Source: Methylobacterium sp. 17Sr1-1 (GTDB lineage: Bacteria; Pseudomonadota; Alphaproteobacteria; Rhizobiales; Beijerinckiaceae). Taken from it: a DNA stretch of 64,000 bases. The notes beneath the pieces are model-generated. The model saw nothing but the letters and a program-made list of their open reading frames with translations. It did not search any database and was not told the DNA's origin. Location of the stretch: positions 87,001-151,000 of the forward strand of contig NZ_CP029552.1 of the NCBI RefSeq assembly GCF_003173775.1, read 5' to 3'. How positions within the stretch are numbered: position 1 is the first letter of the stretch; each line of letters opens with the position of its first letter. A program made the translations under genes and the position numbers. This document shows positions 1 through 64,000 of this stretch, piece after piece.

Positions 1-1897
1 CGGCGGCTTCCAGGACGCGGTAGCCGAGATCGGCCAGGATCGCGCAGGCGATCTCGCGAACCGCCGCCTCGTCCTCCACCACCAGGACCGTCCCCGACCC
101 GCGCGGCAGATCGACGGGGCTTCCGGACCGCGGGCCCGGTACTGCCGCGGCACCGACCGCGCGCGGCAGGTAGAGCTTCACCGTCGTGCCCTCGCCGGGC
201 TCGGAATAGATCTTCACGTGCCCGCCCGACTGCTTGACGAAGCCGAACACCATGGCGAGGCCGAGCCCCGTGCCCTTGCCGTCGGGCTTGGTCGTGAAGA
301 ACGGCTCGAACACCCGCTTGACGATGTCGGGGGTCATGCCGTGGCCGGTATCGGAGACCGCCACCATGGCGTAGTCGCCCGGCAGGGTCTCGGCGTGCCG
401 GCGGACGTACTCCTCGTCGAGGACCTTGTTGCCGAGCTCGATGGTGAGGCGCCCGCCGCCCGGCATCGCGTCGCGGGCGTTGAGCGCGAGGTTCAGGACC
501 GCGCTCTCCAACTGCGCCGCGTCGGCCATCGCGGGCCACAGCCCGACGGTCTCGACGTAACGGACATCGATGGTCTCGCCGAGGGTCCGCCGCAGCAGCG
601 GGATCAGGTCCGGCATCGCCGCGGCGAGGTCGATGGCGGCCGGCGCCAGCGGCTGCTTGCGGGCGAAGGCGAGGAGCTGGCCGGTGAGGGTCGCCCCGCG
701 CTGGGCGGCCCAGGACGCCCGCTCGATCCGCGTCTGGAGCCTGGCGTCGCCGTCGAGCTTCGCCCGGATGAACTCCAGGTTCCCGAGGATGACCTGCAGC
801 AGGTTGTTGAAGTCGTGCGCGATGCCGCCGGTCAACTGGCCGATGGCCTGCATCTTCTGGGCCTCGCGCAGCACGCCCTCGGCCTGGGCGCGCTTGGTCA
901 TGTCCGAGACCGTGAGGACGAAGCCACCGTCCGGCATCGGCGTCCGGCGGATCTCCAGGTGATGGCCGTCCGCGTTCTCCCGCTCGTAGGTGACGGCTTC
1001 ACCGGAATTCCGGCGGCCGTGCCGGATCTGGTCCTCGGTCTCCAGCGCGGGACGGCCGGGTTCGCCGGTGTGCTCGACGAAGGCGCCGTAAGGAGTGCCG
1101 GGCCGGACCATTGCCTTCGGCAGGTCGAGCAGGACCTGGAAGCACTCGTTCCAGTTCGCGAGCTTGCGGTCGGGCCCGAACACCGCGACGCCCTGGCTGA
1201 GGCTGTCGAGCGTGGTGCGCAGGCGCAGGGCCAGCGCCCGCTGCTCGGCCTCGGTCCTGTAGGAGCGCGACCACGCCCGGTTCAGGAGGCGGGCCGCCCA
1301 CAGCAGGGTGAGGACCGCCAGACCTGAGCCGGCGATGACCATCCAGCGCACCCAGGTCGCACGGGCGTCGTTCTGCGCCAGGCGCTCGTCGAGGAGCCGC
1401 TGCTCGTCGGTGAGCATGGTGGCGAGGATGGTCTCGGCCTCGCGCATGTGGTTGCGGCCGGCGTCACCGTTGATGATGCGCAGGGCCGCCTCCAGGCCGC
1501 CGTCGCGGCGCGCCTGCAGCGTCTGGGCGAGCTCTTCCAGCTTGTGCTGGATGGCCGGGGCCAGCAATCGGATGCGCGCCTGCTGCGCGGGGTTGTCCGC
1601 GGTCAGCCTTTGGAGCTCGCCCTGGAGAAGGCCGAGGCGGTCGCGCGCCGCGTCGTAGGGGCCGAGATACTCGGCCCTGCCGGTGAGGACGTAGCCGCGC
1701 TGGCCGCGTTCGGCATCGCGCAAGGCGATGGCGAGGTCCTTGGTCGTGTCGAGCACCCGATAGCTGTGCTGAGACCAGGTGCGGGCGTCGCGCGAGGCGT
1801 TCAGCCGCTCCCAGGTCACCGCGCCGACCAGGGTGACGATGGCGATCAGCACGCCGAGGACGAGGACGTTCGCACGCCTGACGAGGTACTGGGTCAT
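1..1897 (-). CDS. Hybrid sensor histidine kinase with CHASE3 and receiver domains (C-terminus cut by window edge)
   Basis: Membrane-bound two-component sensor kinase with a fused receiver. About 632 residues are visible and no stop is reached. Order: N-terminal membrane segment (about residues 8-28), a CHASE3-type extracellular domain whose core reads AERGQRGYVLTG, a second membrane segment near residue 180, a PAS-like domain, a HisKA helix with the phosphoacceptor histidine in [11 protein letters not shown], then a HATPase_c domain with DTGHGMTP and GTGLGLAMVFG. The stretch nearest the edge begins a receiver domain (VLVVEDEAAVREIA). The start is the ATG at 1897, directly before the first hydrophobic segment. 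The signal is unknown. No cognate stand-alone response regulator is visible. Domain assignment is firm; the end and full length are not visible. Confidence 0.93.
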   Translation of the reverse strand, partial: MTQYLVRRANVLVLGVLIAIVTLVGAVTWERLNASRDARTWSQHSYRVLDTTKDLAIALRDAERGQRGYVLTGRAEYLGPYDAARDRLGLLQGELQRLTADNPAQQARIRLLAPAIQHKLEELAQTLQARRDGGLEAALRIINGDAGRNHMREAETILATMLTDEQRLLDERLAQNDARATWVRWMVIAGSGLAVLTLLWAARLLNRAWSRSYRTEAEQRALALRLRTTLDSLSQGVAVFGPDRKLANWNECFQVLLDLPKAMVRPGTPYGAFVEHTGEPGRPALETEDQIRHGRRNSGEAVTYERENADGHHLEIRRTPMPDGGFVLTVSDMTKRAQAEGVLREAQKMQAIGQLTGGIAHDFNNLLQVILGNLEFIRAKLDGDARLQTRIERASWAAQRGATLTGQLLAFARKQPLAPAAIDLAAAMPDLIPLLRRTLGETIDVRYVETVGLWPAMADAAQLESAVLNLALNARDAMPGGGRLTIELGNKVLDEEYVRRHAETLPGDYAMVAVSDTGHGMTPDIVKRVFEPFFTTKPDGKGTGLGLAMVFGFVKQSGGHVKIYSEPGEGTTVKLYLPRAVGAAAVPGPRSGSPVDLPRGSGTVLVVEDEAAVREIACAILADLGYRVLEAA

Positions 1898-2144
1898 GGT
1901 GTCCTGGTTGCGTCCGTCGCGTGCCGGTCGGCTCACGAGTGCGAGCGCCGCGCCACCTTGGCCGGTATCGAGACCTTGGGGCAAGGCCCGCTCGTGGGCC
2001 CAAGGTCAGCTCCTGCGCCGCGATGCGGGCATTTTACGGGCGCCGGATGCGCCACCGGCACCGGCACCGGCGCCCGTGCCTTCGTCCAGGGACATTCGGC
2101 AGGCTTGCGGCGTTGTCGAACGGCATCATCCCGATGGAGTCCCC

Positions 2145-2396
2145 ATGCTCAATTCCTTCTGCGCCGCGTTCCTGCTCGCCTTCGAGGCGCAGAAGGTCAT
2201 CGAACTGCGGCTGGTGCGGATCGCCTGGGGCGGGGCCGAGGCCCAGGCCGAGATGGTCTCGATGGTGGGCGAGAAGGTCGTGGCCTCGATGGAGGCAGCG
2301 AACACGCTGATGGCGGGGGGCAGTCCCGGTGAGGTCGTCGCGCGCTACCGGGAACTGGTCGCGGACAATACGCAGCGCCTCTTGGGAAGAGCCTGA
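2145..2396 (+). CDS. Small conserved-type protein, 83 aa
   Basis: An 83-residue, mostly helical soluble protein starting MLNSFCAAFLLAFEAQKVIE. It has no signal peptide and no recognised catalytic motif. The amphipathic helical pattern recalls short phasin-like or stress-associated proteins of methylobacteria, but no family can be assigned from the sequence alone. The ATG at 2145 is chosen because the open frame upstream to 1779 lacks coding character. It is transcribed away from the histidine kinase, with a 247-bp divergent gap between them. Function unknown. Confidence 0.6.
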   Translation: MLNSFCAAFLLAFEAQKVIELRLVRIAWGGAEAQAEMVSMVGEKVVASMEAANTLMAGGSPGEVVARYRELVADNTQRLLGRA

Positions 2397-2499
2397 GCGC
2401 CGGCGCCTGCGACCAGGTCCCCGGCATGCCGGCGGGGACCGGGCCGACCTCGCCTGTCCGGCGCCACGTCCCATGATCGAGTCGCGCGCGTCCGCTAGA

Positions 2500-2542
2500 G
2501 CATTTTCCGACGAAGTGGATGCCGGTTCGTCGTAGAAAATGC
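2500..2542. repeat. 43-bp dispersed palindromic element, copy 1
   Basis: Imperfect inverted repeat: GCATTTTCCGACGAA on the left pairs with TTCGTCGTAGAAAATGC on the right, around a GTGGATGCCGG centre. A second copy of the same length with few differences lies at 62207-62249. A conserved-looking tail follows here (about 2543-2597, with GATCAAAGACCTAGAG), which the second copy does not keep. Such intergenic palindromes are common in Hyphomicrobiales; no function is implied. Confidence 0.85.
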
Positions 2543-2965
2543 GCCAGGATCAAAGACCTAGAGAGCTTCGCGATTGCAGCGTGATCGTGAAGCGCTCTCG
2601 CACCCGATGACCAGACCGTCGGATGGCAGGCGACCATGGTCAGCCGATGGTGCACAGCCGACTATACGACATGCGAAATGCTGCCCCGACGCGGCCCCTC
2701 CCGGCTGCCGTGGGGAATGTCCGGTCGCGGGGGTGTTCCGGACATGTGATGCCTTGACACGGTCTCCTGACATTTGCCGCATCCTTGGGCTCTCGCGTCA
2801 AGCGCATCAGCGCCGGCGGTCCGTCCGGGTATCTGGGAACGATCGGTATCCATACAGTCGAGCCTGAAAGACCGAATGCAAACCGAGTGCAAAGATCCGC
2901 TGATTTGAACCCGACGCTGCTTTCACCGTTGGCCCTTTGCAGCCTCCTCATACCCATGTGCGCGC
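2543..2965. other. Intergenic stretch upstream of selO
   Basis: No convincing gene in this stretch; the open frames lack coding character. It holds the tail of the 43-bp repeat element and, at 2871-2892, two adjacent near-identical 11-bp units (ACCGAATGCAA and ACCGAGTGCAA) about 75 bp before the selO start. These could be regulator half-sites, but that is a guess. Confidence 0.5.
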
Positions 2966-4444
2966 ATGAAGCCCCAGATCCCGTTCGACAACAGCTACGC
3001 CCGCCTACCTGACCGCTTCTTCGCCCGCACCCAGCCGACGCCCGTTGCCGAGCCGCAGCTGATCCGCCTGAACCGCGCGCTCGCGATGACCCTCGGCCTT
3101 GATCCAGACTGGCTTGCGAGTCCTGAGGGCACCGAGATCTTGGCTGGAAACCGCCTCGCCGAGGGATCCGAGCCGATTGCCACCGCCTATGCTGGCCACC
3201 AATTCGGGAATTTCGTGCCGCAACTCGGCGACGGACGCGCCCTCTTGCTCGGTGAGATCCTCGACCGTGACGGCCAGCGCCGCGACATCCAACTGAAGGG
3301 CTCGGGCCCGACGCCATTCTCGCGCCGGGGAGACGGGCGAGCAGCCCTCGGTCCGGTGCTGCGTGAGTACTTGGTCAGCGAGGCCATGGCGGCTCTGGGC
3401 ATACCGACCACTCGCGCACTGGCTGCCGTCGCAACGGGCGAACGCGTCGTCCGCGAGACCCTGCTCCCGGGCGCGGTCCTCACCCGCATCGCGGCCAGTC
3501 ACATCCGCGTCGGCACCTTCCAGTTCTTCGCCGCGCGCGATGACATCGCGGGCCTGCGCGCTCTGGCCGACCACGTGCTGGATCGGCACTACCCGCAGGC
3601 CAGGGCGGCCGAGAAGCCGTATCGTGCCCTCCTCGCCGATGTCGCCGCGCGCCAAGCCGATCTCGTTGCCCGATGGCTGCTCGTCGGCTTCATCCACGGC
3701 GTGATGAACACCGACAACATGTCGGTCGCCGGTGAGACCATCGATTACGGCCCCTGCGCCTTCATGGACGCCTACCATCCTCGAACCGTCTTCAGCTCCA
3801 TCGACCGGCATGCACGGTACGCCTACGGCGCTCAGCCGCAGATCGCGCTGTGGAACCTGAGCCGTCTGGCGGAGGCCCTGCTGCCGCTCCTGGATCCGGA
3901 CGAATCGCGAGCCGTGACCGAGGCCGAAGAGGCCCTCGGCAGCTTCGGGCCGCGGTTCGAGGCCGCCTTCCACGGCGGCCTCAATCGCAAGCTCGGTCTC
4001 GCCACCATGCAGGAAGGAGATCCAGCTCTGGCCGGAGACCTCCTCAAGCTGATGGCCGAGAACCAAGCCGACTTCACGCTCACGTTCCGGAACCTGAGCC
4101 GAGCCTGCGAGGCGGCCGAGGCCGACGAGGCGGTGCGCAGCCTGTTCGTCGATCCGACCGCGTATGACCGCTGGGCCGTTCGCTGGCGACAGCGGCAGGC
4201 CGAGGAGCCGGGCGACGCGTCTTCCAAGGCGGCCGCCATGCGCGCGGTCAATCCGGCTTTCATCCCGCGCAATCACCGCGTGGAGGAGATGATCGAAGCT
4301 GCTATCGAGCGAGCAGATTTTGCACCTTTCGAAAATCTTCTGGCGGTTCTCTCAAGACCATACGACGATCAGCCGATGCATGCGCATTACGCCGAGGCCC
4401 CGAAAGGTGGCGGCATTGGGTATCGGACGTTCTGTGGAACGTGA
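2966..4444 (+). CDS. selO: SelO/YdiU-family protein adenylyltransferase (AMPylator pseudokinase)
   Basis: A 492-residue member of the SelO (YdiU, UPF0061) family, which uses a kinase-like fold to transfer AMP from ATP to hydroxyl side chains of proteins, with links to redox homeostasis. Visible family features are the ATP-binding lysine in the [20 protein letters not shown] block (K111), the glutamate in [11 protein letters not shown], and the metal-binding [10 protein letters not shown] (N251) and [10 protein letters not shown] (D260) motifs. Length matches full-length bacterial members. The bacterial enzyme ends FCGT with ordinary cysteine rather than the selenocysteine of animal homologues. 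It stands alone, with the disrupted hydrolase downstream in the same direction. Family assignment is secure; targets are unknown. Confidence 0.96.
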
Positions 4445-4562
4445 GCAAGGCGACCGTCAAGCAGGCAATAATCGACGCGATCAAATTTATAGCCTTTCGC
4501 GAACATCCATTCCTGAATACTGCTGACGTCTGGTCGTGATATGATTGAGAGATTGTTGCCAA

Positions 4563-5022
4563 ATGGATGAGCGCGAGCAACACACCCATAATGCCGACCT
4601 AGAAGAAACCGTCGATGATATCATAGATTTTAATCAATATAGCAGGGCAGATTTCCAAACAAATAGTCGTTTTGAAAGCCGTGAGCCCGGACCGCTACCC
4701 TGGATCCAAGTCGGGAAATTTGGCGCGCCCTACTTCGCCACCGAGACGGGCGCTGCCTGGACGCCGGTCGGTCAGAACGACGCCATCAGCTGGGTCGAAC
4801 TCGCCGGTCTCTTTCGTCGTCGCGACCTCCCTGCCGTTGAAGCTTACCTCTCCTATCTGGCAGATCACGGTGTCACTTGCCTGCGCTTGATGCTCGAATA
4901 TGCTCAAGTCCGTCACCGCTACATCGAGCAACCTGTTGGTCGGTTTGTGCCAGCGATGGTTCGGCTGTGGGACGACCTCTTCGCCTTGTGCGAGAAGGTG
5001 GGGCTCCGCATTCTACTCACGC
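4563..5022 (+). pseudogene. 5' fragment of a glycoside-hydrolase-like (TIM-barrel) gene, truncated by the IS3 element
   Basis: About 153 native residues remain, from MDEREQHTHNADLEE to LCEKVGLRILLT, where the insertion sequence begins. The frame then reads into the IS and stops at 5054. The segment PYFATETGAAWTPVGQNDA followed by an alternating helix/strand pattern (YLADHGVTCLRLMLEY, CEKVGLRILLT) looks like the first strands of a GH5-like (beta/alpha)8 barrel. The catalytic part is missing and does not reappear on the far side of the element. The N-terminal codons (4563-4680) are AT-rich relative to neighbours, which may indicate transfer. The family call is tentative. Confidence 0.7.
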
Positions 5023-5087
5023 TGGTCAGCCCCCATCGGAGTGGTCCGCCCTGAAGTATGGCACTGAGCCGACGGAGGACGGACGCG

Positions 5088-5366
5088 ATGGGAACGAAGA
5101 AACACAAGCCGGAAGAGGTCGTGGCCAAGCTGCGGCAGGTGGACGTGCTGGTCTCGCAGGGGCAGAGCGTGGCTGATGCGATCCGCGCCATCGGCGTGAC
5201 GGAGGTCACGTACTACCGCTGGCGCAAGGAGTTCGGCGGGCTGAAGTCCGACCAGGTGCGCCGGATGAAGGAGCTGGAGACCGAGAACCAGCGGCTGCGC
5301 AAGGCGATCGCGGATCTCACCCTCGACAAGCTGATCCTGCAGGAGGCCGCCCGGGGAAACTTCTGA
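5088..5366 (+). CDS. IS3-family transposase OrfA (helix-turn-helix and leucine-zipper subunit)
   Basis: 92 residues from MGTKKHKPEEVVAK. The N-terminal half is a helix-turn-helix (GQSVADAIRAIGVTEVTYYRW), which binds the element's terminal repeats. The C-terminal half is a leucine-zipper-like coiled coil (MKELETENQRLRKAIADL) for multimerisation. It ends in frame 0 just after a slippery heptamer, so it is made both alone and as the N-terminus of the OrfAB transposase. An in-frame ATG at 5058 is a possible alternative start; the later one has a GGAGG upstream. The family call is firm. Confidence 0.92.
   Translation: MGTKKHKPEEVVAKLRQVDVLVSQGQSVADAIRAIGVTEVTYYRWRKEFGGLKSDQVRRMKELETENQRLRKAIADLTLDKLILQEAARGNF
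5354..5360 (+). promoter_or_regulatory. Programmed -1 frameshift heptamer in the IS3 element
   Basis: GGGAAAC is positioned as G GGA AAC in the OrfA frame, the canonical X XXY YYZ pattern, four bases before the OrfA stop. Slipping back one base moves ribosomes into the OrfB frame. IS3-family elements are known to make their transposase this way; the assignment here rests on frame arithmetic only. Confidence 0.7.
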
Positions 5367-6271
5367 GCCCCGCGCGCCGGCGCGCCTGCATCGAGCATGT
5401 CCGGGACGTCCTGCACGTCTCTGAGCGCCGCGCCTGCCGGGCGCTTGGCCAGCATCGCTCGACGCAGCGCAAGGTGCCGCGGGGGAGAGACGACGAGGCG
5501 GCGCTCCTGGCCGACCTGGTCGAGCTGGCGCGCCGGTATGGCCGCTACGGCTACCGCAAGATCGCCGCCCTGCTGCGGGCGGCGGGCTGGCTGGTCAACG
5601 ACAAGCGGGTCGAGCGGATCTGGCGGCGCGAAGGGCTGAAGGTTCCGGCCCGCCAGCCCAAGAAGGGCCGGTTGTGGGACGGGGATGGCTCCTGTGTCCG
5701 GCTGCGGCCCGAGCACCGCAACCACGTCTGGTCCTACGACTTCGTCGAGGCGCGCACGCATGACGGGCGCAAGGTCCGCCTGCTGAACGTCATCGACGAG
5801 TTCACCCGCGAGTGCCTGGCGATCCGGGTAGCGCGCAAGCTCAAGGCCCCGGACGTGATTGATGTGCTCTCGGACTTGTTCATCCTGCGTGGCGTACCTG
5901 CGCACGTTCGCTCTGACAATGGACCGGAGTTCATCGCCCAATCTGTGCAGAAGTGGATCACCGCCGTGGGCGCAAAGACGGCCTACATCACGCCTGGCTC
6001 ACCGTGGGAGAACGGCTACATCGAGAGCTTCAACGCGAGATTGCGGGACGAGTTGCTGAATGGGGAGATCTTCTACTCTCTGCGGGAGGCGCAGATCCTG
6101 ATCGAGAGCTGGAGGAGACACTACAATGGGGTTCGGCCGCACGCCTCACTCGGCTACCGCCCGCCGGCCCCGGAGGTGTTCGTCCCAGCCTTAACCGCTT
6201 GGCCGGCTGCGCTCACCCGACCGGCTCCGCCGGCCAAGCTACCCGTGGTGGAAAGGCCCACGGTCCACTAA
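5357..6271 (+). CDS. IS3-family transposase OrfB (DDE integrase core)
   Basis: Catalytic half of the transposase, read in the -1 frame after OrfA. The first part (ACIEHVRDVL to YGYRKIAALLRAAGW) is the HTH_21-type domain. The rve integrase core follows, with the catalytic aspartate in WSYDFV, the second aspartate in RSDNGPEF and the glutamate in ENGYIESFNARLRDELLN. The C-terminal HYNGVRPHASLGYRPP motif is typical of IS3 OrfB. No internal stop is seen, so the element may be active. A GTG at 5474 could start a shorter independent product, but the frameshift route is more likely. Confidence 0.92.
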   Translation, partial: KLLSPARRRACIEHVRDVLHVSERRACRALGQHRSTQRKVPRGRDDEAALLADLVELARRYGRYGYRKIAALLRAAGWLVNDKRVERIWRREGLKVPARQPKKGRLWDGDGSCVRLRPEHRNHVWSYDFVEARTHDGRKVRLLNVIDEFTRECLAIRVARKLKAPDVIDVLSDLFILRGVPAHVRSDNGPEFIAQSVQKWITAVGAKTAYITPGSPWENGYIESFNARLRDELLNGEIFYSLREAQILIESWRRHYNGVRPHASLGYRPPAPEVFVPALTAWPAALTRPAPPAKLPVVERPTVH

Positions 6272-6305
6272 CATTCCACTCGGGCCACCTCGTGGGGGCT
6301 GATCA

Positions 6306-6661
6306 GTCAGGGCAGGGCTTTGCCGCATCGCCTCGCGCAGGCGGTCGGCCTCGATGCGCAGCCACGTCCCGGGTGCCTGGATCGAGGTCTCGTGCGGCGT
6401 GCGGTCGGCGCCGAGAACGAGAGCCGTGCTCACCATGCCGTCCCGCCCGAAGATGCCGACCTCAAGATTACGCTGGTCATGAGTCTTGGAGATGATCGAG
6501 GCCAGGCCGCCCTCGGGAAAGTAGGCGTGGGTGAACGGCTCGTTCACGCCGACGACGACCGTCCCGATCTCGAGCGGCACGGGCACGAGGTGGGGCGTGA
6601 GCAGCGCGAGGTCGGCGTCCGGCAGCGCGCGGAGAAGGCAGTTCTGAAACGGGTGGGCCAT
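6306..6661 (-). pseudogene. Crp/Fnr-family regulator truncated by the IS3 element
   Basis: Starts with ATG at 6661 (MAHPFQNCLLRALPDADLAL) and carries about 118 residues of a cyclic-nucleotide-binding beta-barrel with the typical motifs VVVGVNEPFTHAYFPEGG and GIFGRDGMVSTALVLG. It is cut at SPALT, where the right end of the IS begins, so the whole helix-turn-helix DNA-binding domain is lost. The reading frame runs on into the IS to 6239. A second, intact Crp/Fnr gene starts 355 bp away in the opposite direction. The fragment cannot act as a DNA-binding regulator. Confidence 0.85.
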
Positions 6662-7015
6662 GGTCGTCCCGATTGCCGCATCGGGTCAGAGCCTGACCGT
6701 GAGCAGATGGACGACGTGCCTCGCACCGCACGGCCGGAGCGTCATTCGCCTATGTGAATGGTCCCCTGGGGGTGGAAGCGGCGATTCGATGCGCAACCGG
6801 TGCCACATCGAAAAATAACAAAGTGCCCTCCTATCGTTCGGCATCCTCCTCGAACAGCCTTTGTTCGATAGCATACCCAGTAGAACGATATGACGAATGA
6901 CAGTTGCCGGGCATGATCCATGACGTATTTCATGGTCATCATCGGCTAGGTCGAGCCAGGTGCCGACGGCAGGGAGAGACGGGCGCTTCCACCTGCAAAG
7001 CAAGGTGGAGGCGCT
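6662..7015. other. Divergent intergenic region between two Crp/Fnr genes
   Basis: 354 bp with no credible gene. It is AT-richer than its surroundings (about 6780-6960). Short partly related hexamer blocks (CTATCG, GTTCGATAG, GAACGATATG) recur between 6830 and 6895, but no clean operator can be named. Confidence 0.4.
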
Positions 7016-7756
7016 GTGGCCCCGATACCGAACCACTCCACGGACATGCTCATTCGCAAGCTGGACGGGATCGCGCAGCTCTCCGACGAGGAGAGGCGGG
7101 CCATCGCGCAGCTGCCCGTCACGGTCAGGCCCTTGGGCCCGCATCAGGACATCGTGCGCGAGAAGGACAGGCCGTCACAATGCTGCCTGCTGCTGGACGG
7201 CTGGGCCTGCCGCTACCAGCTCCTCAGCGAGGGCAAGCGCCAGATCTTCTCGTTCCACATCCCGGGCGACATCCCCGACCTGCACAGCCTGCACATGCGG
7301 GTCATGGACCACGGCGTGTGTACCCTGAGTTCCGCCATCGTGGCGTTCATCCCGCACGAACCACTCCTCGACCTGACGGCCGCCTTCCCCGGGATCGCGG
7401 CGATCCTCTGGCGCGACACGCTGGTGGATGCCGCGATCTTTCGGGCCTGGATGACCGGGCTGGGCCGCCGCACGGCGAGCGAGGCCGTCGCGCACCTGTT
7501 TTGCGAGCTGTACCTCAAGCTTCAGGCGATGGGGCTCGCGCGGGACCACGCCTGCCGGCTGCCGCTCACGCAATCGGAGCTCGGCGACGCGCTCGGGCTA
7601 TCGAACGTCCACGTCAACCGCACCCTCAGGGAATTGCGCAGCAAGGAATGGATCAGCCTCCAGGGCGGAAGGCTGGAAATTAACAAATGGCAGGAACTTG
7701 CCGACTCATGCGACTTTGATCCTGCGTACCTGCATCTGGAACGAAGAACCACATGA
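7016..7756 (+). CDS. Crp/Fnr-family transcriptional regulator
   Basis: 246 residues. The N-terminal cyclic-nucleotide-binding-type beta-barrel (about residues 20-130) contains VREKDRPSQCCLLLDGWACRYQ and FSFHIPGDIPDLHSL. The C-terminal winged helix contains LPLTQSELGDALGLSNVHVNRTLRELR as the DNA-recognition element. There is no N-terminal FNR cysteine cluster, so oxygen sensing through an iron-sulfur cluster is unlikely. The GTG at 7016 is preferred over the in-frame ATG at 7046 because it follows GGTGGAGG at good spacing, while the ATG has no ribosome site. The stop overlaps the next start by ATGA, so the two genes are translationally coupled. Targets and ligand are unknown. Confidence 0.9.
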   Translation: MAPIPNHSTDMLIRKLDGIAQLSDEERRAIAQLPVTVRPLGPHQDIVREKDRPSQCCLLLDGWACRYQLLSEGKRQIFSFHIPGDIPDLHSLHMRVMDHGVCTLSSAIVAFIPHEPLLDLTAAFPGIAAILWRDTLVDAAIFRAWMTGLGRRTASEAVAHLFCELYLKLQAMGLARDHACRLPLTQSELGDALGLSNVHVNRTLRELRSKEWISLQGGRLEINKWQELADSCDFDPAYLHLERRTT

Positions 7757-7995
7757 CCTTCCACCTCCAGCCAGTTCGCGTGAAGACGGGCAGCCATGAC
7801 ACGGAAGGGCAACTGGTCTTTGCAGCTGGCCTCCTCGTCGCCGTGCTGGTCCGCCTCTCCGACGATCACGACGAGGATGCGGGCAAATGGTTTCTCGAAG
7901 CCGGGTTCGACGGCGCCGACGACCCCGTGAAACCCAAATTCGCCGACCTGAGCGAGGCACAGGACTGGATCCGCCATCGGCTGGACCAACATTGA
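7753..7995 (+). CDS. Small hypothetical protein coupled to the Crp/Fnr gene, 80 aa
   Basis: 80 residues (MTFHLQPVRVKTGSHDTEGQ), soluble and rich in aspartate (LSDDHDEDAGKWFLEAGFDG), with no recognised family. The start overlaps the stop of the Crp/Fnr gene in an ATGA arrangement, which is the main evidence that it is real. It may be co-produced with the regulator. Function unknown. Confidence 0.62.
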   Translation: MTFHLQPVRVKTGSHDTEGQLVFAAGLLVAVLVRLSDDHDEDAGKWFLEAGFDGADDPVKPKFADLSEAQDWIRHRLDQH

Positions 7996-8259
7996 TATCT
8001 TGGATCCTGTCATGTGAAGCGCCCGTCCCCGGACCCGAAACTCGTCGCGACGGCCGGATGACCTGCCTGCAATGCGAACCCCACGGACCTCCACGACTCC
8101 GCCGCGTGGCCCTTCGTTCACGGATGCGGGAGTGCGTGCGCGCGTGCAATGTCAGAAAATAACCTTTCGCGGCGGTCGATGCATAGGTTAATGAGGGCCT
8201 ACCTCTGCATCATACATAATAAGGCCTAGGAGCAACCCGGCATATAGGGATCGACGACA

Positions 8260-8556
8260 GTGGAACGAGCGCATGTCGAACTCGACGGCGAACTCAGCGA
8301 TCTCGTCCTGGAACTCGCGCATGATCATGACGCATCCTGCGACGCGTTGACCGTACGAACGATCGAAGAACTCCGTCGCCTGGAGGATCTTGCGCGGCAC
8401 AGTGGTGACAACCGGCAGACCCTCCAGAAGATCATGTCGGCGCGCCGGATCCTGGGGGACCGGGTCGACTTCGGACCGATCGATGCGCCAGGTTCTCCGC
8501 AGGATGGCGTACAATCGGTCAGACCGTTCCCCCGAGGCCCGCTCAGCGACCGGTGA
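8260..8556 (+). CDS. Hypothetical protein, 98 aa (tentative)
   Basis: Possible gene with GTG start at 8260. The first 70 residues look like a helical soluble domain (LSDLVLELAHDHD, then ALTVRTIEELRRLEDLARHS), but the last 25 look like run-off sequence. A competing minus-strand frame (8188-8742) overlaps it with poorer composition. The 264-bp stretch before it (7996-8259) holds an interrupted TAACCT/AGGTTA pair around 8160-8190 and no other gene. Product unknown; it could be non-coding. Confidence 0.35.
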   Translation: MERAHVELDGELSDLVLELAHDHDASCDALTVRTIEELRRLEDLARHSGDNRQTLQKIMSARRILGDRVDFGPIDAPGSPQDGVQSVRPFPRGPLSDR

Positions 8557-8941
8557 CGGCGGGCGTGAGCGGTGTGGTTCTGCCATGCGGGCGTTGTACG
8601 CTCGACGGGCAATAGTCCAGCGCCTAGGCGGCCCTCCAAGGCTGCCTCCGATGACGACGATGCGTCGCGTCGTCGTTGCCGATCGCCTTTGACAGGCGCG
8701 CCCACGGCTCCCTGTGTGGCTCTTCTCTACGGGGCACTTCACCAGCGGATGGTGCGTCCCAACCCCGACTCACGCCGGTTCCCTGCGAGCAGAGAGCCTG
8801 ATCGTGACCACGGAAGCTTTGCCAAGATTGGCCTGATCAATATTTTTCCTCCCATTTGATCATATGTTTTGCATGACCCATGAACCTCGAACTCTCCGGT
8901 GCGTATGCACCTGAGTGCCAGCTGTAGACCTGAATCTTGCT
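8557..8941. other. Gene-poor AT-richer stretch
   Basis: 385 bp between two uncertain small genes. Open frames here lack the codon bias of the surrounding genome and have no ribosome sites. The part from 8810 to 8960 is markedly AT-rich and may carry the promoter of the next small gene. Confidence 0.4.
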
Positions 8942-9157
8942 ATGAAACTTATGCATGTTTATCGTGGGCCAGAGATCACAGGCGGCGACTATTTTTACGT
9001 GGCCGAAGCCCTGCTCTGGGTTGAGGAGACTTACTCAGAGAGCGAGTACCGCTTCGAATATGGAAAGAACGAGGATCCACAGGATAGCCTGCCGGTCGCC
9101 TTCCATGTGGCCGATGCATCGGCGCTCGCCGTCATCCGTGGGATGATCGAAGCATAG
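8942..9157 (+). CDS. Small hypothetical protein, 71 aa
   Basis: Starts MKLMHVYRGPEITGGDYFYV and ends SALAVIRGMIEA. It is acidic and aromatic-rich, without a signal peptide or known motif. Base composition is lower in G+C than the neighbouring formate dehydrogenase gene, suggesting accessory DNA. An upstream in-frame GTG at 8915 would add nine residues; neither start has a clear ribosome site. Function unknown. Confidence 0.5.
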   Translation: MKLMHVYRGPEITGGDYFYVAEALLWVEETYSESEYRFEYGKNEDPQDSLPVAFHVADASALAVIRGMIEA

Positions 9158-9293
9158 CCGGCATCGGGAGGCCGATGAGCGGAGACGCGTCTCCGCGGCG
9201 TGTTCCGGCGCGGCACCGGATATCCAGCCCGAAGCTTGTACGTCGAGCAAAAGAGATCTCCCGCTCGACGCCCCGTGCCGGCAGCGGCCGGCG

Positions 9294-12248
9294 TTAGACC
9301 GCCCGGATCTGGCACAACGTCGCCTTCGTCTCCTGCATCCCCGTGACCGGGTCGAAGCCGTAGGTGGTGACGGTGTTCACGCTCTCGCCGAGGACGACCG
9401 GGTCGGTGTCGCGCGGGTAGTATTCCCGCATGTCCCGTCCCTGGTACCAGCCCGAATAGTGGAAGGGCATGAAGGCGACGCCCTTGGCGACCCGGTCGGT
9501 GACCAGCGCCTTCACCTTGGTTTTGGCGGCGTTCTCCGGGCCGTAGACCCAGACGAACTGCCCGTCCTTGATGCCGCGCTCGGCCGCGTCCTGGGTGTTC
9601 ACCTCGACGAACATGTCCTGCTGCAACTCGGCGAGCCAGGGGTTCGAGCGGGTCTCCTCGCCGCCGCCCTCGTACTCGACGAGGCGGCCCGAGGTGAGGA
9701 TGATCGGGAACGCCTGAGCGATGCCGCGCTCGACCGCCGCCTGCTGCACCGAGAAGCCGACATTCGGCATGCGGAACTGCCGCTCGTCCGGCCGGGTCGG
9801 GTACTTCGCGACGAGGTCGGGCCGGGGCGTATAGATCGGCTCGCGGTGGACCGGCACCGGGTCGGGCAGGTTCCAGGCATTCGCCCGCGCCTTGCCGTTG
9901 CCGTAATGCATGACGCCGTGGTCGAGGCAGACCCGCTGGATGCCCCCCGACAGGTCGGTCGACCAGTTCACCGCGTCCGGGTTGCTGCCGCCGATCCGGG
10001 CGATGACCGCTTGTTCCTCCGGCGTCAGTTCCCGGTCCCAGCCGAGCTTGCGCATCACCGCCATGCTGAACTCGGGATACCCGTCGGTGAGGTCGGAGCC
10101 GAGCGAGAACGAGTCCTCGGCGAGCAGCGTCTGGCCGTTGCGCTCGGTGCCGAACCGGGCCCGGAAGGTGCCGCCGCCGTCCTTCACGTGGAGCGCCGTG
10201 TTGTACAGGATGGCGCTGCCGGGGTGCCGGATCTCGGGCTTGCCCCAGCACGGCCAGGGCAGGCCGTAATAGTCGCCGCCGACCTCGGGCGCGTCCTTCG
10301 GCGCGCGCAGGGTGACGATGTCGAAGACGTGCTGGTTGCGGATATGGGCCTTCAGCCGTTCCGGGCTCTGGCCGCAATAGCCCGTCGACCATCCGCCGCG
10401 GTTGATCTCCCGCAGGATGTCCTCCGCCAGGGGAACGTTGTTCTCGACCTTGATGTTCTTGAACAGCGCTTCCGCGAAGCCGAGCTTCTTCGCCAGCAGG
10501 TAGAAGAACTCGTAGTCGTTCTTCGACTCGAAGGCCGGCTTCACGATCTGCTCACCCCATTGCAGCGAGCGGTTCGAGGCTGTGCGGCAGCCGTCCATCT
10601 CGAGCGAGGTGCAGATCGGCATCAGGTAGGTGTTGTCGCGCCGGGCATTCAGGGCCGCGAAGGTGGTGGGGTGGGGATCGGCCACCACCAGGAGATCCAG
10701 CTTGTTGAGCCCGTCGAGGGCCTCGGGAAGGCGCGTGACGGTGTTGCCGCCGTGGCCTGAGATCATCATCGCGCGCAACCGGCTGCTCTGGTCGACTTGG
10801 GTTGCCGGCAGGTTCACGGCGTCGAACCACCGGGTCGAGGTGAGCCCCGGGGTCTCCATGTTCTCCTTGCGCGAGCGCGCCTTGCGGGACCCCGTGGCGG
10901 GCACCTCGTCGAAGCGCGACTGCAGCCAGTCGTACTCGACCTCCCAGACCCGGGCCCAGTGCTTCCAGCCGCCCTCGACGAGGCCGTAATAGAGCGGCAG
11001 GCTCGTCACATCGAGCCCCATGTCGGTGGCGCCCTGGACGTTGGTGTGGCCGCGGAAGATGTTCGCGCCCGTCCCCGGCTTGCCGACATTGCCGGTGGCC
11101 AGGCACAGGATGCAGAAGGCCCGCACGTTGGCGGTCCCCACCGTGTGCTGGGTCGCGCCCATGCACCAGATCAGGGTCGCGGGCTTCTCCTTGGCGAACA
11201 GTTCGGCGACGTGGCGCAGCTGTGCTCCCGGCACGCCGGAGACCCGCTCGACCTCGTCGGGCGTCCATTTCGCGACTTCCTCGCGCACGTCCTCCATGCC
11301 GTAGACGCGGCTCGCGATGAAGTCGCGATCCTCCCAGCCGTTCTGGAAGATGTGCCACAGCATGCCCCAGATCACCGGGATGTCGGTGCCCGACCGTAGG
11401 CGGACGTACTCGGTCGCGTGCGCCGCCGTGCGGGTGAAGCGTGGGTCGATGACGATCAGGTTCGCCCGGTTGATCTCCTTGCCCGAGAGGATGTGCTGCA
11501 TGGAGATCGGGTGGGCCTCGGCGGGGTTGCCGCCCATGATGATCATCGTCTTGGCATTGCGGATGTCGTTGTAGGAATTGGTCTGGGCGCCGTAGCCCCA
11601 GGTGTTGGCCACGCCCGCCACCGTGGTCGAGTGGCAGATGCGGGCCTGGTGGTCGACGTTGTTGGTGCCCCAGAACGCCCCGAACTTGCGCAGCAGGTAG
11701 GCGGCCTCGTTGGTGTACTTGGCCGATCCGAGCCAATAGACGGAGTCAGCGCCCGATTCCGCCCGGATCGCCAGGAGCTTGTCGCCGACCTCCTCGATCG
11801 CCTGGTCCCAGGAGAGGCGCTGCCACTCGCCGTTCACGAGCTTCAACGGATATTTCAGGCGCCGCTCGCTGGTGACGAGCTCGCGGATCGCCGCGCCCTT
11901 GGCGCAATGGGCGCCGCGGTTGATCGGGCTCTCCCAGGACGGTTCCTGGCCGACCCAGACCCCGTGGACCACCTCCGCCGTGACGGTGCAGCCGACCGAG
12001 CAATGGGTGCAGATGTTCTTGCGGATCACCGTCTCGGCAGGGTTCGCCGAGGAGCCGGCGGCCTCGGCCCGGCGCACGGCTCCGAGCCGCAACGAGCCGA
12101 GGCCCACGAGCCCGCCGGCGGTCAGGCCGGAGCGGCGGAGGAAGCTCCGACGGTCGAGGGCGGGCGTTCCCTCCTGGGGCACGGCGCTCCCGGGACGCAT
12201 CGGCTCTCGCCCGATCGCCTCAACCGTGCCTTTGCGTCGCATCAGCAT
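9294..12248 (-). CDS. fdhA: Molybdopterin formate dehydrogenase, alpha (catalytic) subunit, Tat-exported
   Basis: 984-residue catalytic subunit oxidising formate to CO2 at a molybdenum bis-MGD centre, probably in the periplasm. It starts with a long n-region and a twin-arginine signal (DRRSFLRRSGLTAGGLVGLG). A 4Fe-4S site follows (CTHCSVGCTV and a fourth cysteine in GAHCAKG). The molybdenum ligand position reads ARICHSTTVAG, with an ordinary TGC cysteine (C205) where E. coli FdnG has selenocysteine. The C-terminal molydopterin-dinucleotide-binding domain includes PIILTSGRLVEYEGGG. It resembles the FDH3-type enzyme of methylobacteria. No iron-sulfur beta or cytochrome b subunit gene lies on either side, so electron-acceptor subunits must be elsewhere or absent. 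The ATG at 12248 is favoured over longer in-frame extensions, which lack coding character. Confidence 0.93.
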   Translation of the reverse strand: MLMRRKGTVEAIGREPMRPGSAVPQEGTPALDRRSFLRRSGLTAGGLVGLGSLRLGAVRRAEAAGSSANPAETVIRKNICTHCSVGCTVTAEVVHGVWVGQEPSWESPINRGAHCAKGAAIRELVTSERRLKYPLKLVNGEWQRLSWDQAIEEVGDKLLAIRAESGADSVYWLGSAKYTNEAAYLLRKFGAFWGTNNVDHQARICHSTTVAGVANTWGYGAQTNSYNDIRNAKTMIIMGGNPAEAHPISMQHILSGKEINRANLIVIDPRFTRTAAHATEYVRLRSGTDIPVIWGMLWHIFQNGWEDRDFIASRVYGMEDVREEVAKWTPDEVERVSGVPGAQLRHVAELFAKEKPATLIWCMGATQHTVGTANVRAFCILCLATGNVGKPGTGANIFRGHTNVQGATDMGLDVTSLPLYYGLVEGGWKHWARVWEVEYDWLQSRFDEVPATGSRKARSRKENMETPGLTSTRWFDAVNLPATQVDQSSRLRAMMISGHGGNTVTRLPEALDGLNKLDLLVVADPHPTTFAALNARRDNTYLMPICTSLEMDGCRTASNRSLQWGEQIVKPAFESKNDYEFFYLLAKKLGFAEALFKNIKVENNVPLAEDILREINRGGWSTGYCGQSPERLKAHIRNQHVFDIVTLRAPKDAPEVGGDYYGLPWPCWGKPEIRHPGSAILYNTALHVKDGGGTFRARFGTERNGQTLLAEDSFSLGSDLTDGYPEFSMAVMRKLGWDRELTPEEQAVIARIGGSNPDAVNWSTDLSGGIQRVCLDHGVMHYGNGKARANAWNLPDPVPVHREPIYTPRPDLVAKYPTRPDERQFRMPNVGFSVQQAAVERGIAQAFPIILTSGRLVEYEGGGEETRSNPWLAELQQDMFVEVNTQDAAERGIKDGQFVWVYGPENAAKTKVKALVTDRVAKGVAFMPFHYSGWYQGRDMREYYPRDTDPVVLGESVNTVTTYGFDPVTGMQETKATLCQIRAV

Positions 12249-12459
12249 GAGCTTGCTCCCGAAGCGCGGTTTTCGCTCACGCGCGGCGGGACGCGGCCAC
12301 TCATCGGCAGCCAGGTTCGAGTGCCGGGAGCGCGTGGCCCGGCCAGCATCCCGAATCCCGGCGAAGGCGCGTTCACGCTCGTTAATCATCGCGATGAAAT
12401 CTCGCGCGGACCTGACCTTGCGTGGACTTGGCTGGTGCGCATGAACGCGACGCGGGCCG

Positions 12460-13518
12460 TCACATCCGGCGACGGCTGGTCTCGCCGAACCGCTCAGCGA
12501 CTCGCGGCGGCCTGCCTGCAAACCTGTGCCGCGCGAAACCCACCAGCCCGGCCAGGATCGCGAGCCCGGCGAGGGCCGATACGGTGGCGCGGCCAACCCG
12601 GCGGGTGGGCTGGCCCCAGCCGCCCCGCGCACCGGTCCCCTCGCGCATCGGACCGTACAGGATCCCGTCGGACGGTGGCGCGTCCGGGCCGGACTCCAGC
12701 AGGAACCGGCGGGCGAGGCCCGCTACGGCGCGCCCGGTCGTGTCCGGCGCCAGCGCGTAGGGACCCGCGAGGGCGTGGTGCAGCCCGAGACGGACCGCCC
12801 GCCGGGGCCGGCGCGCGAGGGACACCATTGCCTCGGCCACCCGCTCGGGAGTGAGGACGGGCGGGACGGGCCGCAGGGCGCGCCCGGTATAGTTCGCCGA
12901 GTGGATGTCGGTCGGCGTGTCGACGAAGCCCGGGTAGACGCCGCACACCGCGATGGCACTCGCCGCCAGTTCGTCGCGCAGCGCCTCCGTGAACCCGGTC
13001 ACGCCGTACTTGCTGGCGCTGTAGGCCGCCGCGAACGGCATCGGCAGGCGGCCGCCGAAGGACGAGACGTTGATGATCACGCCGCGCCCGCGGGGGCGCA
13101 TGACCCGGAGAGCGGCGTGGCTGCCGTTCATCACGCCGATCAGGTTCACGGCGATCAGGCGGTTCTGATGCGCGATCGGGATGGTGGCGAACGCCCCCCA
13201 GAGGCTCAGGCCGGCGCCGTTGATCCAGACGTCGATGCCACCGAAGGCGGCCTGCGCCGCCTCCGCGACGGCGTGCATCCGCTCGGGATCGGTCACGTCA
13301 GCCTCGATCGCGAGCGCCCTCGCGCCGAGGTCCTCGCAACGGCGCGCCAGCCGTTCGAGCGGCGCGCGCCGACGCGCGACCAGAACCAGGGCGGCGCCCC
13401 GGGGCGCGAAGGCCAGGGCGGCCGCCCATCCGATCCCGCTGGACGCGCCGGTGATCACGACCGTCCGTCCTGCGAAATCCCTCGCCCCGTCATCGCTCGG
13501 CCTGTCGTCTCTCGCCAT
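12460..13518 (-). CDS. Short-chain dehydrogenase/reductase with C-terminal membrane anchor
   Basis: 352 residues. A classical SDR Rossmann domain has the cofactor motif TGASSGIG near residue 24, NGAG around residue 100, the catalytic serine in IINVSSFGG and the YSASK tyrosine/lysine pair. The region after residue 250 is not part of the standard fold and ends in a hydrophobic segment (VSALAGLAILAGLVGFA) followed by a basic tail, so the enzyme is probably anchored to the inner membrane. Substrate unknown. It is divergent from the SPW pair. A GGAAC-N16-GGTT match upstream (13709-13733) hints at general stress control, as reported for similar SDR genes in this group. Confidence 0.88.
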   Translation of the reverse strand: MARDDRPSDDGARDFAGRTVVITGASSGIGWAAALAFAPRGAALVLVARRRAPLERLARRCEDLGARALAIEADVTDPERMHAVAEAAQAAFGGIDVWINGAGLSLWGAFATIPIAHQNRLIAVNLIGVMNGSHAALRVMRPRGRGVIINVSSFGGRLPMPFAAAYSASKYGVTGFTEALRDELAASAIAVCGVYPGFVDTPTDIHSANYTGRALRPVPPVLTPERVAEAMVSLARRPRRAVRLGLHHALAGPYALAPDTTGRAVAGLARRFLLESGPDAPPSDGILYGPMREGTGARGGWGQPTRRVGRATVSALAGLAILAGLVGFARHRFAGRPPRVAERFGETSRRRM

Positions 13519-13858
13519 GCCTCATCCCCGCTGACTGTCGCGCTGCCTCAAGGGATTACGACGGAACGCGCCGACGCGCATGCTGAAACAAGTCCAGCAA
13601 GTCTGGTGCCGCGCTTAACATTCATCAAATCGCTGCCTCATGAAGAGAAATCGATTTAACGAAAGTCAATGAGCGCACGCCGGCTTTCGTGTTGTTGTGC
13701 AGGCAGCCAACCCACTCGGCGCGGAGGCGTTCCGGCACACTGGCCAGCGATCATTCCCGGCCAGCTGCTCCCGCGCTGGCGATCGTCTCCGCGCTGCCTG
13801 TGGATCTTCCCCGGGCCGGACCTCGCTTCGAGGCTCCGCCCCCTCTCGCGAGCGATCC
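13519..13858. other. Divergent intergenic region (SDR / SPW genes)
   Basis: 340 bp with no gene. The part from 13610 to 13670 is AT-rich. A possible EcfG-type promoter for the minus-strand SDR lies at 13709-13733. A GGAAC at 13563 has no matching -10 at the right spacing for the plus strand. Confidence 0.45.
13709..13733 (-). promoter_or_regulatory. Possible EcfG-type promoter for the SDR gene
   Basis: Read on the minus strand: GGAAC, 16 bases, GGTT. The alphaproteobacterial general stress sigma factor EcfG recognises GGAAC-N16/17-CGTT, so one base of the -10 departs from consensus. The leader would be about 180 bases, which weakens the case. Confidence 0.3.
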
Positions 13859-14239
13859 ATGCGGTTCATTCCCTCACGCGTCCACGCCATCCTCGACTAC
13901 GGAGCCGGGCTCGTGCTCATCGCGCTGCCCTATCTGCTCGGCTTCGCCGACGGCACGGCGGCGCAGTACGTCATGCAGGCCGTCGGCGCCGCGCTCCTGC
14001 TGATGAGCCTGTGCACCGACTACGAGCTCTCCGCCGTCAAGCTCGTCCCCCTGCCGGTCCATCTCGGCGCCGACGTCGCGGCCGGGCTGCTGCTCGTCGT
14101 CTCGCCGTGGCTGTTCGGGTTCGCCGACCGGGTGACGTGGCCGCACGTGCTCATGGGCGTCCTCGAGATCGGCGCGGGACTGACCACGCGCGCCGCGCGC
14201 GACGACCGCATCGCTACCTCCACGGGAGCCGCCGCGTGA
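13859..14239 (+). CDS. SPW-repeat-type small membrane protein, 126 aa
   Basis: Four hydrophobic segments are arranged as two repeats. Each repeat carries a loop resembling the SPW/VSPWLFGFAD motif (LPYLLGFADG in the first, VSPWLFGFADRVTWPHVLMG in the second), as in SPW-repeat integral membrane proteins. The start at 13859 (MRFIPSRVHAILDYGAG) sits at the beginning of the first hydrophobic block. The stop overlaps the next gene's GTG by four bases. Function unknown; such proteins often sit near stress genes. Confidence 0.82.
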   Translation: MRFIPSRVHAILDYGAGLVLIALPYLLGFADGTAAQYVMQAVGAALLLMSLCTDYELSAVKLVPLPVHLGADVAAGLLLVVSPWLFGFADRVTWPHVLMGVLEIGAGLTTRAARDDRIATSTGAAA

Positions 14240-14994
14240 TCAGCAGACGCCTCCACGCCGCCAGCGACTACGCCATTCCGGCCTTCATCGCGGCGCTCGG
14301 TCGGACGAAGGGGCGCGGCCCCGGGACGCGCAGGGTGATGAGCGTCGGTCCGGTCTGGCACCTCGCCTACACGCTCCTCACGCGGCACGAGGGCGGCCTC
14401 CTGCCCGTCCTCTCGATGCGGGCGCATCTCGCCCTCGACGCGGCGAGCGCCCTTTCCTTCGTCGGTGCCGGGCTGCTGATGCGCGGGGAGCGGCGCGAGG
14501 ACCGCGCCCTCCTGGTGGCGCTCGGCCTCGCCGAACTCGCCCTGGTGGCGATGAGCGACCGTGGGCCGGAGCGGACCGGGACGGAACCGGACCGCAGGGT
14601 TGCCCGGCCCCGCCGCAACTTGCGCGACTTCGACCCCTACACCGACCGTAACGGCCAGGATTTCGGGCAGGACGATCCCCTCGACGTCGCGCGGCCCGAC
14701 GACCTGCGGCGCCGGATGGACCGCGAGCCCGACTGGCAGGCGGAGGTGGTGCGGATCGCCTCCGACCGGGCCCGGCTCGACGCGGTGGCGGGCGGCAGCG
14801 CCGACACCGTCGCGGCGACCGAAGCCGAGACGCCGCCGGCGACCCTCCGGCGCCTGAGCGACGCCTCGTCGCGGATGCCCGCGGCGGGCCCGCACGCCGA
14901 TCCGCGCCACATGAATCCGGACGTGACGCCGGGTACCGGCGCCCTGCCGCCGATCGGACCGAGCGACGATCCCAACATGCAGTCGACGAGCTGA
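14236..14994 (+). CDS. SPW-like membrane protein with long polar C-terminal tail, 252 aa
   Basis: The N-terminal 110 residues resemble the preceding gene product: RRLHAASDYAIPAFIAALG aligns with the start of its neighbour, followed by LSMRAHLALDAASALSFVGAGLLM and LALVAMS hydrophobic stretches. From about residue 120 the protein is hydrophilic and proline-, arginine- and aspartate-rich (NLRDFDPYTDRNGQDFGQDD), likely cytoplasmic and disordered. The GTG start at 14236 overlaps the upstream TGA, so the pair is coupled. The duplicated layout suggests a hetero-oligomeric membrane complex; function unknown. Confidence 0.78.
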   Translation: MISRRLHAASDYAIPAFIAALGRTKGRGPGTRRVMSVGPVWHLAYTLLTRHEGGLLPVLSMRAHLALDAASALSFVGAGLLMRGERREDRALLVALGLAELALVAMSDRGPERTGTEPDRRVARPRRNLRDFDPYTDRNGQDFGQDDPLDVARPDDLRRRMDREPDWQAEVVRIASDRARLDAVAGGSADTVAATEAETPPATLRRLSDASSRMPAAGPHADPRHMNPDVTPGTGALPPIGPSDDPNMQSTS

Positions 14995-15077
14995 GTGGTC
15001 ACGCCGCGATCCCTAGGGCGGGATCCCCCCGCGCCTCGTCGAGGGCCCTGGCGTCCCTCGCGATCACGAGGCCGGCG

Positions 15078-15572
15078 TCACGCGACGGCGGGTCCCCCGC
15101 CGGACGGACCGCCGGGCCAATGAGCCGCCAGGGCCTTCAGCGAGGCGCGGGCGGAGCGGTGCAGGATGAAGATGCCGCCCGCCGCCTCCCAGAGGGCGCG
15201 GTGGGTCGGCGTGTCGTCGATGAGCACGTCGCCCGGACGGCAGTGGAGACGCTTCTCGACCGCCAGGCAGGTGATGAGGCGCGTGCCCGGAAAGTGCTCC
15301 GCAACCCAGCGGTGCTTCTGCGGCTGCGCCCAGGTCCCGCGCGGGCACCCGGTGAGGATCACCGGCTCCAGGGGCCGAACGGCGTCGAACAGCGCCATCG
15401 CGTCCGGCATCAGCGGGAGCTGCCCGTAGAAGTCCGGTGCGCGTGCGAGCGCGGCCCAGAACCGCGCAGGGCCGTGGCGCCGCTGGTACTCGCGCGGCGG
15501 GCAGCCGAGCACGCGAGTCGCGCCCGCGTCGAAATCCGCCAGTACGCCGTCACAGTCGAGATAGAGTTGCAT
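15078..15572 (-). CDS. HAD-superfamily hydrolase (5' nucleotidase-like)
   Basis: 164 residues starting MQLYLDCDGVLADFDAGATR. The DxD motif (D6, D8) holds the nucleophile and acid/base of HAD phosphatases. Motif II is probably VILTGCPRG, and the distal acidic motif is DVLIDDTPTH. The small size and the cap segment resemble 5'(3')-deoxyribonucleotidase-like members, but the substrate is not certain. The gene is divergent from the alpha/beta hydrolase, and their shared 219-bp upstream region carries the 26-bp tandem repeat. Start chosen at the ATG immediately before the catalytic strand. Confidence 0.85.
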   Translation of the reverse strand: MQLYLDCDGVLADFDAGATRVLGCPPREYQRRHGPARFWAALARAPDFYGQLPLMPDAMALFDAVRPLEPVILTGCPRGTWAQPQKHRWVAEHFPGTRLITCLAVEKRLHCRPGDVLIDDTPTHRALWEAAGGIFILHRSARASLKALAAHWPGGPSGGGPAVA

Positions 15573-15626
15573 CACCTCGCCAACGCACCCGCCTCGCGGT
15601 GGGATCCGCCGCAGCGAGGGGACGTT

Positions 15627-15756
15627 GCCCATGCCCGCCGCGCGGGCCCAAGGCCCATGCCCGCCGCGCGGGCCCAAGGCCCATGCCCGCCGCGCGGGCC
15701 CAAGGCCCATGCCCGCCGCGCGGGCCCAAGGCCCATGCCCGCCGCGCGGGCCCGAG
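15627..15756. repeat. Five tandem copies of a 26-bp GC-rich unit
   Basis: Copies at 15627-15652, 15653-15678, 15679-15704, 15705-15730 and 15731-15756. The first four are identical and the last differs by one base. Each unit contains GCCCGC-CGC-GCGGGC, able to form a 6-bp stem with a 3-base loop. The array fills most of the divergent gap between the HAD and alpha/beta hydrolase genes. 26 is not a multiple of three and no gene spans it. Confidence 0.95.
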
Positions 15757-15791
15757 GCATCCTTGCCAAGCAACGACTTCCTGGTTCCGTG

Positions 15792-16655
15792 ATGGCATCC
15801 TGGCCCGATCCCGAACTCTCCCTGGTCCCTCTTCCGGGCGTGACCCTGCACGTCGCCGCGGCCGGCCCGGCGGACGGGCCGCTGACGATCCTGCTCCACG
15901 GTTTTCCCGAAGCGTGGTTCGCCTGGCGGCACCAGATCGGCCCGCTCGCCGCCGCGGGCCTTCGGGTGCTGGCGCCCGACCTGCGCGGCTACAACCGCAG
16001 CGACAAGCCGCGGGAGATCGCCGCCTACCATCTCGACCGCGTCGCCGACGACGTGCTGGCCCTGGCCGACCGGCACGGCGCCGAGCGGGTGCGGCTCGTC
16101 GGGCATGACTGGGGCGGCATCGTCGGCTGGTGGCTCGCCGCACGCTCTCCCGAGCGGATCGACCGGCTCGCGATCCTCAACGCGCCGCATCCCGACGTGC
16201 TCGCGGCCTTCGCGCGCCGCCACCCGATCCAGGCCCTGCGCGTCGTCTACTTCGCCCTGTTCCAGGTGCCGGCCCTGCCCGAGGCGGCCCTGCGCGCGGC
16301 GGACTTCCTCGCCCTGCGCCAAGCCCTGCACCTGACGAGCCGGCCGGGCACCTTCACGGACGAGGACATCGCCCGCTACCGCGAGGCCTGGGCCCAGCCC
16401 GGCGCGCTCGAAGGCATGCTCAACTGGTACCGGGCGATGCGGCTGAAGGACCGTCGCGAACTCGCGCCGATCCCGGTTCCGACCCTGATCCTGTGGGGCC
16501 GCAAGGATCCGGCGCTCAGTCCCCGCCTCGCCACCGCCTGCCTGGAGCTGTGCGAGCAGGGCCGGATCGCGTGGCTGCCCGAGGCGACGCACTGGCTCCA
16601 CCACGAGGAGCCGGAGAGGGTGGCGGCGGAGCTGACCGCCTTCCTGACCGGATGA
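15792..16655 (+). CDS. Alpha/beta hydrolase, epoxide-hydrolase-like
   Basis: 287 residues with the full alpha/beta-hydrolase layout. The oxyanion HGFPE motif is at residue 36. The nucleophile elbow GHDWGG has aspartate D106 as in epoxide hydrolases and dehalogenases. The acid is in LWGRKDPAL, and the histidine lies in LPEATHWLHHEEPE. The aspartate nucleophile argues for epoxide hydrolase or haloalkane-dehalogenase chemistry rather than esterase. Cytoplasmic, no signal peptide. The start follows the tandem repeat array directly, so the array would lie in its promoter or leader. Substrate unknown. Confidence 0.9.
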   Translation: MASWPDPELSLVPLPGVTLHVAAAGPADGPLTILLHGFPEAWFAWRHQIGPLAAAGLRVLAPDLRGYNRSDKPREIAAYHLDRVADDVLALADRHGAERVRLVGHDWGGIVGWWLAARSPERIDRLAILNAPHPDVLAAFARRHPIQALRVVYFALFQVPALPEAALRAADFLALRQALHLTSRPGTFTDEDIARYREAWAQPGALEGMLNWYRAMRLKDRRELAPIPVPTLILWGRKDPALSPRLATACLELCEQGRIAWLPEATHWLHHEEPERVAAELTAFLTG

Positions 16656-16753
16656 GGCCGGGACGGCGCGAGGTCCTGGCAGCGTCCGTGCTCTTCCTCG
16701 CGCGAGGGGTGTCGGCACGCGCAGGCGACGAGAGGCCCGAAACGGAGAGGTCC

Positions 16754-17386
16754 ATGACGCACGCGGTCCTGATCGGCGATTCCGTGTTCGACAACGCCGC
16801 CTACGTGCGCGGCGGCCCCGATGTGGTACGCCAGCTGCGCGCCCTCCTGCCCGGCGGGCGAGCGACGCTGCTCGCGGTCGACGGGGCGGTGCTGGCGGAC
16901 GTGCCGGATCAGCTCGCCGGCCTGCCGAACGACGCGACCCACCTCGTCGTCAGCGCGGGCGGCAACGACGCCCTGCGCGCGTCCGGCGTGCTCGATGGAC
17001 CGGTGCGCTCGGTGGCGGAGGCGATCGAGCGGCTCGCGAGCACGCAGGATCGCTTCCGCGCGGAGTACCGCGCGATGCTGGACGCCGTGCTGGCGCGCGG
17101 GCGCCCGACGGCCCTCTGCACCATCTACGACCCGCGCTATCCCGATCCGGTCCGCCGACGCCTGACCGCGACGGCCCTGGCGATCCTCAACGACGTCGTG
17201 ACGCGCGAGGCGGCCGCGCGCGGCCTCACGCTCCTCGACCTGCGGGTGCTGTGCGGCGAGGATGCGGACTTCGCCAACCCGATCGAGCCGTCGGTTCAGG
17301 GTGGGGAGAAGATCGCGGCGGCGATCGCGGCATTCCTGCGCCGGGACGCCGGGATCGCCGGGGGCCTGATCATCGCGCGGCCGTGA
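16754..17386 (+). CDS. SGNH/GDSL-family hydrolase
   Basis: 210 residues. Block I reads VLIGDSVFDNAAYV with the nucleophile serine, and block III reads SAGGNDALRA with the asparagine. The usual C-terminal DxxH of block V is not obvious; the corresponding region reads NPIEPSVQGGEKIA, so the catalytic base may differ. ATG at 16754 is preferred because it lies just before the core and follows GGAGAGG. An upstream in-frame ATG at 16652 overlapping the previous stop would add 34 residues of poor character. Likely co-transcribed with the upstream hydrolase. Esterase or lipase activity is inferred. Confidence 0.82.
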   Translation: MTHAVLIGDSVFDNAAYVRGGPDVVRQLRALLPGGRATLLAVDGAVLADVPDQLAGLPNDATHLVVSAGGNDALRASGVLDGPVRSVAEAIERLASTQDRFRAEYRAMLDAVLARGRPTALCTIYDPRYPDPVRRRLTATALAILNDVVTREAAARGLTLLDLRVLCGEDADFANPIEPSVQGGEKIAAAIAAFLRRDAGIAGGLIIARP

Positions 17387-17519
17387 GGACCGACCGCCCC
17401 GGCGCGAGGGCGCCGCCAGCGATGCCCTCTCGGCATTCCTCGGGGCGCTGGACCAGCGCTCGCCGTGATCCGGCCCTCGCCATGGCCCTGCTCCGGCAAT
17501 CGCGAGCGGCTTGCCGGGC

Positions 17520-18830
17520 TCACAACCCGGTCGGGAAGGTCTCGCTCTCGCCGGACCGGATCTCTCCGGCCTGCAACGGCGTGACGGCGCGCGTCTCCTC
17601 GAGCCAGACATAGGCGTCGAACTGCTCGGGCAGCACGGCCTCGAAATAGTGGCTCTGCAGCTCCGTGCGTGGGCGGTAGACGACGCCGATCGCCCGCTCG
17701 CGGCGCGGCGCGGTCCAGGCCTCCCGCAGCGCGCCTGCCCCCGGCTCGCGCAGGTCGAGGAAGGCGCGCGGCAGGCCCGCCTCCCGGAACAACGCCTCGT
17801 GGCTGTCGTCCCGGACCGGCCGGACGGTCATCACCTGCATCGGCTCGTCCCAGTCGTCGGCCGCCGCCACCGTGCCGCGGTCGGTCCCGAAGCCGACGAG
17901 AACCGCCTCGTCGCCGTAGGCCGTCTTGGCGAGTTCGCCGATGTTGAACTCGCCCTCCCAGCCCATCGCGGTCGCGCCCGCGTGGCCGATATGCGAGTTG
18001 TGGGCCCAGACGACCGCCTTGCGACCGCCCGCCATCAGGTGCCGGAGCGTGTCGAACATGTGCCGGTCGCGGATGTTCCAGGATTCGACGGAGCCGCGGT
18101 ACATGATGCGGTAGTACTGCTCGGCGGCGCGCACGATGCGGGCGTTCTGCGCCGCATCGAGGTAGGCATCCGGATCCTGAGCCGCGTAGGCGAGCTGCTT
18201 CTCCTGGAGGTCGTGCAGGATGCCGGTGACCGCGTCCTCGCAGGGGTGCTTGGCGCCGAACATCACCTCGCGGCCGTAGCGTTCGGGCTTGGCGTGCCAG
18301 GGCGAGAGGCAGCCGTAGCGGTCGCGGGCCTGGCGCGCCGCGGCAGGATCGACCCGGTCGAGGTAGTCGAGCACGGCCGCCATCGAGGCGCCGAGGCTGT
18401 AGACGTCGAGACCGCGGAAGCGGACCTGATCCGCCGCCTCTCGCCCCGCATTGAAGGCGCGCAGCCCACGCGCGAGGTCCAGGATCTCGCGGTTGCGCCA
18501 CATCCAGGTGGGGAAGCGGGCGAAGGTCTCGTCCGGGTACGGCGTGTCGGCCCGGTGGCGGAGATAGCGGTCGATCCTCGCCGCGTCCGGCCAGTCGGCT
18601 TCGACCGCGACGACGCGGAAGCCGTGGCGCGCGACGAGGCGCTGCGTGATGGCGGCTCTGGCCCGGTAGAACTCGGAGGTGCCGTGGGTGGCCTCACCCA
18701 GGAGCACGACCCGGGCCTGCGCGAACCGGTCGGCGAAGGCGGCGAAGTCGGGATCCTCCACCTCCGGCAACGGCACGAGCCGCTCCCGCAGGAGCGGCGT
18801 GATCCGGGTCCGGGCCACCGAGACGACCAT
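17520..18830 (-). CDS. Erythromycin-esterase-family protein
   Basis: 436 residues of the erythromycin esterase (Ere/SucC-like) family, whose characterised members hydrolyse the macrolide lactone. Signatures are LLGEATHGTSEFYRAR near residue 40 (catalytic glutamate and histidine), VVAVEADWPDAARIDRY, and the distal VVWAHNSHIGHA. It is the last gene of a minus-strand operon behind an esterase, a PQQ sugar dehydrogenase and a DUF2231 protein. Most environmental members have not been shown to give macrolide resistance, and the context here is metabolic or stress-related, so resistance should not be assumed. A GGAA stretch lies upstream of the ATG. Confidence 0.9.
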   Translation of the reverse strand: MVVSVARTRITPLLRERLVPLPEVEDPDFAAFADRFAQARVVLLGEATHGTSEFYRARAAITQRLVARHGFRVVAVEADWPDAARIDRYLRHRADTPYPDETFARFPTWMWRNREILDLARGLRAFNAGREAADQVRFRGLDVYSLGASMAAVLDYLDRVDPAAARQARDRYGCLSPWHAKPERYGREVMFGAKHPCEDAVTGILHDLQEKQLAYAAQDPDAYLDAAQNARIVRAAEQYYRIMYRGSVESWNIRDRHMFDTLRHLMAGGRKAVVWAHNSHIGHAGATAMGWEGEFNIGELAKTAYGDEAVLVGFGTDRGTVAAADDWDEPMQVMTVRPVRDDSHEALFREAGLPRAFLDLREPGAGALREAWTAPRRERAIGVVYRPRTELQSHYFEAVLPEQFDAYVWLEETRAVTPLQAGEIRSGESETFPTGL

Positions 18831-18879
18831 GCCGGCTGTTCCTTTCGTTGACGGGCTGCTCTCGTGAGCCTCCGCGGCC

Positions 18880-19587
18880 TCAGGCCAGGAAGCGGCGGAA
18901 CGCGGCCTCGACGATCGCCGTCGGGACCACGTGGCCGCCGCTGAACGGGTGGTAGGCGACATCGTAGCCCGACTGCGCCAGCACCGTCGCCAGGCGGTCG
19001 CCGCAGCGCTCGAAGGGCAGGACCGGATCCTGTCGCCCGTGCGAGATGAAGAGGCGGGGGGCGCCCTTCCGGCGCGCCGGCGCAGCGAAGCCGGGCGAGA
19101 AGGCGAGGACGTCCCGGACGAGGTCGCCGTTGGCGAGGCCGAGCGAGAGCGCGTAGGAAGCGCCGTCCGAGAAGCCCCCGACGGCGATGCGCCGAGGATC
19201 GACGGACACCTGCGCGAAGACCCGGGCCAGGGCCGCGTCGAGGAAATCGATGTCCGGCCCGTAGGCGTGCTGGATGACGTCCCAGGTCGCCCCGCGCGAA
19301 TCGGGTGCCAGCACCGCCACGGAGTGCTCCTCCGCTGCCGCGGAAACGAGGGGCAGGACGTCCTGTGCCGAAGCTCCGGCCCCGTGCAGCATGATCAGGA
19401 GGGGGACCGGCCGCGTGGCGCCGGCCGGAACGTTGAAGACCCCGTCCCGTCTTCGGCCGAGGCCGAGAGGATGCGTCCCGGCCGCCGCGGGCTCCGCCGG
19501 TCCGTCGCCGGGCCGGGACGCGAGGATCCCCGAGGAATGGGGGTCTGCCTGCTCCATCCGTCTCACCTCCGGATCGGCTGCGGTCAC
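18880..19587 (-). CDS. Phospholipase/carboxylesterase-type alpha/beta hydrolase
   Basis: 235 residues. Alpha/beta hydrolase with LLIMLHGAGASAQD (oxyanion region), nucleophile serine in VGGFSDGASYA, aspartate in HGRQDPVLPF and histidine in SGGHVVP. No signal peptide; the first 45 residues are disordered. The GTG start at 19587 overlaps the stop of the PQQ dehydrogenase by four bases (GTGA), although an internal ATG at 19557 (MEQADPHSSG) is also possible. Part of the DUF2231 / PQQ / esterase operon. Substrate unknown. Confidence 0.85.
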   Translation of the reverse strand: MTAADPEVRRMEQADPHSSGILASRPGDGPAEPAAAGTHPLGLGRRRDGVFNVPAGATRPVPLLIMLHGAGASAQDVLPLVSAAAEEHSVAVLAPDSRGATWDVIQHAYGPDIDFLDAALARVFAQVSVDPRRIAVGGFSDGASYALSLGLANGDLVRDVLAFSPGFAAPARRKGAPRLFISHGRQDPVLPFERCGDRLATVLAQSGYDVAYHPFSGGHVVPTAIVEAAFRRFLA

Positions 19588-20894
19588 GGCCCGGCCGGCG
19601 TCACCCGCCAGACCGTGTTGCCCAGGTCGTCCGCCACGAGGAGCACGCCGCGAGGATCGACCGCGACGCCGACCGGGCGGCCGCGGGCCCGGTTCTCGCG
19701 ATCGAGGAAGCCCGTCACCACGTCCCGGGCCTTGCCGCTCGGCCGCCCGTCGGCGAAAGGCACATAGACGACCTTGTAGCCGTTGAACTCCTGGCGATCC
19801 CAGCTGCCGTGCTCGCCCACGAACGCCCCGCCGCGGAAGTCGGCGCCCAGGCGGTCGGTGCGCGAGAAGGCGAGGCCCAGCGGCGCGACGTGGGAGCTCA
19901 GGGCGTAATCCGGCTTGACGGCGCTCGCCACCAGGTCCGGCTGCGGCGGCTGCACCCGCGGGTCGACGTGCTGGCCCCAGTAGCTGTAGGGCCAGCCGTA
20001 GTAGGCGCCCTCGCGCACGGAGGTGAGGTAGTCCGGCACGAGGTTCGGCCCGATCTCGTCGCGCTCGTTGACGATCGCCCAGAGCCGGCCGGATTGCGGC
20101 TCGAAGTCGAGGCCGGTCGGGTTGCGCAGGCCGCTGGCGAAGGTGCGGTGGGCGCCGGTCGCCCGGTCGATCTCCCAGATCTCGGCCCGGCCGCGCTCGG
20201 CCTCGAGCCCGTGCTCGGTGATGTTGCTGTTCGAGCCGACGCCGACATAGAGCTTGGTCCCGTCGGGGCTCGCGGCGAGCGCCTTGGTCCAGTGGTGGTC
20301 GATCGGGCCCCCCGGCAGGTCGGTGACCTTTATGCCGGGCTCCGTGATCTTCGTGTCGCCCTCGCGGTAGGGGAAGCGCAGCAGCGCGTCGGTGGCCGCG
20401 ACGTAGAGATCCTGGCCGACGAGCGCCACGCCGAACGGCGAGTTGACGTGCTCGAGGAGCACGCTGCGCACCTCCGGGGTCCCGTCGCCGTCGGCGTCGC
20501 GCAGCAGCGTGATGCGGTTGCCGCCCTTGGCGCCGGCGCCGGCGAAGGCCTTGACCCAGCCCATGATCAGGTCCTTCGGCCGCCGCACCGGCTCGACGTT
20601 CGGGCCGTTGGCCTCCACCACCAGCACGTCGCCGTTCGGCAGGACGGAGACTTGGCGCGGATGCGCGAGGCCGGTGGCGAAGGCCTTGACCCGGAAGCCC
20701 TCGGGCACGCTCGGCGTTGCCTCTCCGGACCAGCCGACGGCACGCGCGATGCGCATCGGTGGCAGCAGGTATTGCTGCGGCTCGGGCAGGACCGGATCGG
20801 GGCCGACCTGGCTCTGTGCGTCGAAGGCTTCGTCCTGGCAGCCTGCGAGCAGCAGGGCGAAGCCGACGACGCGTGTGGAAAGGCGCGGGCTCAT
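19584..20894 (-). CDS. PQQ-dependent sugar (sorbosone-type) dehydrogenase, lipoprotein
   Basis: 436 residues. The signal peptide carries a lipobox (ALLLAGC, lipidated cysteine C19), so the enzyme is anchored in the periplasm. The body is a GSDH-type six-bladed beta-propeller: PRQVSVLPNGDVLVVEANG, then WTKALAASPDGTKLYVGVGSNSN, GLRNPTGLDFEPQSGRLW, YGWPYSYWGQHVDPR and GGAFVGEHGSWDR, which together form the PQQ and calcium pocket known for soluble aldose dehydrogenases. It would oxidise a sugar or aldehyde and pass electrons to a cytochrome. It is coupled to genes on both sides by four-base overlaps. The family is firm; the substrate is not. Confidence 0.92.
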   Translation of the reverse strand: MSPRLSTRVVGFALLLAGCQDEAFDAQSQVGPDPVLPEPQQYLLPPMRIARAVGWSGEATPSVPEGFRVKAFATGLAHPRQVSVLPNGDVLVVEANGPNVEPVRRPKDLIMGWVKAFAGAGAKGGNRITLLRDADGDGTPEVRSVLLEHVNSPFGVALVGQDLYVAATDALLRFPYREGDTKITEPGIKVTDLPGGPIDHHWTKALAASPDGTKLYVGVGSNSNITEHGLEAERGRAEIWEIDRATGAHRTFASGLRNPTGLDFEPQSGRLWAIVNERDEIGPNLVPDYLTSVREGAYYGWPYSYWGQHVDPRVQPPQPDLVASAVKPDYALSSHVAPLGLAFSRTDRLGADFRGGAFVGEHGSWDRQEFNGYKVVYVPFADGRPSGKARDVVTGFLDRENRARGRPVGVAVDPRGVLLVADDLGNTVWRVTPAGP

Positions 20895-21385
20895 GAGGCC
20901 ACTCCGACGCGGTGGCGGTAGACCATCGCCCAGCCGAGCCAGCCGGTGACGCACAGGATCAACACCACGGCGCCCGAGAGGATCAGCCCGGTCGGCACCA
21001 CCGAGGTCCAGGCGTCGCGGCTGTGCACGAACGCGTTGACCAGCGACAGGCCGAGAACCAGGACGTTGCCGAGCATGTGCGCCCAGGCCGGCTTCTGCGC
21101 CCGCACGCGGCGGTGGCTCAGGAAGTCGGTGAGGCCGGCGAGCGCCGCCAGCACCCCGAAGACCAGCCCGGCGGCGAGCAGCCAGGCGGAGAAGTTCGCC
21201 CATTGCATGTCGGCGGTGCGCCAATAGGCGAGATCGGTGGCGAAGGCCCCGACGAAGCAGACGATCGGGAACGGCACCAGCATCGGGTGAAGCGGATGCC
21301 CGGCGATCTTCGCCGTCGAGGGCGGATTGCCGGGCTCTGGAGCTCGGTCCGTCGCGGCACGGCGGGTCACGGCGCTGTCGGTCAT
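20891..21385 (-). CDS. DUF2231 membrane protein
   Basis: 164 residues with four predicted membrane segments. The DUF2231 hallmark GHPLHPMLVPFPIVCFVGAFATDL is near residue 30, and FLSHRRVRAQKPAWAHMLGNVL follows. First gene of the operon, with GGAGG just before its ATG. In other bacteria this family is often found beside PQQ or haem-dependent oxidoreductases, so a role in electron transfer or cofactor handling is plausible but unproven. Confidence 0.9.
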   Translation of the reverse strand: MTDSAVTRRAATDRAPEPGNPPSTAKIAGHPLHPMLVPFPIVCFVGAFATDLAYWRTADMQWANFSAWLLAAGLVFGVLAALAGLTDFLSHRRVRAQKPAWAHMLGNVLVLGLSLVNAFVHSRDAWTSVVPTGLILSGAVVLILCVTGWLGWAMVYRHRVGVAS

Positions 21386-21417
21386 GAATCCTCCGGGGGA
21401 ATGCGGGCGTGTCGGAC

Positions 21418-21441
21418 AACGTCAGGTCGGGCGGACGTTCC
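21418..21441 (-). promoter_or_regulatory. Weak EcfG-like promoter candidate for the DUF2231 operon
   Basis: Minus-strand GGAAC, 15 bases, CGTT, placed about 33 bases before the DUF2231 start. Both hexamer parts are exact, but the spacer is one base shorter than the usual 16-17, so this is only a candidate. Confidence 0.35.
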
Positions 21442-21494
21442 GGCGCGACCGCACCTCGCGTCGGGGTGTTTCGGTGTCGTGACCGTAACGGGGG

Positions 21495-22655
21495 TCAGCC
21501 GGCGGCCAGCGACGGGCCGGTCGCGGCGGGCGTCGCGGCCGGGCGCGCCGGGGCGGGCCGCCCGAGCTGGGTATCGATGCGCCGGAAGGCGGAGAGCGCC
21601 TGCCCGACGATCTGGTCCATGTTGTAGTAGCGGTAGGTCGCGAGCCGGCCGACGAACCAGACGTCGGGTTCCGCCCGCGCCAGACGCTCGTAGCGCTTGA
21701 AAAGCGCTTGGTTCTCCGGCCGCGGCACGGGATAGTAGGGGTCGCCCTCGGCGCTCGGGTACTCGTAGGTGAGCGAGGTCTTCGGGTGCTCCTGCCCGGT
21801 CAGGTGCTTGTACTCGGTAATGCGGGTATAGGCCTCGGTCTGGGGATAGTTCACCACGGCCACCGGCTGGTGCTGGGCCACATCTCGCGTCACGTGCACG
21901 AAACGCAGGGAGCGATAGGGCAACCGGCCGAAGCGGAAGTCGAAATACTCGTCGATCGGCCCCGTATAGATCACCCGGCGATGCGGGATCACCTCGCGCA
22001 CGTCGCGAAAGTCGGCGTTCGTCATCACGTGGATGTTGGGGTGGTCGAGCATCCGCTCGAACATCCGCGTGTAGCCCTGGGCCGGCATGGCCTGGAACGT
22101 GTCGGTGAAGTAGCGGTCGTCGCGATTGGTGCGGGTCGGCACCCGGGCGGTGACCTGGCGGTCGAGCTCGGAGGGATCGAGCCCCCATTGCTTGCGCGTG
22201 TAGCCGCGGAAGAATTTTTCGTAGAGTTCGCGGCCGATCGCCGACACCACCACGTCCTCGGAGGTCCGGATGTCGGCCACCGGCTCGGCCCGCGCGGCGA
22301 ACCAGGCCTCCAGTTCCTCGGAGGTCAGCGACAGGCCGTAGAGGCGGTTGATCGTGTCGAGGTTGATCGGGATCGGCACCTGCATCCCGTCGACCATCGC
22401 CAGCACCCGGTGCTCGTAGGGGCGCCAGGCGGTGAAGGCCGACAGGTAATCGACGATCGCCTCGGAATTGGTGTGGAAGATGTGCGGCCCGTACTGGTGG
22501 ATCAGCACGCCCGCCTCGTCGAGACGGTCGTAGGCGTTGCCGCCGACATGCGGCCGGCGGTCGACGAGGAGGACGCGCTCGCCGCGCCGACGCGCCAAGC
22601 GCTCGGCCAGCACGCTGCCGGCGAAGCCCGCGCCCACGATCAGCCAATCGTACAT
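21495..22655 (-). CDS. glf: UDP-galactopyranose mutase
   Basis: 386 residues. FAD flavoenzyme converting UDP-galactopyranose to UDP-galactofuranose, the donor for galactofuranose in envelope polysaccharides. The N-terminus MYDWLIVGAGFAGSVLAERL is the dinucleotide fold. Glf-specific blocks include HIFHTN, FFRGYTRKQWG, RDDRYFTDTFQAMPAQGYT, and the C-terminal VGRLATYRYYNMDQIVGQAL. The last 25 residues are alanine- and proline-rich and probably disordered. Downstream partner of the glycosyltransferase gene (34-bp gap). The family assignment is secure. Confidence 0.96.
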   Translation of the reverse strand: MYDWLIVGAGFAGSVLAERLARRRGERVLLVDRRPHVGGNAYDRLDEAGVLIHQYGPHIFHTNSEAIVDYLSAFTAWRPYEHRVLAMVDGMQVPIPINLDTINRLYGLSLTSEELEAWFAARAEPVADIRTSEDVVVSAIGRELYEKFFRGYTRKQWGLDPSELDRQVTARVPTRTNRDDRYFTDTFQAMPAQGYTRMFERMLDHPNIHVMTNADFRDVREVIPHRRVIYTGPIDEYFDFRFGRLPYRSLRFVHVTRDVAQHQPVAVVNYPQTEAYTRITEYKHLTGQEHPKTSLTYEYPSAEGDPYYPVPRPENQALFKRYERLARAEPDVWFVGRLATYRYYNMDQIVGQALSAFRRIDTQLGRPAPARPAATPAATGPSLAAG

Positions 22656-22689
22656 GTCTCGGGACCTTTCGGGTGCAGAAAGAAGGGCA

Positions 22690-24003
22690 TCAGGCCGGGG
22701 TGGGCGTGTGCACCAGGAGAAGCGGAGCCTCATCCTGCCGCAGCCCCTCGCGCAGGAGCGCGTGCATCGCGTCCCAGGTCCGGTCCCAGGAGTTGTGCGC
22801 GAGGTGGCGGTCGACCCGCTCGCGCCAGGCCTCCGGTGGCTCGGCGTGCAGGGCATCGATCGACAGGGCGACGCTCGCCGGCGTCTCGGCGATCGCCACG
22901 AGGCCGGCCTCGCCGTAGTCCCGCAGCACGTCGACGATCGGAGTCGAGATCACGCGCAGACCCGCCGCCAGGAATTCCGGCGTCTTCGTCGGGCTGATGA
23001 ACCGGGTCGCCTCGTTGAGGGCGAACGGCATCAGCCCGAGGTCCCAGTGACGCAGGTAGTCCGGCAGCGCCCCGTAGGGCTTCGGGCCGAGCCAGTGGAT
23101 GTTTTCGCGATGCGGCAGGCTCTCGGGCTCGATCTTCACCACCGGGCCGATCATCACGAAGTGCCAGTCCGGCCTCAAGGAGGCCGTGGCGGCCAGGAGC
23201 TCGCGGTCGAGCCGCTCGTCGATGACGCCGAAGAAGCCGATGCGCGGGTGCGGGATCGCGGCCTGATCGTCCGGGTCCGGCCCCGCCTCCCGCGCCCGGG
23301 CGAAATGCGCCGCATCCACGGAGGACGGGAAGCAGTGGATGGACGGATGCGCCCCGCGCTTGGCCTCGTAGAGGCTGCGTCCGCCGGTGAAGACGAGATC
23401 GGCCTGCGTGAGAAGCTCCGCCTCCTGCGCGACGAGGTCCGGCGACGCGCCGCGGAAGGCCGACAGCTCGTCCATGTTGTCGTAGACGGTGATGTCGCGG
23501 GCGAGCTCCGCCGAGACGCCGAGCGCGGCCGGCGTGTAGTACCAGAACACCCGCGTCTCGCTGTCCCATCTCTGCAGGTAGTCGCGGATCAACCGCGCCT
23601 GGATCCAGTCCGCCGCGTAAATGCGGCTCTGCTCCAGCACCGGCACCGCGACGGCGATACCGGGTGCCACCGCCTCGACCCGCAGCCGGGGCGACTCCGC
23701 CGGTTCGAAGACCGGCTCCTCGATGAAGAGGACGTCGAAATGTCGTGCGGCACGGCTGAGCAGGTGCTGCGGGCGCTGCCAGACGAAGCTCCAGCGCAGG
23801 TGCGAGAAGCAGACCAGGAGCGGGCGGGGCGGCACGTCGACGACGACCATCGAGGAAGGACCGTCGTGATCCTTGGCGTGGGTGTCCTTGGCGTGGGTGT
23901 CCTTGGCGTGAGTGCCCTTGGCCTGGGTCTGGCCGCGGCCATGAGGCATGTTGCGGCTTTGACCGGCCTGGCGTGCGCCATCGATGGCGTGCGAGTCTTT
24001 CAC
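22690..24003 (-). CDS. Glycosyltransferase (GT4-type / group 1)
   Basis: 437 residues. GT-B fold: LLVCFSHLRWSFVWQRPQHLLSR opens the acceptor domain, ITVYDNMDELSAFRGA and FTGGRSLYEAKR lie in the middle, and IGFFGVIDERLDRELL followed by GPKPYGALPDYLRHWDLGLMPF and EFLAAGLRVISTP form the donor domain. It is upstream of glf, so it may transfer galactofuranose or build a galactofuranose-containing glycan. The first 52 residues are an odd polar extension with a short tandem repeat (HAKDT three times). ATG 24003 is the longest start; an internal methionine before VVVDVPP would remove the extension. Confidence 0.88.
   Translation of the reverse strand: MKDSHAIDGARQAGQSRNMPHGRGQTQAKGTHAKDTHAKDTHAKDHDGPSSMVVVDVPPRPLLVCFSHLRWSFVWQRPQHLLSRAARHFDVLFIEEPVFEPAESPRLRVEAVAPGIAVAVPVLEQSRIYAADWIQARLIRDYLQRWDSETRVFWYYTPAALGVSAELARDITVYDNMDELSAFRGASPDLVAQEAELLTQADLVFTGGRSLYEAKRGAHPSIHCFPSSVDAAHFARAREAGPDPDDQAAIPHPRIGFFGVIDERLDRELLAATASLRPDWHFVMIGPVVKIEPESLPHRENIHWLGPKPYGALPDYLRHWDLGLMPFALNEATRFISPTKTPEFLAAGLRVISTPIVDVLRDYGEAGLVAIAETPASVALSIDALHAEPPEAWRERVDRHLAHNSWDRTWDAMHALLREGLRQDEAPLLLVHTPTPA
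23871..23930 (-). repeat. 15-bp tandem repeat inside the glycosyltransferase gene
   Basis: Four adjacent 15-bp units based on CCTTGGCGTGGGTGT on the plus strand (two exact, two degraded). On the coding strand they give repeated Thr-His-Ala-Lys-Asp. Fifteen keeps the frame, so copy changes would alter only the length of a polar N-terminal tail. Confidence 0.8.
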
Positions 24004-24040
24004 ACTCTACCCTTCATGCGAGTGGGCAATCGAACCAACT

Positions 24041-24102
24041 AACGCCGGATATCTTCTGGCGTTCTCGCATTTCTGATTATATTTAACGCCGATAATAGGC
24101 GT
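24041..24102. promoter_or_regulatory. Paired inverted-repeat operators in a divergent promoter region
   Basis: AACGCC-N11-GGCGTT at 24041-24063 and ACGCC-N7-GGCGT at 24086-24102 share the same half-site. They sit in a distinctly AT-rich 200-bp gap between the glycosyltransferase/glf operon and the GH1-RmlD operon. This is the layout expected for one regulator acting on both operons. No regulator gene lies next to them, and protein binding is an inference. Confidence 0.45.
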
Positions 24103-24205
24103 ATGTTAATGTCATGATTTGTGTTTTTGGCAGAGGTCCCGGCCTGGGCGCTGGTTTTTAACTTGTGATAGCCACAGCACAACAGACATGCGACGGCCCG
24201 GAACG

Positions 24206-26413
24206 ATGCCAACGGGAGAGGCTTGTGCAGGTTGCAGAGCGGTCGAGGCGGCGGGACGCGACGGGATGCTGGAACTCTGGGGTGGCATCGAGTGCAGCAT
24301 CGTCCGGGTGGGCGACGCCTGGCGCGACCAGGTCGCCGAGACCGGCCACCGCGACCGCCCGGACGATCTCGACCGCGTCGCGTCCCTCGGCCTCGCCACC
24401 CTGCGCTACCCGGTCCTGTGGGAGTCGGTTGCGCCGGAGGATCCCGATGCCTGCGATTGGGCCTGGCACGACGACAGGCTGGCGCGCTTGACGCGCCTCG
24501 GTCTCGCGCCGATCGTCGGCCTCGTCCACCACGGCAGCGGGCCGCGCACCACGAACCTCCTCGATCCCGGCTTCCCGCACGGGCTCGCCCGGCATGCCGG
24601 GCGCGTCGCCGCGCGCTACCCTTGGATCACCGCCTTCACGCCGGTCAACGAGCCGCTCACCACCGCCCGCTTCGCCGGCCTCTACGGCCACTGGTACCCG
24701 CACGCCCGCAGCGAGGACGCCTTCCTGCGCATGGTGGTCAATCAGTGCCGGGCGACGCTGCTTGCCATGCGGGCGATCCGCGCCGTCACGCCCGCGGCGC
24801 GATTGATCCAGACCGAGGATGTCGGCAAGACCTTCAGCACGCCGGCGCTCGCGGGCCAAGCGGCCTACGAGAACGAGCGGCGCTGGCTCAGCCTCGATCT
24901 CGTCTGCGGCCGGGTCGATCCGGCGCATCCCTGGCACGCGCGCCTGCGCGCCGCCGGGGTCTCGCGGTCGGACCTCGACGACTTCCTCGGCGGCGAGGCC
25001 TGCCCGGACGTGATCGGGGTCAACCACTACCTGACGAGCGAGCGCTACCTCGACGAGGGGCGTGAGGCCTACCCGGCGCATCTCCACGGCGGCAACGGGC
25101 GCTCACTCTACGCCGATGCCGAGGCGGTGCGGATCCGCCACCTCGCCGGGCTCACCGGGCCGAGGGCGCGCCTGACCGAAGTCTGGGAGCGCTACCGGCG
25201 GCCCCTCGCGGTCACGGAGGTGCATCACGGCTGCACGCGCGACGACCAGCTGCGCTGGCTGGCCGCGGTCTGGGACGCGGCCTGGGACCTGCACGAGGCG
25301 GGGGTGCCGGTCCAGGCCGTGACGCTCTGGTCGCTGTTCGGCGCGATGGACTGGAACTCGCTCCTCCTGCGCCGGGACGGCCGTTACGAGCCCGGCGCCT
25401 TCGACATCCGCAGCCCCGAACCACGGCTCACGGCGCTCGGCCGCGCCGCGCAGGACCTCGTGCGGACCGGACGGATGCGCCACCCGGTCCTCGCCGCGCC
25501 GGGCTGGTGGGGCCGGGCCGACCGCTTCTATACCCGGGAGCGGGAAGCGACGGAGAACAGCCTGCCGCCGGCTCCGCACGCCACCGATGCCATTCCGGGT
25601 GCCTGCATCGCCATCCTGGCAGGGATCCGTCCCTACGGCGCGGTGATCGGGCGGATCTGCACGGCGCGCGGCCTCGCGTCCCGCCTCGTCGACGAGGAGG
25701 CGCTCACCACGTTCCTCGCTGAGGGGCGGGCCTGGGCGGTGATCGATGCCACATCCCTGGCCACGGCCGCTTCGGCCAAGCGCTATCCTGGCGGGACCTT
25801 CCGGGCCGACATCCGGGCGGGCGGGCGCGTCGCCGGGCTCTGTGCCCGGGCCAGCCTCCCGCTCCTCGCCTTCTCGTCCGACCTCGTCTTCGACGGCCGG
25901 CTCGGCCGGCCCGCCGTGGAGAGCGACCCCCTGCAGCCGAGCTGTCTCTACGGGATGAGCGAGGCCGAGCGCGAGGCGGGCATCCTGTCGGCACATCCGC
26001 GGGCGCTCATCGCGCGGACCAGCCTGGTCTTCGGCCTCGACGATGGCAGCGACGAGGCCGGACGCATCCTGGCGGATCTCGCCGAGGGATTCAGCCGGAG
26101 CTTCCCGCGGGGGGAGATCGTCTCGCCGACCTACCTGCCCGACCTCGTCCACACCGCCCTCGACCTCCTCATCGACGGCGAGAGCGGTTCCTGGCACCTC
26201 GTCAATGCGGGCGAGCCGAGCCGAGCCGGCTTCGCCGCCAGCCTCGCCCGGGCGACCGGCCTGCCGCGACCCGTCTCGCCGGAGCCGGAAGGCGGGCGCA
26301 ACACCGCGCTCGCCAGCGCCAGGGGCCGGCTGATGCCGCCCCTCGACGACGCGGTCGCGCGCTTCGTTGCGGCCTGCCGCCCGCGCGTCCCGGGGAGGCT
26401 CGCCGCCGAATGA
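24206..26413 (+). CDS. Fusion of a GH1-type glycoside hydrolase with an RmlD-like sugar-nucleotide reductase domain
   Basis: About 735 residues. The first part (LELWGGIECSIVRVGDAWRDQ onward) is a clan GH-A barrel with acid/base glutamate in FTPVNEPLTTARF and a likely nucleophile glutamate in PLAVTEVHHGC. The second part (after about residue 470) resembles dTDP-4-dehydrorhamnose reductase (LLAFSSDLVFDGRLGRPAVE, PTYLPDLVHTALDLLI). Its glycine-rich cofactor motif is degenerate and the YxxxK pair reads YGMSE, so catalysis is doubtful. The start is uncertain: ATGs at 24188, 24206 and 24266 are all in frame. It overlaps the next gene by four bases. Role probably glycan-related, inferred from glf and the glycosyltransferase across the divergent promoter. 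Confidence 0.82.
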   Translation: MPTGEACAGCRAVEAAGRDGMLELWGGIECSIVRVGDAWRDQVAETGHRDRPDDLDRVASLGLATLRYPVLWESVAPEDPDACDWAWHDDRLARLTRLGLAPIVGLVHHGSGPRTTNLLDPGFPHGLARHAGRVAARYPWITAFTPVNEPLTTARFAGLYGHWYPHARSEDAFLRMVVNQCRATLLAMRAIRAVTPAARLIQTEDVGKTFSTPALAGQAAYENERRWLSLDLVCGRVDPAHPWHARLRAAGVSRSDLDDFLGGEACPDVIGVNHYLTSERYLDEGREAYPAHLHGGNGRSLYADAEAVRIRHLAGLTGPRARLTEVWERYRRPLAVTEVHHGCTRDDQLRWLAAVWDAAWDLHEAGVPVQAVTLWSLFGAMDWNSLLLRRDGRYEPGAFDIRSPEPRLTALGRAAQDLVRTGRMRHPVLAAPGWWGRADRFYTREREATENSLPPAPHATDAIPGACIAILAGIRPYGAVIGRICTARGLASRLVDEEALTTFLAEGRAWAVIDATSLATAASAKRYPGGTFRADIRAGGRVAGLCARASLPLLAFSSDLVFDGRLGRPAVESDPLQPSCLYGMSEAEREAGILSAHPRALIARTSLVFGLDDGSDEAGRILADLAEGFSRSFPRGEIVSPTYLPDLVHTALDLLIDGESGSWHLVNAGEPSRAGFAASLARATGLPRPVSPEPEGGRNTALASARGRLMPPLDDAVARFVAACRPRVPGRLAAE

Positions 26414-27537
26414 GCGTCGCGTCCCCGTTCCGGAGCGTTTTCCTCGCCGGTTTCGAATGCTCCACCCAGCGCCGCGCCGACGGCCGTCGGCTCGACCTCC
26501 TCGCCGCCACCGGCCACGACGTCCACGCGCCCGCCGATTACCGCGCGCTCGCAGCCCACGGCATTCGGGCCGCCCGCGACGGCCTGCGCTGGCACCGGAT
26601 CGAGACGGCGCCCGGCCGCTACGACTGGTCGAGCGCCCTGCCGATGATCGAGGCCGCCGCCGAGGCGGGGATCCAGGTAGTGTGGGACCTGTGCCATTAC
26701 GGCTGGCCCGACGATCTCGACATCTGGTCGGACACCTTCGTGACCCGCTTCGCAGCCTTCGCGGCGGCGGCGGCGCGGCAGGTGCGGGCGGCGTCCGGCG
26801 AGAGCCCGTTCTTCTGTCCCGTCAACGAGATCTCCTACTTCGCCTGGGCCGGGGCCGAGGTCGGCCGCATCGGCCCCCTCGCCGCCGGGCAGGGGGCGGC
26901 GCTCAAGCGCCAGCTCGTGAAAGCGTCCCTCGCAGGCATGCGGGCGGTGCGGGCGGTCGAGCCGAGTGCTCGCTTCCTCCACGCCGAGCCGGCGATCCAC
27001 GTCGTCGGGGATCCGGAGCGCGAGGCCGCGGCGGCGGCGTACCGGGAGGTGCAGTACGAGGCCCTCGACATGGTGGGCGGACGCCTCGCCCCCGAGCTCG
27101 GCGGCGGCCCCGATTTCCTCGACGTCGTCGGCGTCAACTTCTACCCCGACAACCAGTGGGTCCATGGCGGCTCGACGATTCCGCTCGGCCACCACGCCTA
27201 CCGGCCGTTCCGGGAGATGCTCGCCGAGGTCCATGCCCGCTACGGCCGGCCGCTCCTCGTCGCCGAGACCGGGGCGGAGGGCACCGCCAAGGCGGCCTGG
27301 CTGCATTACGTCTGCGGCGAGGTCCGGGCGGCGCGGGCGGCCGGGGTGCCGGTTCTCGGGATCTGCCTCTACCCGATCCTCGACTACCCGGGCTGGGACA
27401 ACGACCGCCCCTGCGCGGTCGGGCTGTTCCACACGCATGATCCGACCGGGCGCCGCGGCCTCGACCGGCCCCTGGCGGAGGAACTCGGCGCGCAGCGAGC
27501 CCGCTTCGCGGCGGACGGTGACGGCGATGCGGCCTGA
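26410..27537 (+). CDS. Clan GH-A glycoside hydrolase (beta-glucosidase-like)
   Basis: 375 residues. (Beta/alpha)8 barrel enzyme: LAGFECSTQRRADGRRLD at the start, acid/base glutamate in FFCPVNEISYFAW, nucleophile glutamate in PLLVAETGAEG, and a substrate tryptophan/tyrosine segment YPILDYPGWDNDRPCAVG. No signal peptide, so it acts in the cytoplasm or on the inner face of the membrane, unlike secreted polysaccharide hydrolases. Coupled by ATGA to the GH1-RmlD gene and overlapping the ABC exporter start. Two intracellular hydrolase folds beside an exporter suggest glycan maturation or transglycosylation rather than nutrition; this is inference. Confidence 0.85.
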   Translation: MSVASPFRSVFLAGFECSTQRRADGRRLDLLAATGHDVHAPADYRALAAHGIRAARDGLRWHRIETAPGRYDWSSALPMIEAAAEAGIQVVWDLCHYGWPDDLDIWSDTFVTRFAAFAAAAARQVRAASGESPFFCPVNEISYFAWAGAEVGRIGPLAAGQGAALKRQLVKASLAGMRAVRAVEPSARFLHAEPAIHVVGDPEREAAAAAYREVQYEALDMVGGRLAPELGGGPDFLDVVGVNFYPDNQWVHGGSTIPLGHHAYRPFREMLAEVHARYGRPLLVAETGAEGTAKAAWLHYVCGEVRAARAAGVPVLGICLYPILDYPGWDNDRPCAVGLFHTHDPTGRRGLDRPLAEELGAQRARFAADGDGDAA

Positions 27538-29323
27538 GACGATGCAGGAGACCGGACCGGCGCATCTGGCGAGCGGCGGCCGCTTCGTCCTGCACCACAT
27601 GCGCGCCTGGCGCTGGCATTTCGGCGGCCTGTTCGCGCTCGTCGTCGCCTCGGCGGCCTGCGGGGTCGGCCAGCAGGTCGGCCTCAAATTCCTCGTCGAC
27701 GCGATGGCGGGGCCGCCGGGCTTGCAGGGCGCGGCGCTCTCCGCCCTCGCGCTATTCCTGGTCCTGATCGCCGCCGAGGCGCTGCTTGCGCGCCTCACCG
27801 GCTGGCTCGCCTGCCGCGCCACGGTCGGGGTCGGGGTCGACCTGCGGACCGAGCTATTCGATTTCCTGAGCGCCCAGTCGATGCGCTACTTCGCCGAGAA
27901 CCTCGCGGGCTCGCTCGGCCAGCGGGTCACGGCGACGGCCGGCAATTTCGGTGCTCTGGTCAACACCTTCGTCTGGCGCATCATCCCACCGGTCGTCGAC
28001 GTCGCCGGCGCGGTGATCGTCTTCGCGAGCCTCGATCGCGGGCTCACCGCGGCGCTGGTCGCCCTGATCGTCGTCGTCACCGCCGGGCTGATCCGGTTCG
28101 GCACGCGGGGGCGGCCGATCCATCGGGCCTATTCGGGCGAGGCCGCCGGCATCGCCGGCGATCTCGTCGACACCATCGCCAACATGTGGACGGTGAAGGC
28201 CTTCTCGGCGCGGGCCCGCGAACGGACGCGGCTCGAGGTGGGATTCCGCCGCGAGGCCGCGGCGCAAGCCCGGAGCTGGCTCTACCTCGAGAAGGCCCGC
28301 CTCATCCACGACGTCGCGCTCTGGCTGCTCGCCGCCGGCATCCTGACTTGGACGCTCCACCTGTGGAGCCGGGGCGACGTGAGCGCCGGCAGCGTCGTGG
28401 TGGTGGCGAGCCTGACCCTGCGCATCGTCCATTCCTCGAAGGACATGGCGCTCTCCCTCGTCGATGTCGCGCAGTATTTCGGCTTCATCGAGGAGACGCT
28501 GTCGGTGATCGCCAAGCCGGTCACCGTGTGCGACGAACCCGGCGCCCCGGCGCTGGTGCCGCGCGGCGGCGCCGTCGCGCTCGACCGGGTCACGTTCTCG
28601 TACGGCGCGGGCCGGTCGGTGCTCGACGGCGTGACGCTGACGATCCCGGCCGGCCAGAAGGTCGGCATCGTCGGCCCGTCGGGAGCCGGCAAGTCGACCC
28701 TCGTGCACCTGCTCCAGCGCCTCTACGACGTCGAGAGCGGCGAGATCCGCATCGACGGCCAGCCGATCGCGGGCGTGCGGCAGGACTCGTTGCGCGACGC
28801 CCTCGCGGTGGTGCCGCAGGAGATCGGCCTGCTGCACCGCTCGGTGATGGACAACATCCGCTTCGCCAGGCCGGAGGCGAGCGACGAGGCGGTCTTCGCC
28901 GCCGCCCGCGCCGCGTCCTGTGACGGTTTCGTGCGCACCCTGCCGGAGGGCTACGCGACGGTCGTCGGGGAGCGCGGCACCCGGCTCTCCGGCGGCCAGC
29001 GCCAGCGCATCGGTATCGCCCGTGCCCTGCTGAAGGCCGCGCCGATCCTCCTCCTCGACGAGGCGACCTCGGCGCTCGACACCGAGACCGAGATGGCGAT
29101 TCAGGCCGCGATCGTGCGGCTGATGCGCGATCACACGGTGATCGCGGTGGCCCACCGCCTCTCGACCCTCACCGCCTTCGACCGCATCCTCGTCGTCAGC
29201 GACGGACGAATCGTCGAGGACGGCACGGTGCGCGACTTGCGCGAGGCGGGAGGGCTGTTCGCGCAGATGTGGGAGCTTCAGGCCGAGGGCCTCTCCGCCG
29301 ACGTCGTGATGGATGTGGCTTGA
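27527..29323 (+). CDS. ABC exporter, fused membrane and ATP-binding domains
   Basis: 598 residues. The N-terminal ABC_membrane domain (six hydrophobic segments, about residues 30-320) is followed by an ATPase domain with intact Walker A (GPSGAGKST), Q-loop (VVPQEIGLLHRSVMDNIRF), signature LSGGQRQR and Walker B ILLLDEATSALD, and the H-loop in AVAHRLSTL. This is a half-transporter of the MsbA/lipid-glycan exporter type that would work as a homodimer. The ATG at 27527 overlaps the preceding hydrolase gene by 11 bases. Cargo is likely a product of the same locus, inferred from position. Confidence 0.93.
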   Translation: MRPETMQETGPAHLASGGRFVLHHMRAWRWHFGGLFALVVASAACGVGQQVGLKFLVDAMAGPPGLQGAALSALALFLVLIAAEALLARLTGWLACRATVGVGVDLRTELFDFLSAQSMRYFAENLAGSLGQRVTATAGNFGALVNTFVWRIIPPVVDVAGAVIVFASLDRGLTAALVALIVVVTAGLIRFGTRGRPIHRAYSGEAAGIAGDLVDTIANMWTVKAFSARARERTRLEVGFRREAAAQARSWLYLEKARLIHDVALWLLAAGILTWTLHLWSRGDVSAGSVVVVASLTLRIVHSSKDMALSLVDVAQYFGFIEETLSVIAKPVTVCDEPGAPALVPRGGAVALDRVTFSYGAGRSVLDGVTLTIPAGQKVGIVGPSGAGKSTLVHLLQRLYDVESGEIRIDGQPIAGVRQDSLRDALAVVPQEIGLLHRSVMDNIRFARPEASDEAVFAAARAASCDGFVRTLPEGYATVVGERGTRLSGGQRQRIGIARALLKAAPILLLDEATSALDTETEMAIQAAIVRLMRDHTVIAVAHRLSTLTAFDRILVVSDGRIVEDGTVRDLREAGGLFAQMWELQAEGLSADVVMDVA

Positions 29324-29726
29324 TATCAGAGTGGCCCGGATCCGGCCGTGTCCCGACCTGAACCGCAGCCGGACCGGGCCCAGAGGAGCAGCGTATCCGC
29401 GCGCCACGCGGACCCGGCCGGCCCGCCGCCTCCCACCAGCACCGGCAGCGTGCGCACCGGCGGCTTGGCCGCAGCTGCTCCGCCCCGACCCGGAACAAAA
29501 CTCTTCCGAAGTGTACATTTCGGGAATCGTGACGGACCGCATCGTGCGGGGCGACAGCCTGTGGCGGATCAGCCGGCGCACCTATGGCGAGGGGGAGCGC
29601 CATTCCGCGATCTACGGCGCCAATCAGGACCAGATCCGCGACCCGGATCTCATTTACCCCGGACAGGTCCTGGTCCTGCCGAACCAGGAGATTCGCGACA
29701 CCGGCCAGGAGGGGAAGCGCGAATGA
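29313..29726 (+). CDS. LysM-domain protein, possibly a decayed remnant
   Basis: The last 70 residues form one clear LysM peptidoglycan-binding domain (DRIVRGDSLWRISRRTYG, then YGANQDQIRDPDLIYPGQVLVLP). The preceding stretch is arginine/proline-rich and looks like non-coding readthrough. The frame can start at ATG 29313, overlapping the ABC gene by 11 bases, or at a GTG at 29511 just before the domain. Related LysM proteins in this group are usually much longer, with the domain at their C-terminus, so this is either a very short protein or the tail of a lost gene. Confidence 0.55.
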   Translation: MWLDIRVARIRPCPDLNRSRTGPRGAAYPRATRTRPARRLPPAPAACAPAAWPQLLRPDPEQNSSEVYISGIVTDRIVRGDSLWRISRRTYGEGERHSAIYGANQDQIRDPDLIYPGQVLVLPNQEIRDTGQEGKRE

Positions 29727-29813
29727 ACCGGAGTTCCATCCCCGGCTAAGGCGCGGATCCGGCCTCGGTCGCGACCGCAGGCGAGGATCACCGCCGGGTT
29801 CCGCAGAAAGAAA

Positions 29814-29843
29814 GGCGGCGGCCGGTCCGGGCCGGCCGCCGCC
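29814..29843 (-). terminator. Rho-independent terminator of the Hsp20 operon
   Basis: A 12-bp perfect GC stem (GGCGGCGGCCGG with CCGGCCGCCGCC) and 6-base loop lie 7 bases past the stop of the minus-strand 179-residue gene. Read on the minus strand, TTTCTTTCTG follows the stem, the T-rich tail expected of an intrinsic terminator. It could also slow plus-strand transcripts from the LysM gene. Confidence 0.75.
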
Positions 29844-29849
29844 TTCCGG

Positions 29850-30389
29850 TCATGCAAGAGCCGCGTGCAGGCGCGCCTCGGGTCCGCAGCGCGCGACGCC
29901 ACCGAGGGCGAGCGCCGCGGCGCCCGCCGGCGTCCGCGGCCGGGGCATCGCCACCGCCGGGCATGGCGGCGGATCGTCATCGTCGTCCCGCCGGCGGGGC
30001 CGGACATAACGGCGCAGGGTCGCGAGACCACGCGGGCGCTTGCGCGGCGGCTCGCTCCTCGCCGGGTGGGCCGCGTCGTGGTCGAGCTGCGCCAGCGCCG
30101 CCAGCACGGCATCCACCGAGACGGGCTCGGCCCTGGCACCGGCCAGGCAGCGCAGGCCCGGCGCCCCCTCGAGGGCGCAGGCATCCGACGCCCAGGAGGC
30201 CAGGACCGCGCGCTTCTCGGCCCGCGTCAGGTGCGGGTGCGCCAGCACCTCCCGCGGATGCCGGAAAACGTCGCCGGGGGCGACGAGGGCCTGCCAGGCG
30301 TCGAACGAGGCCGGCGGCATGGTCGGCGGGTTGATGGGTCCGGAATTCACGGGTCCGGAGCGGGTGAGATGCGTCTCCATCGTCGACAT
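29850..30389 (-). CDS. Hypothetical protein in the Hsp20 operon, 179 aa
   Basis: The segment from residue 28 to 65 (FDAWQALVAPGDVFRHPREVLAHPHLTRAEKRAVLASWASDAC) is an ordered helical domain of a kind often found beside small heat shock genes in Hyphomicrobiales. The rest is arginine-, proline- and alanine-rich with a run of five aspartates. No signal peptide. GGAGG precedes the ATG at good spacing. It lies 91 bp downstream of Hsp20 on the same strand and is closed by a terminator. Probably a stress-related accessory protein; activity unknown. Confidence 0.75.
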   Translation of the reverse strand: MSTMETHLTRSGPVNSGPINPPTMPPASFDAWQALVAPGDVFRHPREVLAHPHLTRAEKRAVLASWASDACALEGAPGLRCLAGARAEPVSVDAVLAALAQLDHDAAHPARSEPPRKRPRGLATLRRYVRPRRRDDDDDPPPCPAVAMPRPRTPAGAAALALGGVARCGPEARLHAALA

Positions 30390-30432
30390 GGATCATCCTC
30401 CCTGATGTGCACGACGAAACGGGGCCGGTCCC

Positions 30433-30450
30433 CGGGGGCACCTGCCCCCG
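30433..30450 (-). terminator. Small GC hairpin between hsp20 and the downstream gene
   Basis: An 8-bp perfect stem (CGGGGGCA / TGCCCCCG) with a 2-base centre in the 91-bp gap. No T-run, so it may be a processing or attenuation hairpin rather than a full terminator. Confidence 0.35.
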
Positions 30451-30480
30451 AGGTCGCTTCCTCCACGGATCGGGCAGGGA

Positions 30481-30993
30481 TCAGGCGGCCTTGGCGCGGT
30501 CTTCCTGGGCGCGCTCCTCGGCGCTCCGGTCCTCGACCCGCGCCGGCGCGTTGTCCTGCCCGAGGGCGGCCTGGCCGCCGCCGATGGCGATGCGGCGCGG
30601 CTTGAGCGCTTCGGGCACCTCGCGCTTGAGGTCGACGGCGAGCAGGCCGTGCTCCAGGCTGGCACCCGTGACCGTCACGTGGTCGGCCAGGTTGAAGGTC
30701 TGGCGGAAGGCGCGGGCCGCGATGCCGCGGTGCAGGTAGGCGCGCTCGGCGTCCCGGTCCTTCTTCTGGCCGGTGACGACCAGCGTGGTGTCGTGCTGGG
30801 TCAGCTCGATCTCGTCCGGCGAGAAGCCGGCCACCGCCATGGTGATGCGGTAGGCGTCGTCCGCGACCTTCTCGATGTCGTAGGGCGGCCATTGCGTCGA
30901 CGGCTCGACCCGGGCGGCCTGGTCGAGCATCGAGAACAGGCGGTCGAAGCCGACGGTGGAGCGGTAGAGCGGGGCGAAGTCGTAAGTCCTCAT
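30481..30993 (-). CDS. Hsp20/alpha-crystallin small heat shock protein (IbpA type)
   Basis: 170 residues. ATP-independent holdase chaperone that keeps unfolding proteins from aggregating. The IbpA-type start MRTYDFAPLYRSTVGFDRLF is followed by the alpha-crystallin domain (PPYDIEKVADDAYRITMAVAGFSPDEIEL, LVVTGQKKD, YLHRGIAARAFRQTFNLADHV) and the C-terminal LLAVDLKREVPEALKPRRIAI, which includes the I-x-I-like anchor. The ATG at 30993 has AGGAGG about eight bases upstream; a longer in-frame extension to 31098 lacks coding character. An EcfG-type promoter lies about 125 bp upstream, fitting stress induction. Confidence 0.95.
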   Translation of the reverse strand: MRTYDFAPLYRSTVGFDRLFSMLDQAARVEPSTQWPPYDIEKVADDAYRITMAVAGFSPDEIELTQHDTTLVVTGQKKDRDAERAYLHRGIAARAFRQTFNLADHVTVTGASLEHGLLAVDLKREVPEALKPRRIAIGGGQAALGQDNAPARVEDRSAEERAQEDRAKAA

Positions 30994-31117
30994 GACCACA
31001 TCCTCCTGAAGAGCAACGTGATGACGAGGGCCGCCGGAGACCTGGAGCATCGTCCGCGTCGTCGGACGGTGGGTCCGGCGCCCGAATTGCGAGCCCATCG
31101 GGGCCTCGCGCGCAGGG

Positions 31118-31142
31118 AACGCGCCGAGCCGCGACGGGTTCC
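31118..31142 (-). promoter_or_regulatory. EcfG (general stress sigma factor) promoter upstream of hsp20
   Basis: On the minus strand: GGAAC, 16 bases, CGTT, an exact match to the alphaproteobacterial PhyR/EcfG promoter consensus. It points at hsp20 with an untranslated leader of roughly 115 bases. The leader is long, so a second promoter closer to the gene is possible. Confidence 0.6.
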
Positions 31143-31192
31143 GCGGATCGGCACAATTTTTTGGGCGGCCGCGACAGGGCCGCCCCTCCGCC

Positions 31193-31939
31193 TCACCCCT
31201 GCATCTTCGCCAGCATGGCGTCCGAGACCGCGAAGTTGACGAAGACGTTCTGCACGTCGTCCTGGTCCTCGATGGTCTCGACGAGGCGGATCAGCTTCTC
31301 GGCGGTCTCGTCGTCGACGTCGACGGTGTTCTGGGCGCGCCAGATCAGGGCGGTGCGGCGGGGCTCGCCGAAGCGGGCCTCCAGGGTCTTGGAGACCTCC
31401 CCCATCGCCCCCTGCTCGCAGGTGATCTCGTGGCCGCTCTCGTCGGATTTCACGTCGTCGGCGCCGGCCTCGATGGCGGCCTCCAGCATCGTGTCGGCAT
31501 CGGCCACCTTGGCGTCGAAGGCGACGAGGCCGACGCGGTCGAACATGAACGACACGGCGCCGGTCTCGGCGAGGCTGCCGCCGGACTTGGTGAAGGCCGA
31601 GCGCACGTCCGAAGCGGTGCGGTTGCGGTTGTCGGTCTGCGCCTCGACGATCAGGGCGGCGCCGCCGGGGCCGTAGCCCTCGTAGCGGATCTCCTCGTAG
31701 TTCTCCGCGTCGCCGCCGGCCGCCTTCTTGATGGCGCGCTCGATGTTGTCCTTGGGCATGTTCTCGGCCCGGGCCGCCAGGATGGCGGCGCGCAGGCGCG
31801 GGTTCATCGACGGATCCGGCGTGCCGAGCTTGGCCGCCACGGTGATCTCGCGGGCGAGCTTGGAGAAGACCTTCGAGCGGACCGCGTCGACGCGGCCCTT
31901 GCGGTGCATGATGTTCTTGAACTGTGAATGCCCGGCCAT
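31193..31939 (-). CDS. yebC: YebC/PmpR-family protein
   Basis: 248 residues, the full length of the YebC/TACO1 family: [28 protein letters not shown] opens the protein and [15 protein letters not shown] and [23 protein letters not shown] follow. The family has been described as DNA-binding transcription factors and, more recently, as translation factors helping ribosomes at proline-rich stretches. In many genomes it sits near ruvC; that is not the case here. The ATG at 31939 is the conserved family start. The assignment is secure, the precise molecular role less so. Confidence 0.95.
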
Positions 31940-32130
31940 GGTGCTCCCCGGCGGATGATCGTCCTCGCGCGCGGAGAGCGCCCGGCGGGGCTCTCGACAC
32001 CGCGAGGGACGCGTGAGACAGCCGGCTTATAGGCGCCCGCCCAGGGGTAAGACAATGGCGCCGCGCGCGGTTTCCAGGCGCCTTCGCGGGCGCGAAAGCG
32101 CGGTGGAATCAGGCCCCTACGCGATGCGGA

Positions 32131-33000
32131 TCAGTGCGCCGCACCCCCGATGATCGCCCGGCGCAGGCGGCCCGAGACGAGGTCGATCAGCGCCACGGTG
32201 ACGAGGATCATCAGCACCAGGAAGGCGACCTGCTGCATCTCCAGCACCCGGATCAGCTCGGTGAGGTACTGGCCGATGCCCCCGGCCCCGACGATGCCGA
32301 TGATGGTGGCCGAGCGGGTGTTCGACTCGAAGAAGTACAGCACCTGGCTCGCCAGGACGGGAAGCACCGCCGGCACCAGGCCGAAGCGCACCCGGTGCAG
32401 CCGGCTGCCGCCCGATGCCGTCACGCCCTCCTGCGCCTTGCGGTCGGCGGTCTCGATCGCCTCGGAGAAGAGCTTGCCGAACGCCCCGACATCCGAGCAC
32501 GCGATGGCGAGCGCGCCGGCGAAGGGCCCGAGGCCGACGACGTTGATCCAGATCAGGGCCCAGATCAGCACGTCCACCGAGCGGATCACGTCGAAGCCGC
32601 GGCGGACCCCGAAGCGCAGGAAGGGGTTCGGCACCACGTTGCGGGCGGCGAGGAACGCCATCGGAAAGGCGAGGCAGGCCGCCGTCAGCGTGCCCAGGAA
32701 GGCGATCGCCAGGGTCTCCCCGAGCGCGGTCAGGAACAGGCCGAGGCGCCCTTGCGCCGAGGGCGGCAGCATCATGCCGGCGAAGTCGCCGAGGCGGTGC
32801 AGGCCGTGGAGGATCCGCAGCAGCGAGAAGTCGAGCCGGACCATCGCGACGACGGCAAGGCCGATGACCGCCGCGAGGGTGCCGAGGACGACGGCGCGGC
32901 GCGACCACGAGGCCCGGAAGACCTTGGGGTGGCGGGCGCGCAACCCGTCGAGGTCGGCGAGCGCGGCCTGGCGCAAGGGAGAGGGCGGGCGGCGTGTCAC
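32131..33000 (-). CDS. phnE: Phosphonate ABC transporter permease (second PhnE)
   Basis: 289 residues with about six membrane segments. The binding-protein-dependent permease motif is visible as EAIETADRKAQEGVTASGGSRLHRVRFGLVPAVLPVLASQ, the EAA loop that contacts the PhnC ATPase. Last gene of the phn operon; its GTG start overlaps the first phnE stop by four bases. Two PhnE-type permeases probably form a heterodimer in the inner membrane. Transport of phosphonates or phosphite/phosphate esters is inferred from the family. Confidence 0.92.
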   Translation of the reverse strand: MTRRPPSPLRQAALADLDGLRARHPKVFRASWSRRAVVLGTLAAVIGLAVVAMVRLDFSLLRILHGLHRLGDFAGMMLPPSAQGRLGLFLTALGETLAIAFLGTLTAACLAFPMAFLAARNVVPNPFLRFGVRRGFDVIRSVDVLIWALIWINVVGLGPFAGALAIACSDVGAFGKLFSEAIETADRKAQEGVTASGGSRLHRVRFGLVPAVLPVLASQVLYFFESNTRSATIIGIVGAGGIGQYLTELIRVLEMQQVAFLVLMILVTVALIDLVSGRLRRAIIGGAAH

Positions 33001-33881
33001 GCGTGGGCCTCCCGGCCGAGGAGGTGGTGGCGCAACCGCTCGGTGGCGAGGTCGATCGTCACCACGGTGAGGATGATGAGGAGCAGGATCGCGCTCACGT
33101 CCGCGTAGTAGAAGTTGCGGATCGCCACCAGGAACTCCTGGCCGATGCCGCCGGCGCCGACGAACCCCATCACGCCGGCCCCCCGCACGTTGATCTCGAA
33201 GCGCAGCAGCGCGTAGGAGGCGAAGTTCGACAGGACCTGCGGCACCACCGCGAAGCGCACGGTCTCAATGAGGCCGGCGCCGGTGCCGGTCAGGCCCTCG
33301 ACCGGCTTCATGTCGATGTTCTCGACGACCTCGGAAAAGAGCTTGCCGAGCGCCCCCGTGGTGTGGATGGCGAGCGCCAGCACGCCGACCATCGGCCCGA
33401 GCCCGAAGGCGATGACGAAGATGAGGGCGAACACCACCTCCGGCACGGTGCGGCACACTTCCAGGAAGCGCCGGGCGCAGAAGCGGAGCGTGGCCGAGCG
33501 CACCAGGTTGGCGGAGGCGAGGAAGCACAGGACGAAGGCCGCGAGGCCGCCGAACAGCGTGCCGAGATAGGCCATCAGGATGGTCTCGGCGAGGAGAGCG
33601 AGCCATTTCGGCAGGCCCCAGTACCAGGCCGCGAGGTCGGCCGGCAGGTTCGCCCAGGTCAGCGGCGGCAGGATCTGGGTGATGTAGGCGGTGAAGTTCT
33701 GGATGTTGTCGAGGAAGGTGAGCGGCCGCACCTCGGCCATCCAGCCGGCGAGGAGATAGAGCGCCCCGACCGCGACGAAGACCGCCAGCGTGCGCAGGCG
33801 GGTGGAGGCGACGGCGCCGGAATAGGTCGCGAGCAGCGTCGTCTCGCGCTCGGGGGGCAGTCTGTCGATCTGGACGGTCAC
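32997..33881 (-). CDS. phnE: Phosphonate ABC transporter permease (first PhnE)
   Basis: 294 residues. After a membrane segment (TLAVFVAVGALYLLAGWMAE) comes the permease core with ILMAYLGTLFGGLAAFVLCF and the EAA-like loop ENIDMKPVEGLTGTGAGLIETVRFAVVPQVLSNF. The GTG at 33881 (VTVQIDRLPP) is chosen because the longer frame to 34025 runs into the inverted repeat region. Paired with the next permease by a four-base overlap. The 283-bp gap to phnD is filled with paired palindromes, which may set relative expression of binding protein and permeases. Confidence 0.92.
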   Translation of the reverse strand: MTVQIDRLPPERETTLLATYSGAVASTRLRTLAVFVAVGALYLLAGWMAEVRPLTFLDNIQNFTAYITQILPPLTWANLPADLAAWYWGLPKWLALLAETILMAYLGTLFGGLAAFVLCFLASANLVRSATLRFCARRFLEVCRTVPEVVFALIFVIAFGLGPMVGVLALAIHTTGALGKLFSEVVENIDMKPVEGLTGTGAGLIETVRFAVVPQVLSNFASYALLRFEINVRGAGVMGFVGAGGIGQEFLVAIRNFYYADVSAILLLIILTVVTIDLATERLRHHLLGREAHA

Positions 33882-33957
33882 GGGTGCTTGCGTCTCCGGG
33901 GCCGGATGGAGCACCCTCTCCTCGGAGGACCGTCCGGCAAAATTCGGAGCGCGGGAC

Positions 33958-34104
33958 CCCCTCTCCCGTATGGGAGAGGGGTAGGGGTGAGGGTGGCACG
34001 CTTCAGGATAGATCTGAATCGTCATGCTGCCAGCACCACGCTCAGCGCCTTGAGCGGAAGCGCGCCACCCTCACCCCCGGCCCCTCTCCCAAACGGGAGA
34101 GGGG
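33958..34104. repeat. Inverted pair of REP-like palindromes in the phnD-phnE gap
   Basis: Copy one (33958-33997) has CCCCTCTCCC-GTAT-GGGAGAGGGG followed by a GGGTGAGGGTGGC tail. Copy two (34064-34104) is the same element in reverse, with loop AAAC. Each forms a 10-bp hairpin and the two can also pair with each other across 66 bp. Confidence 0.85.
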
Positions 34105-34164
34105 AGACCCGCGCCTTGTCCTGGTGTCGTAGCGGCCCTCCTCAGCGGAGGAGGGCGGCCACCC

Positions 34165-35091
34165 TCACGACCGCTTGCGCTGCTCGTCGTTGTGGCGAAG
34201 CATCTCGATGATCGGCTGGTAGTCCTTCAGCGTCACCGGGGTGAGATCGAGATCCTTGCCGTCCGAGAGCTTGTCGAAGGCGGCCTTGTCCTTGGTCGGC
34301 AGATCGACAAAGGCCTGACGGATCGCCGTCTTCAGGTCGTCGGGCAGGCTCGAGAGCACCGCGAACGGGCCCTCGGGCAGGAACTCGGACTTGAAGACGA
34401 TGCGGAAGTCCGACTGCTTCATCGGCGTGCCGTCGGCGTTCTTCACCATGCCCTTGGTCAGCATGCGGGACAGGTTGCTGTCGGTGTCGGAGTTCCAGAA
34501 GTTGGCGGCGGCGTCCGCGGTGCCCTGGGCGAGCGCCAGGACGGCGTTCTCGTGGCTGCCGGCGTAGAAGGTCTTTCCGAAGAGCTTGTCGACGTCGTGA
34601 CCGGCCTTGTGCAGGAAGAAGCGCGGGGCCTGGTTGCCGGAGGTCGAGTTCGGATCGACCAGGGCGAGGCTCTTGCCCTTCAAGTCCTCGATCGTCTTGT
34701 ACGGGCTGTCGGCACGCACGTAGATCACCGAGTAGTAGCCCGACACGCCGGTCTCGTGCTTCTGGTTGACCACCGGCTCGATCTTCACGCCGGTGATGAC
34801 GGCGCGGGCGAAGGAGGCCGGGCCGTAGAAGCCGATCTGGATGTTGCCGGCGCGCTGGCCCTCGATCACCGCGGCGTAGTCGTTGGCGACCCGCAGCTTC
34901 ACCGGAACGCCGAGCGCCTTGGTGAGGTAGGCGGTGAGCGGCGTCCAGCGGTCGACGGTGCCGGAGGCGTTCTCGGCCGGGATGACGCCCAGCGTCAGCT
35001 CGGGATACTTGGCCTTCCAGTCCTGCGCCAGGGCCGGGCCGGCGGCGAGCAGCAGCGCGGCGGCGCCCACGAGGGTGCGACGGTTCAGCAT
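34165..35091 (-). CDS. phnD: Phosphonate/phosphite ABC transporter substrate-binding protein
   Basis: 308 residues. A Sec signal peptide (MLNRRTLVGAAALLLAAGPALA) precedes the PhnD-type periplasmic binding domain: LTLGVIPAENASGTVDRWTPLTAYL, then NIQIGFYGPASFARAV, SLALVDPNSTSGNQAPRFFL and FYAGSHENAVLALAQGTADAAANFW. The SxTSGN-type segment binds the phosphonate or phosphite group in characterised homologues. Located between phnC and the permeases; the repeat-filled gap follows its stop. Ligand preference cannot be read from sequence alone. Confidence 0.94.
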   Translation of the reverse strand: MLNRRTLVGAAALLLAAGPALAQDWKAKYPELTLGVIPAENASGTVDRWTPLTAYLTKALGVPVKLRVANDYAAVIEGQRAGNIQIGFYGPASFARAVITGVKIEPVVNQKHETGVSGYYSVIYVRADSPYKTIEDLKGKSLALVDPNSTSGNQAPRFFLHKAGHDVDKLFGKTFYAGSHENAVLALAQGTADAAANFWNSDTDSNLSRMLTKGMVKNADGTPMKQSDFRIVFKSEFLPEGPFAVLSSLPDDLKTAIRQAFVDLPTKDKAAFDKLSDGKDLDLTPVTLKDYQPIIEMLRHNDEQRKRS

Positions 35092-35123
35092 CGGTCTGGG
35101 TCCTTCTTGGAACGGGGAATGTC

Positions 35124-35945
35124 TCAGGCGCTCAGCGCCTCGGCGTGGCGGACCGGGATCGGGGCCGCGAAGCGCCCGGGCTCGGGCTCGCCCCGGTCCA
35201 TCACCTCGCCGGCCTCGAGCCCGTAGAGGGTGCGGGCGACGTCCTCGGTGAGGTCGAAGCCGCGGCCGTCGAACACCACCCGGCCGGCCGAGAGGCCGAT
35301 CAGCCGGTCGCAATAGGCGCGGGCGAGGTCGAGGGAGTGCAGGTTGCAGAGCACCGTGATGCCGTAGCGCCGGTTGGCGTCGGCGAGCGCGTCCATCACC
35401 AGGCGGGTGTTGCGCGGATCGAGGGAGGCCACCGGCTCGTCGGCCAGGATGATCTCCGGCTCCTGCACCAGGGCGCGGGCGATGGCGACCCGCTGCTGCT
35501 GGCCGCCCGAGAGCTGGTCGGCCCGGTTGGCGGCGAAGCCCCCCATGTCGAAGTTTTCCAGCGCGGCCAGCGCCAGCGCCTTGTCCTCCTCGCGCCACAG
35601 CTTGAGGAGCGAGCGGTGCGCCGGGACCTGGTCGAGCCGGCCCATCAGCACGTTCGTCATCACGTCGAGCCGTCCGACGAGGTTGAACTGCTGGAAGATC
35701 ATCGCGCAGCGGGCGCGCCAGGCGCGCAAGGCCCTGCCGCGCAGGGCGGTGACGTCGGTGCCGTCGTAGAGGATGCGCCCCGCCGTCGGATCGGCGAGGC
35801 GGTTGATCATCCGCAGCAGGGTCGACTTGCCGGCGCCCGAGCGCCCGATCACGCCGACGAAGCTGCCGCGCTCGATGGCGAGGCCGACGCCATCCACGGC
35901 CCGGCGCGTCCTGTATTGGCGCGTGAGATTCTCGACAACCAGCAT
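35124..35945 (-). CDS. phnC: Phosphonate ABC transporter ATP-binding protein
   Basis: 273 residues. ABC ATPase with Walker [11 protein letters not shown]-loop MIFQQFNLV, signature [16 protein letters not shown], Walker [12 protein letters not shown] and switch histidine in [10 protein letters not shown]; the [16 protein letters not shown] stretch is typical of PhnC. A GTG at 35963 (six extra residues) is an alternative start. 32 bp separate it from phnD and 75 bp from the upstream hexapeptide transferase. It energises the PhnE pair. Confidence 0.95.
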
Positions 35946-36020
35946 CCGTTCGCCCGATTTCACTGTTCGGGCGAACGTAAACGCCGGTTCAACGACAGCT
36001 GGATGACAGTCCGTCAGTGC

Positions 36021-36638
36021 TTAGCCGGCATACTTATCAAGGAAGGATTCGATCGTGAGCTGGCGAAAGTCCGGAAGGGCGTCGCGCAACCGGTCGTGGT
36101 CCCAGTCCCACCAGGCGAGGGCGAGCAGGCGCTCGGCGGTGGCCTCGTCGAAGCGCCGCCGCACGGGGCGGGCCGGATTGCCGACCACGATGGTGTAGGG
36201 CGCGACGTCCCGGGTGACGATCGCGCCCGCCCCGACCACCGCGCCGGTGCCGATGCGGCGCCCGGGCAGCACCACGACCCCGTGGCCGATCCAGACGTCG
36301 TGGCCGATCGTCACCGGGCTCGCCCGGCGACGCTCGAAGAAGGCGGGCTCGTTCGCTTCCTCCGGCCAGTACGAGGCGGCGCGGTAGGTGAAGTGGCTCT
36401 GCGAGGCCCGCTCCATCGGGTGGTTGCCCGGGTTGATCCGCACCATCGCGGCGATCGAGCAGAACTTGCCGATCGTGGTGTAGATCACCTCGCCGTCGTT
36501 GCCGATGTAGGAATAATCGTCGAGCACGGTCTCGGTGAGCTGCGTGCGCGGGCCGATCTCGGTGTAGCGGCCGAGGCGGCATTCCCGCACCCGGGCGGTC
36601 GGGTCGATGGCGGGGTCTAGCCCGAGCTGTCCGGCCAT
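36021..36638 (-). CDS. Hexapeptide-repeat acyltransferase linked to phosphonate metabolism
   Basis: 205 residues of left-handed beta-helix type (DPTARVRECRLGRYTEIGPRT, then YSYIGNDGEVIYTTIGKFCSIAA and TIGHDVWIGHGVVVLPGRRIGTGAVVGAGAIVT), matching the transferase family seen in C-P lyase/phosphonate operons (related to chloramphenicol acetyltransferase-like proteins). A strong ribosome site (GGAGG) lies inside the end of the DUF1045 gene, two bases away. Probably acetylates an aminophosphonate or related small molecule; the substrate is inferred from context only. Confidence 0.88.
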   Translation of the reverse strand: MAGQLGLDPAIDPTARVRECRLGRYTEIGPRTQLTETVLDDYSYIGNDGEVIYTTIGKFCSIAAMVRINPGNHPMERASQSHFTYRAASYWPEEANEPAFFERRRASPVTIGHDVWIGHGVVVLPGRRIGTGAVVGAGAIVTRDVAPYTIVVGNPARPVRRRFDEATAERLLALAWWDWDHDRLRDALPDFRQLTIESFLDKYAG

Positions 36639-36640
36639 GA

Positions 36641-37318
36641 TCAACCTCCGAACGGAATGCGCTGCACGACCCGGAACGGGCCCGAGCCGTCCTGGCGCAG
36701 AACCGACAGGGCGTCGAGGGTGAGGTTTTCGCCCGCGCCGTAGGCTGCCGCCAGCCGCTCGCGCCAGGGGACGCGGGCCTCCTCCGGCAGGGCGTCGGTC
36801 AGGGTCATGTGGAAGCGGAATTCCTCGAAGACGTGCGGGTAGCCCCACCGCGCCAGCAGCGCGCGGCCGCGGGGGCTCAGGCGCTCCGGATGCCGGCGCG
36901 CGGTCTCGGCCTCGGTGAGGGCTGCGCGGAACGGCTCGAAGGCGGCGACGCATTCGGCGGCGAACAGGCCGAGCTCGGGCGGCGCGGCTTGCGGGATGAG
37001 CGCCGTGAAGGCCCCGAGCGTCGCGACCCGCAAGGGACCGACCGGGACCGGGGGGTGATCCGCCGCCAGGGCGGTCGCCGCCTCCAGGAGGTCGGCTTCG
37101 CCCACGCCGGGGGCGAGACGCATCGGCGCCTTCAGGGTGGCGTGGAAGCCGTAGCGGCGGGGGGATTCGGTCACGCCGGCGAGGTCGGCCATCCCGTCGG
37201 GGCGGGGGATCTCGGCGCCGGTGTGGTTGTCGGTGCCCAGCACGGCGTTGCCGAAGCGGGCGAGGTCCGACCCGGGCTTCGGCGTGAAGTAGAGGGCGTA
37301 GCGGGGGATGCCGGTCAC
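36641..37318 (-). CDS. DUF1045 phosphonate-metabolism protein (2H phosphoesterase fold)
   Basis: 225 residues, MTGIPRYALYFTPKPGSDLA at the start. Two HxT motifs (YGFHATLKAPM and FRFHMTLTDAL) place it in the 2H phosphoesterase superfamily; the family is recognised as a companion of phosphonate catabolism genes. In C-P lyase pathways such proteins are thought to process cyclic phosphate intermediates. GTG start at 37318 with AAGGAG about eight bases upstream. First gene of the operon. No phnG-M core genes are in the window, so its pathway partners must be elsewhere. Confidence 0.9.
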   Translation of the reverse strand: MTGIPRYALYFTPKPGSDLARFGNAVLGTDNHTGAEIPRPDGMADLAGVTESPRRYGFHATLKAPMRLAPGVGEADLLEAATALAADHPPVPVGPLRVATLGAFTALIPQAAPPELGLFAAECVAAFEPFRAALTEAETARRHPERLSPRGRALLARWGYPHVFEEFRFHMTLTDALPEEARVPWRERLAAAYGAGENLTLDALSVLRQDGSGPFRVVQRIPFGG

Positions 37319-37405
37319 GCGGTTCTCCTTGTTCCGCGTGATTCAGCACGGGGGCGTGACTGAACGGTGACGGTGGGGGACGGGCGCGAGGATCGGGAGC
37401 ATGAA

Positions 37406-37572
37406 CCCTCCCCCCTCTGCGGGGGAGGGTGGCCTACGGAGTAGGCCGGGAGAGGGGCAGCGCGACGTTCTTCCAGGTGGCGCCCTTCATGAAGCGCAAG
37501 ACATTCTCCGGAAGCGGCGTCCCCTCTCCCGCCCCACTCCGTGGGGCACCCTCCCCCGCAGAGGGGGGAGGG
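37406..37572. repeat. Two 52-bp REP-like elements in inverted orientation with compensatory stem changes
   Basis: Copy one 37406-37457, copy two 37521-37572 on the opposite strand. Each has a G-rich outer hairpin and an inner hairpin around GGA. The inner stem is GGCCTAC/GTAGGCC in one and GCCCCAC/GTGGGGC in the other, so both arms changed together. They fill the gap between the phn operon start and the fumarase stop. Confidence 0.88.
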
Positions 37573-37599
37573 CTCAGCCCGCGCTCGACCGATTTCCCG

Positions 37600-39111
37600 T
37601 TACGCCGGCGCCATCTCCCGCACCGGCCGGCGCCATCTCGCCGGCCCGTCGCGGTGCACCGACGTTCCGGCGGCGTCGACCGCGACCGTCACCGGCATGT
37701 CCTCGACGACGAATTCGTGGATCGCCTCCATGCCGAGATCGGCGAAGGCGAGCACCCGCGCCGCCTTGATCGCCTTCGACACGAGATAGGCCGCACCGCC
37801 CACCGCGATCAGGTAGGCGGCGCCGTGGCGGGCGATGGTCTCGACCGCCGCCGGGCCCCGCTCGGCCTTGCCGACCATGACAAGGAGGCCGGTCTGCGAC
37901 AGGATCGGCTCCAGGAACTTGTCCATCCGGGTCGCGGTGGTGGGCCCCGCGGGCCCCACCGCCTCGTCGCCGACGGCGTCGACCGGCCCGACATAGTAGA
38001 TCGCCCGGTCGCGCAGATCGACCGGCAGCGGCTCGCCCGCCTCCAGCATCCGGGTCAGGCGCAGATGCGCCGCGTCACGCCCGGTGAGCAGCCGGCCCGA
38101 CAGCAGCAGGGTCTCGCCGGCGCGCCAGGTCGCCACCTCCTCGCGGGTCAGCCGGTCGAGATCGACCCGCCGCCCGGCGGCCGTCGCGACGCTGATGTCC
38201 TGCGGCCAGAGATCGAGGGAGGGCGGGGAGAAGACCGCCGGGCCGCTGCCGTCGAGGGTGAAGTGGGCGTGCCGGTCGGCGGCGCATTGCGGAATCAGGC
38301 CGACGGGCAACGAGGCGGCGTGGACCGGGAAGGTCTTCAGCTTCACGTCGAGCACCGTGGTGAGGCCGCCGAGCCCCTGCGCGCCGATGCCGAGCGCGTT
38401 GACGCGCTCGAAGATCTCGAGGCGCAGTTCCTCCTCCTTCGAGGACGGGCCCCGGGCGCGGATCTGCGGCAGGTCGATCGGATCGAGGAGCGAGAGCTTG
38501 GCCAGCGTCATCGCCTTCTCGGGCGAGCCGCCGACGCCGATGCCGAGCATGCCGGGCGGGCACCAACCGGCGCCGAGCGTCTCGACGGTGCGCACCACCC
38601 AATCGGCGACCGAGTCGCTCGGATTGAGGGCGGCGAACTTCGCCTTGTTCTCCGAGCCGCCGCCCTTGGCCGCGACGTGGACCTCGACCGTCTCGCCCGC
38701 CACCATCTCGACGTGGAGCATGGCGGGCGCATTGTCGCCGGTGTTGCGGCGGCCGAACAGCGGCTCGGACACGACCGAGGCGCGCAGCGGGTTGCGCTCC
38801 TCGCGCCAGGCCCGGCGCACGCCTTCGTCGACGATCTCCTGCAGCGAGCGGTTCGAGACGATGCGGGCGTTCAGCCCGACCTTCATGAAGATCTGCGCGG
38901 TGCCGGTATCCTGGCAGATCGGCCGGCGCCCGAAGGCGGCCATGCGCGAATTGACCAGGATCTGCGCCATCGCGTCCCGCGCCGCCGGGCTCTCCTCGCG
39001 CCGCCAGGCCTCGGCGAGGTTCTGGATGTAGTCCGCCGGGTGGTAGTACGAGATGAACTGCAGGGCGTCGGCGATGGAGGCGACCAGGTCGTCTTCGCGA
39101 ATGGTGGCCAT
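37600..39111 (-). CDS. fumA: Class I fumarate hydratase (iron-sulfur, FumA/B type)
   Basis: 503 residues in one chain. Catalyses fumarate/malate interconversion with a 4Fe-4S cluster. Candidate cluster cysteines are in RRPICQDTGTAQIF (C66), GAGWCPPGMLGIGVGGSPEKA and LIPQCAADRHAHF. The C-terminal beta domain includes GPTTATRMDKFLEPIL. Some class I fumarases also hydrate mesaconate to citramalate, which matters here because the upstream gene is a CaiB-type CoA-transferase. A good GGAGG precedes the ATG at 39111. Family sure; physiological substrate open. Confidence 0.94.
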   Translation of the reverse strand: MATIREDDLVASIADALQFISYYHPADYIQNLAEAWRREESPAARDAMAQILVNSRMAAFGRRPICQDTGTAQIFMKVGLNARIVSNRSLQEIVDEGVRRAWREERNPLRASVVSEPLFGRRNTGDNAPAMLHVEMVAGETVEVHVAAKGGGSENKAKFAALNPSDSVADWVVRTVETLGAGWCPPGMLGIGVGGSPEKAMTLAKLSLLDPIDLPQIRARGPSSKEEELRLEIFERVNALGIGAQGLGGLTTVLDVKLKTFPVHAASLPVGLIPQCAADRHAHFTLDGSGPAVFSPPSLDLWPQDISVATAAGRRVDLDRLTREEVATWRAGETLLLSGRLLTGRDAAHLRLTRMLEAGEPLPVDLRDRAIYYVGPVDAVGDEAVGPAGPTTATRMDKFLEPILSQTGLLVMVGKAERGPAAVETIARHGAAYLIAVGGAAYLVSKAIKAARVLAFADLGMEAIHEFVVEDMPVTVAVDAAGTSVHRDGPARWRRPVREMAPA

Positions 39112-39147
39112 GGTGGTCCTCCCGGGGCTTTTTATCGAATCGCCGGA

Positions 39148-39219
39148 TCCCCTCTCCAGGCGATGCCGGGCTTGCCAGAGATCCTTGCCCGGTATCGCTC
39201 CAAGGTGTGGGAGAGGGGA
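39148..39219. repeat. Nested inverted repeat between caiB-like and fumarase genes
   Basis: Outer arms TCCCCTCTCC and GGGAGAGGGGA, inner arms GGCGATGCCGGGC and GCCCGGTATCGC, about 15 bases of loop. It occupies most of the 139-bp gap and resembles the other REP-like elements of the window. Confidence 0.7.
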
Positions 39220-39250
39220 GTGCGCCCGACTCACTGATGTCGGCAAAAGT

Positions 39251-40405
39251 CTAAACTGCAAATTCCCGCCGGATCGCCTCGCTGTGCTCGCCGATCCCCG
39301 GCACGCGCCCCAGCACCGGCGCCTGCCCGTTGCGGAGCGCCGGCGGCGCGACGATCGAGGCCGGGCCGGCATGGGTCTCGACGGTCACCCGCCTGAGCGC
39401 CGGATGCGAGACGAGGTCGGCGAGTCCGTTGACGAAGCCGAAGGCCGTGCCGGCCTCGCGCAGCCGCGCCGCCGCCTCGTCGCGGCTGAGGTCCGAGAAG
39501 ACCTGCGCCACCACGGCGTCGACCTCGGGGCGGTTCGCCACCCGGGCGTTGTTGCTCTCGAAGCCCGCGCGCGCCGGCAGGTCGGGCTGGCGCAGGAACC
39601 CGGCGCAGAACTTGCGCCACTCGCGCTCGTTCTGGATCGAGATCAGCACCAGGGCCCCGTCCCGGGTCGGGAAGGCGCCGTAGGGGCAGATCGACGGGTG
39701 GGCGAGGCCGACCCGCTGCGGCGCCCGGCCGGTGCCCTCGAAGTAGAGCAGCGGCACGTTCATCCAGTCGGCCATGCCGTCGAACAGGCTGACCTCGAGC
39801 TTGGCGCCCTCCCCGGTGATGCCCCGGGCGATCAGCGCCTCCAGCACGGCGGAATGGGCCGCCATGCCGCAGGCGATGTCGCAGACCGACACCCCGACCC
39901 GGCCGGGACCGGCCGGGTGGCCGGTGATCTCGGCCAGCCCGCTCTCGGCCTGGACCAGGAGATCGTAGGCCTTCATGTCCGAGTAGGCATGGCCGGAGCC
40001 GTAGCCGGTGACGTCCACGGTGATGAGCCGCGGATAGCGTGCCCGCAAGTCGTCCGAGCCGAACCCGGCGCGGGCGGCCGCACCCGGCGCCAGGTTCTGG
40101 ATGAACACGTCGGCCCCGGCGAGGACGGCGTGCAGGAGTTTCGCGTCGCCCGGGTCCTTGATGTCGGCGACCAGGCTCTCCTTGCCGCGGTTGAGCCAGA
40201 CGAAGTAGCTCGCCAGGCCGTTCACCGTGGCATCGTAGCCGCGGGCGAAGTCGCCCTCCGGCCGCTCGATCTTGATGACGCGGGCGCCCGCGTCGGCGAG
40301 GCGCGAGGAACAGTAGGGGGCTGCCACCGCCTGCTCGAGTGCCACCACGGTCAGGCCCTTGAGGGGCAGGACCCCATTCCCCACTGCCCCGCGCCCCGCT
40401 GCCAT
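39251..40405 (-). CDS. CaiB/BaiF-family (type III) CoA-transferase
   Basis: 384 residues. Type III CoA-transferases move CoA between carboxylic acids through an aspartyl intermediate. Visible features are LPLKGLTVVALEQAVAAPYC, the ADAGARVIKIERPEGDFAR block, YGSGHAYSDMKAYDLLVQAESGL and the catalytic aspartate in VGVSVCDIACGMAAHSAVL. Its neighbours are an aldehyde dehydrogenase upstream (4-bp gap) and a class I fumarase downstream, which together suggest a dicarboxylate such as mesaconate, itaconate or citramalate as CoA acceptor; this is inference. Confidence 0.9.
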   Translation of the reverse strand: MAAGRGAVGNGVLPLKGLTVVALEQAVAAPYCSSRLADAGARVIKIERPEGDFARGYDATVNGLASYFVWLNRGKESLVADIKDPGDAKLLHAVLAGADVFIQNLAPGAAARAGFGSDDLRARYPRLITVDVTGYGSGHAYSDMKAYDLLVQAESGLAEITGHPAGPGRVGVSVCDIACGMAAHSAVLEALIARGITGEGAKLEVSLFDGMADWMNVPLLYFEGTGRAPQRVGLAHPSICPYGAFPTRDGALVLISIQNEREWRKFCAGFLRQPDLPARAGFESNNARVANRPEVDAVVAQVFSDLSRDEAAARLREAGTAFGFVNGLADLVSHPALRRVTVETHAGPASIVAPPALRNGQAPVLGRVPGIGEHSEAIRREFAV

Positions 40406-40409
40406 CGCC

Positions 40410-41846
40410 TCAGACTCCGTGCTTGATCGCGATCATCTTCATCGAGCCGAAGCCGTAGAGCGCCTCGAAGCCCTTCTCGCGGCCGTGGCCCGAACCCTTC
40501 ACGCCGCCGAAGGGCAGCTCGACGCCGCCGCCCGCGCCGTAATTGTTGACGAAGACCTGGCCCGACTTGATGCCCTTCGACAGCCGAAGCGCCCGGCCGA
40601 GGTCCGAGGTCCAGATGCCGGCGGCCAAGCCATATTCGGTGCCGTTCGCCACCTTCAGCGCCTCGGCCTCGTCGCGCACCCGGATCGCCACCAGGACGGG
40701 ACCGAAAATCTCCTCCTGGGCGAGGCGGTGGTCCGGCGGCACGTCGCCGATCAGGGTCGGACGGACGTAGTAGCCGTCCCCCGGGACGTTGGTGCCGAGC
40801 TCGCCCTCGGCCAGGATGGTCAGGCCGTCGCGGCGGGCGAGATCGATGTAGCTCTGCACCCGCTCGCATTGCTTGGCGTTGACGACCGGGCCGAGGTCGA
40901 GGTCCTGCTCGCCCGAGCCGACGCGCAGGTCCTTGAAGCGCTTGGCGAGATCGGCGACGAAGCTGTCGTAGATCGTGTCCTCGATCACGACGCGGGAGCC
41001 GGCCGAGCAGGTCTGGCCGGCATTCTGGGTGATCGCCTTGACGATGACGTTGCCGGCCTCGGACAGGTCGGCATCGGCGAAGACGACCTGGGGCGACTTG
41101 CCGCCGAGCTCGAGCGTGACCGGAATCGTGTTCTTGGCCGCCGCGGTCTGGATCAGCGTGCCGACCTCGCGCGAGCCGGTGAAGCTGATGTGGTGGATGC
41201 CCTTGTGGGAGGCGAGCGCCGCGCCCGCCTCCTCGCCGAGGCCGGTCACCACGTTGAGGCTGCCGGCCGGGAACCCGGCTTCCGCCGCGAGCTTGGCGAG
41301 GTGGAGCGCCGAGAGCGAGGTGTCCTCGGCGGGCTTGAGCACGACCGCGTTGCCCATGGCGAGCGCCGGGGCGACCGAGCGGCCGGTCATCTGGAGCGGA
41401 TAGTTCCACGGCACGATCACGCCGACGACGCCGTGCGGCTCGTAGACGGTCATGACGGTGAAGCCGTTCTGGAACGGGATTGTGTCGCCGTGCACCTTGT
41501 CGGCGGCGCCGCCGTAATACTCGAAGTAGCGGGCGCAGACCTGGGCGTCGTTGCGGGCGAGCGTCAGCGGCTTGCCGACGTCCTCGCTCTCCATCTTGGC
41601 GAGGATCTCGGCGTCGCGGCGGATCAGCTCGGCGAGCTTCAGCAGCAGCCGGCCGCGGGAGGCGGCATCGAGGCGGCCCCACTCGCCGTCCATGGCGGCG
41701 TGGCCGGCCTTGACGGCGTCGTCGATCTCCTTGGCGCCGCCGCGGGCGATGCGGGCCATCTCCTGGCCGTGCGACGGGTTCACGACCGGCAGGGTCGCCT
41801 CGCTGCCGGTCCAGGTGCCGCCGATGAAATGCTGGTGGGCGTTCAT
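40410..41846 (-). CDS. NAD(P)-dependent aldehyde dehydrogenase
   Basis: 478 residues. Full ALDH fold with VVGVIVPWNYPLQM, cofactor segment VLKPAEDTSLSALHLAKL, FTGSREVGTLIQ, the general-base glutamate in LELGGKSPQVVFAD and the catalytic cysteine in NAGQTCSAGSR. The closing GVELPFGGVKGSGHGREKG matches betaine/aminobutyraldehyde-like ALDHs, but substrate choice cannot be decided. First gene of a three-gene operon; a short perfect palindrome lies about 107 bp upstream. Confidence 0.92.
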   Translation of the reverse strand: MNAHQHFIGGTWTGSEATLPVVNPSHGQEMARIARGGAKEIDDAVKAGHAAMDGEWGRLDAASRGRLLLKLAELIRRDAEILAKMESEDVGKPLTLARNDAQVCARYFEYYGGAADKVHGDTIPFQNGFTVMTVYEPHGVVGVIVPWNYPLQMTGRSVAPALAMGNAVVLKPAEDTSLSALHLAKLAAEAGFPAGSLNVVTGLGEEAGAALASHKGIHHISFTGSREVGTLIQTAAAKNTIPVTLELGGKSPQVVFADADLSEAGNVIVKAITQNAGQTCSAGSRVVIEDTIYDSFVADLAKRFKDLRVGSGEQDLDLGPVVNAKQCERVQSYIDLARRDGLTILAEGELGTNVPGDGYYVRPTLIGDVPPDHRLAQEEIFGPVLVAIRVRDEAEALKVANGTEYGLAAGIWTSDLGRALRLSKGIKSGQVFVNNYGAGGGVELPFGGVKGSGHGREKGFEALYGFGSMKMIAIKHGV

Positions 41847-41952
41847 GCTTCAACCTCCCGTGGCGGCCGGCTCCCCTGGCGGCAGCCGGCCCACTCTTGG
41901 GCGCGGTGTTACCGCGCCGGGAGGTCGTAATCCAATATCATCGACAGGTGCA

Positions 41953-41967
41953 CGCGATAGAATCGCG
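41953..41967. promoter_or_regulatory. Palindromic operator candidate upstream of the ALDH operon
   Basis: CGCGAT-AGA-ATCGCG, a perfect 6-bp inverted repeat, in the AT-richer gap before the aldehyde dehydrogenase. The length and symmetry suit a dimeric repressor, but no regulator gene is adjacent. Confidence 0.35.
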
Positions 41968-41982
41968 ATATGGCGCCGAGCC

Positions 41983-42935
41983 TCAGCCGCGGCCCTGCAC
42001 CGCGACGGTCTGACGGGCGATCGCGGCGGCAAGCGGGATCTCGTCGATCGGCGTCACGTCCGGGAAGGCGCGGGCGACGAGGGCCAGGTCGATCCAGGCG
42101 TCGGCCGCCGGCACCTTGCGCCGGCCGCGGCCGACCTTGGCCGGCGCGCGCGCACGCGTCTCCGCCCCACCCTACGCGGCCTTGGCGATCCAGGCGAGCA
42201 GTTCCCCGAAAGTGGCCCGCTGCGGCTCCACGATCCGCGACAGCACCGCGCCCTGCCGCTTGCGGCCGGTGGTGAGGGTGGTGACCGTGACCTTGATCGC
42301 GTCCGGCTCGAACCAGCTTTCCGGGAAATGATAGGCCTTTGCCCAGTACCCGACGCGGCGAGCGCCGTCTTCGTGGCGCCGTCCGAGCGGCGCTCCCCAG
42401 GCAGTCCGTCGAGGAGTTGCGCCACGATCTGCTCGGGCTCCAGGCGCGCCGGCGCGATCGGCGGCAGGCCGACGAGGTCGAGGAAGCGGAGCAGATCGAA
42501 GGGCGGCGGCTCCCCCGCCGCCAAGCCGGTGGCGAGGCCGTGGGCGATCAGGTCGCGGACGAAGCCGGGCGAGGTGTCGAAGAAGTCGATGGTCCGCGCG
42601 ACCCCGTCGAGGAACTGGGCGGAGCCCTCGGGGCCGACATCGTCCTGCAGCACGGTCTCGCGCAGGCCGTGGCCGTGCTTCGTCAGCAAGGCCGCGAAGA
42701 CGTGCCCGTCGGCGCCGTCGACGAGGGCGAAGACGCTCTGCGCCCCGCCGTCATCCACGCCGGTGGCGATGAACCGGACCGAGCGCGCCGGCCCGGTGGC
42801 CTCGGCGGGCCATGGGGCGACCTCGACAGCATGAAGGGGCCGGCCCGGATCGCTCCGGGGATCGTTGCCTTCGAATTGTCGAGGCCGCGGCCGGTTGCCA
42901 AGGCGGGGACGGCGCGCGGCGCGCTCCGTCCCCAC
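41983..42935 (-). pseudogene. Frameshifted, stop-interrupted hypothetical gene
   Basis: The first part (residues from VRFIATGVDDGGAQSVFALVDG to LLDGLPGERRSDGATKTAL) has good coding character. Near 42348 coding character leaves the frame and resumes in another one, as YWAKAYHFPESWFEPDAIKV followed by FGELLAWIAKAA and a TAG at 42174. The same frame continues beyond that stop with a further sensible stretch (VPAADAWIDLALVARAFPDV to TVAVQGRG) ending at 41983. So at least one frameshift and perhaps one nonsense change separate three pieces. Family unknown. A sequencing or assembly indel is an alternative explanation for the shift. Confidence 0.6.
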
Positions 42936-42967
42936 TCCGGTTTTCTCGCGTTACTTGTTCGCTTGCC

Positions 42968-43255
42968 TTACTTGCCGCCGCCGCTGTTGCTGCTGCCCTG
43001 CGGCACCGCCCGCTCCGGCTGGCCGGCATTGCCGCCGGCGGCCGAGTTGTTGGTGATGGTCGAGGCGCCGGTCGGTCCGGGCGCGATCACGCCGCCGGCG
43101 CCGCCGCCGGTGTTGTTCTGCATCGGTGCCACGGTGCCGGTGGTGGCAGGTCCCGTCTGCATGGTGCCGGGGGCCGTGGAGGGGGCGGCGGTCTGGGCCG
43201 ACGCCGCGCCGGCGACGAGAAGGCCGGCGGCGAGTCCTGCGAAAATCGAACGCAT
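42968..43255 (-). CDS. Small secreted Gly/Ala/Asn-rich protein, 95 aa
   Basis: A clear Sec signal peptide (MRSIFAGLAAGLLVAGAASA) is followed by a low-complexity mature part rich in glycine, asparagine, threonine and proline (MQNNTGGGAGGVIAPGPTGA). GGAGAG precedes the ATG. Probably periplasmic or surface-located; no known domain. A GAAC-N16-CGTT match one base off the EcfG consensus is at 43302-43326 upstream. Function unknown. Confidence 0.75.
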   Translation of the reverse strand: MRSIFAGLAAGLLVAGAASAQTAAPSTAPGTMQTGPATTGTVAPMQNNTGGGAGGVIAPGPTGASTITNNSAAGGNAGQPERAVPQGSSNSGGGK

Positions 43256-43327
43256 GCTGCTCTCCTGTCGGATCCCGAATTCTTTAGATCCTGGACCCGA
43301 CAACGCGCGCAAACTGGTCCGGTTCAA

Positions 43328-44476
43328 CTACTTTCGACTGTGATGCACGATGATGCGGCGCAGCATCGTGCAGCATTCCTCCAGATCGGCGCGCCCGATC
43401 GACTCGTCGGGCCGGTGCGCCTCGGCGATGCGGCCGGGCCCGCAGATGATCGACGGGATGCCGGCGGCCTGGAACAGGCCCGCCTCGGTGCCGTAGCTCA
43501 CCGCCCCCAGGGCCTCCCGGCCGGACCAGGCCTCGGCGAGCCCGCGCAAGGGGGCCTCGTCGGGCAGGTCGAGGGCGGGGTAGAGCGACAGCACCTCGCT
43601 CTCGACCGCGATCGTGCGCCCGGCCGCGCGGAGCGGCGCCACGAGGGTCTCGATGCCGGCCTGGAGCGCGTCGTGGATCGTCATCGGGTCGGTGCCGGGC
43701 ACCGCGCGGGCCTCCCACTCGACCCGGCAGGTGTCGGGCACGACGTTGACCCCGGTGCCGCCGGCGATGATCCCGACCTGGAGCGTCGAGGCGGCCGGCT
43801 CGAACAACGGGTGGAACGGCCCCTGCCGGGAGAACCCCTCGTGCAGGCTGCGCACCAGCCCGACGATGTCGGCGGCGAGGTGCACCGCGTTGTCGGCAAG
43901 GTCCGGCCGCGAGGAATGGCCGGCCCGGCCGCGCACCGTGAGGCGCCCCGCCACCTTGCCCTTGTGGCGCAGGACCGGGCGCATCTCGGAAGGCTCGCCG
44001 ACTAGGCAGGCCGCAGGCCGCGCGCAGAGTTCGGGCAACCGTGCGATCATGTGGCGTACGCCGACGCAGCCGACCTCCTCGTCGTAGGACAGGGCGAGGT
44101 GGATCGGGCGGGTGAGAGGTGCCCGCACCATCTCGGGCACGAGCGCCAGCAGGCAGGCGACGAAGCCCTTCATGTCGACGGCGCCGCGCCCGACCAGGCG
44201 GTCCCCGATCGACCGCAGGGCGAAGGGGTCGCCGCTCCAGCCCTCGCCGGCCGGCACCACGTCGAGATGGCCCGACAGGATGATGCCCGGCACGTCGCGC
44301 GGGCCGATCGTGGCGAACAGGTTGGCGCGGTCGCCCTCCGGCCCCGGCAGGACACGAGCCTCGACGCCGTGGCGGGCGAGGGTGTCGCGCACCCACTCCA
44401 CGATCGCGCCGTTCGGCGTGCGGCAGACGGAGGGGAACGCGACGAGGTCGGAGAGGAGGGCGGCGGCGTCGGTCAT
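43328..44476 (-). CDS. argE: M20-family deacetylase, acetylornithine deacetylase type
   Basis: 382 residues. Zinc metallopeptidase-fold amidohydrolase with the M20 metal motifs: ILSGHLDVVPAGEGW (histidine and aspartate), VGRGAVDMKGFVACLLAL (bridging aspartate), LSYDEEVGCVGVRHM (general-base glutamates) and the distal YGTEAGLFQAAGIPSIICGPG. The dimerisation domain holds GRAGHSSRPDLADNAVHLAADI. Closest in pattern to ArgE, which removes acetate from N-acetylornithine, though related N-acyl amino acid substrates are possible. Divergent from the aminotransferase gene; its start is the ATG at 44476. Confidence 0.88.
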   Translation of the reverse strand: MTDAAALLSDLVAFPSVCRTPNGAIVEWVRDTLARHGVEARVLPGPEGDRANLFATIGPRDVPGIILSGHLDVVPAGEGWSGDPFALRSIGDRLVGRGAVDMKGFVACLLALVPEMVRAPLTRPIHLALSYDEEVGCVGVRHMIARLPELCARPAACLVGEPSEMRPVLRHKGKVAGRLTVRGRAGHSSRPDLADNAVHLAADIVGLVRSLHEGFSRQGPFHPLFEPAASTLQVGIIAGGTGVNVVPDTCRVEWEARAVPGTDPMTIHDALQAGIETLVAPLRAAGRTIAVESEVLSLYPALDLPDEAPLRGLAEAWSGREALGAVSYGTEAGLFQAAGIPSIICGPGRIAEAHRPDESIGRADLEECCTMLRRIIVHHSRK

Positions 44477-44896
44477 CGGGGCTCTCGGGCGGCTTCGACG
44501 GAGCATAAACCGGGCGGGCGGTCGCGCTCCGGCCGAACCGGGGGCTCCGGCGGCAGAACCTGCGGCGGGAGACGCCCGGCGCGGCAGGAAACCGTCATCG
44601 TTCGGGAGGGTACGGTTCCGCGCGAGTTGCCAGGTGACAATTCCGGTCACCGCCGATCCGGCCGGCGCTCCGACGTGGAGTGCAAGCGGGCCGGCGCGTC
44701 GCGGAGGGAGATCGGTCAGATCGCGCAACGCCGTCCGCGCCGCCGGCCCGGAGCCGACGCGATCCCGACCCGCCCGTCATTTCTGCCGCCTCGCCCCGCC
44801 AAACCCGCACCCCGCGCGGTGCGGTGGGGCCAGATCGGCAAAATATCCCGCCGCCCTCCGCGCATGGTCGGGGCCTCGCCGCCCGGAGCCTGCCCC
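44477..44896. other. Divergent intergenic region (argE-like / aminotransferase)
   Basis: 420 bp, GC-rich, without a credible gene on either strand. Nothing beyond short GC-rich stems was recognised; promoters for both flanking genes should lie here. Confidence 0.45.
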
Positions 44897-46276
44897 ATGC
44901 GCCCCAATTCCCTGATCGAGCTCGACCGCGACCACCTCATCCACCCGGTGATCTCGTGGAAGGGCCACGAGGCGCGTGGCGCCACGGTGCTGCAATCGGC
45001 GCAAGGCGCATATCTCACCGACGCGGAAGGCCACACCCTGCTCGACGGGTTCTCGGGCCTGTGGTGCGTCAATGTCGGCTACGGCCACGAGTCGATCGTG
45101 GAAGCGGCGGCCGAGCAGATGCGGCGGCTGCCCTACGCCACCGGCTACTTCCACTTCTCGAGCGAGCCGGCGATCCGGCTCGCCGCCCGCCTCGCCGAGC
45201 TGGCGCCGGGCGACCTCAACCACGTCTACTTCACGCTGGGCGGCTCGGACGCGGTCGATTCGGCGGTGCGGTTCATCCGCTACTACTACAACGTCACCGG
45301 CCGGCCGGCGAAGAAGCACATGATCGCCCTGGAGCGGGGTTACCACGGCTCCTCGACCATCGGCGCCGGGCTCACGGCGATCCCGGCCTTCCACGACGGC
45401 TTCGACGCGCCGACGCAGCTCCAGCACCACATCCCCTCGCCCTATCCCTACCGCAACCCGGCCGGCGACGGCGACGAGGCGGTGATCGCCGCCTCGGTGG
45501 CGGCGCTGAAGGCCAAGGTCGAGGAGCTGGGCGCGGATACCGTCGCGGCCTTCTTCGCCGAGCCGATCCAGGGCTCGGGCGGCGTGATCGTGCCGCCGGA
45601 CGGCTGGCTGAAGGCGATGCGCGAGGCGGCGCGCGAGCTCGACATCCTGTTCGTCGCCGACGAGGTCATCACCGGCTTCGGCCGCACCGGCCCGCTCTTC
45701 GGCGTCGAGCACGACGGCGTGGTGCCGGACCTGATGACCACCGCCAAGGGCCTCACCTCGGGCTACAGCCCGATGGGCGCGGTGCTGATGTCCGACCGGA
45801 TCTACCGCGCCATCGCGGATCATGCCCCGGCGGGCAAGCCGATCGGCCACGGCTTCACCTACTCGGCGCATCCGGTCAGCGCCGCGGTCGGCCTCGAGGT
45901 TCTGCGGCTCTACACCGAGGGCGGCGTTTTGGAGAACGGCCGCCGGGCCGGGGCGCGCTTCACCGCGGGCCTCCAGCGCCTCGCCGACCATCCCCTCGTC
46001 GGCGACGTGCGGGTGCGGGGCCTGCTGGCCGGCGTCGAGCTCGTCACCGACAAGGCGAAGCGCACGAAGCCCTCGGCCGAGCTCGGCATCTCCGGCCACC
46101 TTGCCCGCTTCGGCTACAAGAACGGCGTGATCTTCCGCGCCTTCGCCGACGACATCGTCGGCTTCGCACCGCCGCTCTGCTGCACCGACGCGGACATCGA
46201 CACCCTGCTCGCCCGCTTCGAGCAGACGCTGAACGACGTCCTCGACGTCGCCGACGTGCGCGCCGCTTTGGCGTGA
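44897..46276 (+). CDS. Class III PLP-dependent aminotransferase (omega-amino acid type)
   Basis: 459 residues. Transfers an omega-amino group, typically to pyruvate. Family blocks: LLDGFSGLWCVNVGYGHESIV, YFTLGGSDAVDSAVRFIRYY (phosphate pocket), ALERGYHGSSTIGAGLT, DEVITGFGRTGPLFG (cofactor aspartate) and the PLP lysine in TTAKGLTSGYSPMGAV. The pattern resembles beta-alanine/putrescine:pyruvate aminotransferases. 14 bp before the tartrate-dehydrogenase-like gene, so probably one operon. Substrate not defined. Confidence 0.92.
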   Translation: MRPNSLIELDRDHLIHPVISWKGHEARGATVLQSAQGAYLTDAEGHTLLDGFSGLWCVNVGYGHESIVEAAAEQMRRLPYATGYFHFSSEPAIRLAARLAELAPGDLNHVYFTLGGSDAVDSAVRFIRYYYNVTGRPAKKHMIALERGYHGSSTIGAGLTAIPAFHDGFDAPTQLQHHIPSPYPYRNPAGDGDEAVIAASVAALKAKVEELGADTVAAFFAEPIQGSGGVIVPPDGWLKAMREAARELDILFVADEVITGFGRTGPLFGVEHDGVVPDLMTTAKGLTSGYSPMGAVLMSDRIYRAIADHAPAGKPIGHGFTYSAHPVSAAVGLEVLRLYTEGGVLENGRRAGARFTAGLQRLADHPLVGDVRVRGLLAGVELVTDKAKRTKPSAELGISGHLARFGYKNGVIFRAFADDIVGFAPPLCCTDADIDTLLARFEQTLNDVLDVADVRAALA

Positions 46277-46290
46277 GAAGGCTCTCGGAC

Positions 46291-47391
46291 ATGACCGGCA
46301 AGACTCGGCCCTGCAAGAACCGCCACTACCGCATCGCGGTGATCCCCGGCGACGGCATCGGCAAGGAGGTGGTGCCGGAAGGCGTCCGCGTCCTCGAGGC
46401 CGCCGCGGAGAAGTTCGGCTTCCGCCTCGACCTGCAGCACCACGCCTTCGGCTCCTGCGACTACTACGCCGCGCACGGCACGATGCTGCCGGCGAACTGG
46501 AAGGAGATCCTCACCCCCACCGACGCGATCTTCTTCGGCGCCGTCGGCTGGCCGGCCACCGTGCCGGACCACGTCTCGCTCTGGGGCTCGCTGCTGCAGT
46601 TCCGGCGCGAGTTCGACCAGTACGTCAACCTGCGTCCCGTCCGGCTGATGCCGGGCGTGCCCTGCCCGCTCGCCGGCCGCGCGCCCGGCGACATCGACTT
46701 CTACGTCGTGCGCGAGAACACCGAGGGCGAGTATTCCTCCGTCGGCGGCACGATGTATCCGGGCACCGAGCGGGAGATCGTGATCCAGGAAACGGTGATG
46801 AGCCGCCACGGCGTCGACCGGATCCTGAAATTCGCCTTCGACCTCGCGCAGTCGCGCCCGAAGAAGCACCTGACCTCGGCCACCAAGTCGAACGGCATCG
46901 CCATCACGATGCCGTACTGGGACCAGCGCGTCGAGGCGATGGGCGAGCGCTATCCCGATGTCCGGCGCGACAAGTACCACATCGACATCCTGACGGCGCA
47001 CTTCGTGCTCAATCCCGACCGGTTCGACGTGGTGGTGGGCTCGAACCTGTTCGGCGACATCCTGTCGGATCTGGGTCCCGCCTGCACCGGCACGATCGGC
47101 ATCGCGCCCTCGGCCAACATCAACCCGGAGGGGCGCTTCCCCTCGCTGTTCGAGCCCGTCCACGGCTCGGCGCCGGACATCGCGGGCCAGGGCATCGCCA
47201 ATCCGGTCGGCCAGATCTGGACCGCCGCGATGATGCTGGAGCATCTCGGCGAGGTCGAGGCGGCGGGTGCCGTCGTGGCGGCGATCGAGACGGCGCTCCG
47301 CGAGCCGGCGTCCCGCACCCGCGACCTCAAGGGTACGGCGACGACCCGCGAGGCGGGCGAGGCGGTGCTGCGGGCGTTCGTGGCGGGGTGA
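46291..47391 (+). CDS. Tartrate dehydrogenase/decarboxylase-like beta-decarboxylating dehydrogenase
   Basis: 366 residues of the isopropylmalate/isocitrate dehydrogenase superfamily. IAVIPGDGIGKEVVPEGVRVL opens the fold, followed by LLQFRREFDQYVNLRPVRL (substrate arginines), FYVVRENTEGEYSSVGG, the lysine in SATKSNGIAITMPYWD, and the metal aspartates in VVVGSNLFGDILSDLGPACTG. These match tartrate dehydrogenase (TtuC/YeaU), which oxidises and decarboxylates tartrate or D-malate using NAD. Second gene after the aminotransferase. Family firm; tartrate versus malate preference unknown. Confidence 0.9.
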   Translation: MTGKTRPCKNRHYRIAVIPGDGIGKEVVPEGVRVLEAAAEKFGFRLDLQHHAFGSCDYYAAHGTMLPANWKEILTPTDAIFFGAVGWPATVPDHVSLWGSLLQFRREFDQYVNLRPVRLMPGVPCPLAGRAPGDIDFYVVRENTEGEYSSVGGTMYPGTEREIVIQETVMSRHGVDRILKFAFDLAQSRPKKHLTSATKSNGIAITMPYWDQRVEAMGERYPDVRRDKYHIDILTAHFVLNPDRFDVVVGSNLFGDILSDLGPACTGTIGIAPSANINPEGRFPSLFEPVHGSAPDIAGQGIANPVGQIWTAAMMLEHLGEVEAAGAVVAAIETALREPASRTRDLKGTATTREAGEAVLRAFVAG

Positions 47392-47564
47392 GGCGTGGGG
47401 TGGGCCGGATGCGCGAGGCGTCCGGCTCATCCGCGATGGCGGCACGGGACCCGACATGGCATCGTCACGCCGAACGAGTGCGCCGCGATGACAACCAGGA
47501 AGCCTGTCGACTCGGATGCCGACCAAAACGCTCGGCGGGGTCGAGCCGCATGCCCTGGATCTTA

Positions 47565-47643
47565 GTGTCTCTCACAAAACTCCCGATCGCCGTTGTCGCT
47601 GGCTGTGGCGGCGTCAGCGCGGCGGGAGTTTTGTGAGGTGCAC
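47565..47643. mobile_element. 79-bp MITE-like palindrome flanked by TA
   Basis: 21-bp terminal inverted repeats (47565-47585 and 47623-47643, 18 of 21 matching, inner 15 perfect) around 37 bp. TA dinucleotides at 47563-47564 and 47644-47645 look like the target duplication of IS630/mariner-type elements. It has no gene. Its right end forms part of the stop codon of the neighbouring histidine kinase. A bidirectional terminator is the main alternative reading. Confidence 0.55.
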
Positions 47644-50123
47644 TAAGTCGCCGCCACCACGTCCCGCCGCCGCTGCCCGATCGCGCCCGCCAGCATGCGC
47701 GAGAGCTGCTCGGCCGAGTACGGCTTGTGCAGCAGCGGGAAGCCGTGGGAGCCCTCCTGCGCCAGCACGTGGCTGTAGCCGGAGGTGAGGATCACCGGCA
47801 GGCCGGGATGGCGCCGGCGCAGGACCTTGCCGAGCTCGATGCCGCCCATGCCGGGCATCACCACGTCGGAGAACACCGCGTCGTAGGCGGCGTCCTGCGC
47901 CAGCACGTCGAGGGCGGCTTCGGCGTTGGTGACCCAGGTGGCGACGTAGCCGAGATCGGTGAGGATCTGCGCGGCGAAGCGGCCGACCCCGACATTGTCC
48001 TCGACGAGGAGCACCCGCTGGCCGGCCCGGGCCGGCGCCAGGCCCTCGTCCACCGGCGCCGGCCGGTCGGCATCGGTGGGTGCCGCCGCCTCGGGCAGGT
48101 AGAGGACGAAGGTGGAGCCCTCGCCCGGACGGCTCGTCACGTCGACGTCGCCGCCGGACTGCTTGGCGAAGCCGAACACCTGGCTGAGGCCCAGACCCGT
48201 GCCCTTGCCGACCTCCTTGGTGGTGAAGAACGGCTCGAAGATCCTCTCGATCACCGCCGGCGTCATGCCGGTGCCGGTATCGGTGAGCGCGATCGCCGCG
48301 AAGGGCCCTGTTGCCGCGGCGTGGCCGCGGATCTCCGGCTTCTCCGCCCCGCACGCGACCGCGAGGGTCAGGGTCCCCTCCCCCTCCATCGCGTCGCGGG
48401 CATTGACCGCCATGTTGATCAGCGCGGTCTCGAACTGGCTCAGGTCCGCGCGCACGAAGCACGGCCGGTCGGGTCCTTCCGTCACCACGCGGATGCGCGC
48501 GCCGGTGACCGTGTCGAGCATGTCGGCGACGCCCTGGAGCCGGGCGACGACGTCGAACACCTCCGGCGCGAGGGCTTGGCGGCGGGCGAAGGCGAGGAGC
48601 TGGCCGGTGAGCTTGGCGGCGCGGTCGACCGTGTCGGAGACCGCGTCGAGGTAGCGGCGTTTCCGTGCCTCCGGCAGCTCGGGCCGGCGCAGGAAGTCCA
48701 CCGACGAGCGGATGATGGTGAGCAGGTTGTTGAAGTCGTGGGCGACGCCGCCGGTCAGCTGGCCTACCGCCTCCATCTTCTGCGACTGCCGCAAGGCCTC
48801 CTCGGCCTGGAGCAGGCGCTGCGCCCGCTCGCGCTGCTCGGTGACGTCGCGGGCGACGCAGTACAGGCTGCCCTCGAACGGCACCGCGCGCCAGGACAGG
48901 GTGCGGTAGCCCCCGTCCCGGGTGCGGAACCGGTTCTCGAACGAGGTGGTCGGCTCGCCGGTGCCGAGGTGGCGGATCTCGGACCGGGTCCGGTCCTGAT
49001 CGTCCGGGTGCTCGAGCCAGGCGGAGGTGCGTCCCACCACCTCCGCGGGCTCCCAGCCGAGGATCGCCGTCCAGGCCGGGTTGACGCTGAGCCAGACGCC
49101 GTCGGCATCGGCCACGCCCAGCATGTCGCGGCTCACCTGCCAGATCCGGTCGCGCTCGGCGGTGCGGGCGGCGACCTGCCGCTCCAGGGTCTCGTTGAGG
49201 CCGCGCAACGCGTCCTCGAGCCGGCGCCGGGCGGTGATGTCGTTGAACAGGATCGCGACGTGGCGGGCCTCCGGCGGATCGACCCGGAAGGCGTAGACCT
49301 CGTACCAGCGCTCGCCGAGCGCCTGCGCCGGCTTGACGAAGCGCACGGACTCGCCGGTCAGCGCCACACGGCCGTAGAGGTCGAACCAGTGCTGCTCGTG
49401 ATCCGGGGCGAGGTCGCGCATCCAGCACCCGGCCGCGTCGTCGAGGCCGGTCTGGCGGGCGAAGGCCGGGTTCACCTCCAGGAAGCGGTAATCCTCGGCC
49501 CGGCCCTCCGCGGTAAAGCGCAGGGCGACGACGCAGAAGCCGGCATCGATCGCCTCGAACAGGGTGCGGTAGCGCGCCTCGCTGCGCCGCAGGGCCTCCT
49601 CAGCCTCCCGCCGGGCGGTGATGTCGATGATGAACTCGAAGCCGGTGCCTTCGGCCAGGCGCGTCGCCGCGCACAGGCCCCAGAACCGCGAGCCGTCCCG
49701 GCGCAGGTATTCCCGCTCGGTCGAGTCCGAGCGGCCCCGCGCCTGCAGCTCGGCGATGACGCGCCGGGACGTCGCCTGCCATTCCGGCGGCACCAGGGTG
49801 GCGCCGGTGAGCCGGCCGCGATCCAGGTCCTCGCGTCTGTAGCCGCTCATCGCCAGGAAGGTGTCGTTGGCCTCCCGCACCCGGCCGGCCATGTCGAAGA
49901 CGATCGCCCCGACGGTCTCGATGTCGAGGGCGGCGTGCAGGCGCGGATCCGTCAGGACGCCGCCCCCGTCCCGGGGCCGTCCGGCCCGTGCCAGCGCCGC
50001 CTCGTCCAAGGCCGCCTCGGTGGCCGCCTCGGCCTTCGCCCGCGCCTGCTCCGCCGCCGCCAGGGCGGCGCGCAGCCGCGCATTCTCCGCGGCGAGGTCC
50101 GGGCCGTCTCCGGGATCCGCCAT
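47643..50123 (-). CDS. Multi-PAS hybrid histidine kinase with C-terminal receiver
   Basis: 826 residues, no membrane segments, so a cytoplasmic sensor. An N-terminal coiled coil ([21 protein letters not shown]) is followed by three PAS domains ([20 protein letters not shown]; the domain around [16 protein letters not shown]; the domain around [20 protein letters not shown]). HisKA follows with the histidine in [17 protein letters not shown]. HATPase has [13 protein letters not shown] [19 protein letters not shown] and [11 protein letters not shown]. The receiver has [11 protein letters not shown] and the phosphoacceptor aspartate in [14 protein letters not shown]. The TAG stop is made of TA plus one base of the MITE-like element, so the native C-terminus may have been altered. 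Signal unknown. Confidence 0.93.
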
Positions 50124-50333
50124 TCCTCTCCCATCCGCACCGGCGCCGCGCGGTCTCGCGCGGGTCCGCCTCATCCCCGTCGCCCATATAGCGGAGGCCG
50201 CTCCTGCGTCTCCACCCTCCCGCCCGCGACCATCCGCGGGGGTCATGGCCCGCATCGGGGGCCGCATTGCGGCGGGGCGGCGAAGGACGCATATCTAAGG
50301 GCGGCCCCGCGCCGACCGGGCCCGGAGGACTGC

Positions 50334-50783
50334 GTGACGATCCCACCGACCCGTTGCAGCAACGCGGCCCTGCGCCGGGCGACGCGCAGCGTCGGGCAGC
50401 TCTACGACGACGCCCTGGCGCCGAGCGGCCTGCGCACGACGCAGTTCGGCCTGCTCGGCACGATCCGACGCCTCGGCACGCCGACCATGGGCGAGTTGGC
50501 CGACGCGATGGTGATGGACCTTTCGGGGCTCGCCCACACCCTGAAGCCCCTGACCCGCGACGGCTACGTCAGCGTGGTGCCGGACCCGCAGGACCGCCGG
50601 GCGCGGCGCATCGCCCTCACTCCCTCCGGCACCGCCAAGCTCGCCGAGGCGACGCCGCTGTGGCGCGCGGCCCAGGACCGCTTCGACACCGCCTTCGGGC
50701 CCGATCAGGCCGACCTCCTGCGCGACCTCCTGCACCGGCTGGCTCGGCCGGAGTTCCGGGAGGCGTTCGGGGCGGAGCCCTGA
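50334..50783 (+). CDS. MarR-family transcriptional regulator
   Basis: 149 residues. Winged-helix dimer with recognition region TMGELADAMVMDLSGLAHTLKPL and wing VSVVPDPQDRRARRIALTPSG, the standard MarR signature. GTG start at 50334 with GGAGG seven bases upstream. It is divergent from the histidine kinase and ends 4 bp from the convergent LysR gene. MarR proteins usually repress adjacent genes in response to small phenolic or oxidative ligands; the target is not evident here. Confidence 0.9.
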   Translation: MTIPPTRCSNAALRRATRSVGQLYDDALAPSGLRTTQFGLLGTIRRLGTPTMGELADAMVMDLSGLAHTLKPLTRDGYVSVVPDPQDRRARRIALTPSGTAKLAEATPLWRAAQDRFDTAFGPDQADLLRDLLHRLARPEFREAFGAEP

Positions 50784-50787
50784 CCGG

Positions 50788-51714
50788 TCAGGAGCCTGCC
50801 GCGCCCTTCCCCTCCCCCGCCATCCCGCGGGCGAGGTGCTGCAGGAGCTTGGCCGCCGCCGGCGAGAGCTGGCGGCCGAGGCGGGTGACGATCCGGGCCT
50901 CGACGGCGGTGAGGCCGGGATCGGCCAGCGGCAGGGCGACCAGGAGTCCGTCGGCCACCTCCTGCGCGGCGCAGAAGGCCGGCAGCAGCGTCACCCCGGC
51001 GCCGGAGGCGACGAACTGCTTGAGCACGCCGATCGAGCCGGTGGTGAGCGCCGGCTCTAGCCGCGCGCCCTCCGCCCGCTCGGCGGCGGCGATGATCTGC
51101 CGGATCCCGTAGGCCGGGTGCATCGTGCCGAGGCGGTGGCCGGCGAGATCCGCGAGGCGGACCGGGCCCGGATGGCCGGCGAGCGGGTGGTCGTGCCGCA
51201 CCAGCACGCGGATCGGGTGGGGCATCGCCAGGTGGGTGCGCAGGCGCGGCTCGGGCGGCGGATTGTAGACGAGGCCGAGATGCGCCTCGTCCTCGACGAC
51301 GCGGCGCACCACGTCGTTGGTCGCCGCGAGGTCGAGGGTCATCGTCAGGTCGGGGTGGCGGGCCCAGAAGCCCTGGAGCAGGCCCGACATCAGGTCGCCG
51401 ATGAAGCCCTCCCCCAGCACGACGTCGATATGGCCGCGGCGCAGGCCCTTCAGCTCGGTGAGCTTGGCGAGGATGTCCTCCCGGTCGGAGGTCTGGCGCC
51501 GGTAATAGTCGAGGAGGAGGGCGCCGGCCGGGGTCGCCCGCACGCCGCGGCGGTGGCGCTCGATCAGCGGCGTGGCGAGCTGCCCCTCCATCTGGGCGAT
51601 CTGGCGGCTCACCGCCGAGGCGTTGACGTCGAGCTTGTCGGCCGCCGCGCGGACCGAGCCGCAACCGACCGCCTCCGCCAGGTAGCGCAGGCAGCGCTCG
51701 TCGAGGCTGTGCAT
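50788..51714 (-). CDS. LysR-family transcriptional regulator
   Basis: 308 residues. N-terminal helix-turn-helix (SVRAAADKLDVNASAVSRQIAQME) and periplasmic-binding-like effector domain (GHIDVVLGEGFIGDLMSGLL to FVASGAGVTLLPAFCAAQEVADG). Divergent from the three-gene dehydrogenase/permease operon, with a 21-bp palindrome between the two starts. By the usual LysR layout it should activate that operon when bound to the pathway substrate or intermediate. Start chosen at ATG 51714; a longer in-frame version begins at 51750. Confidence 0.92.
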   Translation of the reverse strand: MHSLDERCLRYLAEAVGCGSVRAAADKLDVNASAVSRQIAQMEGQLATPLIERHRRGVRATPAGALLLDYYRRQTSDREDILAKLTELKGLRRGHIDVVLGEGFIGDLMSGLLQGFWARHPDLTMTLDLAATNDVVRRVVEDEAHLGLVYNPPPEPRLRTHLAMPHPIRVLVRHDHPLAGHPGPVRLADLAGHRLGTMHPAYGIRQIIAAAERAEGARLEPALTTGSIGVLKQFVASGAGVTLLPAFCAAQEVADGLLVALPLADPGLTAVEARIVTRLGRQLSPAAAKLLQHLARGMAGEGKGAAGS

Positions 51715-51737
51715 CGCTTGTCCTCCACCCGCCGGGT

Positions 51738-51758
51738 GCGTTGCCGGCAAGGCAACGC
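51738..51758. promoter_or_regulatory. LysR-type operator in a divergent promoter
   Basis: GCGTTGCC-GGCAA-GGCAACGC, a perfect 8-bp inverted repeat with a 5-base centre, 24 bp from the LysR start and about 109 bp from the divergent operon start. Size, symmetry and place fit the recognition box of the adjacent LysR protein. Confidence 0.65.
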
Positions 51759-51866
51759 AAAATACCGGCCAGCGTCGTTCCGCTCAACGCCGGCCTGCCC
51801 CAGTCTCCCGTTCCCAGAAGGCGCCGCGGCTCGGATCCGGGCGTCGCTTCCGGGAGACAGTCGGAC

Positions 51867-52730
51867 ATGCGGACGATCGGCGTCATCGGCTTGGGCAATA
51901 TGGGCCGGGGCATGGCCCTCTCGCTGCGGCGGCGGGGCTTCGACGTGGTGGGCTACGACCCGGCGCCCGCCGCCCGCGCAGCCTGCGCCGCGGACGGCAT
52001 CGAGATCGCGGACGGAAACGCCGCGCTCTGGCGGGCCTGCGGCGCGGTGGTGCTGTCGCTGCCGACGCCCGAGGTGGTGGAGGCCGTGCTGCTCGGGCCC
52101 GACGGGCCGCTCCACGGCGCCCAGCCCGGCCTCCTGATCGTCGACACCTCGACCTCGGACCCGGCGGTCACCCGGCGCATCGCGGCGGCGCTCACGCCCG
52201 CCGGCATCGACCTCATCGACGCGCCGGTGAGCGGCGGGCCGAAGGGCGCGCACGCCGCGACGCTGACCATGGTGATCGGCGGCAGCGAGCGGGCGGTGGC
52301 CCGGGCCGAGCCGGTGCTCGCCGCCATGAGCGCGACGCGGGTCCATGTCGGCGATGTCGGCGCGGGCCACGTCACCAAGCTCGCCAACAACCTGCTCTGC
52401 GCCGCCCACCTCATCACCGCGGCGGAAGCCGTGCGGATGGCGAAAGAAGCCGGGGTCGATCCCGAGCGCCTGCTCGCCGGGATCAATGCGGGCTCCGGCC
52501 GCAGCGGCGTGACCCAGGTGAACTTCCCGACCTGGGTGCTCACCGGCGCCTTCGATTCCGGCTTCACCATGAAGCTGATGCGCAAGGACCTGCGCCTCGC
52601 CGCGGGGGTGATCGCCGGGCTCGGCCTCGACCTGCCGCTCTCGGGCGAGGCCGTCCGCCTGTGGCGCGACAGCACCGGGATCCCGGACGACGCCGACTTC
52701 AACGCCATCGTCAAGCTCCAGCTGAACTGA
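51867..52730 (+). CDS. NAD(P)-dependent 3-hydroxyacid dehydrogenase (6PGDH/HIBADH-like)
   Basis: 287 residues. Rossmann motif IGVIGLGNMGRGMALSLRRRGF at the start, substrate motif DAPVSGGPKGAHAATLTMVIGG, the catalytic lysine in GAGHVTKLANNLLCAAHL, and a C-terminal helical domain (FTMKLMRKDLRLAAGVIAGLG). These are the hallmarks of beta-hydroxyacid dehydrogenases such as 3-hydroxyisobutyrate, tartronate semialdehyde or L-threonate dehydrogenases. First gene of the LysR-flanked operon. The substrate cannot be fixed from sequence. Confidence 0.92.
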   Translation: MRTIGVIGLGNMGRGMALSLRRRGFDVVGYDPAPAARAACAADGIEIADGNAALWRACGAVVLSLPTPEVVEAVLLGPDGPLHGAQPGLLIVDTSTSDPAVTRRIAAALTPAGIDLIDAPVSGGPKGAHAATLTMVIGGSERAVARAEPVLAAMSATRVHVGDVGAGHVTKLANNLLCAAHLITAAEAVRMAKEAGVDPERLLAGINAGSGRSGVTQVNFPTWVLTGAFDSGFTMKLMRKDLRLAAGVIAGLGLDLPLSGEAVRLWRDSTGIPDDADFNAIVKLQLN

Positions 52731-52744
52731 TCGGGAGACGCGTC

Positions 52745-54274
52745 ATGACCGAGACCCGCCCGCAGGCGCTCGCCGCCCTCCTGCGCCCGTTCTTTCCCGA
52801 GGCCGCCACCATGGGATCCTGGGTGGACGGCCGCCTCGTCCCCGGCACCGGCGAGCCGGTGCGCCTCGTCGATCCCGCCACCGGCCTCACCCTCGCCGAG
52901 TATCCGGATGCGGGCGCCTCCGTGGTGGCCGAGGCCGCGACGGCTGCGAAGGCCGGCCAGGCCCGCTGGGCCGCGCTCACCGGTGCCGCCCGCGGCCGGG
53001 TGATGCAGGAGATCGCGCGAGCGATCCGCGCCGAGATCGAGCCGCTCGCCCGCCTCGAGGCGCTGAATGCCGGCAAGCCGATCCGCGATTGCCGCGTCGA
53101 GGCGACCAAGGTCGCCGAGATGTTCGAGTACTATGCCGGCTGGGCCGACAAGCTGCACGGCGAGGTGATCCCGGTTCCGACCAGCCACCTCAACTACACG
53201 CGGCGCGAGCCGATCGGCGTCGTCCTGCAGATCACGCCCTGGAACGCCCCGGTCTTCACCTGTGGCTGGCAGCTCGCCCCGGCCCTCGCCGCCGGCAACG
53301 CGGTGCTGCTCAAGCCCTCGGAGCTCACCCCCCTGACCTCGCTCGCCGTGGCGGCGGTCGCGGAGCGGGCCGGGCTGCCTCCGGGCGTCGTCAACGTGCT
53401 CGCCGGCTACGGCCACACCACCGGTCAGGCGGCGCTCGCGGAGCGTGCGGTGGCGAAGGTGGTGTTCGTCGGCTCGCCGGCCACCGGCGCGAAGATCGCG
53501 GAGGCGGCCGCCCGTCACCTCAAGCCCTGCGTGCTCGAACTCGGCGGCAAGTCGGCCAACATCGTCTTCGCCGATGCCGACCTGGAGCGGGCCTGCCTGG
53601 GCGCGCAAGCCGCGATCTTCGCCGGCGCCGGCCAGTCCTGCGTCGCCGGCTCGCGGCTCCTCGTCGAGCGCCCGGTCTACGACCGCTTCGTCGCGATGCT
53701 GACGGAGGGCGCGAACCGCATCCGCGTCGGCGATCCCCTCGACCCGCAGACCGAGGTCGGGCCGATCAACAACGCCACCCAGTACCGCCACGTGCTGGCG
53801 ATGATCCGCGGCGGCCTCGAGCAGGGCGCCGCCCTCGCCGCCGGCAGCGACGGCACGGCGCAGGAGGGCGGCTACTACGTGCGTCCGACGATCCTGGCGC
53901 AGGCCGACAACACGATGGACTGCGCCCGCACCGAGATCTTCGGGCCGGTGGTGACGGTGATCCCGTTCGACACGGAAGGCGAGGCGGTCGCGATCGCCAA
54001 CGATTCCGAGTTCGGTCTCGCCGGCGCGGTCTGGACCCGCGACGTCGGCCGCGCCCACCGGGTCGCGGCCTTGGTGCGGGCCGGCACCTTCTGGATCAAC
54101 GCCTACAAGACCATCCACGTCGCCTCGCCCTTTGGCGGCTCGGGGCGCAGCGGCTACGGGCGTTCCAGCGGCGTCGAGGCCCTGCACGAATACACCCAGG
54201 TCAAGAGCGTCTGGGTCGAGACGGCGGCCGCCCCCGCCGCCTCGTTCGGCTACGCCCCCGGCGTCGGCGCCTGA
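52745..54274 (+). CDS. Aldehyde dehydrogenase in the LysR-controlled operon
   Basis: 509 residues. ALDH fold with VVLQITPWNAPVFTCGWQLAPAL, LLKPSELTPLTSLAVAAV, FVGSPATGAKIAEAA, glutamate in LELGGKSANIVFADAD and nucleophilic cysteine in GAGQSCVAGSR. The N-terminus has an extra 25 residues before the conserved core. 14 bp after the dehydrogenase and 63 bp before the DUF3100 permease. The neighbouring reductase suggests that a hydroxyacid or aldehyde pair is processed. Confidence 0.92.
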   Translation: MTETRPQALAALLRPFFPEAATMGSWVDGRLVPGTGEPVRLVDPATGLTLAEYPDAGASVVAEAATAAKAGQARWAALTGAARGRVMQEIARAIRAEIEPLARLEALNAGKPIRDCRVEATKVAEMFEYYAGWADKLHGEVIPVPTSHLNYTRREPIGVVLQITPWNAPVFTCGWQLAPALAAGNAVLLKPSELTPLTSLAVAAVAERAGLPPGVVNVLAGYGHTTGQAALAERAVAKVVFVGSPATGAKIAEAAARHLKPCVLELGGKSANIVFADADLERACLGAQAAIFAGAGQSCVAGSRLLVERPVYDRFVAMLTEGANRIRVGDPLDPQTEVGPINNATQYRHVLAMIRGGLEQGAALAAGSDGTAQEGGYYVRPTILAQADNTMDCARTEIFGPVVTVIPFDTEGEAVAIANDSEFGLAGAVWTRDVGRAHRVAALVRAGTFWINAYKTIHVASPFGGSGRSGYGRSSGVEALHEYTQVKSVWVETAAAPAASFGYAPGVGA

Positions 54275-54337
54275 CACCTCCTCCGGTCCGGGAGGCGGCC
54301 CCTCCCGGACCGCCCCCGCACCGGAGAATAGTTTTCG

Positions 54338-55711
54338 ATGACGAGCGCCACCCTGGCGACCGGCAATCCCGCCGTCGCGCCCGTATCCCACCCCGTGCCG
54401 CAAGCCGGCCGCACCGGCTTCCTGATCCTGTTCGGCCTCGCCCTCGCGGTGGTGACCCTGGCCGAGGCGATCGGCAACGTCGCCATCCCGCTGGGGCACG
54501 GCAAGATCATCCTCCTGCCCCTGCTCTGGGCGCTCCTGATGGGCGGGGGCCTCGGCCTCGCCGCGCCGCGCCTGCCACAGGCCCTGCGGCTGCCGGTGTC
54601 GCTCCAGCACGCGGCGGGTGCGATCCTGCAGCCCGCCCTGCTGCTCTTCGTCGCCAAGCTCGGCCTCCTCGTCGGCGGCTCGCTGCCGAAGATCCTGGGT
54701 GCCGGCTGGGCCCTCGCCTTCCAGGAATTCGGCCACTTCTTCGGCACGATGGTGTTCGGCCTGCCCGTGGCGCTCCTGCTCGGGCTCAAGCGCGAGGCGA
54801 TCGGCGCCACCTTCTCGGTCGGGCGCGAGCCGAGCCTCGCCATCATCGGCGAGCGCTACGGCATGGATTCGCCGGAAGGCCGCGGCGTGCTCGCCGAGTA
54901 CCTGACCGGCACGGTGTTCGGGGCGGTGTTCATCGCGGTGCTGGCCGGGCTGATCGCGAGCCTCGGCATCTTCAATCCCCTGGCCCTCGCCATGGGCGCC
55001 GGCGTCGGGTCCGGCAGCATGATGGCGGCCGCCGCCGGCGCCATCGCGGCGCAGCAGACGCCCGAGATGGCGAAGGAGGTCGCCACCTTCGCGGCGGCGA
55101 GCAACCTGATCACCACCACCATCGGCACCTACTTCACCCTGTTCCTGTCGCTGCCCTTCACGGTCTGGGCCTACGGCGTGCTGGAGCCGGTCCTCGGCCG
55201 GGGCCGCGGCCGGACGGAGACCGTGCCCGAGCCGGCCGCGGCGGTCGCGGCGCATGCCGCCCCGGCCTTCGGCCTGCCGGCCCTGGTCCTGATCTGGCTC
55301 GCCACCGCGGCGTTCGGGCTTGTCGGCAACTGGCTGACCTACGGCACCCGGCCGGACGGGCAGGTGCTGATCGGGGCCGCGATCATCGTCGGCGCGGTGG
55401 TCGTGGGCGAGGCGCTCTATCGCCTCGCCGGGCGGAAGCTGCCGGCGGTGGTGTGGGTCTCGCTCATCGGCATGGCGCTCACCTATCCGGGCACGCCGTT
55501 CGCCGCCGAGATCGCGGCGGCGACGGGCCGGATCAACTTCCTGGCGCTCGCCACCCCGATCCTCGCCTTCGCGGGCCTGTCGCTGGCCAAGGATTTCCCG
55601 GCCTTCCGGCGCCTCGGCTGGCGCATCGTGGTGGTGTCGTTCATGGCCAATGCCGGCACCTTCCTCGGCGCGGCCCTGATCGCCCAGTTCTGGATGCACC
55701 CGCCGCTGTGA
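54338..55711 (+). CDS. DUF3100 integral membrane protein (putative transporter)
   Basis: 457 residues with about ten to twelve hydrophobic segments. The N-terminal half contains LQHAAGAILQPALLLFVAKLGLLVGGSLPKIL and the DUF3100-typical FQEFGHFFGTMVFGLPVALLLGLKREAIGATFSVGREPSLAIIGERYG block; GAGVGSGSMMAAAAGAIAAQ follows. The second half repeats a similar membrane layout after a polar linker near residue 300. DUF3100 proteins are thought to be transporters but no substrate is established. Third gene of the LysR-linked operon, so uptake of the pathway substrate is the simplest guess. Confidence 0.85.
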   Translation: MTSATLATGNPAVAPVSHPVPQAGRTGFLILFGLALAVVTLAEAIGNVAIPLGHGKIILLPLLWALLMGGGLGLAAPRLPQALRLPVSLQHAAGAILQPALLLFVAKLGLLVGGSLPKILGAGWALAFQEFGHFFGTMVFGLPVALLLGLKREAIGATFSVGREPSLAIIGERYGMDSPEGRGVLAEYLTGTVFGAVFIAVLAGLIASLGIFNPLALAMGAGVGSGSMMAAAAGAIAAQQTPEMAKEVATFAAASNLITTTIGTYFTLFLSLPFTVWAYGVLEPVLGRGRGRTETVPEPAAAVAAHAAPAFGLPALVLIWLATAAFGLVGNWLTYGTRPDGQVLIGAAIIVGAVVVGEALYRLAGRKLPAVVWVSLIGMALTYPGTPFAAEIAAATGRINFLALATPILAFAGLSLAKDFPAFRRLGWRIVVVSFMANAGTFLGAALIAQFWMHPPL

Positions 55712-55811
55712 CGCGGGCACGGGCCGGGCGCGGTTGCGTCAGCGACCGGATGCGGCGCGCGAACTTCCGCTAGACTTGGCGGTTATCGAACTCACGGCCC
55801 CAATACGAAAG

Positions 55812-55839
55812 AACGGGCCGGATCAGGATCCGGCCCGTT
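55812..55839. terminator. Hairpin after the DUF3100 operon
   Basis: AACGGGCCGGATC pairs with GATCCGGCCCGTT, about 12 bp of perfect stem. On the plus strand no T-run follows; on the minus strand TTCTTTCG does. A strong stem 100 bp past the operon stop is a plausible transcription end. Confidence 0.5.
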
Positions 55840-56079
55840 GGAAGAGTTTCCGGCCAATGCACAAGGGGAATGCGGGGAGGACCAGGTGGCCGGGTTGCAA
55901 CATCAACCGGAATCCTCGCCGATTGGTTCCATGGAGCCGGACGCTGCGATCCTTTTTCGTTGCCTGTGGCGGAATTGCCGCGCTTTATCGCCAAGCCTGC
56001 CGCGCGCCGGTCGGTTAACAGGGGGTTGACGGGACCCCTCGCATTCGCGCCATGAACTGTCCCGTGCCGGCACCGTCGC

Positions 56080-56106
56080 GGGAACTACTTGCCGAGGACC
56101 CGCGTT
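56080..56106 (+). promoter_or_regulatory. EcfG-like promoter candidate with long spacer
   Basis: GGAAC, 18 bases, CGTT, 40 bp before the 169-residue secreted protein gene. Both elements are exact but the spacer is one base longer than the usual 16-17. Confidence 0.35.
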
Positions 56107-56145
56107 AAGGAAGCATTCTCAAGCTTCGCCGCGAGGGCCTCGCGT

Positions 56146-56655
56146 ATGCTCCGCCCGCACTTCTTCCTCGGCATTACGGTCCCGGCCGCGTTCCTCGCCC
56201 TGGTCGGGCAGCCGCTGATCGAGCACTCCGTCGGAGCGCTCGCCCGCCCGGCCGTCGAGCAGGCGGCGATCAAGGGCGACCGTCTCGCGCCGGTCCGGCC
56301 GGCCGCGAAGGCGCAGGTCCCGGTGGCGGTCGAGATCACCGGGCTGGGCGCCGCCAAGGTCACCCTGCGCAATGCCGCCGGGGACGTCGTCTACCAGGCC
56401 GATTCCACCCGCAACACGACGCTGGTCGCCCGCGACACCGCGATCCCCCACGTGACGGTCCGCGAGCGCGCCGGCTCCCCGGTGGCGCAGCGCGATCCGG
56501 CCCCCGCGGGCCAGGCCGTGCGGCGAATGCCGGAGGGCTGCGAGGGCGCGATCAGCGGGCTCGCCGGCCACGAGGCCCGCCGGCTGCTGCCGAGCCGCTG
56601 CCTGGCGGATGCCGGCGACGTCGTGCCGGCCGGCCTCTCCCACGCGACGCTCTGA
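56146..56655 (+). CDS. Secreted hypothetical protein, 169 aa
   Basis: N-terminal hydrophobic signal (MLRPHFFLGITVPAAFLALVG), then a mature region with IKGDRLAPVRPAA, a beta-rich stretch (VPVAVEITGLGAAKVTLRNAAGDVVYQADS) and two cysteines (EGCEGAIS and PSRCLADAG) that could form a disulfide in the periplasm. No known family. Followed after 31 bp by a 69-residue gene. Possibly stress-induced, given the promoter candidate upstream. Confidence 0.72.
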   Translation: MLRPHFFLGITVPAAFLALVGQPLIEHSVGALARPAVEQAAIKGDRLAPVRPAAKAQVPVAVEITGLGAAKVTLRNAAGDVVYQADSTRNTTLVARDTAIPHVTVRERAGSPVAQRDPAPAGQAVRRMPEGCEGAISGLAGHEARRLLPSRCLADAGDVVPAGLSHATL

Positions 56656-56686
56656 CGACCCTCTCCGACGCCGACGGACCTGCACC

Positions 56687-56896
56687 ATGATCGATCTGCG
56701 CGAATTCGAGGTCCCCTCGCCTCAGCCGCCGACCCCGGAGCGGGTCCATCGCGACGGCACCCACGTCGAGCCCGATGCCGACCGGCTCGCCAGCCTGCTC
56801 GCCGGCGTCACGGCCGTGCGGCCGGTCGACGACGTGGTCTGTCTCCAGCTGGCGCGGCGCAACCTCGTGGTCACGGCGCGACCGCTGGCCGCCTGA
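56687..56896 (+). CDS. Small hypothetical protein, 69 aa
   Basis: MIDLREFEVPSPQPPTPERV at the start, then a short ordered part (ADRLASLLAGVTAVRPVDDVVCLQLARRNLVVTARPLAA). No signal peptide or known domain. 31 bp after the secreted protein gene and directly before a strong hairpin, so probably the last gene of that transcript. Function unknown. Confidence 0.6.
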   Translation: MIDLREFEVPSPQPPTPERVHRDGTHVEPDADRLASLLAGVTAVRPVDDVVCLQLARRNLVVTARPLAA

Positions 56897-56904
56897 CCCC
56901 GCGA

Positions 56905-56950
56905 ACGACGAAGCACCCCGGGCGCGATGGCGCCCGGGGTGCTTCGTCGT
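56905..56950. terminator. Strong hairpin with 21-bp perfect stem
   Basis: Arms 56905-56925 and 56930-56950 are perfectly complementary around GATG. It lies 8 bp after the 69-residue gene stop. No T-run follows on either strand, but the stem is strong enough to end plus-strand transcription. A second hairpin with a 12-bp stem (56981-57016) is placed for the convergent KGG gene. Confidence 0.65.
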
Positions 56951-57106
56951 GTCCGGTTGCGACGGTGACGGCCCATGCTGATGCGCCGGAGGCGAGATGG
57001 TCTCCCTCCGGCGCATGAGCGTGGGTCTCAACGTGTCCGCGGAACCTCAGGGCCCGCGGCCCGGTACGGCCGGGCGTTCCTCCGCCGGCTCGGCGCCGGC
57101 ACCGCC

Positions 57107-57301
57107 TCACTCGTCGGTGGCGCGGCCGCTGCCCGAGGCCTGGCCGCCCTTGCGACCGGCGGACGAGGCCAATTCGCGATCCTGCGAGAAGGACCGCTTC
57201 TCGGCCGGCACGGAGCGGCCGCCCTTGCTGGCGATCTCGCGCTGGCGCTCCAGATCCATGGACGCGAAGCCGCGCTTCGAGGTCGAATTTCCGGTAGCCA
57301 T
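57107..57301 (-). CDS. KGG-repeat general stress protein (con-10/GsiB-like)
   Basis: 64 residues, very polar, with repeated glycine-rich stress motifs: RGFASMDLERQREIASKGGRS and SAGRKGGQASGSG. Such stress-induced KGG proteins are hydrophilins thought to protect against desiccation, salt or oxidative stress. ATG at 57301 with AAGGAGG eight bases upstream; the longer frame to 57337 has no ribosome site. An EcfG-type promoter lies 35 bp upstream, consistent with general stress control. Confidence 0.92.
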   Translation of the reverse strand: MATGNSTSKRGFASMDLERQREIASKGGRSVPAEKRSFSQDRELASSAGRKGGQASGSGRATDE

Positions 57302-57335
57302 GATTTGCCTCCTTGGCCGTGTTCTCAGTTCGGAC

Positions 57336-57360
57336 AACCTTCAGCGCAAATGATGGTTCC
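57336..57360 (-). promoter_or_regulatory. EcfG-type promoter of the KGG stress gene
   Basis: Minus strand: GGAAC, 16 bases, GGTT. Exact -35 and one mismatch in the -10 against the GGAAC-N16/17-CGTT consensus. The leader would be about 25-30 bases, an ideal distance for the KGG gene. Confidence 0.7.
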
Positions 57361-57512
57361 TGCCACGCATGCGGGCCGGCGGAGAGATGGTCCCGATTCG
57401 GGGCAGTACAGGCAAGCCCTCCGGGGCACCGCCCGCCCCCGGATGCCGCCGGTGACTTGCGCTAACACCGCCCGCCCCGGGCGAAACCTGCCGGCAGGCG
57501 TCGCCGTGGGGC

Positions 57513-57537
57513 GGAACCGGGCGGGTGGGCCGGCGTT
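57513..57537 (+). promoter_or_regulatory. EcfG-type promoter of the 72-residue gene
   Basis: GGAAC, 16 bases, CGTT on the plus strand, an exact consensus match, about 67 bp before the ATG at 57605. With the promoter above it makes a divergent pair of stress promoters in one 303-bp gap that otherwise holds no gene. Confidence 0.7.
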
Positions 57538-57604
57538 CGCCCCGGACTCCGCGGTGGAGCGGCCTGCGGCCGCCCGCCGCATCGCAACGCTCCCGGAGCA
57601 GCCG

Positions 57605-57823
57605 ATGACCAACAAGACCATGGTGAGCCCCGAGGCCGCCGCCCATCCCGAGACCGCGCCCGCGCCCAACCGCGCCGCCCCGCCGCCGATGCCGGCCGAG
57701 GAGGGCAGCCCGCACCCGACCACGACCGAGGAGCCGGGCGACTCGCCCCAGCCCAACCGCCAGTTCGGCGACGAGCCGATCGGCGGCCTGACCACCCGCA
57801 AGGAATACACCCGGCGGGACTGA
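57605..57823 (+). CDS. Small disordered hypothetical protein, 72 aa
   Basis: Proline-, alanine- and glutamate-rich (HPETAPAPNRAAPPPMPAEE), ending in a more conserved-looking tail (NRQFGDEPIGGLTTRKEYTR). Likely unstructured. CGGAGCAG precedes the ATG. An exact EcfG promoter match upstream and the divergent KGG gene suggest a general stress role. No enzymatic motif. Confidence 0.72.
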   Translation: MTNKTMVSPEAAAHPETAPAPNRAAPPPMPAEEGSPHPTTTEEPGDSPQPNRQFGDEPIGGLTTRKEYTRRD

Positions 57824-57929
57824 TCCGGATTAGGTTGACCCGCACTGACGCAGCCGCAGTTTCCAGTCCCGCTCCGGCCCTCTACACAGGCAGGCGGGAT
57901 CCGGGCGGGATCCGGGACGGCGGACCGGC

Positions 57930-60900
57930 ATGAGCGGCGGGGCGGAAGCGGCGGAGCGGACGGGCGGCGGCATCGCTCCGGCGGCGGGCGGAGCCCCGGC
58001 GCGCGGGGACCGCGCCGCCGGGCGGGACCAGGCGCAGGATCGGGCGCAGGATCAGATCGCCGCCGCCCGGTCCGGCAACGACCCGGAAGCCGGCGACGCC
58101 TCCGGCGGCCTCGACCGCAGCCTGTTCCGCTACATCTGGCGCCACTCGAAGCGCGACCAGATCCTGATCTGCGCCGTCGTGCTGGCCTCGCTGCCGCTCT
58201 ACTTCGCCTCCCTCGACCTGCCGCGGCGCATCGTCAACGAGGCGATCCAGGGCCACGCCTTCGAGAAGGGCAACGAGACCGCCAAGTTCCTGGTGCTGCG
58301 CCTGCAGATGCCGGACTGGTTCGGCCACGACATCGCGCTGTTCTCCGGCTTCGACGTCGACCGGTTCGAGCTGCTGTTCGGGCTCTCGTCGATGTTCCTG
58401 CTGCTGGTGCTGATCAACGGCGCCTTCAAGTACTGGATCAACGTGGCGAAGGGGGCGCTCGGCGAGCGCATGCTGCGGCGCCTGCGGTTCCAGCTGTTCT
58501 CGCTGATCATGCGCTTCTCGCCCGACGCGCTGCGCCACACCAAGGCCTCCGAGGTCGCGACGATCATCCGCGACGAGGTCGAGCCGATCGGCGGATTCAT
58601 CGGCGACGCCTACATCCTGCCGGCCTTCCTCGGCACCCAGGCCGCCACCGCGATGGCGTTCATCCTGCTCCAGAACGTCTGGCTCGGGCTGCTCGCCGCC
58701 GGCGTCGTCGGGGTGCAGTTCGTGGTGATCCCCCGCCTGCGGCGCGAATTGCTGCGCCTCGGGCGCCAGCGCCAGCTCGCCTCGCGCCGCCTCGCCGGCC
58801 GGGTCGGCGAGGTGGTGGACGGCATCGCGGCGGTGCATTCCAACGGGGCCGAGGCCTGGGAGCGGGCCGAGATCGGCCACCGCCTCGGCGGCCTGTTCGA
58901 CCTGCGCCTGCGCATCTACCGGCGCAAGTTCATGGTCAAGTTCCTGAACAACCTGCTCGCGCAGATGACGCCGTTCCTGTTCTACTGCATCGGCGGCTAC
59001 TTCGCGCTCAAAGGCCAGCTCAGCATCGGCCAGCTCGTGGCGGTGATCGCCGCCTACCGCGACCTGCCGCCGCCCCTGAAGGAGCTGATCGACTGGGACC
59101 AGCAGCGCCTCGACGTGCAGGTGAAGTACGAGCAGGTGCTGCAGCAATTCCTGCCCGAGCGGCTGCTCGGGCTCGACGCGCCGGGGCGCGACGACTCGCT
59201 CTGCGGCCGGCTCGCCGCCGAGGGCGTCGGCGTCCAGGAGCCGCACGGACCGGTGCTCGCCAACGTCTCCCTCTCGCTGCCGCTTCCGGCGCTCGTCGGC
59301 ATCGTCAGCGACGGCGGTCCGGCCGCCTCGACCTTCGCGCGGGTGCTGGCGCGGCGCACGGTGCCGACCTCCGGGCGGATCACCCTCGAGGACCACGACC
59401 TCGCGGAATGGTCCGGCGCGGCGCTCACCCGGCGCATCGCCTATGCGGGGGTCGACCCGATCCTTTTTCCGGGATCCTTGCGCGACAACATCGTCTACGG
59501 CCTCAACCGCCGGCCGCCCGAGGGCGCCGCCGCCGACGCGAAGGTGCTCGCCGAGGCCCGCCGCACCGGCAACCCGGTCGAGCCGTTCCCGGCCGACTGG
59601 ATCGACTACGCCCAGGCCGGCGTCGCGGACGCCGCCGCCCTCGACGCCCTGATCCTCGACTGGCTCACCCGCATCGGCATGGGCGAGGAGGTCTACCGCT
59701 TCGGCCTCCTCGGCCAAGTCGATCCCGAGCGCCATCCGGACCTCGCCGCCCGGCTGATCGAGGCGCGGATCGCCTTCCGCGAGCGCCTGGCGGCGGAGGG
59801 GCACGCGAACCTCGTCGAGCCGTTCGACCCCGCCCGCTACAACCGGCAGGCGACGGTGGCCGAGAACCTGCTGTTCGGCGTGCCGACCACCACGGCGCTG
59901 ACCGGGCGGGCGCTCGCCGAGCACGCGGTGGTGCGCCTCGTCCTCGACCGCACCGGGCTCGCGGACGACCTCGTCACCATGGGCGAGCGGATCGCCGCCA
60001 CGATGCTGGAGATCTTCCGCGGCCTGCCGAGCGGGCACCCGCTGTTCGAGCAGTTCTCGTTCCTCTCCGCCGACGAGCTGCCGGAATTCGAGGCGATCCT
60101 CGCGCGCCGCACCGCCACCGAGGCCTCCGCCGAGCGGCACGGCGGCGGCACGCTCAATCGGATCCGGCGGCGCTGGATCGGGCTCGGCCGCTACGGCTCG
60201 GCCGACGCGACCCGGCTCATCGCCCTGCCGCTCGCCTATATCGAGCCCCGCCACCGCCTCGGCCTGATCGACGACGCGTTTCGCGACCGGCTGGTCGCGG
60301 CGCGGGCCGAGCTGCGCGCCGCCCTCGACGAGGCCGGGATGGGGGGCGTCGACTTCTACGACCCCGACCAGGTCTGCGCCGCCGCGCCGTTGCGCGACAA
60401 CCTGCTGTTCGGCCGCATCAACCAGTCAGTCGCCGACGCCGTCGAGACCGTGACGGCGACCGGCACCGCCCTGGTGCAGGAGATGCAGCTCGCCCCCGCC
60501 ATCACCCGGGTCGGGCTCGACCACCAGGTCGGCCCCGAGGGGCGCTTCCTGTCGAGCGTGCAGCGGGCGGTGGTGAGCCTGGTGCGGGCGCTGATCCGCC
60601 GGCCGGACCTGCTCGTCCTCGACGGCGCCCTGTCGCCGATGGGCGAGAACCGCGCCCGCACGGTGCTGGGCCTGCTGCTGGAGCGGTACGGGCGCGAGAA
60701 CAGCCTCGTGGTGGTGCTGCCGAACGACCGCGTCGCCGACCGGTTCGCCCTGGTGCTGCGGGCCGCCGGCACGCAGATCCAAGGGCCGGAGAGGCCCGGC
60801 CCTGGTGCGGCGTCCCCCGAAGAGGCGCCGGCGGGGGCTGGCGTTGCGGCGCCGGCTGCGGCAGTCTCCGCACGCGCCGAGGACGAGACGGGGCCGGAAC

Positions 60901-60932
60901 CGGCGCGCGTCGAGCAGGATGTGAAGGCATGA
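57930..60932 (+). CDS. ABC-transporter-like membrane protein with degenerate, expanded nucleotide-binding domain (pseudo-ABC)
   Basis: 1000 residues. A disordered Ala/Gly-rich N-terminus (1-62) precedes an ABC_membrane-type domain with six hydrophobic segments (about 65-355). The ATPase-like part starts near 425. Its Walker A position reads GIVSDGGPAASTF (about 457-469), with alanine where lysine is needed. The signature is LSSVQ (874-878) and Walker B is LLVLDG with G899 replacing the catalytic glutamate. Between Walker A and the signature are about 400 residues instead of roughly 100. That span holds three copies of the post-Q-loop segment: LRDNIVYG (517-524), VAENLLFG (643-650) and LRDNLLFG (821-828). 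ATP hydrolysis looks lost. The stop overlaps the next gene by ATGA. Cargo and function unknown. Confidence 0.9.
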   Translation: MSGGAEAAERTGGGIAPAAGGAPARGDRAAGRDQAQDRAQDQIAAARSGNDPEAGDASGGLDRSLFRYIWRHSKRDQILICAVVLASLPLYFASLDLPRRIVNEAIQGHAFEKGNETAKFLVLRLQMPDWFGHDIALFSGFDVDRFELLFGLSSMFLLLVLINGAFKYWINVAKGALGERMLRRLRFQLFSLIMRFSPDALRHTKASEVATIIRDEVEPIGGFIGDAYILPAFLGTQAATAMAFILLQNVWLGLLAAGVVGVQFVVIPRLRRELLRLGRQRQLASRRLAGRVGEVVDGIAAVHSNGAEAWERAEIGHRLGGLFDLRLRIYRRKFMVKFLNNLLAQMTPFLFYCIGGYFALKGQLSIGQLVAVIAAYRDLPPPLKELIDWDQQRLDVQVKYEQVLQQFLPERLLGLDAPGRDDSLCGRLAAEGVGVQEPHGPVLANVSLSLPLPALVGIVSDGGPAASTFARVLARRTVPTSGRITLEDHDLAEWSGAALTRRIAYAGVDPILFPGSLRDNIVYGLNRRPPEGAAADAKVLAEARRTGNPVEPFPADWIDYAQAGVADAAALDALILDWLTRIGMGEEVYRFGLLGQVDPERHPDLAARLIEARIAFRERLAAEGHANLVEPFDPARYNRQATVAENLLFGVPTTTALTGRALAEHAVVRLVLDRTGLADDLVTMGERIAATMLEIFRGLPSGHPLFEQFSFLSADELPEFEAILARRTATEASAERHGGGTLNRIRRRWIGLGRYGSADATRLIALPLAYIEPRHRLGLIDDAFRDRLVAARAELRAALDEAGMGGVDFYDPDQVCAAAPLRDNLLFGRINQSVADAVETVTATGTALVQEMQLAPAITRVGLDHQVGPEGRFLSSVQRAVVSLVRALIRRPDLLVLDGALSPMGENRARTVLGLLLERYGRENSLVVVLPNDRVADRFALVLRAAGTQIQGPERPGPGAASPEEAPAGAGVAAPAAAVSARAEDETGPEPARVEQDVKA

Positions 60933-61375
60933 CGCTTGAGACCGAGGTGCAGTCGCTGCGCCAAGTGCCGATGTTCCGCGAGGTGGATCCGGCCCGCCTG
61001 AAGCTGCTCGCCTTCACCAGCGAGCGGGTGCACTTCGCCGACGGGCAGCGCTTCTTCGACCGGGGCGACGCGGCGGATGCGGCCTACCTGATCCTGGAGG
61101 GCGAGGCGGCCGTCACGCTCGACGGGCCGCAGGGGCCGATCCGCCTGGCGCTGCTCGGCGCCAACGCCCTCGTCGGCGAGATGGGCATCCTGGCCGACCA
61201 GCCGCGCTCCGCCACCGTGACCGCGGTGGTGCCGACGACGGCGCTCCGCATCGATCGGCGGGTCTTCCTCGAGCTCCTGAGCCAGTTCCCGCAGATCGCC
61301 ATCGCGGTGATGCGCGAACTCGCCCACCGCCTCGAGATGACCAACCAGCAGCTCGCCCAGACGCGGACCGGCTGA
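60929..61375 (+). CDS. Stand-alone cyclic-nucleotide-binding-domain protein
   Basis: 148 residues comprising one cNMP-binding beta-barrel and short helices. The phosphate-binding cassette GEMGILADQPRSATVTAV has the conserved glutamate, arginine and alanine-threonine of cAMP/cGMP-binding domains; AYLILEGEAAVTL is the preceding strand pair. No helix-turn-helix follows, so it is not a Crp-type regulator. The start overlaps the pseudo-ABC stop (ATGA), indicating coupled translation and a probable physical partnership. Ligand binding is likely but not shown. Confidence 0.88.
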   Translation: MTLETEVQSLRQVPMFREVDPARLKLLAFTSERVHFADGQRFFDRGDAADAAYLILEGEAAVTLDGPQGPIRLALLGANALVGEMGILADQPRSATVTAVVPTTALRIDRRVFLELLSQFPQIAIAVMRELAHRLEMTNQQLAQTRTG

Positions 61376-61442
61376 GACACGAGACCGACGCGGCGTGCCC
61401 ATGAACGAGGCATGCCCGGCCCAATCGATTCGGGGAAGCGCC

Positions 61443-62204
61443 ATGGATCTCGCCGCCGGCCTGAAGGGCCGCCACGTCCTCGTCACCGGCGCCTCGAGCG
61501 GCCTCGGCGACCATTTCGCCCGGCTCTGCGCCGGGTGCGGCGCCAGCGTCACCGTGGCGGCGCGGCGCAAGGAGAAGCTCGACGCCCTGGTGGGGAGCCT
61601 GGAAGCTGCCGGCGCGCCGGAGGCCCGGGCGGTCGCCCTCGACGTCGCCGACCCGGATTCGGTGACGGCCGCCTTCGCGGCCCTGCACGCCCTGCCCGAC
61701 GTGGTGGTCAACAATGCCGGCATCGCCGAGGGCGGCGCGGCGATCGACGTCGACATCGCGACCTTCGACCGGGTGATCGACACCAACCTGCGCGGGGTCT
61801 GGGCGGTGTCGACCACGGCGGCCCGGGCCTGGCGCGATGCCGGGCGCGGCGGCAACATCGTCAACGTCGCGTCGATCCTCGGGCTCCGGGTCTCCGGGGG
61901 CGTCGGTCCCTACACGGTGTCGAAGGCCGGCGTGGTGCAGATGACCCAGGCGCTCGGCCTCGAATGGGCCCGCTACGGCATCCGGGTCAACGCCCTGGCG
62001 CCGGGCTATATCGGCACCGACATCAACCGCGACTTCTTCGACACGCCGTCCGGTCAGGCGATGCTGAAGCGCATCCCGATGCGCCGCCTCGGCCGGCCGG
62101 AGGATCTCGACGGCGCCTTCCTGCTGCTCGCCGGCGACGCCTCCGGCTGGATGACCGGGGCGACGCTGCCGGTCGATGGCGGACACCTCGTCTCGGGGCT
62201 GTAA
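61443..62204 (+). CDS. Short-chain dehydrogenase/reductase
   Basis: 253 residues, classical SDR: TGASSGLGDHFARLC at residue 15, NNAGIAEGG, the catalytic serine in IVNVASILGLRVSGG region, YTVSKAG with tyrosine and lysine, and the C-terminal GWMTGATLPVDGGHLVSG. The last motif is typical of 3-oxoacyl-ACP reductase-like and alcohol-oxidising SDRs. 67 bp after the cNMP-binding gene on the same strand, so possibly co-transcribed. Start ATG at 61443. Substrate unknown. Confidence 0.92.
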   Translation: MDLAAGLKGRHVLVTGASSGLGDHFARLCAGCGASVTVAARRKEKLDALVGSLEAAGAPEARAVALDVADPDSVTAAFAALHALPDVVVNNAGIAEGGAAIDVDIATFDRVIDTNLRGVWAVSTTAARAWRDAGRGGNIVNVASILGLRVSGGVGPYTVSKAGVVQMTQALGLEWARYGIRVNALAPGYIGTDINRDFFDTPSGQAMLKRIPMRRLGRPEDLDGAFLLLAGDASGWMTGATLPVDGGHLVSGL

Positions 62205-62206
62205 AA

Positions 62207-62249
62207 GCATTTTCCGACGAAGTGGATACCGGTTCGTCGCAGGAAATGC
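62207..62249. repeat. 43-bp dispersed palindromic element, copy 2
   Basis: Same inverted repeat as at 2500-2542, with a few base changes (GTGGATACCGG centre, TTCGTCGCAGGAAATGC right arm). It begins two bases after the SDR stop codon, where it could act as a transcript end. Confidence 0.85.
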
Positions 62250-62310
62250 GGCAAAACCGAAGAAGAGATCATCGCACGATCACATTGTGATTGGGCGATG
62301 ATCCAGGGTG

Positions 62311-62754
62311 TCAGGCGGCCGGATAGGTGATGAACTCCATGAGCGACCCGTCCGGATCCCGGAAATAGACGCTGATCCCCTCGCCGACCGCGCCGTGGCG
62401 CGGCACCGGGCCGAGCTCGACCGGCACGCTGTGGCTCTCGAGATGGACGATTGCCTCCTCGATCGGACCGTGCCAGCGGAAGCAGAGATCGCTGTTGCCG
62501 GGCATCACCGGGACCTGGGCCCGCGGCTCGCCGATCTGGCCCGGCCCGTGGCAGTTCAGCTGCACGCCGCCGAAGCGGTAGGCGTAGCCGCGCCCGACCG
62601 GGATGACCTCGGCACCGAGGACATCCCGGTAGAAGGCGGTGGAGCGCTCCCAGTTTGAGACGTGAATCACGCAATGGTCGAGGTGAATCGCCGGACGGAC
62701 GACCGTCTCGGGCACCTCCGGCACGAGTTCGGGGAGGATCTCGGTCTCCGGCAT
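62311..62754 (-). CDS. VOC-family (glyoxalase/bleomycin-resistance fold) protein
   Basis: 147 residues. Two beta-alpha-beta-beta-beta modules with metal-ligand candidates in HLDHCVIHVSNWERSTAFYRD and in the distal ISVYFRDPDGSLMEFITY (glutamate). The pattern resembles fosfomycin-resistance/glyoxalase-like and aromatic ring-cleavage members, but family members differ widely in reaction. An N-terminal extension of 24 residues precedes the fold. Single gene convergent with the SDR. Reaction unknown. Confidence 0.88.
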   Translation of the reverse strand: MPETEILPELVPEVPETVVRPAIHLDHCVIHVSNWERSTAFYRDVLGAEVIPVGRGYAYRFGGVQLNCHGPGQIGEPRAQVPVMPGNSDLCFRWHGPIEEAIVHLESHSVPVELGPVPRHGAVGEGISVYFRDPDGSLMEFITYPAA

Positions 62755-62950
62755 CGTCGGTGGTCCGTGTGCGGTCGCGGGCTGAGCGGATGTCGCAGGG
62801 GCGGTCGTCGGTTTCGCGACGAGCCTCTGCGACGAAACGGAACCTGGGCGGACGCGGCGCCGGCCTGCCGACGGGCCGTCCGCCCGGAGACAAATTCGGG
62901 TCGCGCGCCGGAGGTTCCGCTCCGGCAGCGACCGACGCGGCGTCGGGCCG

Positions 62951-64000
62951 TCACTGCGACAGGCGGACCGGCCGGTCCTTCTGCGGGCCGACCCCGGCCG
63001 GCACCGGCACGCTGGAGGCGGCGTAGCCCGCGTTGATCACCAGGTTGGCGCTCCCCAGGGTGCGGATCGTGCGCGCCACCACCACCGTCCAGGGCGACTG
63101 GTCGGCGATCCGGTTGTTGGCGCCGCTCACCGTGAGGCTCGCATTCGGCAGGTAGATCGTGCCGACGAGCTTGCGGGCGTTGCTGGTCGAGATCTCGACG
63201 TCGCCGAGATAGCTGCGGTCCGTGATCAGCACGAAGCCCGCATAGGGTCCGCTCTTGCGGCCTTCGAGCTGCAGCACGGCGCTGCCGGTGACCTGCGCGG
63301 TCACCAGCCCCTTGAGGATGACCACGACGTCGCTGCCGGTGATCGTGGCGTTGCCGCCGACGCTGAGGCCCGGGCCGACGAAGTAGTGGTCGCCCGGCGC
63401 CAGCACGATGGTGGCGTCGCCCAGCAGCGCGATGGCGCCGCAATGCACGCCGGGCTCGAGGCGGAACGTGCCGGAGCCGAGGCTGAGCGAGAGCGAGTCG
63501 CACAGGAGCGACGGCGCGTCGAGCCGCATCGCCGCGAACGGATCGGCCATCGGCGGCGCGTCGGTCACCGGCGCCGGCCGGATCGGGCCGGCGGCGCTGC
63601 CGACGGCGCGCGCCTCGCCGGCCGACAGAACGGTGCCCGGGCCGGCGGTCAGGTTGGCGTTGCTCTGGACGAGGCAGTCGCTCGCGGTGATCGCGGAGCT
63701 GGCCTGGAGCGCGATGCTGTCCTGCCCGTCATCGAGCGGGCCGCCCCCACGCGTGCCGAGCACGCAGAGGGGTTTTCGGGCGGTGCGGATCGCCGTCGCG
63801 GTGGCGGCGATGGTCCAGCCGCCCGGCGGCAGCAGGTTGCCGAAGAACGAGGCGCGGTTGGCGCTCTGGCGCACCGTCACGGTGCGCGACGCGGCCTCGA
63901 CCGTGGCGGTCGTGGCGACCGCCCAGCGCAGGCGCAGGGACTCGGCCATCGCGTCGGCGTAGAGGCGCGTGCGCTCCGTCGTGGCGGCCGACTGGTCGAC
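62951..64000 (-). CDS. TadG-like pilus-assembly protein, N-terminus cut by window edge
   Basis: About 349 residues visible, start beyond the window. The sequence has the repeated beta-structure seen in TadG-type secreted proteins (TATAIRTARKPLCVLGTRG, FRLEPGVHCGAIALLGDATIVLAPGDHYFVGPGLSVGGNATITGS, IYLPNASLTVSGANNRI). The leading part visible at the edge (QSAATTERTRLYADAMAES) fits a Tad pilin-like domain. TadG proteins are secreted or membrane-anchored and needed for Flp/Tad pilus function. No other tad genes are in the window. Confidence 0.72.
   Translation of the reverse strand, partial: VDQSAATTERTRLYADAMAESLRLRWAVATTATVEAASRTVTVRQSANRASFFGNLLPPGGWTIAATATAIRTARKPLCVLGTRGGGPLDDGQDSIALQASSAITASDCLVQSNANLTAGPGTVLSAGEARAVGSAAGPIRPAPVTDAPPMADPFAAMRLDAPSLLCDSLSLSLGSGTFRLEPGVHCGAIALLGDATIVLAPGDHYFVGPGLSVGGNATITGSDVVVILKGLVTAQVTGSAVLQLEGRKSGPYAGFVLITDRSYLGDVEISTSNARKLVGTIYLPNASLTVSGANNRIADQSPWTVVVARTIRTLGSANLVINAGYAASSVPVPAGVGPQKDRPVRLSQ

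Follow-up and report, generated by a model that had tools for sequence, protein, structure and literature searches.

Degenerate ATPase motifs, a triplicated segment and a cyclic-nucleotide-binding partner in a pseudo-ABC membrane protein family of Alphaproteobacteria

A gene pair of Methylobacterium sp. 17Sr1-1 encodes a pseudo-ABC membrane protein and a small cyclic-nucleotide-binding (cNMP) protein. Sequence comparison shows that the former is built on the type IV ABC-exporter fold, that its ATP site is lost throughout the family, and that a segment beginning just past the Q-loop and running to the signature helix is present in three successive copies; the gene is kept together with that of the cNMP protein, and a glycosyltransferase cluster accompanies it in most of the genomes sampled. 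The chances are about even that the protein serves a surface-glycan or glycolipid pathway as a membrane component that works without ATP hydrolysis and that would be switched by its cNMP subunit.

The gene pair and its degenerate ATPase motifs

The window, meaning the whole analysed stretch of 64,000 nucleotides (G000:C1:87001-151000), belongs to a 6.54-Mb Methylobacterium genome, and its closest named matches include, among the matches listed, M. frigidaeris, M. platani and M. tarhaniae at 91-94% identity. The pseudo-ABC protein (1000 aa) is encoded at 57930..60932 on the forward strand, as are all features given below, and its ABC-exporter-type membrane domain occupies residues 61-415 (58110..59174). 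Pfam recognises ABC_membrane with E 1.7e-14 and ABC_tran with E 8.8e-10, the second split in two stretches of which 443-534 is the best; the membrane-domain fold of ABC exporters and the nucleotide-binding-domain fold were both found, and no NCBIfam model reached its cut-off among the best 25 of 102. An ATGA start/stop overlap (60929..60932) joins the gene to the next one, which, as the earlier note held, codes for a stand-alone cyclic-nucleotide-binding domain protein of 148 aa (60929..61375), matched by Pfam cNMP_binding (PF00027) with E 1.4e-19 and 70.2 bits against a cut-off of 27.5; none of the NCBIfam models listed for it was matched at cut-off. Its phosphate-binding cassette VGEMGILADQPRSATV (residues 82-97, 61172..61219) has the Gly-Glu and the Arg in place, in agreement with the intact cassette read before.

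Degeneration of Walker A, Walker B and the signature had been described in the membrane protein and was found exactly there: Walker A reads SDGGPAAST (residues 460-468, 59307..59333) with A466 in place of the lysine, the signature reads LSSVQ (874-878, 60549..60563), and Walker B reads LLVLDG (894-899, 60609..60626), where D898 is kept and G899 stands where the glutamate is expected. Two further losses can be added to that list, namely V508 for the glutamine of the Q-loop (AGVDPI, residues 506-511, 59445..59462) and P931 for the histidine of the H-loop (VVLPND, residues 928-933, 60711..60728). With the lysine, the glutamate, the signature glycines, the glutamine and the histidine all missing, the usual ATP-driven closure of the dimer would be impossible, and the loss of these motifs suggests that the protein no longer uses ATP.

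The motifs were followed through a family alignment of 192 members, with 8 exporters from the window's genome as a yardstick; 31 sequences that duplicated others or were contained in them had been removed, as had L201 (436 aa). An earlier alignment had taken in 8 of the 9 exporter loci of the same genome; it was made without L001 and L118, which are copies of the window gene itself, without 7 duplicates and without L128 (583 aa). The full ATPase set (lysine followed by S/T, with DE and the H-loop histidine) was carried by none of the 192 members versus 8/8 yardstick exporters, all of which are canonical. Homologues with intact Walker motifs, which would have spoken for a merely decayed copy, were thus absent among the 192, and the window gene is therefore not one decayed copy. 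Single residues survive here and there: Q-loop Gln in 16/192, an SGG[QE] signature in 2/192, the Asp of Walker B in 101/192, its Glu in 38/192 and both (DE) in 5/192, the H-loop His in 26/192, and lysine, glutamate and histidine jointly in 10/192.

ATP may still be bound and left unhydrolysed, and 37 of the 192 members keep the Walker A lysine. An exporter that ATP continues to drive or gate through unusual nucleotide-binding residues, perhaps one that binds the nucleotide but does not hydrolyse it, is rather improbable, since the window copy is without lysine, glutamate, signature glycines, glutamine and histidine at once, and the residue after the kept lysine is acidic in 29 of the 37; lysine with S/T is found in 4/192. 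The loss is graded, as the lysine-keeping rows of the tree come from the class-wide searches and the near relatives of the window keep none of K, E and H. On this FastTree tree, which was used loosely (117 of 191 rows, membrane-domain columns, four exporters as an outgroup on long branches), the lysine accounts for 12 changes and the cNMP arrangement for 4, the latter counted on rows with a known state only.

The triplicated segment and its spread

Three motifs of one type had been read after the Q-loop position, and all of them are present: LRDNIVYG (517-524), VAENLLFG (643-650) and LRDNLLFG (821-828). The pattern [DE]N[ILV][LIVM][FY]G occurs three times in the protein, where 5000 shuffled versions average 0.0006 occurrences each, and in 158/192 family members all three motifs keep both their Asn and their Gly. 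Each motif opens a unit. Unit 1 (residues 517-631, 59478..59822) leads from LRDNIVYG to a helix at 603-622 and a strand at 629-631, unit 2 (residues 643-809, 59856..60356) from VAENLLFG to a helix at 782-801 and a strand at 807-809, and unit 3 (residues 821-899, 60390..60626) from LRDNLLFG to the signature helix and the Walker B strand. In the predicted structure, where two stretches of the membrane domain have pLDDT < 50, these form three consecutive units, each with a short helix, helices, a long helix and a strand. Profile comparisons of the repeats scored 28-89 against shuffled maxima of 13-22, one pair excepted. The equivalence of the three elements, on which the earlier note had made its reading depend, thus holds in predicted secondary structure and in the profile comparisons and fails in one of six fine comparisons (735-830 vs 830-912, 12.5, not above the control of 13.7).

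Structure searches with the full model in Foldseek gave low TM-scores (0.2-0.4 of the query). With the insert folded alone, 47 of the 50 VIA rows listed are ABC transporters of the exporter fold (best Z 5.5), and 45 of these 47 align over a single stretch of about 70 residues; Foldseek returned no match for it below E 0.001, comparison with PDB sequences none up to E 1, and a Pfam scan of 63 members two weak single-member matches only.

The family is broadly distributed in its class. Related loci at E 1e-60 occur in 23 of 41 near genomes, the own genome counted; GTDB contigs hold at least 580 confirmed related stretches, of which the best 80 were used, and related loci stand in 262 plasmid records, mainly of Rhizobium (144) and Sinorhizobium (80), the annotated ones labelling the family genes as ABC transporter ATP-binding, permease or transmembrane-domain proteins. 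A profile search for the insert, suggested at the outset and made with 25 sequences, matched 131 of 385 genomes of the class, and 31 of 398 in a phylum sample, all of the same class or closer, so an intact ancestor beyond the class was not found among these 398 genomes. Frames are open in the listed matches, save one with a stop and a few that are split. In S. meliloti, SMb20813 is given as an msbA homologue in the available portion of PMC10945364; it may be the S. meliloti member of the family.

The cNMP partner and the glycosyltransferase neighbours

Coupling to a cNMP protein, proposed from the window, recurs across the class: in 40 of 40 class-wide loci the domain is encoded in the next gene (33) or fused (7), these loci being the author's choice from the 131 genomes with a match; they are spread over 38 families, with f40 represented three times, and long contigs were given preference. 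In a wider survey of 175 loci, where some genes appear twice and distance was taken to the matched domain, a cNMP domain lies downstream on the same strand in 120, in 103 of these within 56 nt of the stop, and is fused at the C terminus in 15. The remaining 40 loci have no downstream cNMP match; they are 38 Methylobacterium loci, L097 and L109, in the last of which a cyclase match stands 55 nt away in place of the domain. With one cNMP match per locus, that of highest score, the phosphate-binding cassette was found to keep its Gly in 121/121 sequences, its Glu in 112/121 (Asp in 8) and its Arg in 119/121, with more divergence in the fused domains of family f40 and of its Ruegeria and Sulfitobacter kin.

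Loss of the partner in the Methylobacterium loci without a cNMP neighbour was considered and is unsupported: all 13 such genomes, whose pseudo-ABC protein is of the 52-60% type, carry a 77-85% identical cNMP gene elsewhere. Ten further Methylobacterium genomes each have a copy at 79-81%. In 4/4 inspected loci the unlinked cNMP gene adjoins a homologue of the window's VOC gene, which belongs to the neighbourhood of the window's own pair, and the other neighbours tested from the window were not found beside it in these four. This is consistent with a membrane gene that was moved or replaced and a cNMP gene left in place. The insert profile detects the pseudo-ABC protein in 24/24 Methylobacterium relatives, including seven without a match at E 1e-60, and the cNMP gene occurs in all 26 Methylobacterium genomes tested, with a pseudo-ABC gene in each; the genus therefore gives no contrast for co-inheritance. 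In seven genomes of other genera without the pseudo-ABC gene the best cNMP matches are just 26-34% identical, which relatedness may explain.

On annotated plasmids the pair is surrounded by genes for glycosyltransferases, an NDP-sugar dehydrogenase, a polysaccharide deacetylase, cyclases and an importer of the Opp-type ABC class. With these plasmid neighbour proteins as seeds, many class-wide loci were seen to share one divergent layout, in which GT1, GT2, GT4, a histidine phosphatase, GT3 and the deacetylase face the pseudo-ABC and cNMP genes. By seed matches above 80 bits, at least two of the four glycosyltransferases are nearby in 29 of the 40 class-wide loci and not in 11, the histidine phosphatase in 27/40 and the deacetylase in 22/40. 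GT1 of L180 has a counterpart (E 1e-30) in 127 of the 385 genomes; 124 genomes hold both it and the pseudo-ABC gene, 7 the pseudo-ABC gene only, 3 GT1 only and 251 neither. Relatedness, which the Fisher test ignores, inflates this association, and the p-value is not to be read literally. The recurrent cluster is the strongest clue to function, and its genes point to a lipid-linked glycan as the cargo or client.

No glycosyltransferase seed match was found in the window itself, and the glycosyltransferase cluster of its genome is unlinked to the pair (C1:3.06 Mb); a pseudo-ABC paralogue, followed by a metallo-beta-lactamase-fold gene, lies at C1:4.468 Mb. Among Methylobacterium loci without a cNMP neighbour, glycosyltransferases adjoin in L091-L094 and L225 and not in L110-L113 and L242. 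Class III cyclases number 13 in the window's genome; they lie near 4/40 class-wide and 8/80 GTDB loci, counts that stand without a matched control, and in L050, L066, L074, L078, L099 and L203 a match comes after the cNMP gene in the same orientation. The glycosyltransferases are similar to EpsE and WcaL models, with scores short of the cut-offs; a scan of the seven non-importer seed proteins against NCBIfam gave no match at cut-off, and Pfam returned nothing for the deacetylase of L180.

Constraint, proposed function and known systems

Selection was measured as Nei-Gojobori dN/dS between the window gene and 11 relatives. Against the seven nearest (L039-L043, L045, L049) the membrane domain ranges over 0.05-0.15, the region around Walker A over 0.13-0.29, the insert over 0.11-0.24 and the C-terminal half over 0.07-0.21. 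In 10 of the 11 comparisons, all but that with L049, the lowest value is that of the membrane domain; against L044, L047 and L048 the values outside it rise to 0.30-0.74, with the peak around Walker A. Both tails are relaxed, and that at the C terminus exceeds 1 in several comparisons. From this pattern the core is therefore under purifying selection, which is weakest around the lost ATP site. Decay of a single copy is ruled out by this low core dN/dS along with the motif sets lacking in every aligned member. A decaying gene without function, as the loss of catalytic motifs might imply, has a negligible likelihood in view of the same low values, the family-wide conservation and the open frames in most listed matches.

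The pseudo-ABC protein is probably a dimer, like other half-exporters, and the cNMP subunit would dock onto the enlarged helical region, the part that in ordinary exporters meets the coupling helices of the membrane domain. Binding of cAMP or cGMP, rather than ATP-driven closure of two nucleotide-binding domains, would then change the state of the membrane domain; the kept cyclic-nucleotide cassette and the enlarged helical region point to the cNMP subunit as the present switch. The membrane domain may let a lipid-linked glycan cross or equilibrate, in the manner of a flippase, or it may hold and switch glycosyltransferases as a scaffold, and the first option is slightly favoured, given that constraint is strongest in the membrane domain. 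In its most specific form, a cyclic-nucleotide-gated, ATP-independent lipid-glycan flippase at the cell surface of Alphaproteobacteria in which the tandem-triplicated helical subdomain and the cNMP subunit replace the nucleotide switch, the proposal is tentative.

A regulatory scaffold or receptor only, which moves nothing and relays a cyclic-nucleotide signal to the glycosyltransferases or to the nearby Opp-type importer, is possible without being probable. The lost ATPase motifs, the enlarged cytoplasmic domain with its cNMP partner and the linkage to the cluster all fit it, as does an Opp-type ATPase seed match above 80 bits near 22 of the 40 loci, some of which may be other ABC ATPases; the membrane domain is, however, under more constraint than would be expected of a mere anchor.

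In comparison with the type IV half-exporters MsbA, BmrA, Sav1866, PCAT1 and TAP, the pseudo-ABC protein is without the Walker A, Walker B Glu, Q-loop, signature and H-loop residues, and it adds a repeat insert of about 290 residues and the cNMP partner. To our knowledge, families with complete exporter architecture and a catalytic set lost in all sampled members are hardly documented. Re-use of ABC proteins as a regulator or channel is known from SUR and CFTR, both of which still bind ATP; SUR2B is a fold match of the pseudo-ABC protein, and we know of no cNMP subunit or repeated subdomain in SUR or CFTR. The cNMP proteins of TIGR03896 and TIGR03797 are tied to bacteriocin-type ABC exporters that have working ATPase domains. 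The window's cNMP protein scores 36.2 bits against the TIGR03896 cut-off of 161.05 and is not a member, and the available portion of PMC2887384 makes no mention of a tie between a cNMP protein and a bacteriocin-type exporter.

The neighbouring genes are like those of bacterial exopolysaccharide clusters in their EpsE- and WcaL-resembling glycosyltransferases and, by record annotation, in the NDP-sugar dehydrogenase and deacetylase; we know of no system with the combination seen at these loci. No description of the pseudo-ABC family was found in the open-licence full-text literature, and PMC6180224 and PMC5539429, as far as their available parts go, give context only. Exporters with degenerate sites are already known, and ABCB11 and TM287/288 likewise retain the fold with catalytic residues partly lost (PMC7544095, in the part available). 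Since one site is degenerate in several such exporters (same source), the protein might pair with an active half encoded at another locus and be the degenerate side of a heterodimeric exporter. This is very improbable: ABCB11 and TM287/288 keep one active site, whereas the pseudo-ABC chain loses all, with signature and Walker motifs lost on the same chain, so that neither composite site would be complete; no canonical half-exporter is found among the recurrent seed genes of the neighbourhoods, where the ABC genes are Opp-type.

The ATP-independent component switched by its cNMP subunit looks like a pump re-purposed for signal-controlled work and, if the proposal is true, would represent an ABC exporter lineage that abandoned ATP. 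The family would then be a natural experiment in the control of an ABC membrane domain without ATP, and a widespread alphaproteobacterial glycan pathway, that of Rhizobium and Sinorhizobium included, may be under cyclic-nucleotide control.

Divergent paralogue in the same genome

A divergent paralogue of the pseudo-ABC protein (an ABC-exporter-like membrane protein with degenerate ATPase motifs) is located in the window's own genome, at 9166-13227 of locus L223, that is, at about 4468165-4472226 of NZ_CP029552.1. On its 3' side stands not the gene for a stand-alone cyclic-nucleotide-binding (cNMP) domain protein but one for a protein of the metallo-beta-lactamase fold, and the reading frame of this gene opens no more than 4 nt away. 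The class III cyclase domain scoring best in this genome lies about 5 kb upstream of the paralogue.

Family members on pNYY1_4 and pSymB

A pseudo-ABC gene without a cNMP gene is carried by the M. radiotolerans plasmid pNYY1_4 (L176, 2826-5621), a 48.5-kb replicon typed as mobilizable, and a gene pair annotated as a VapC-type toxin-antitoxin system is found near it. On pSymB of Sinorhizobium meliloti 1021 (L174) the family member, at about 841702-844339 of the record, occupies two frames and its match is split in two pieces; other S. meliloti records give the match in two pieces for some and in one piece for others.

Fused and separated cNMP partners

Pseudo-ABC copies fused to the cNMP domain are present in Ruegeria and in genomes of the alphaproteobacterial family f40 (L179, L219, L232), in the conserved gene row DUF6478, cNMP-fused pseudo-ABC, CPBP protease, accD, folC and zapE. 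In G194, a genome of f40, the pseudo-ABC family is represented by three members. In four Methylobacterium genomes (L246-L249) the cNMP gene adjoins a homologue of the VOC gene that neighbours the window pair, and the pseudo-ABC gene is located elsewhere, as if one partner of the pair had been moved or replaced.
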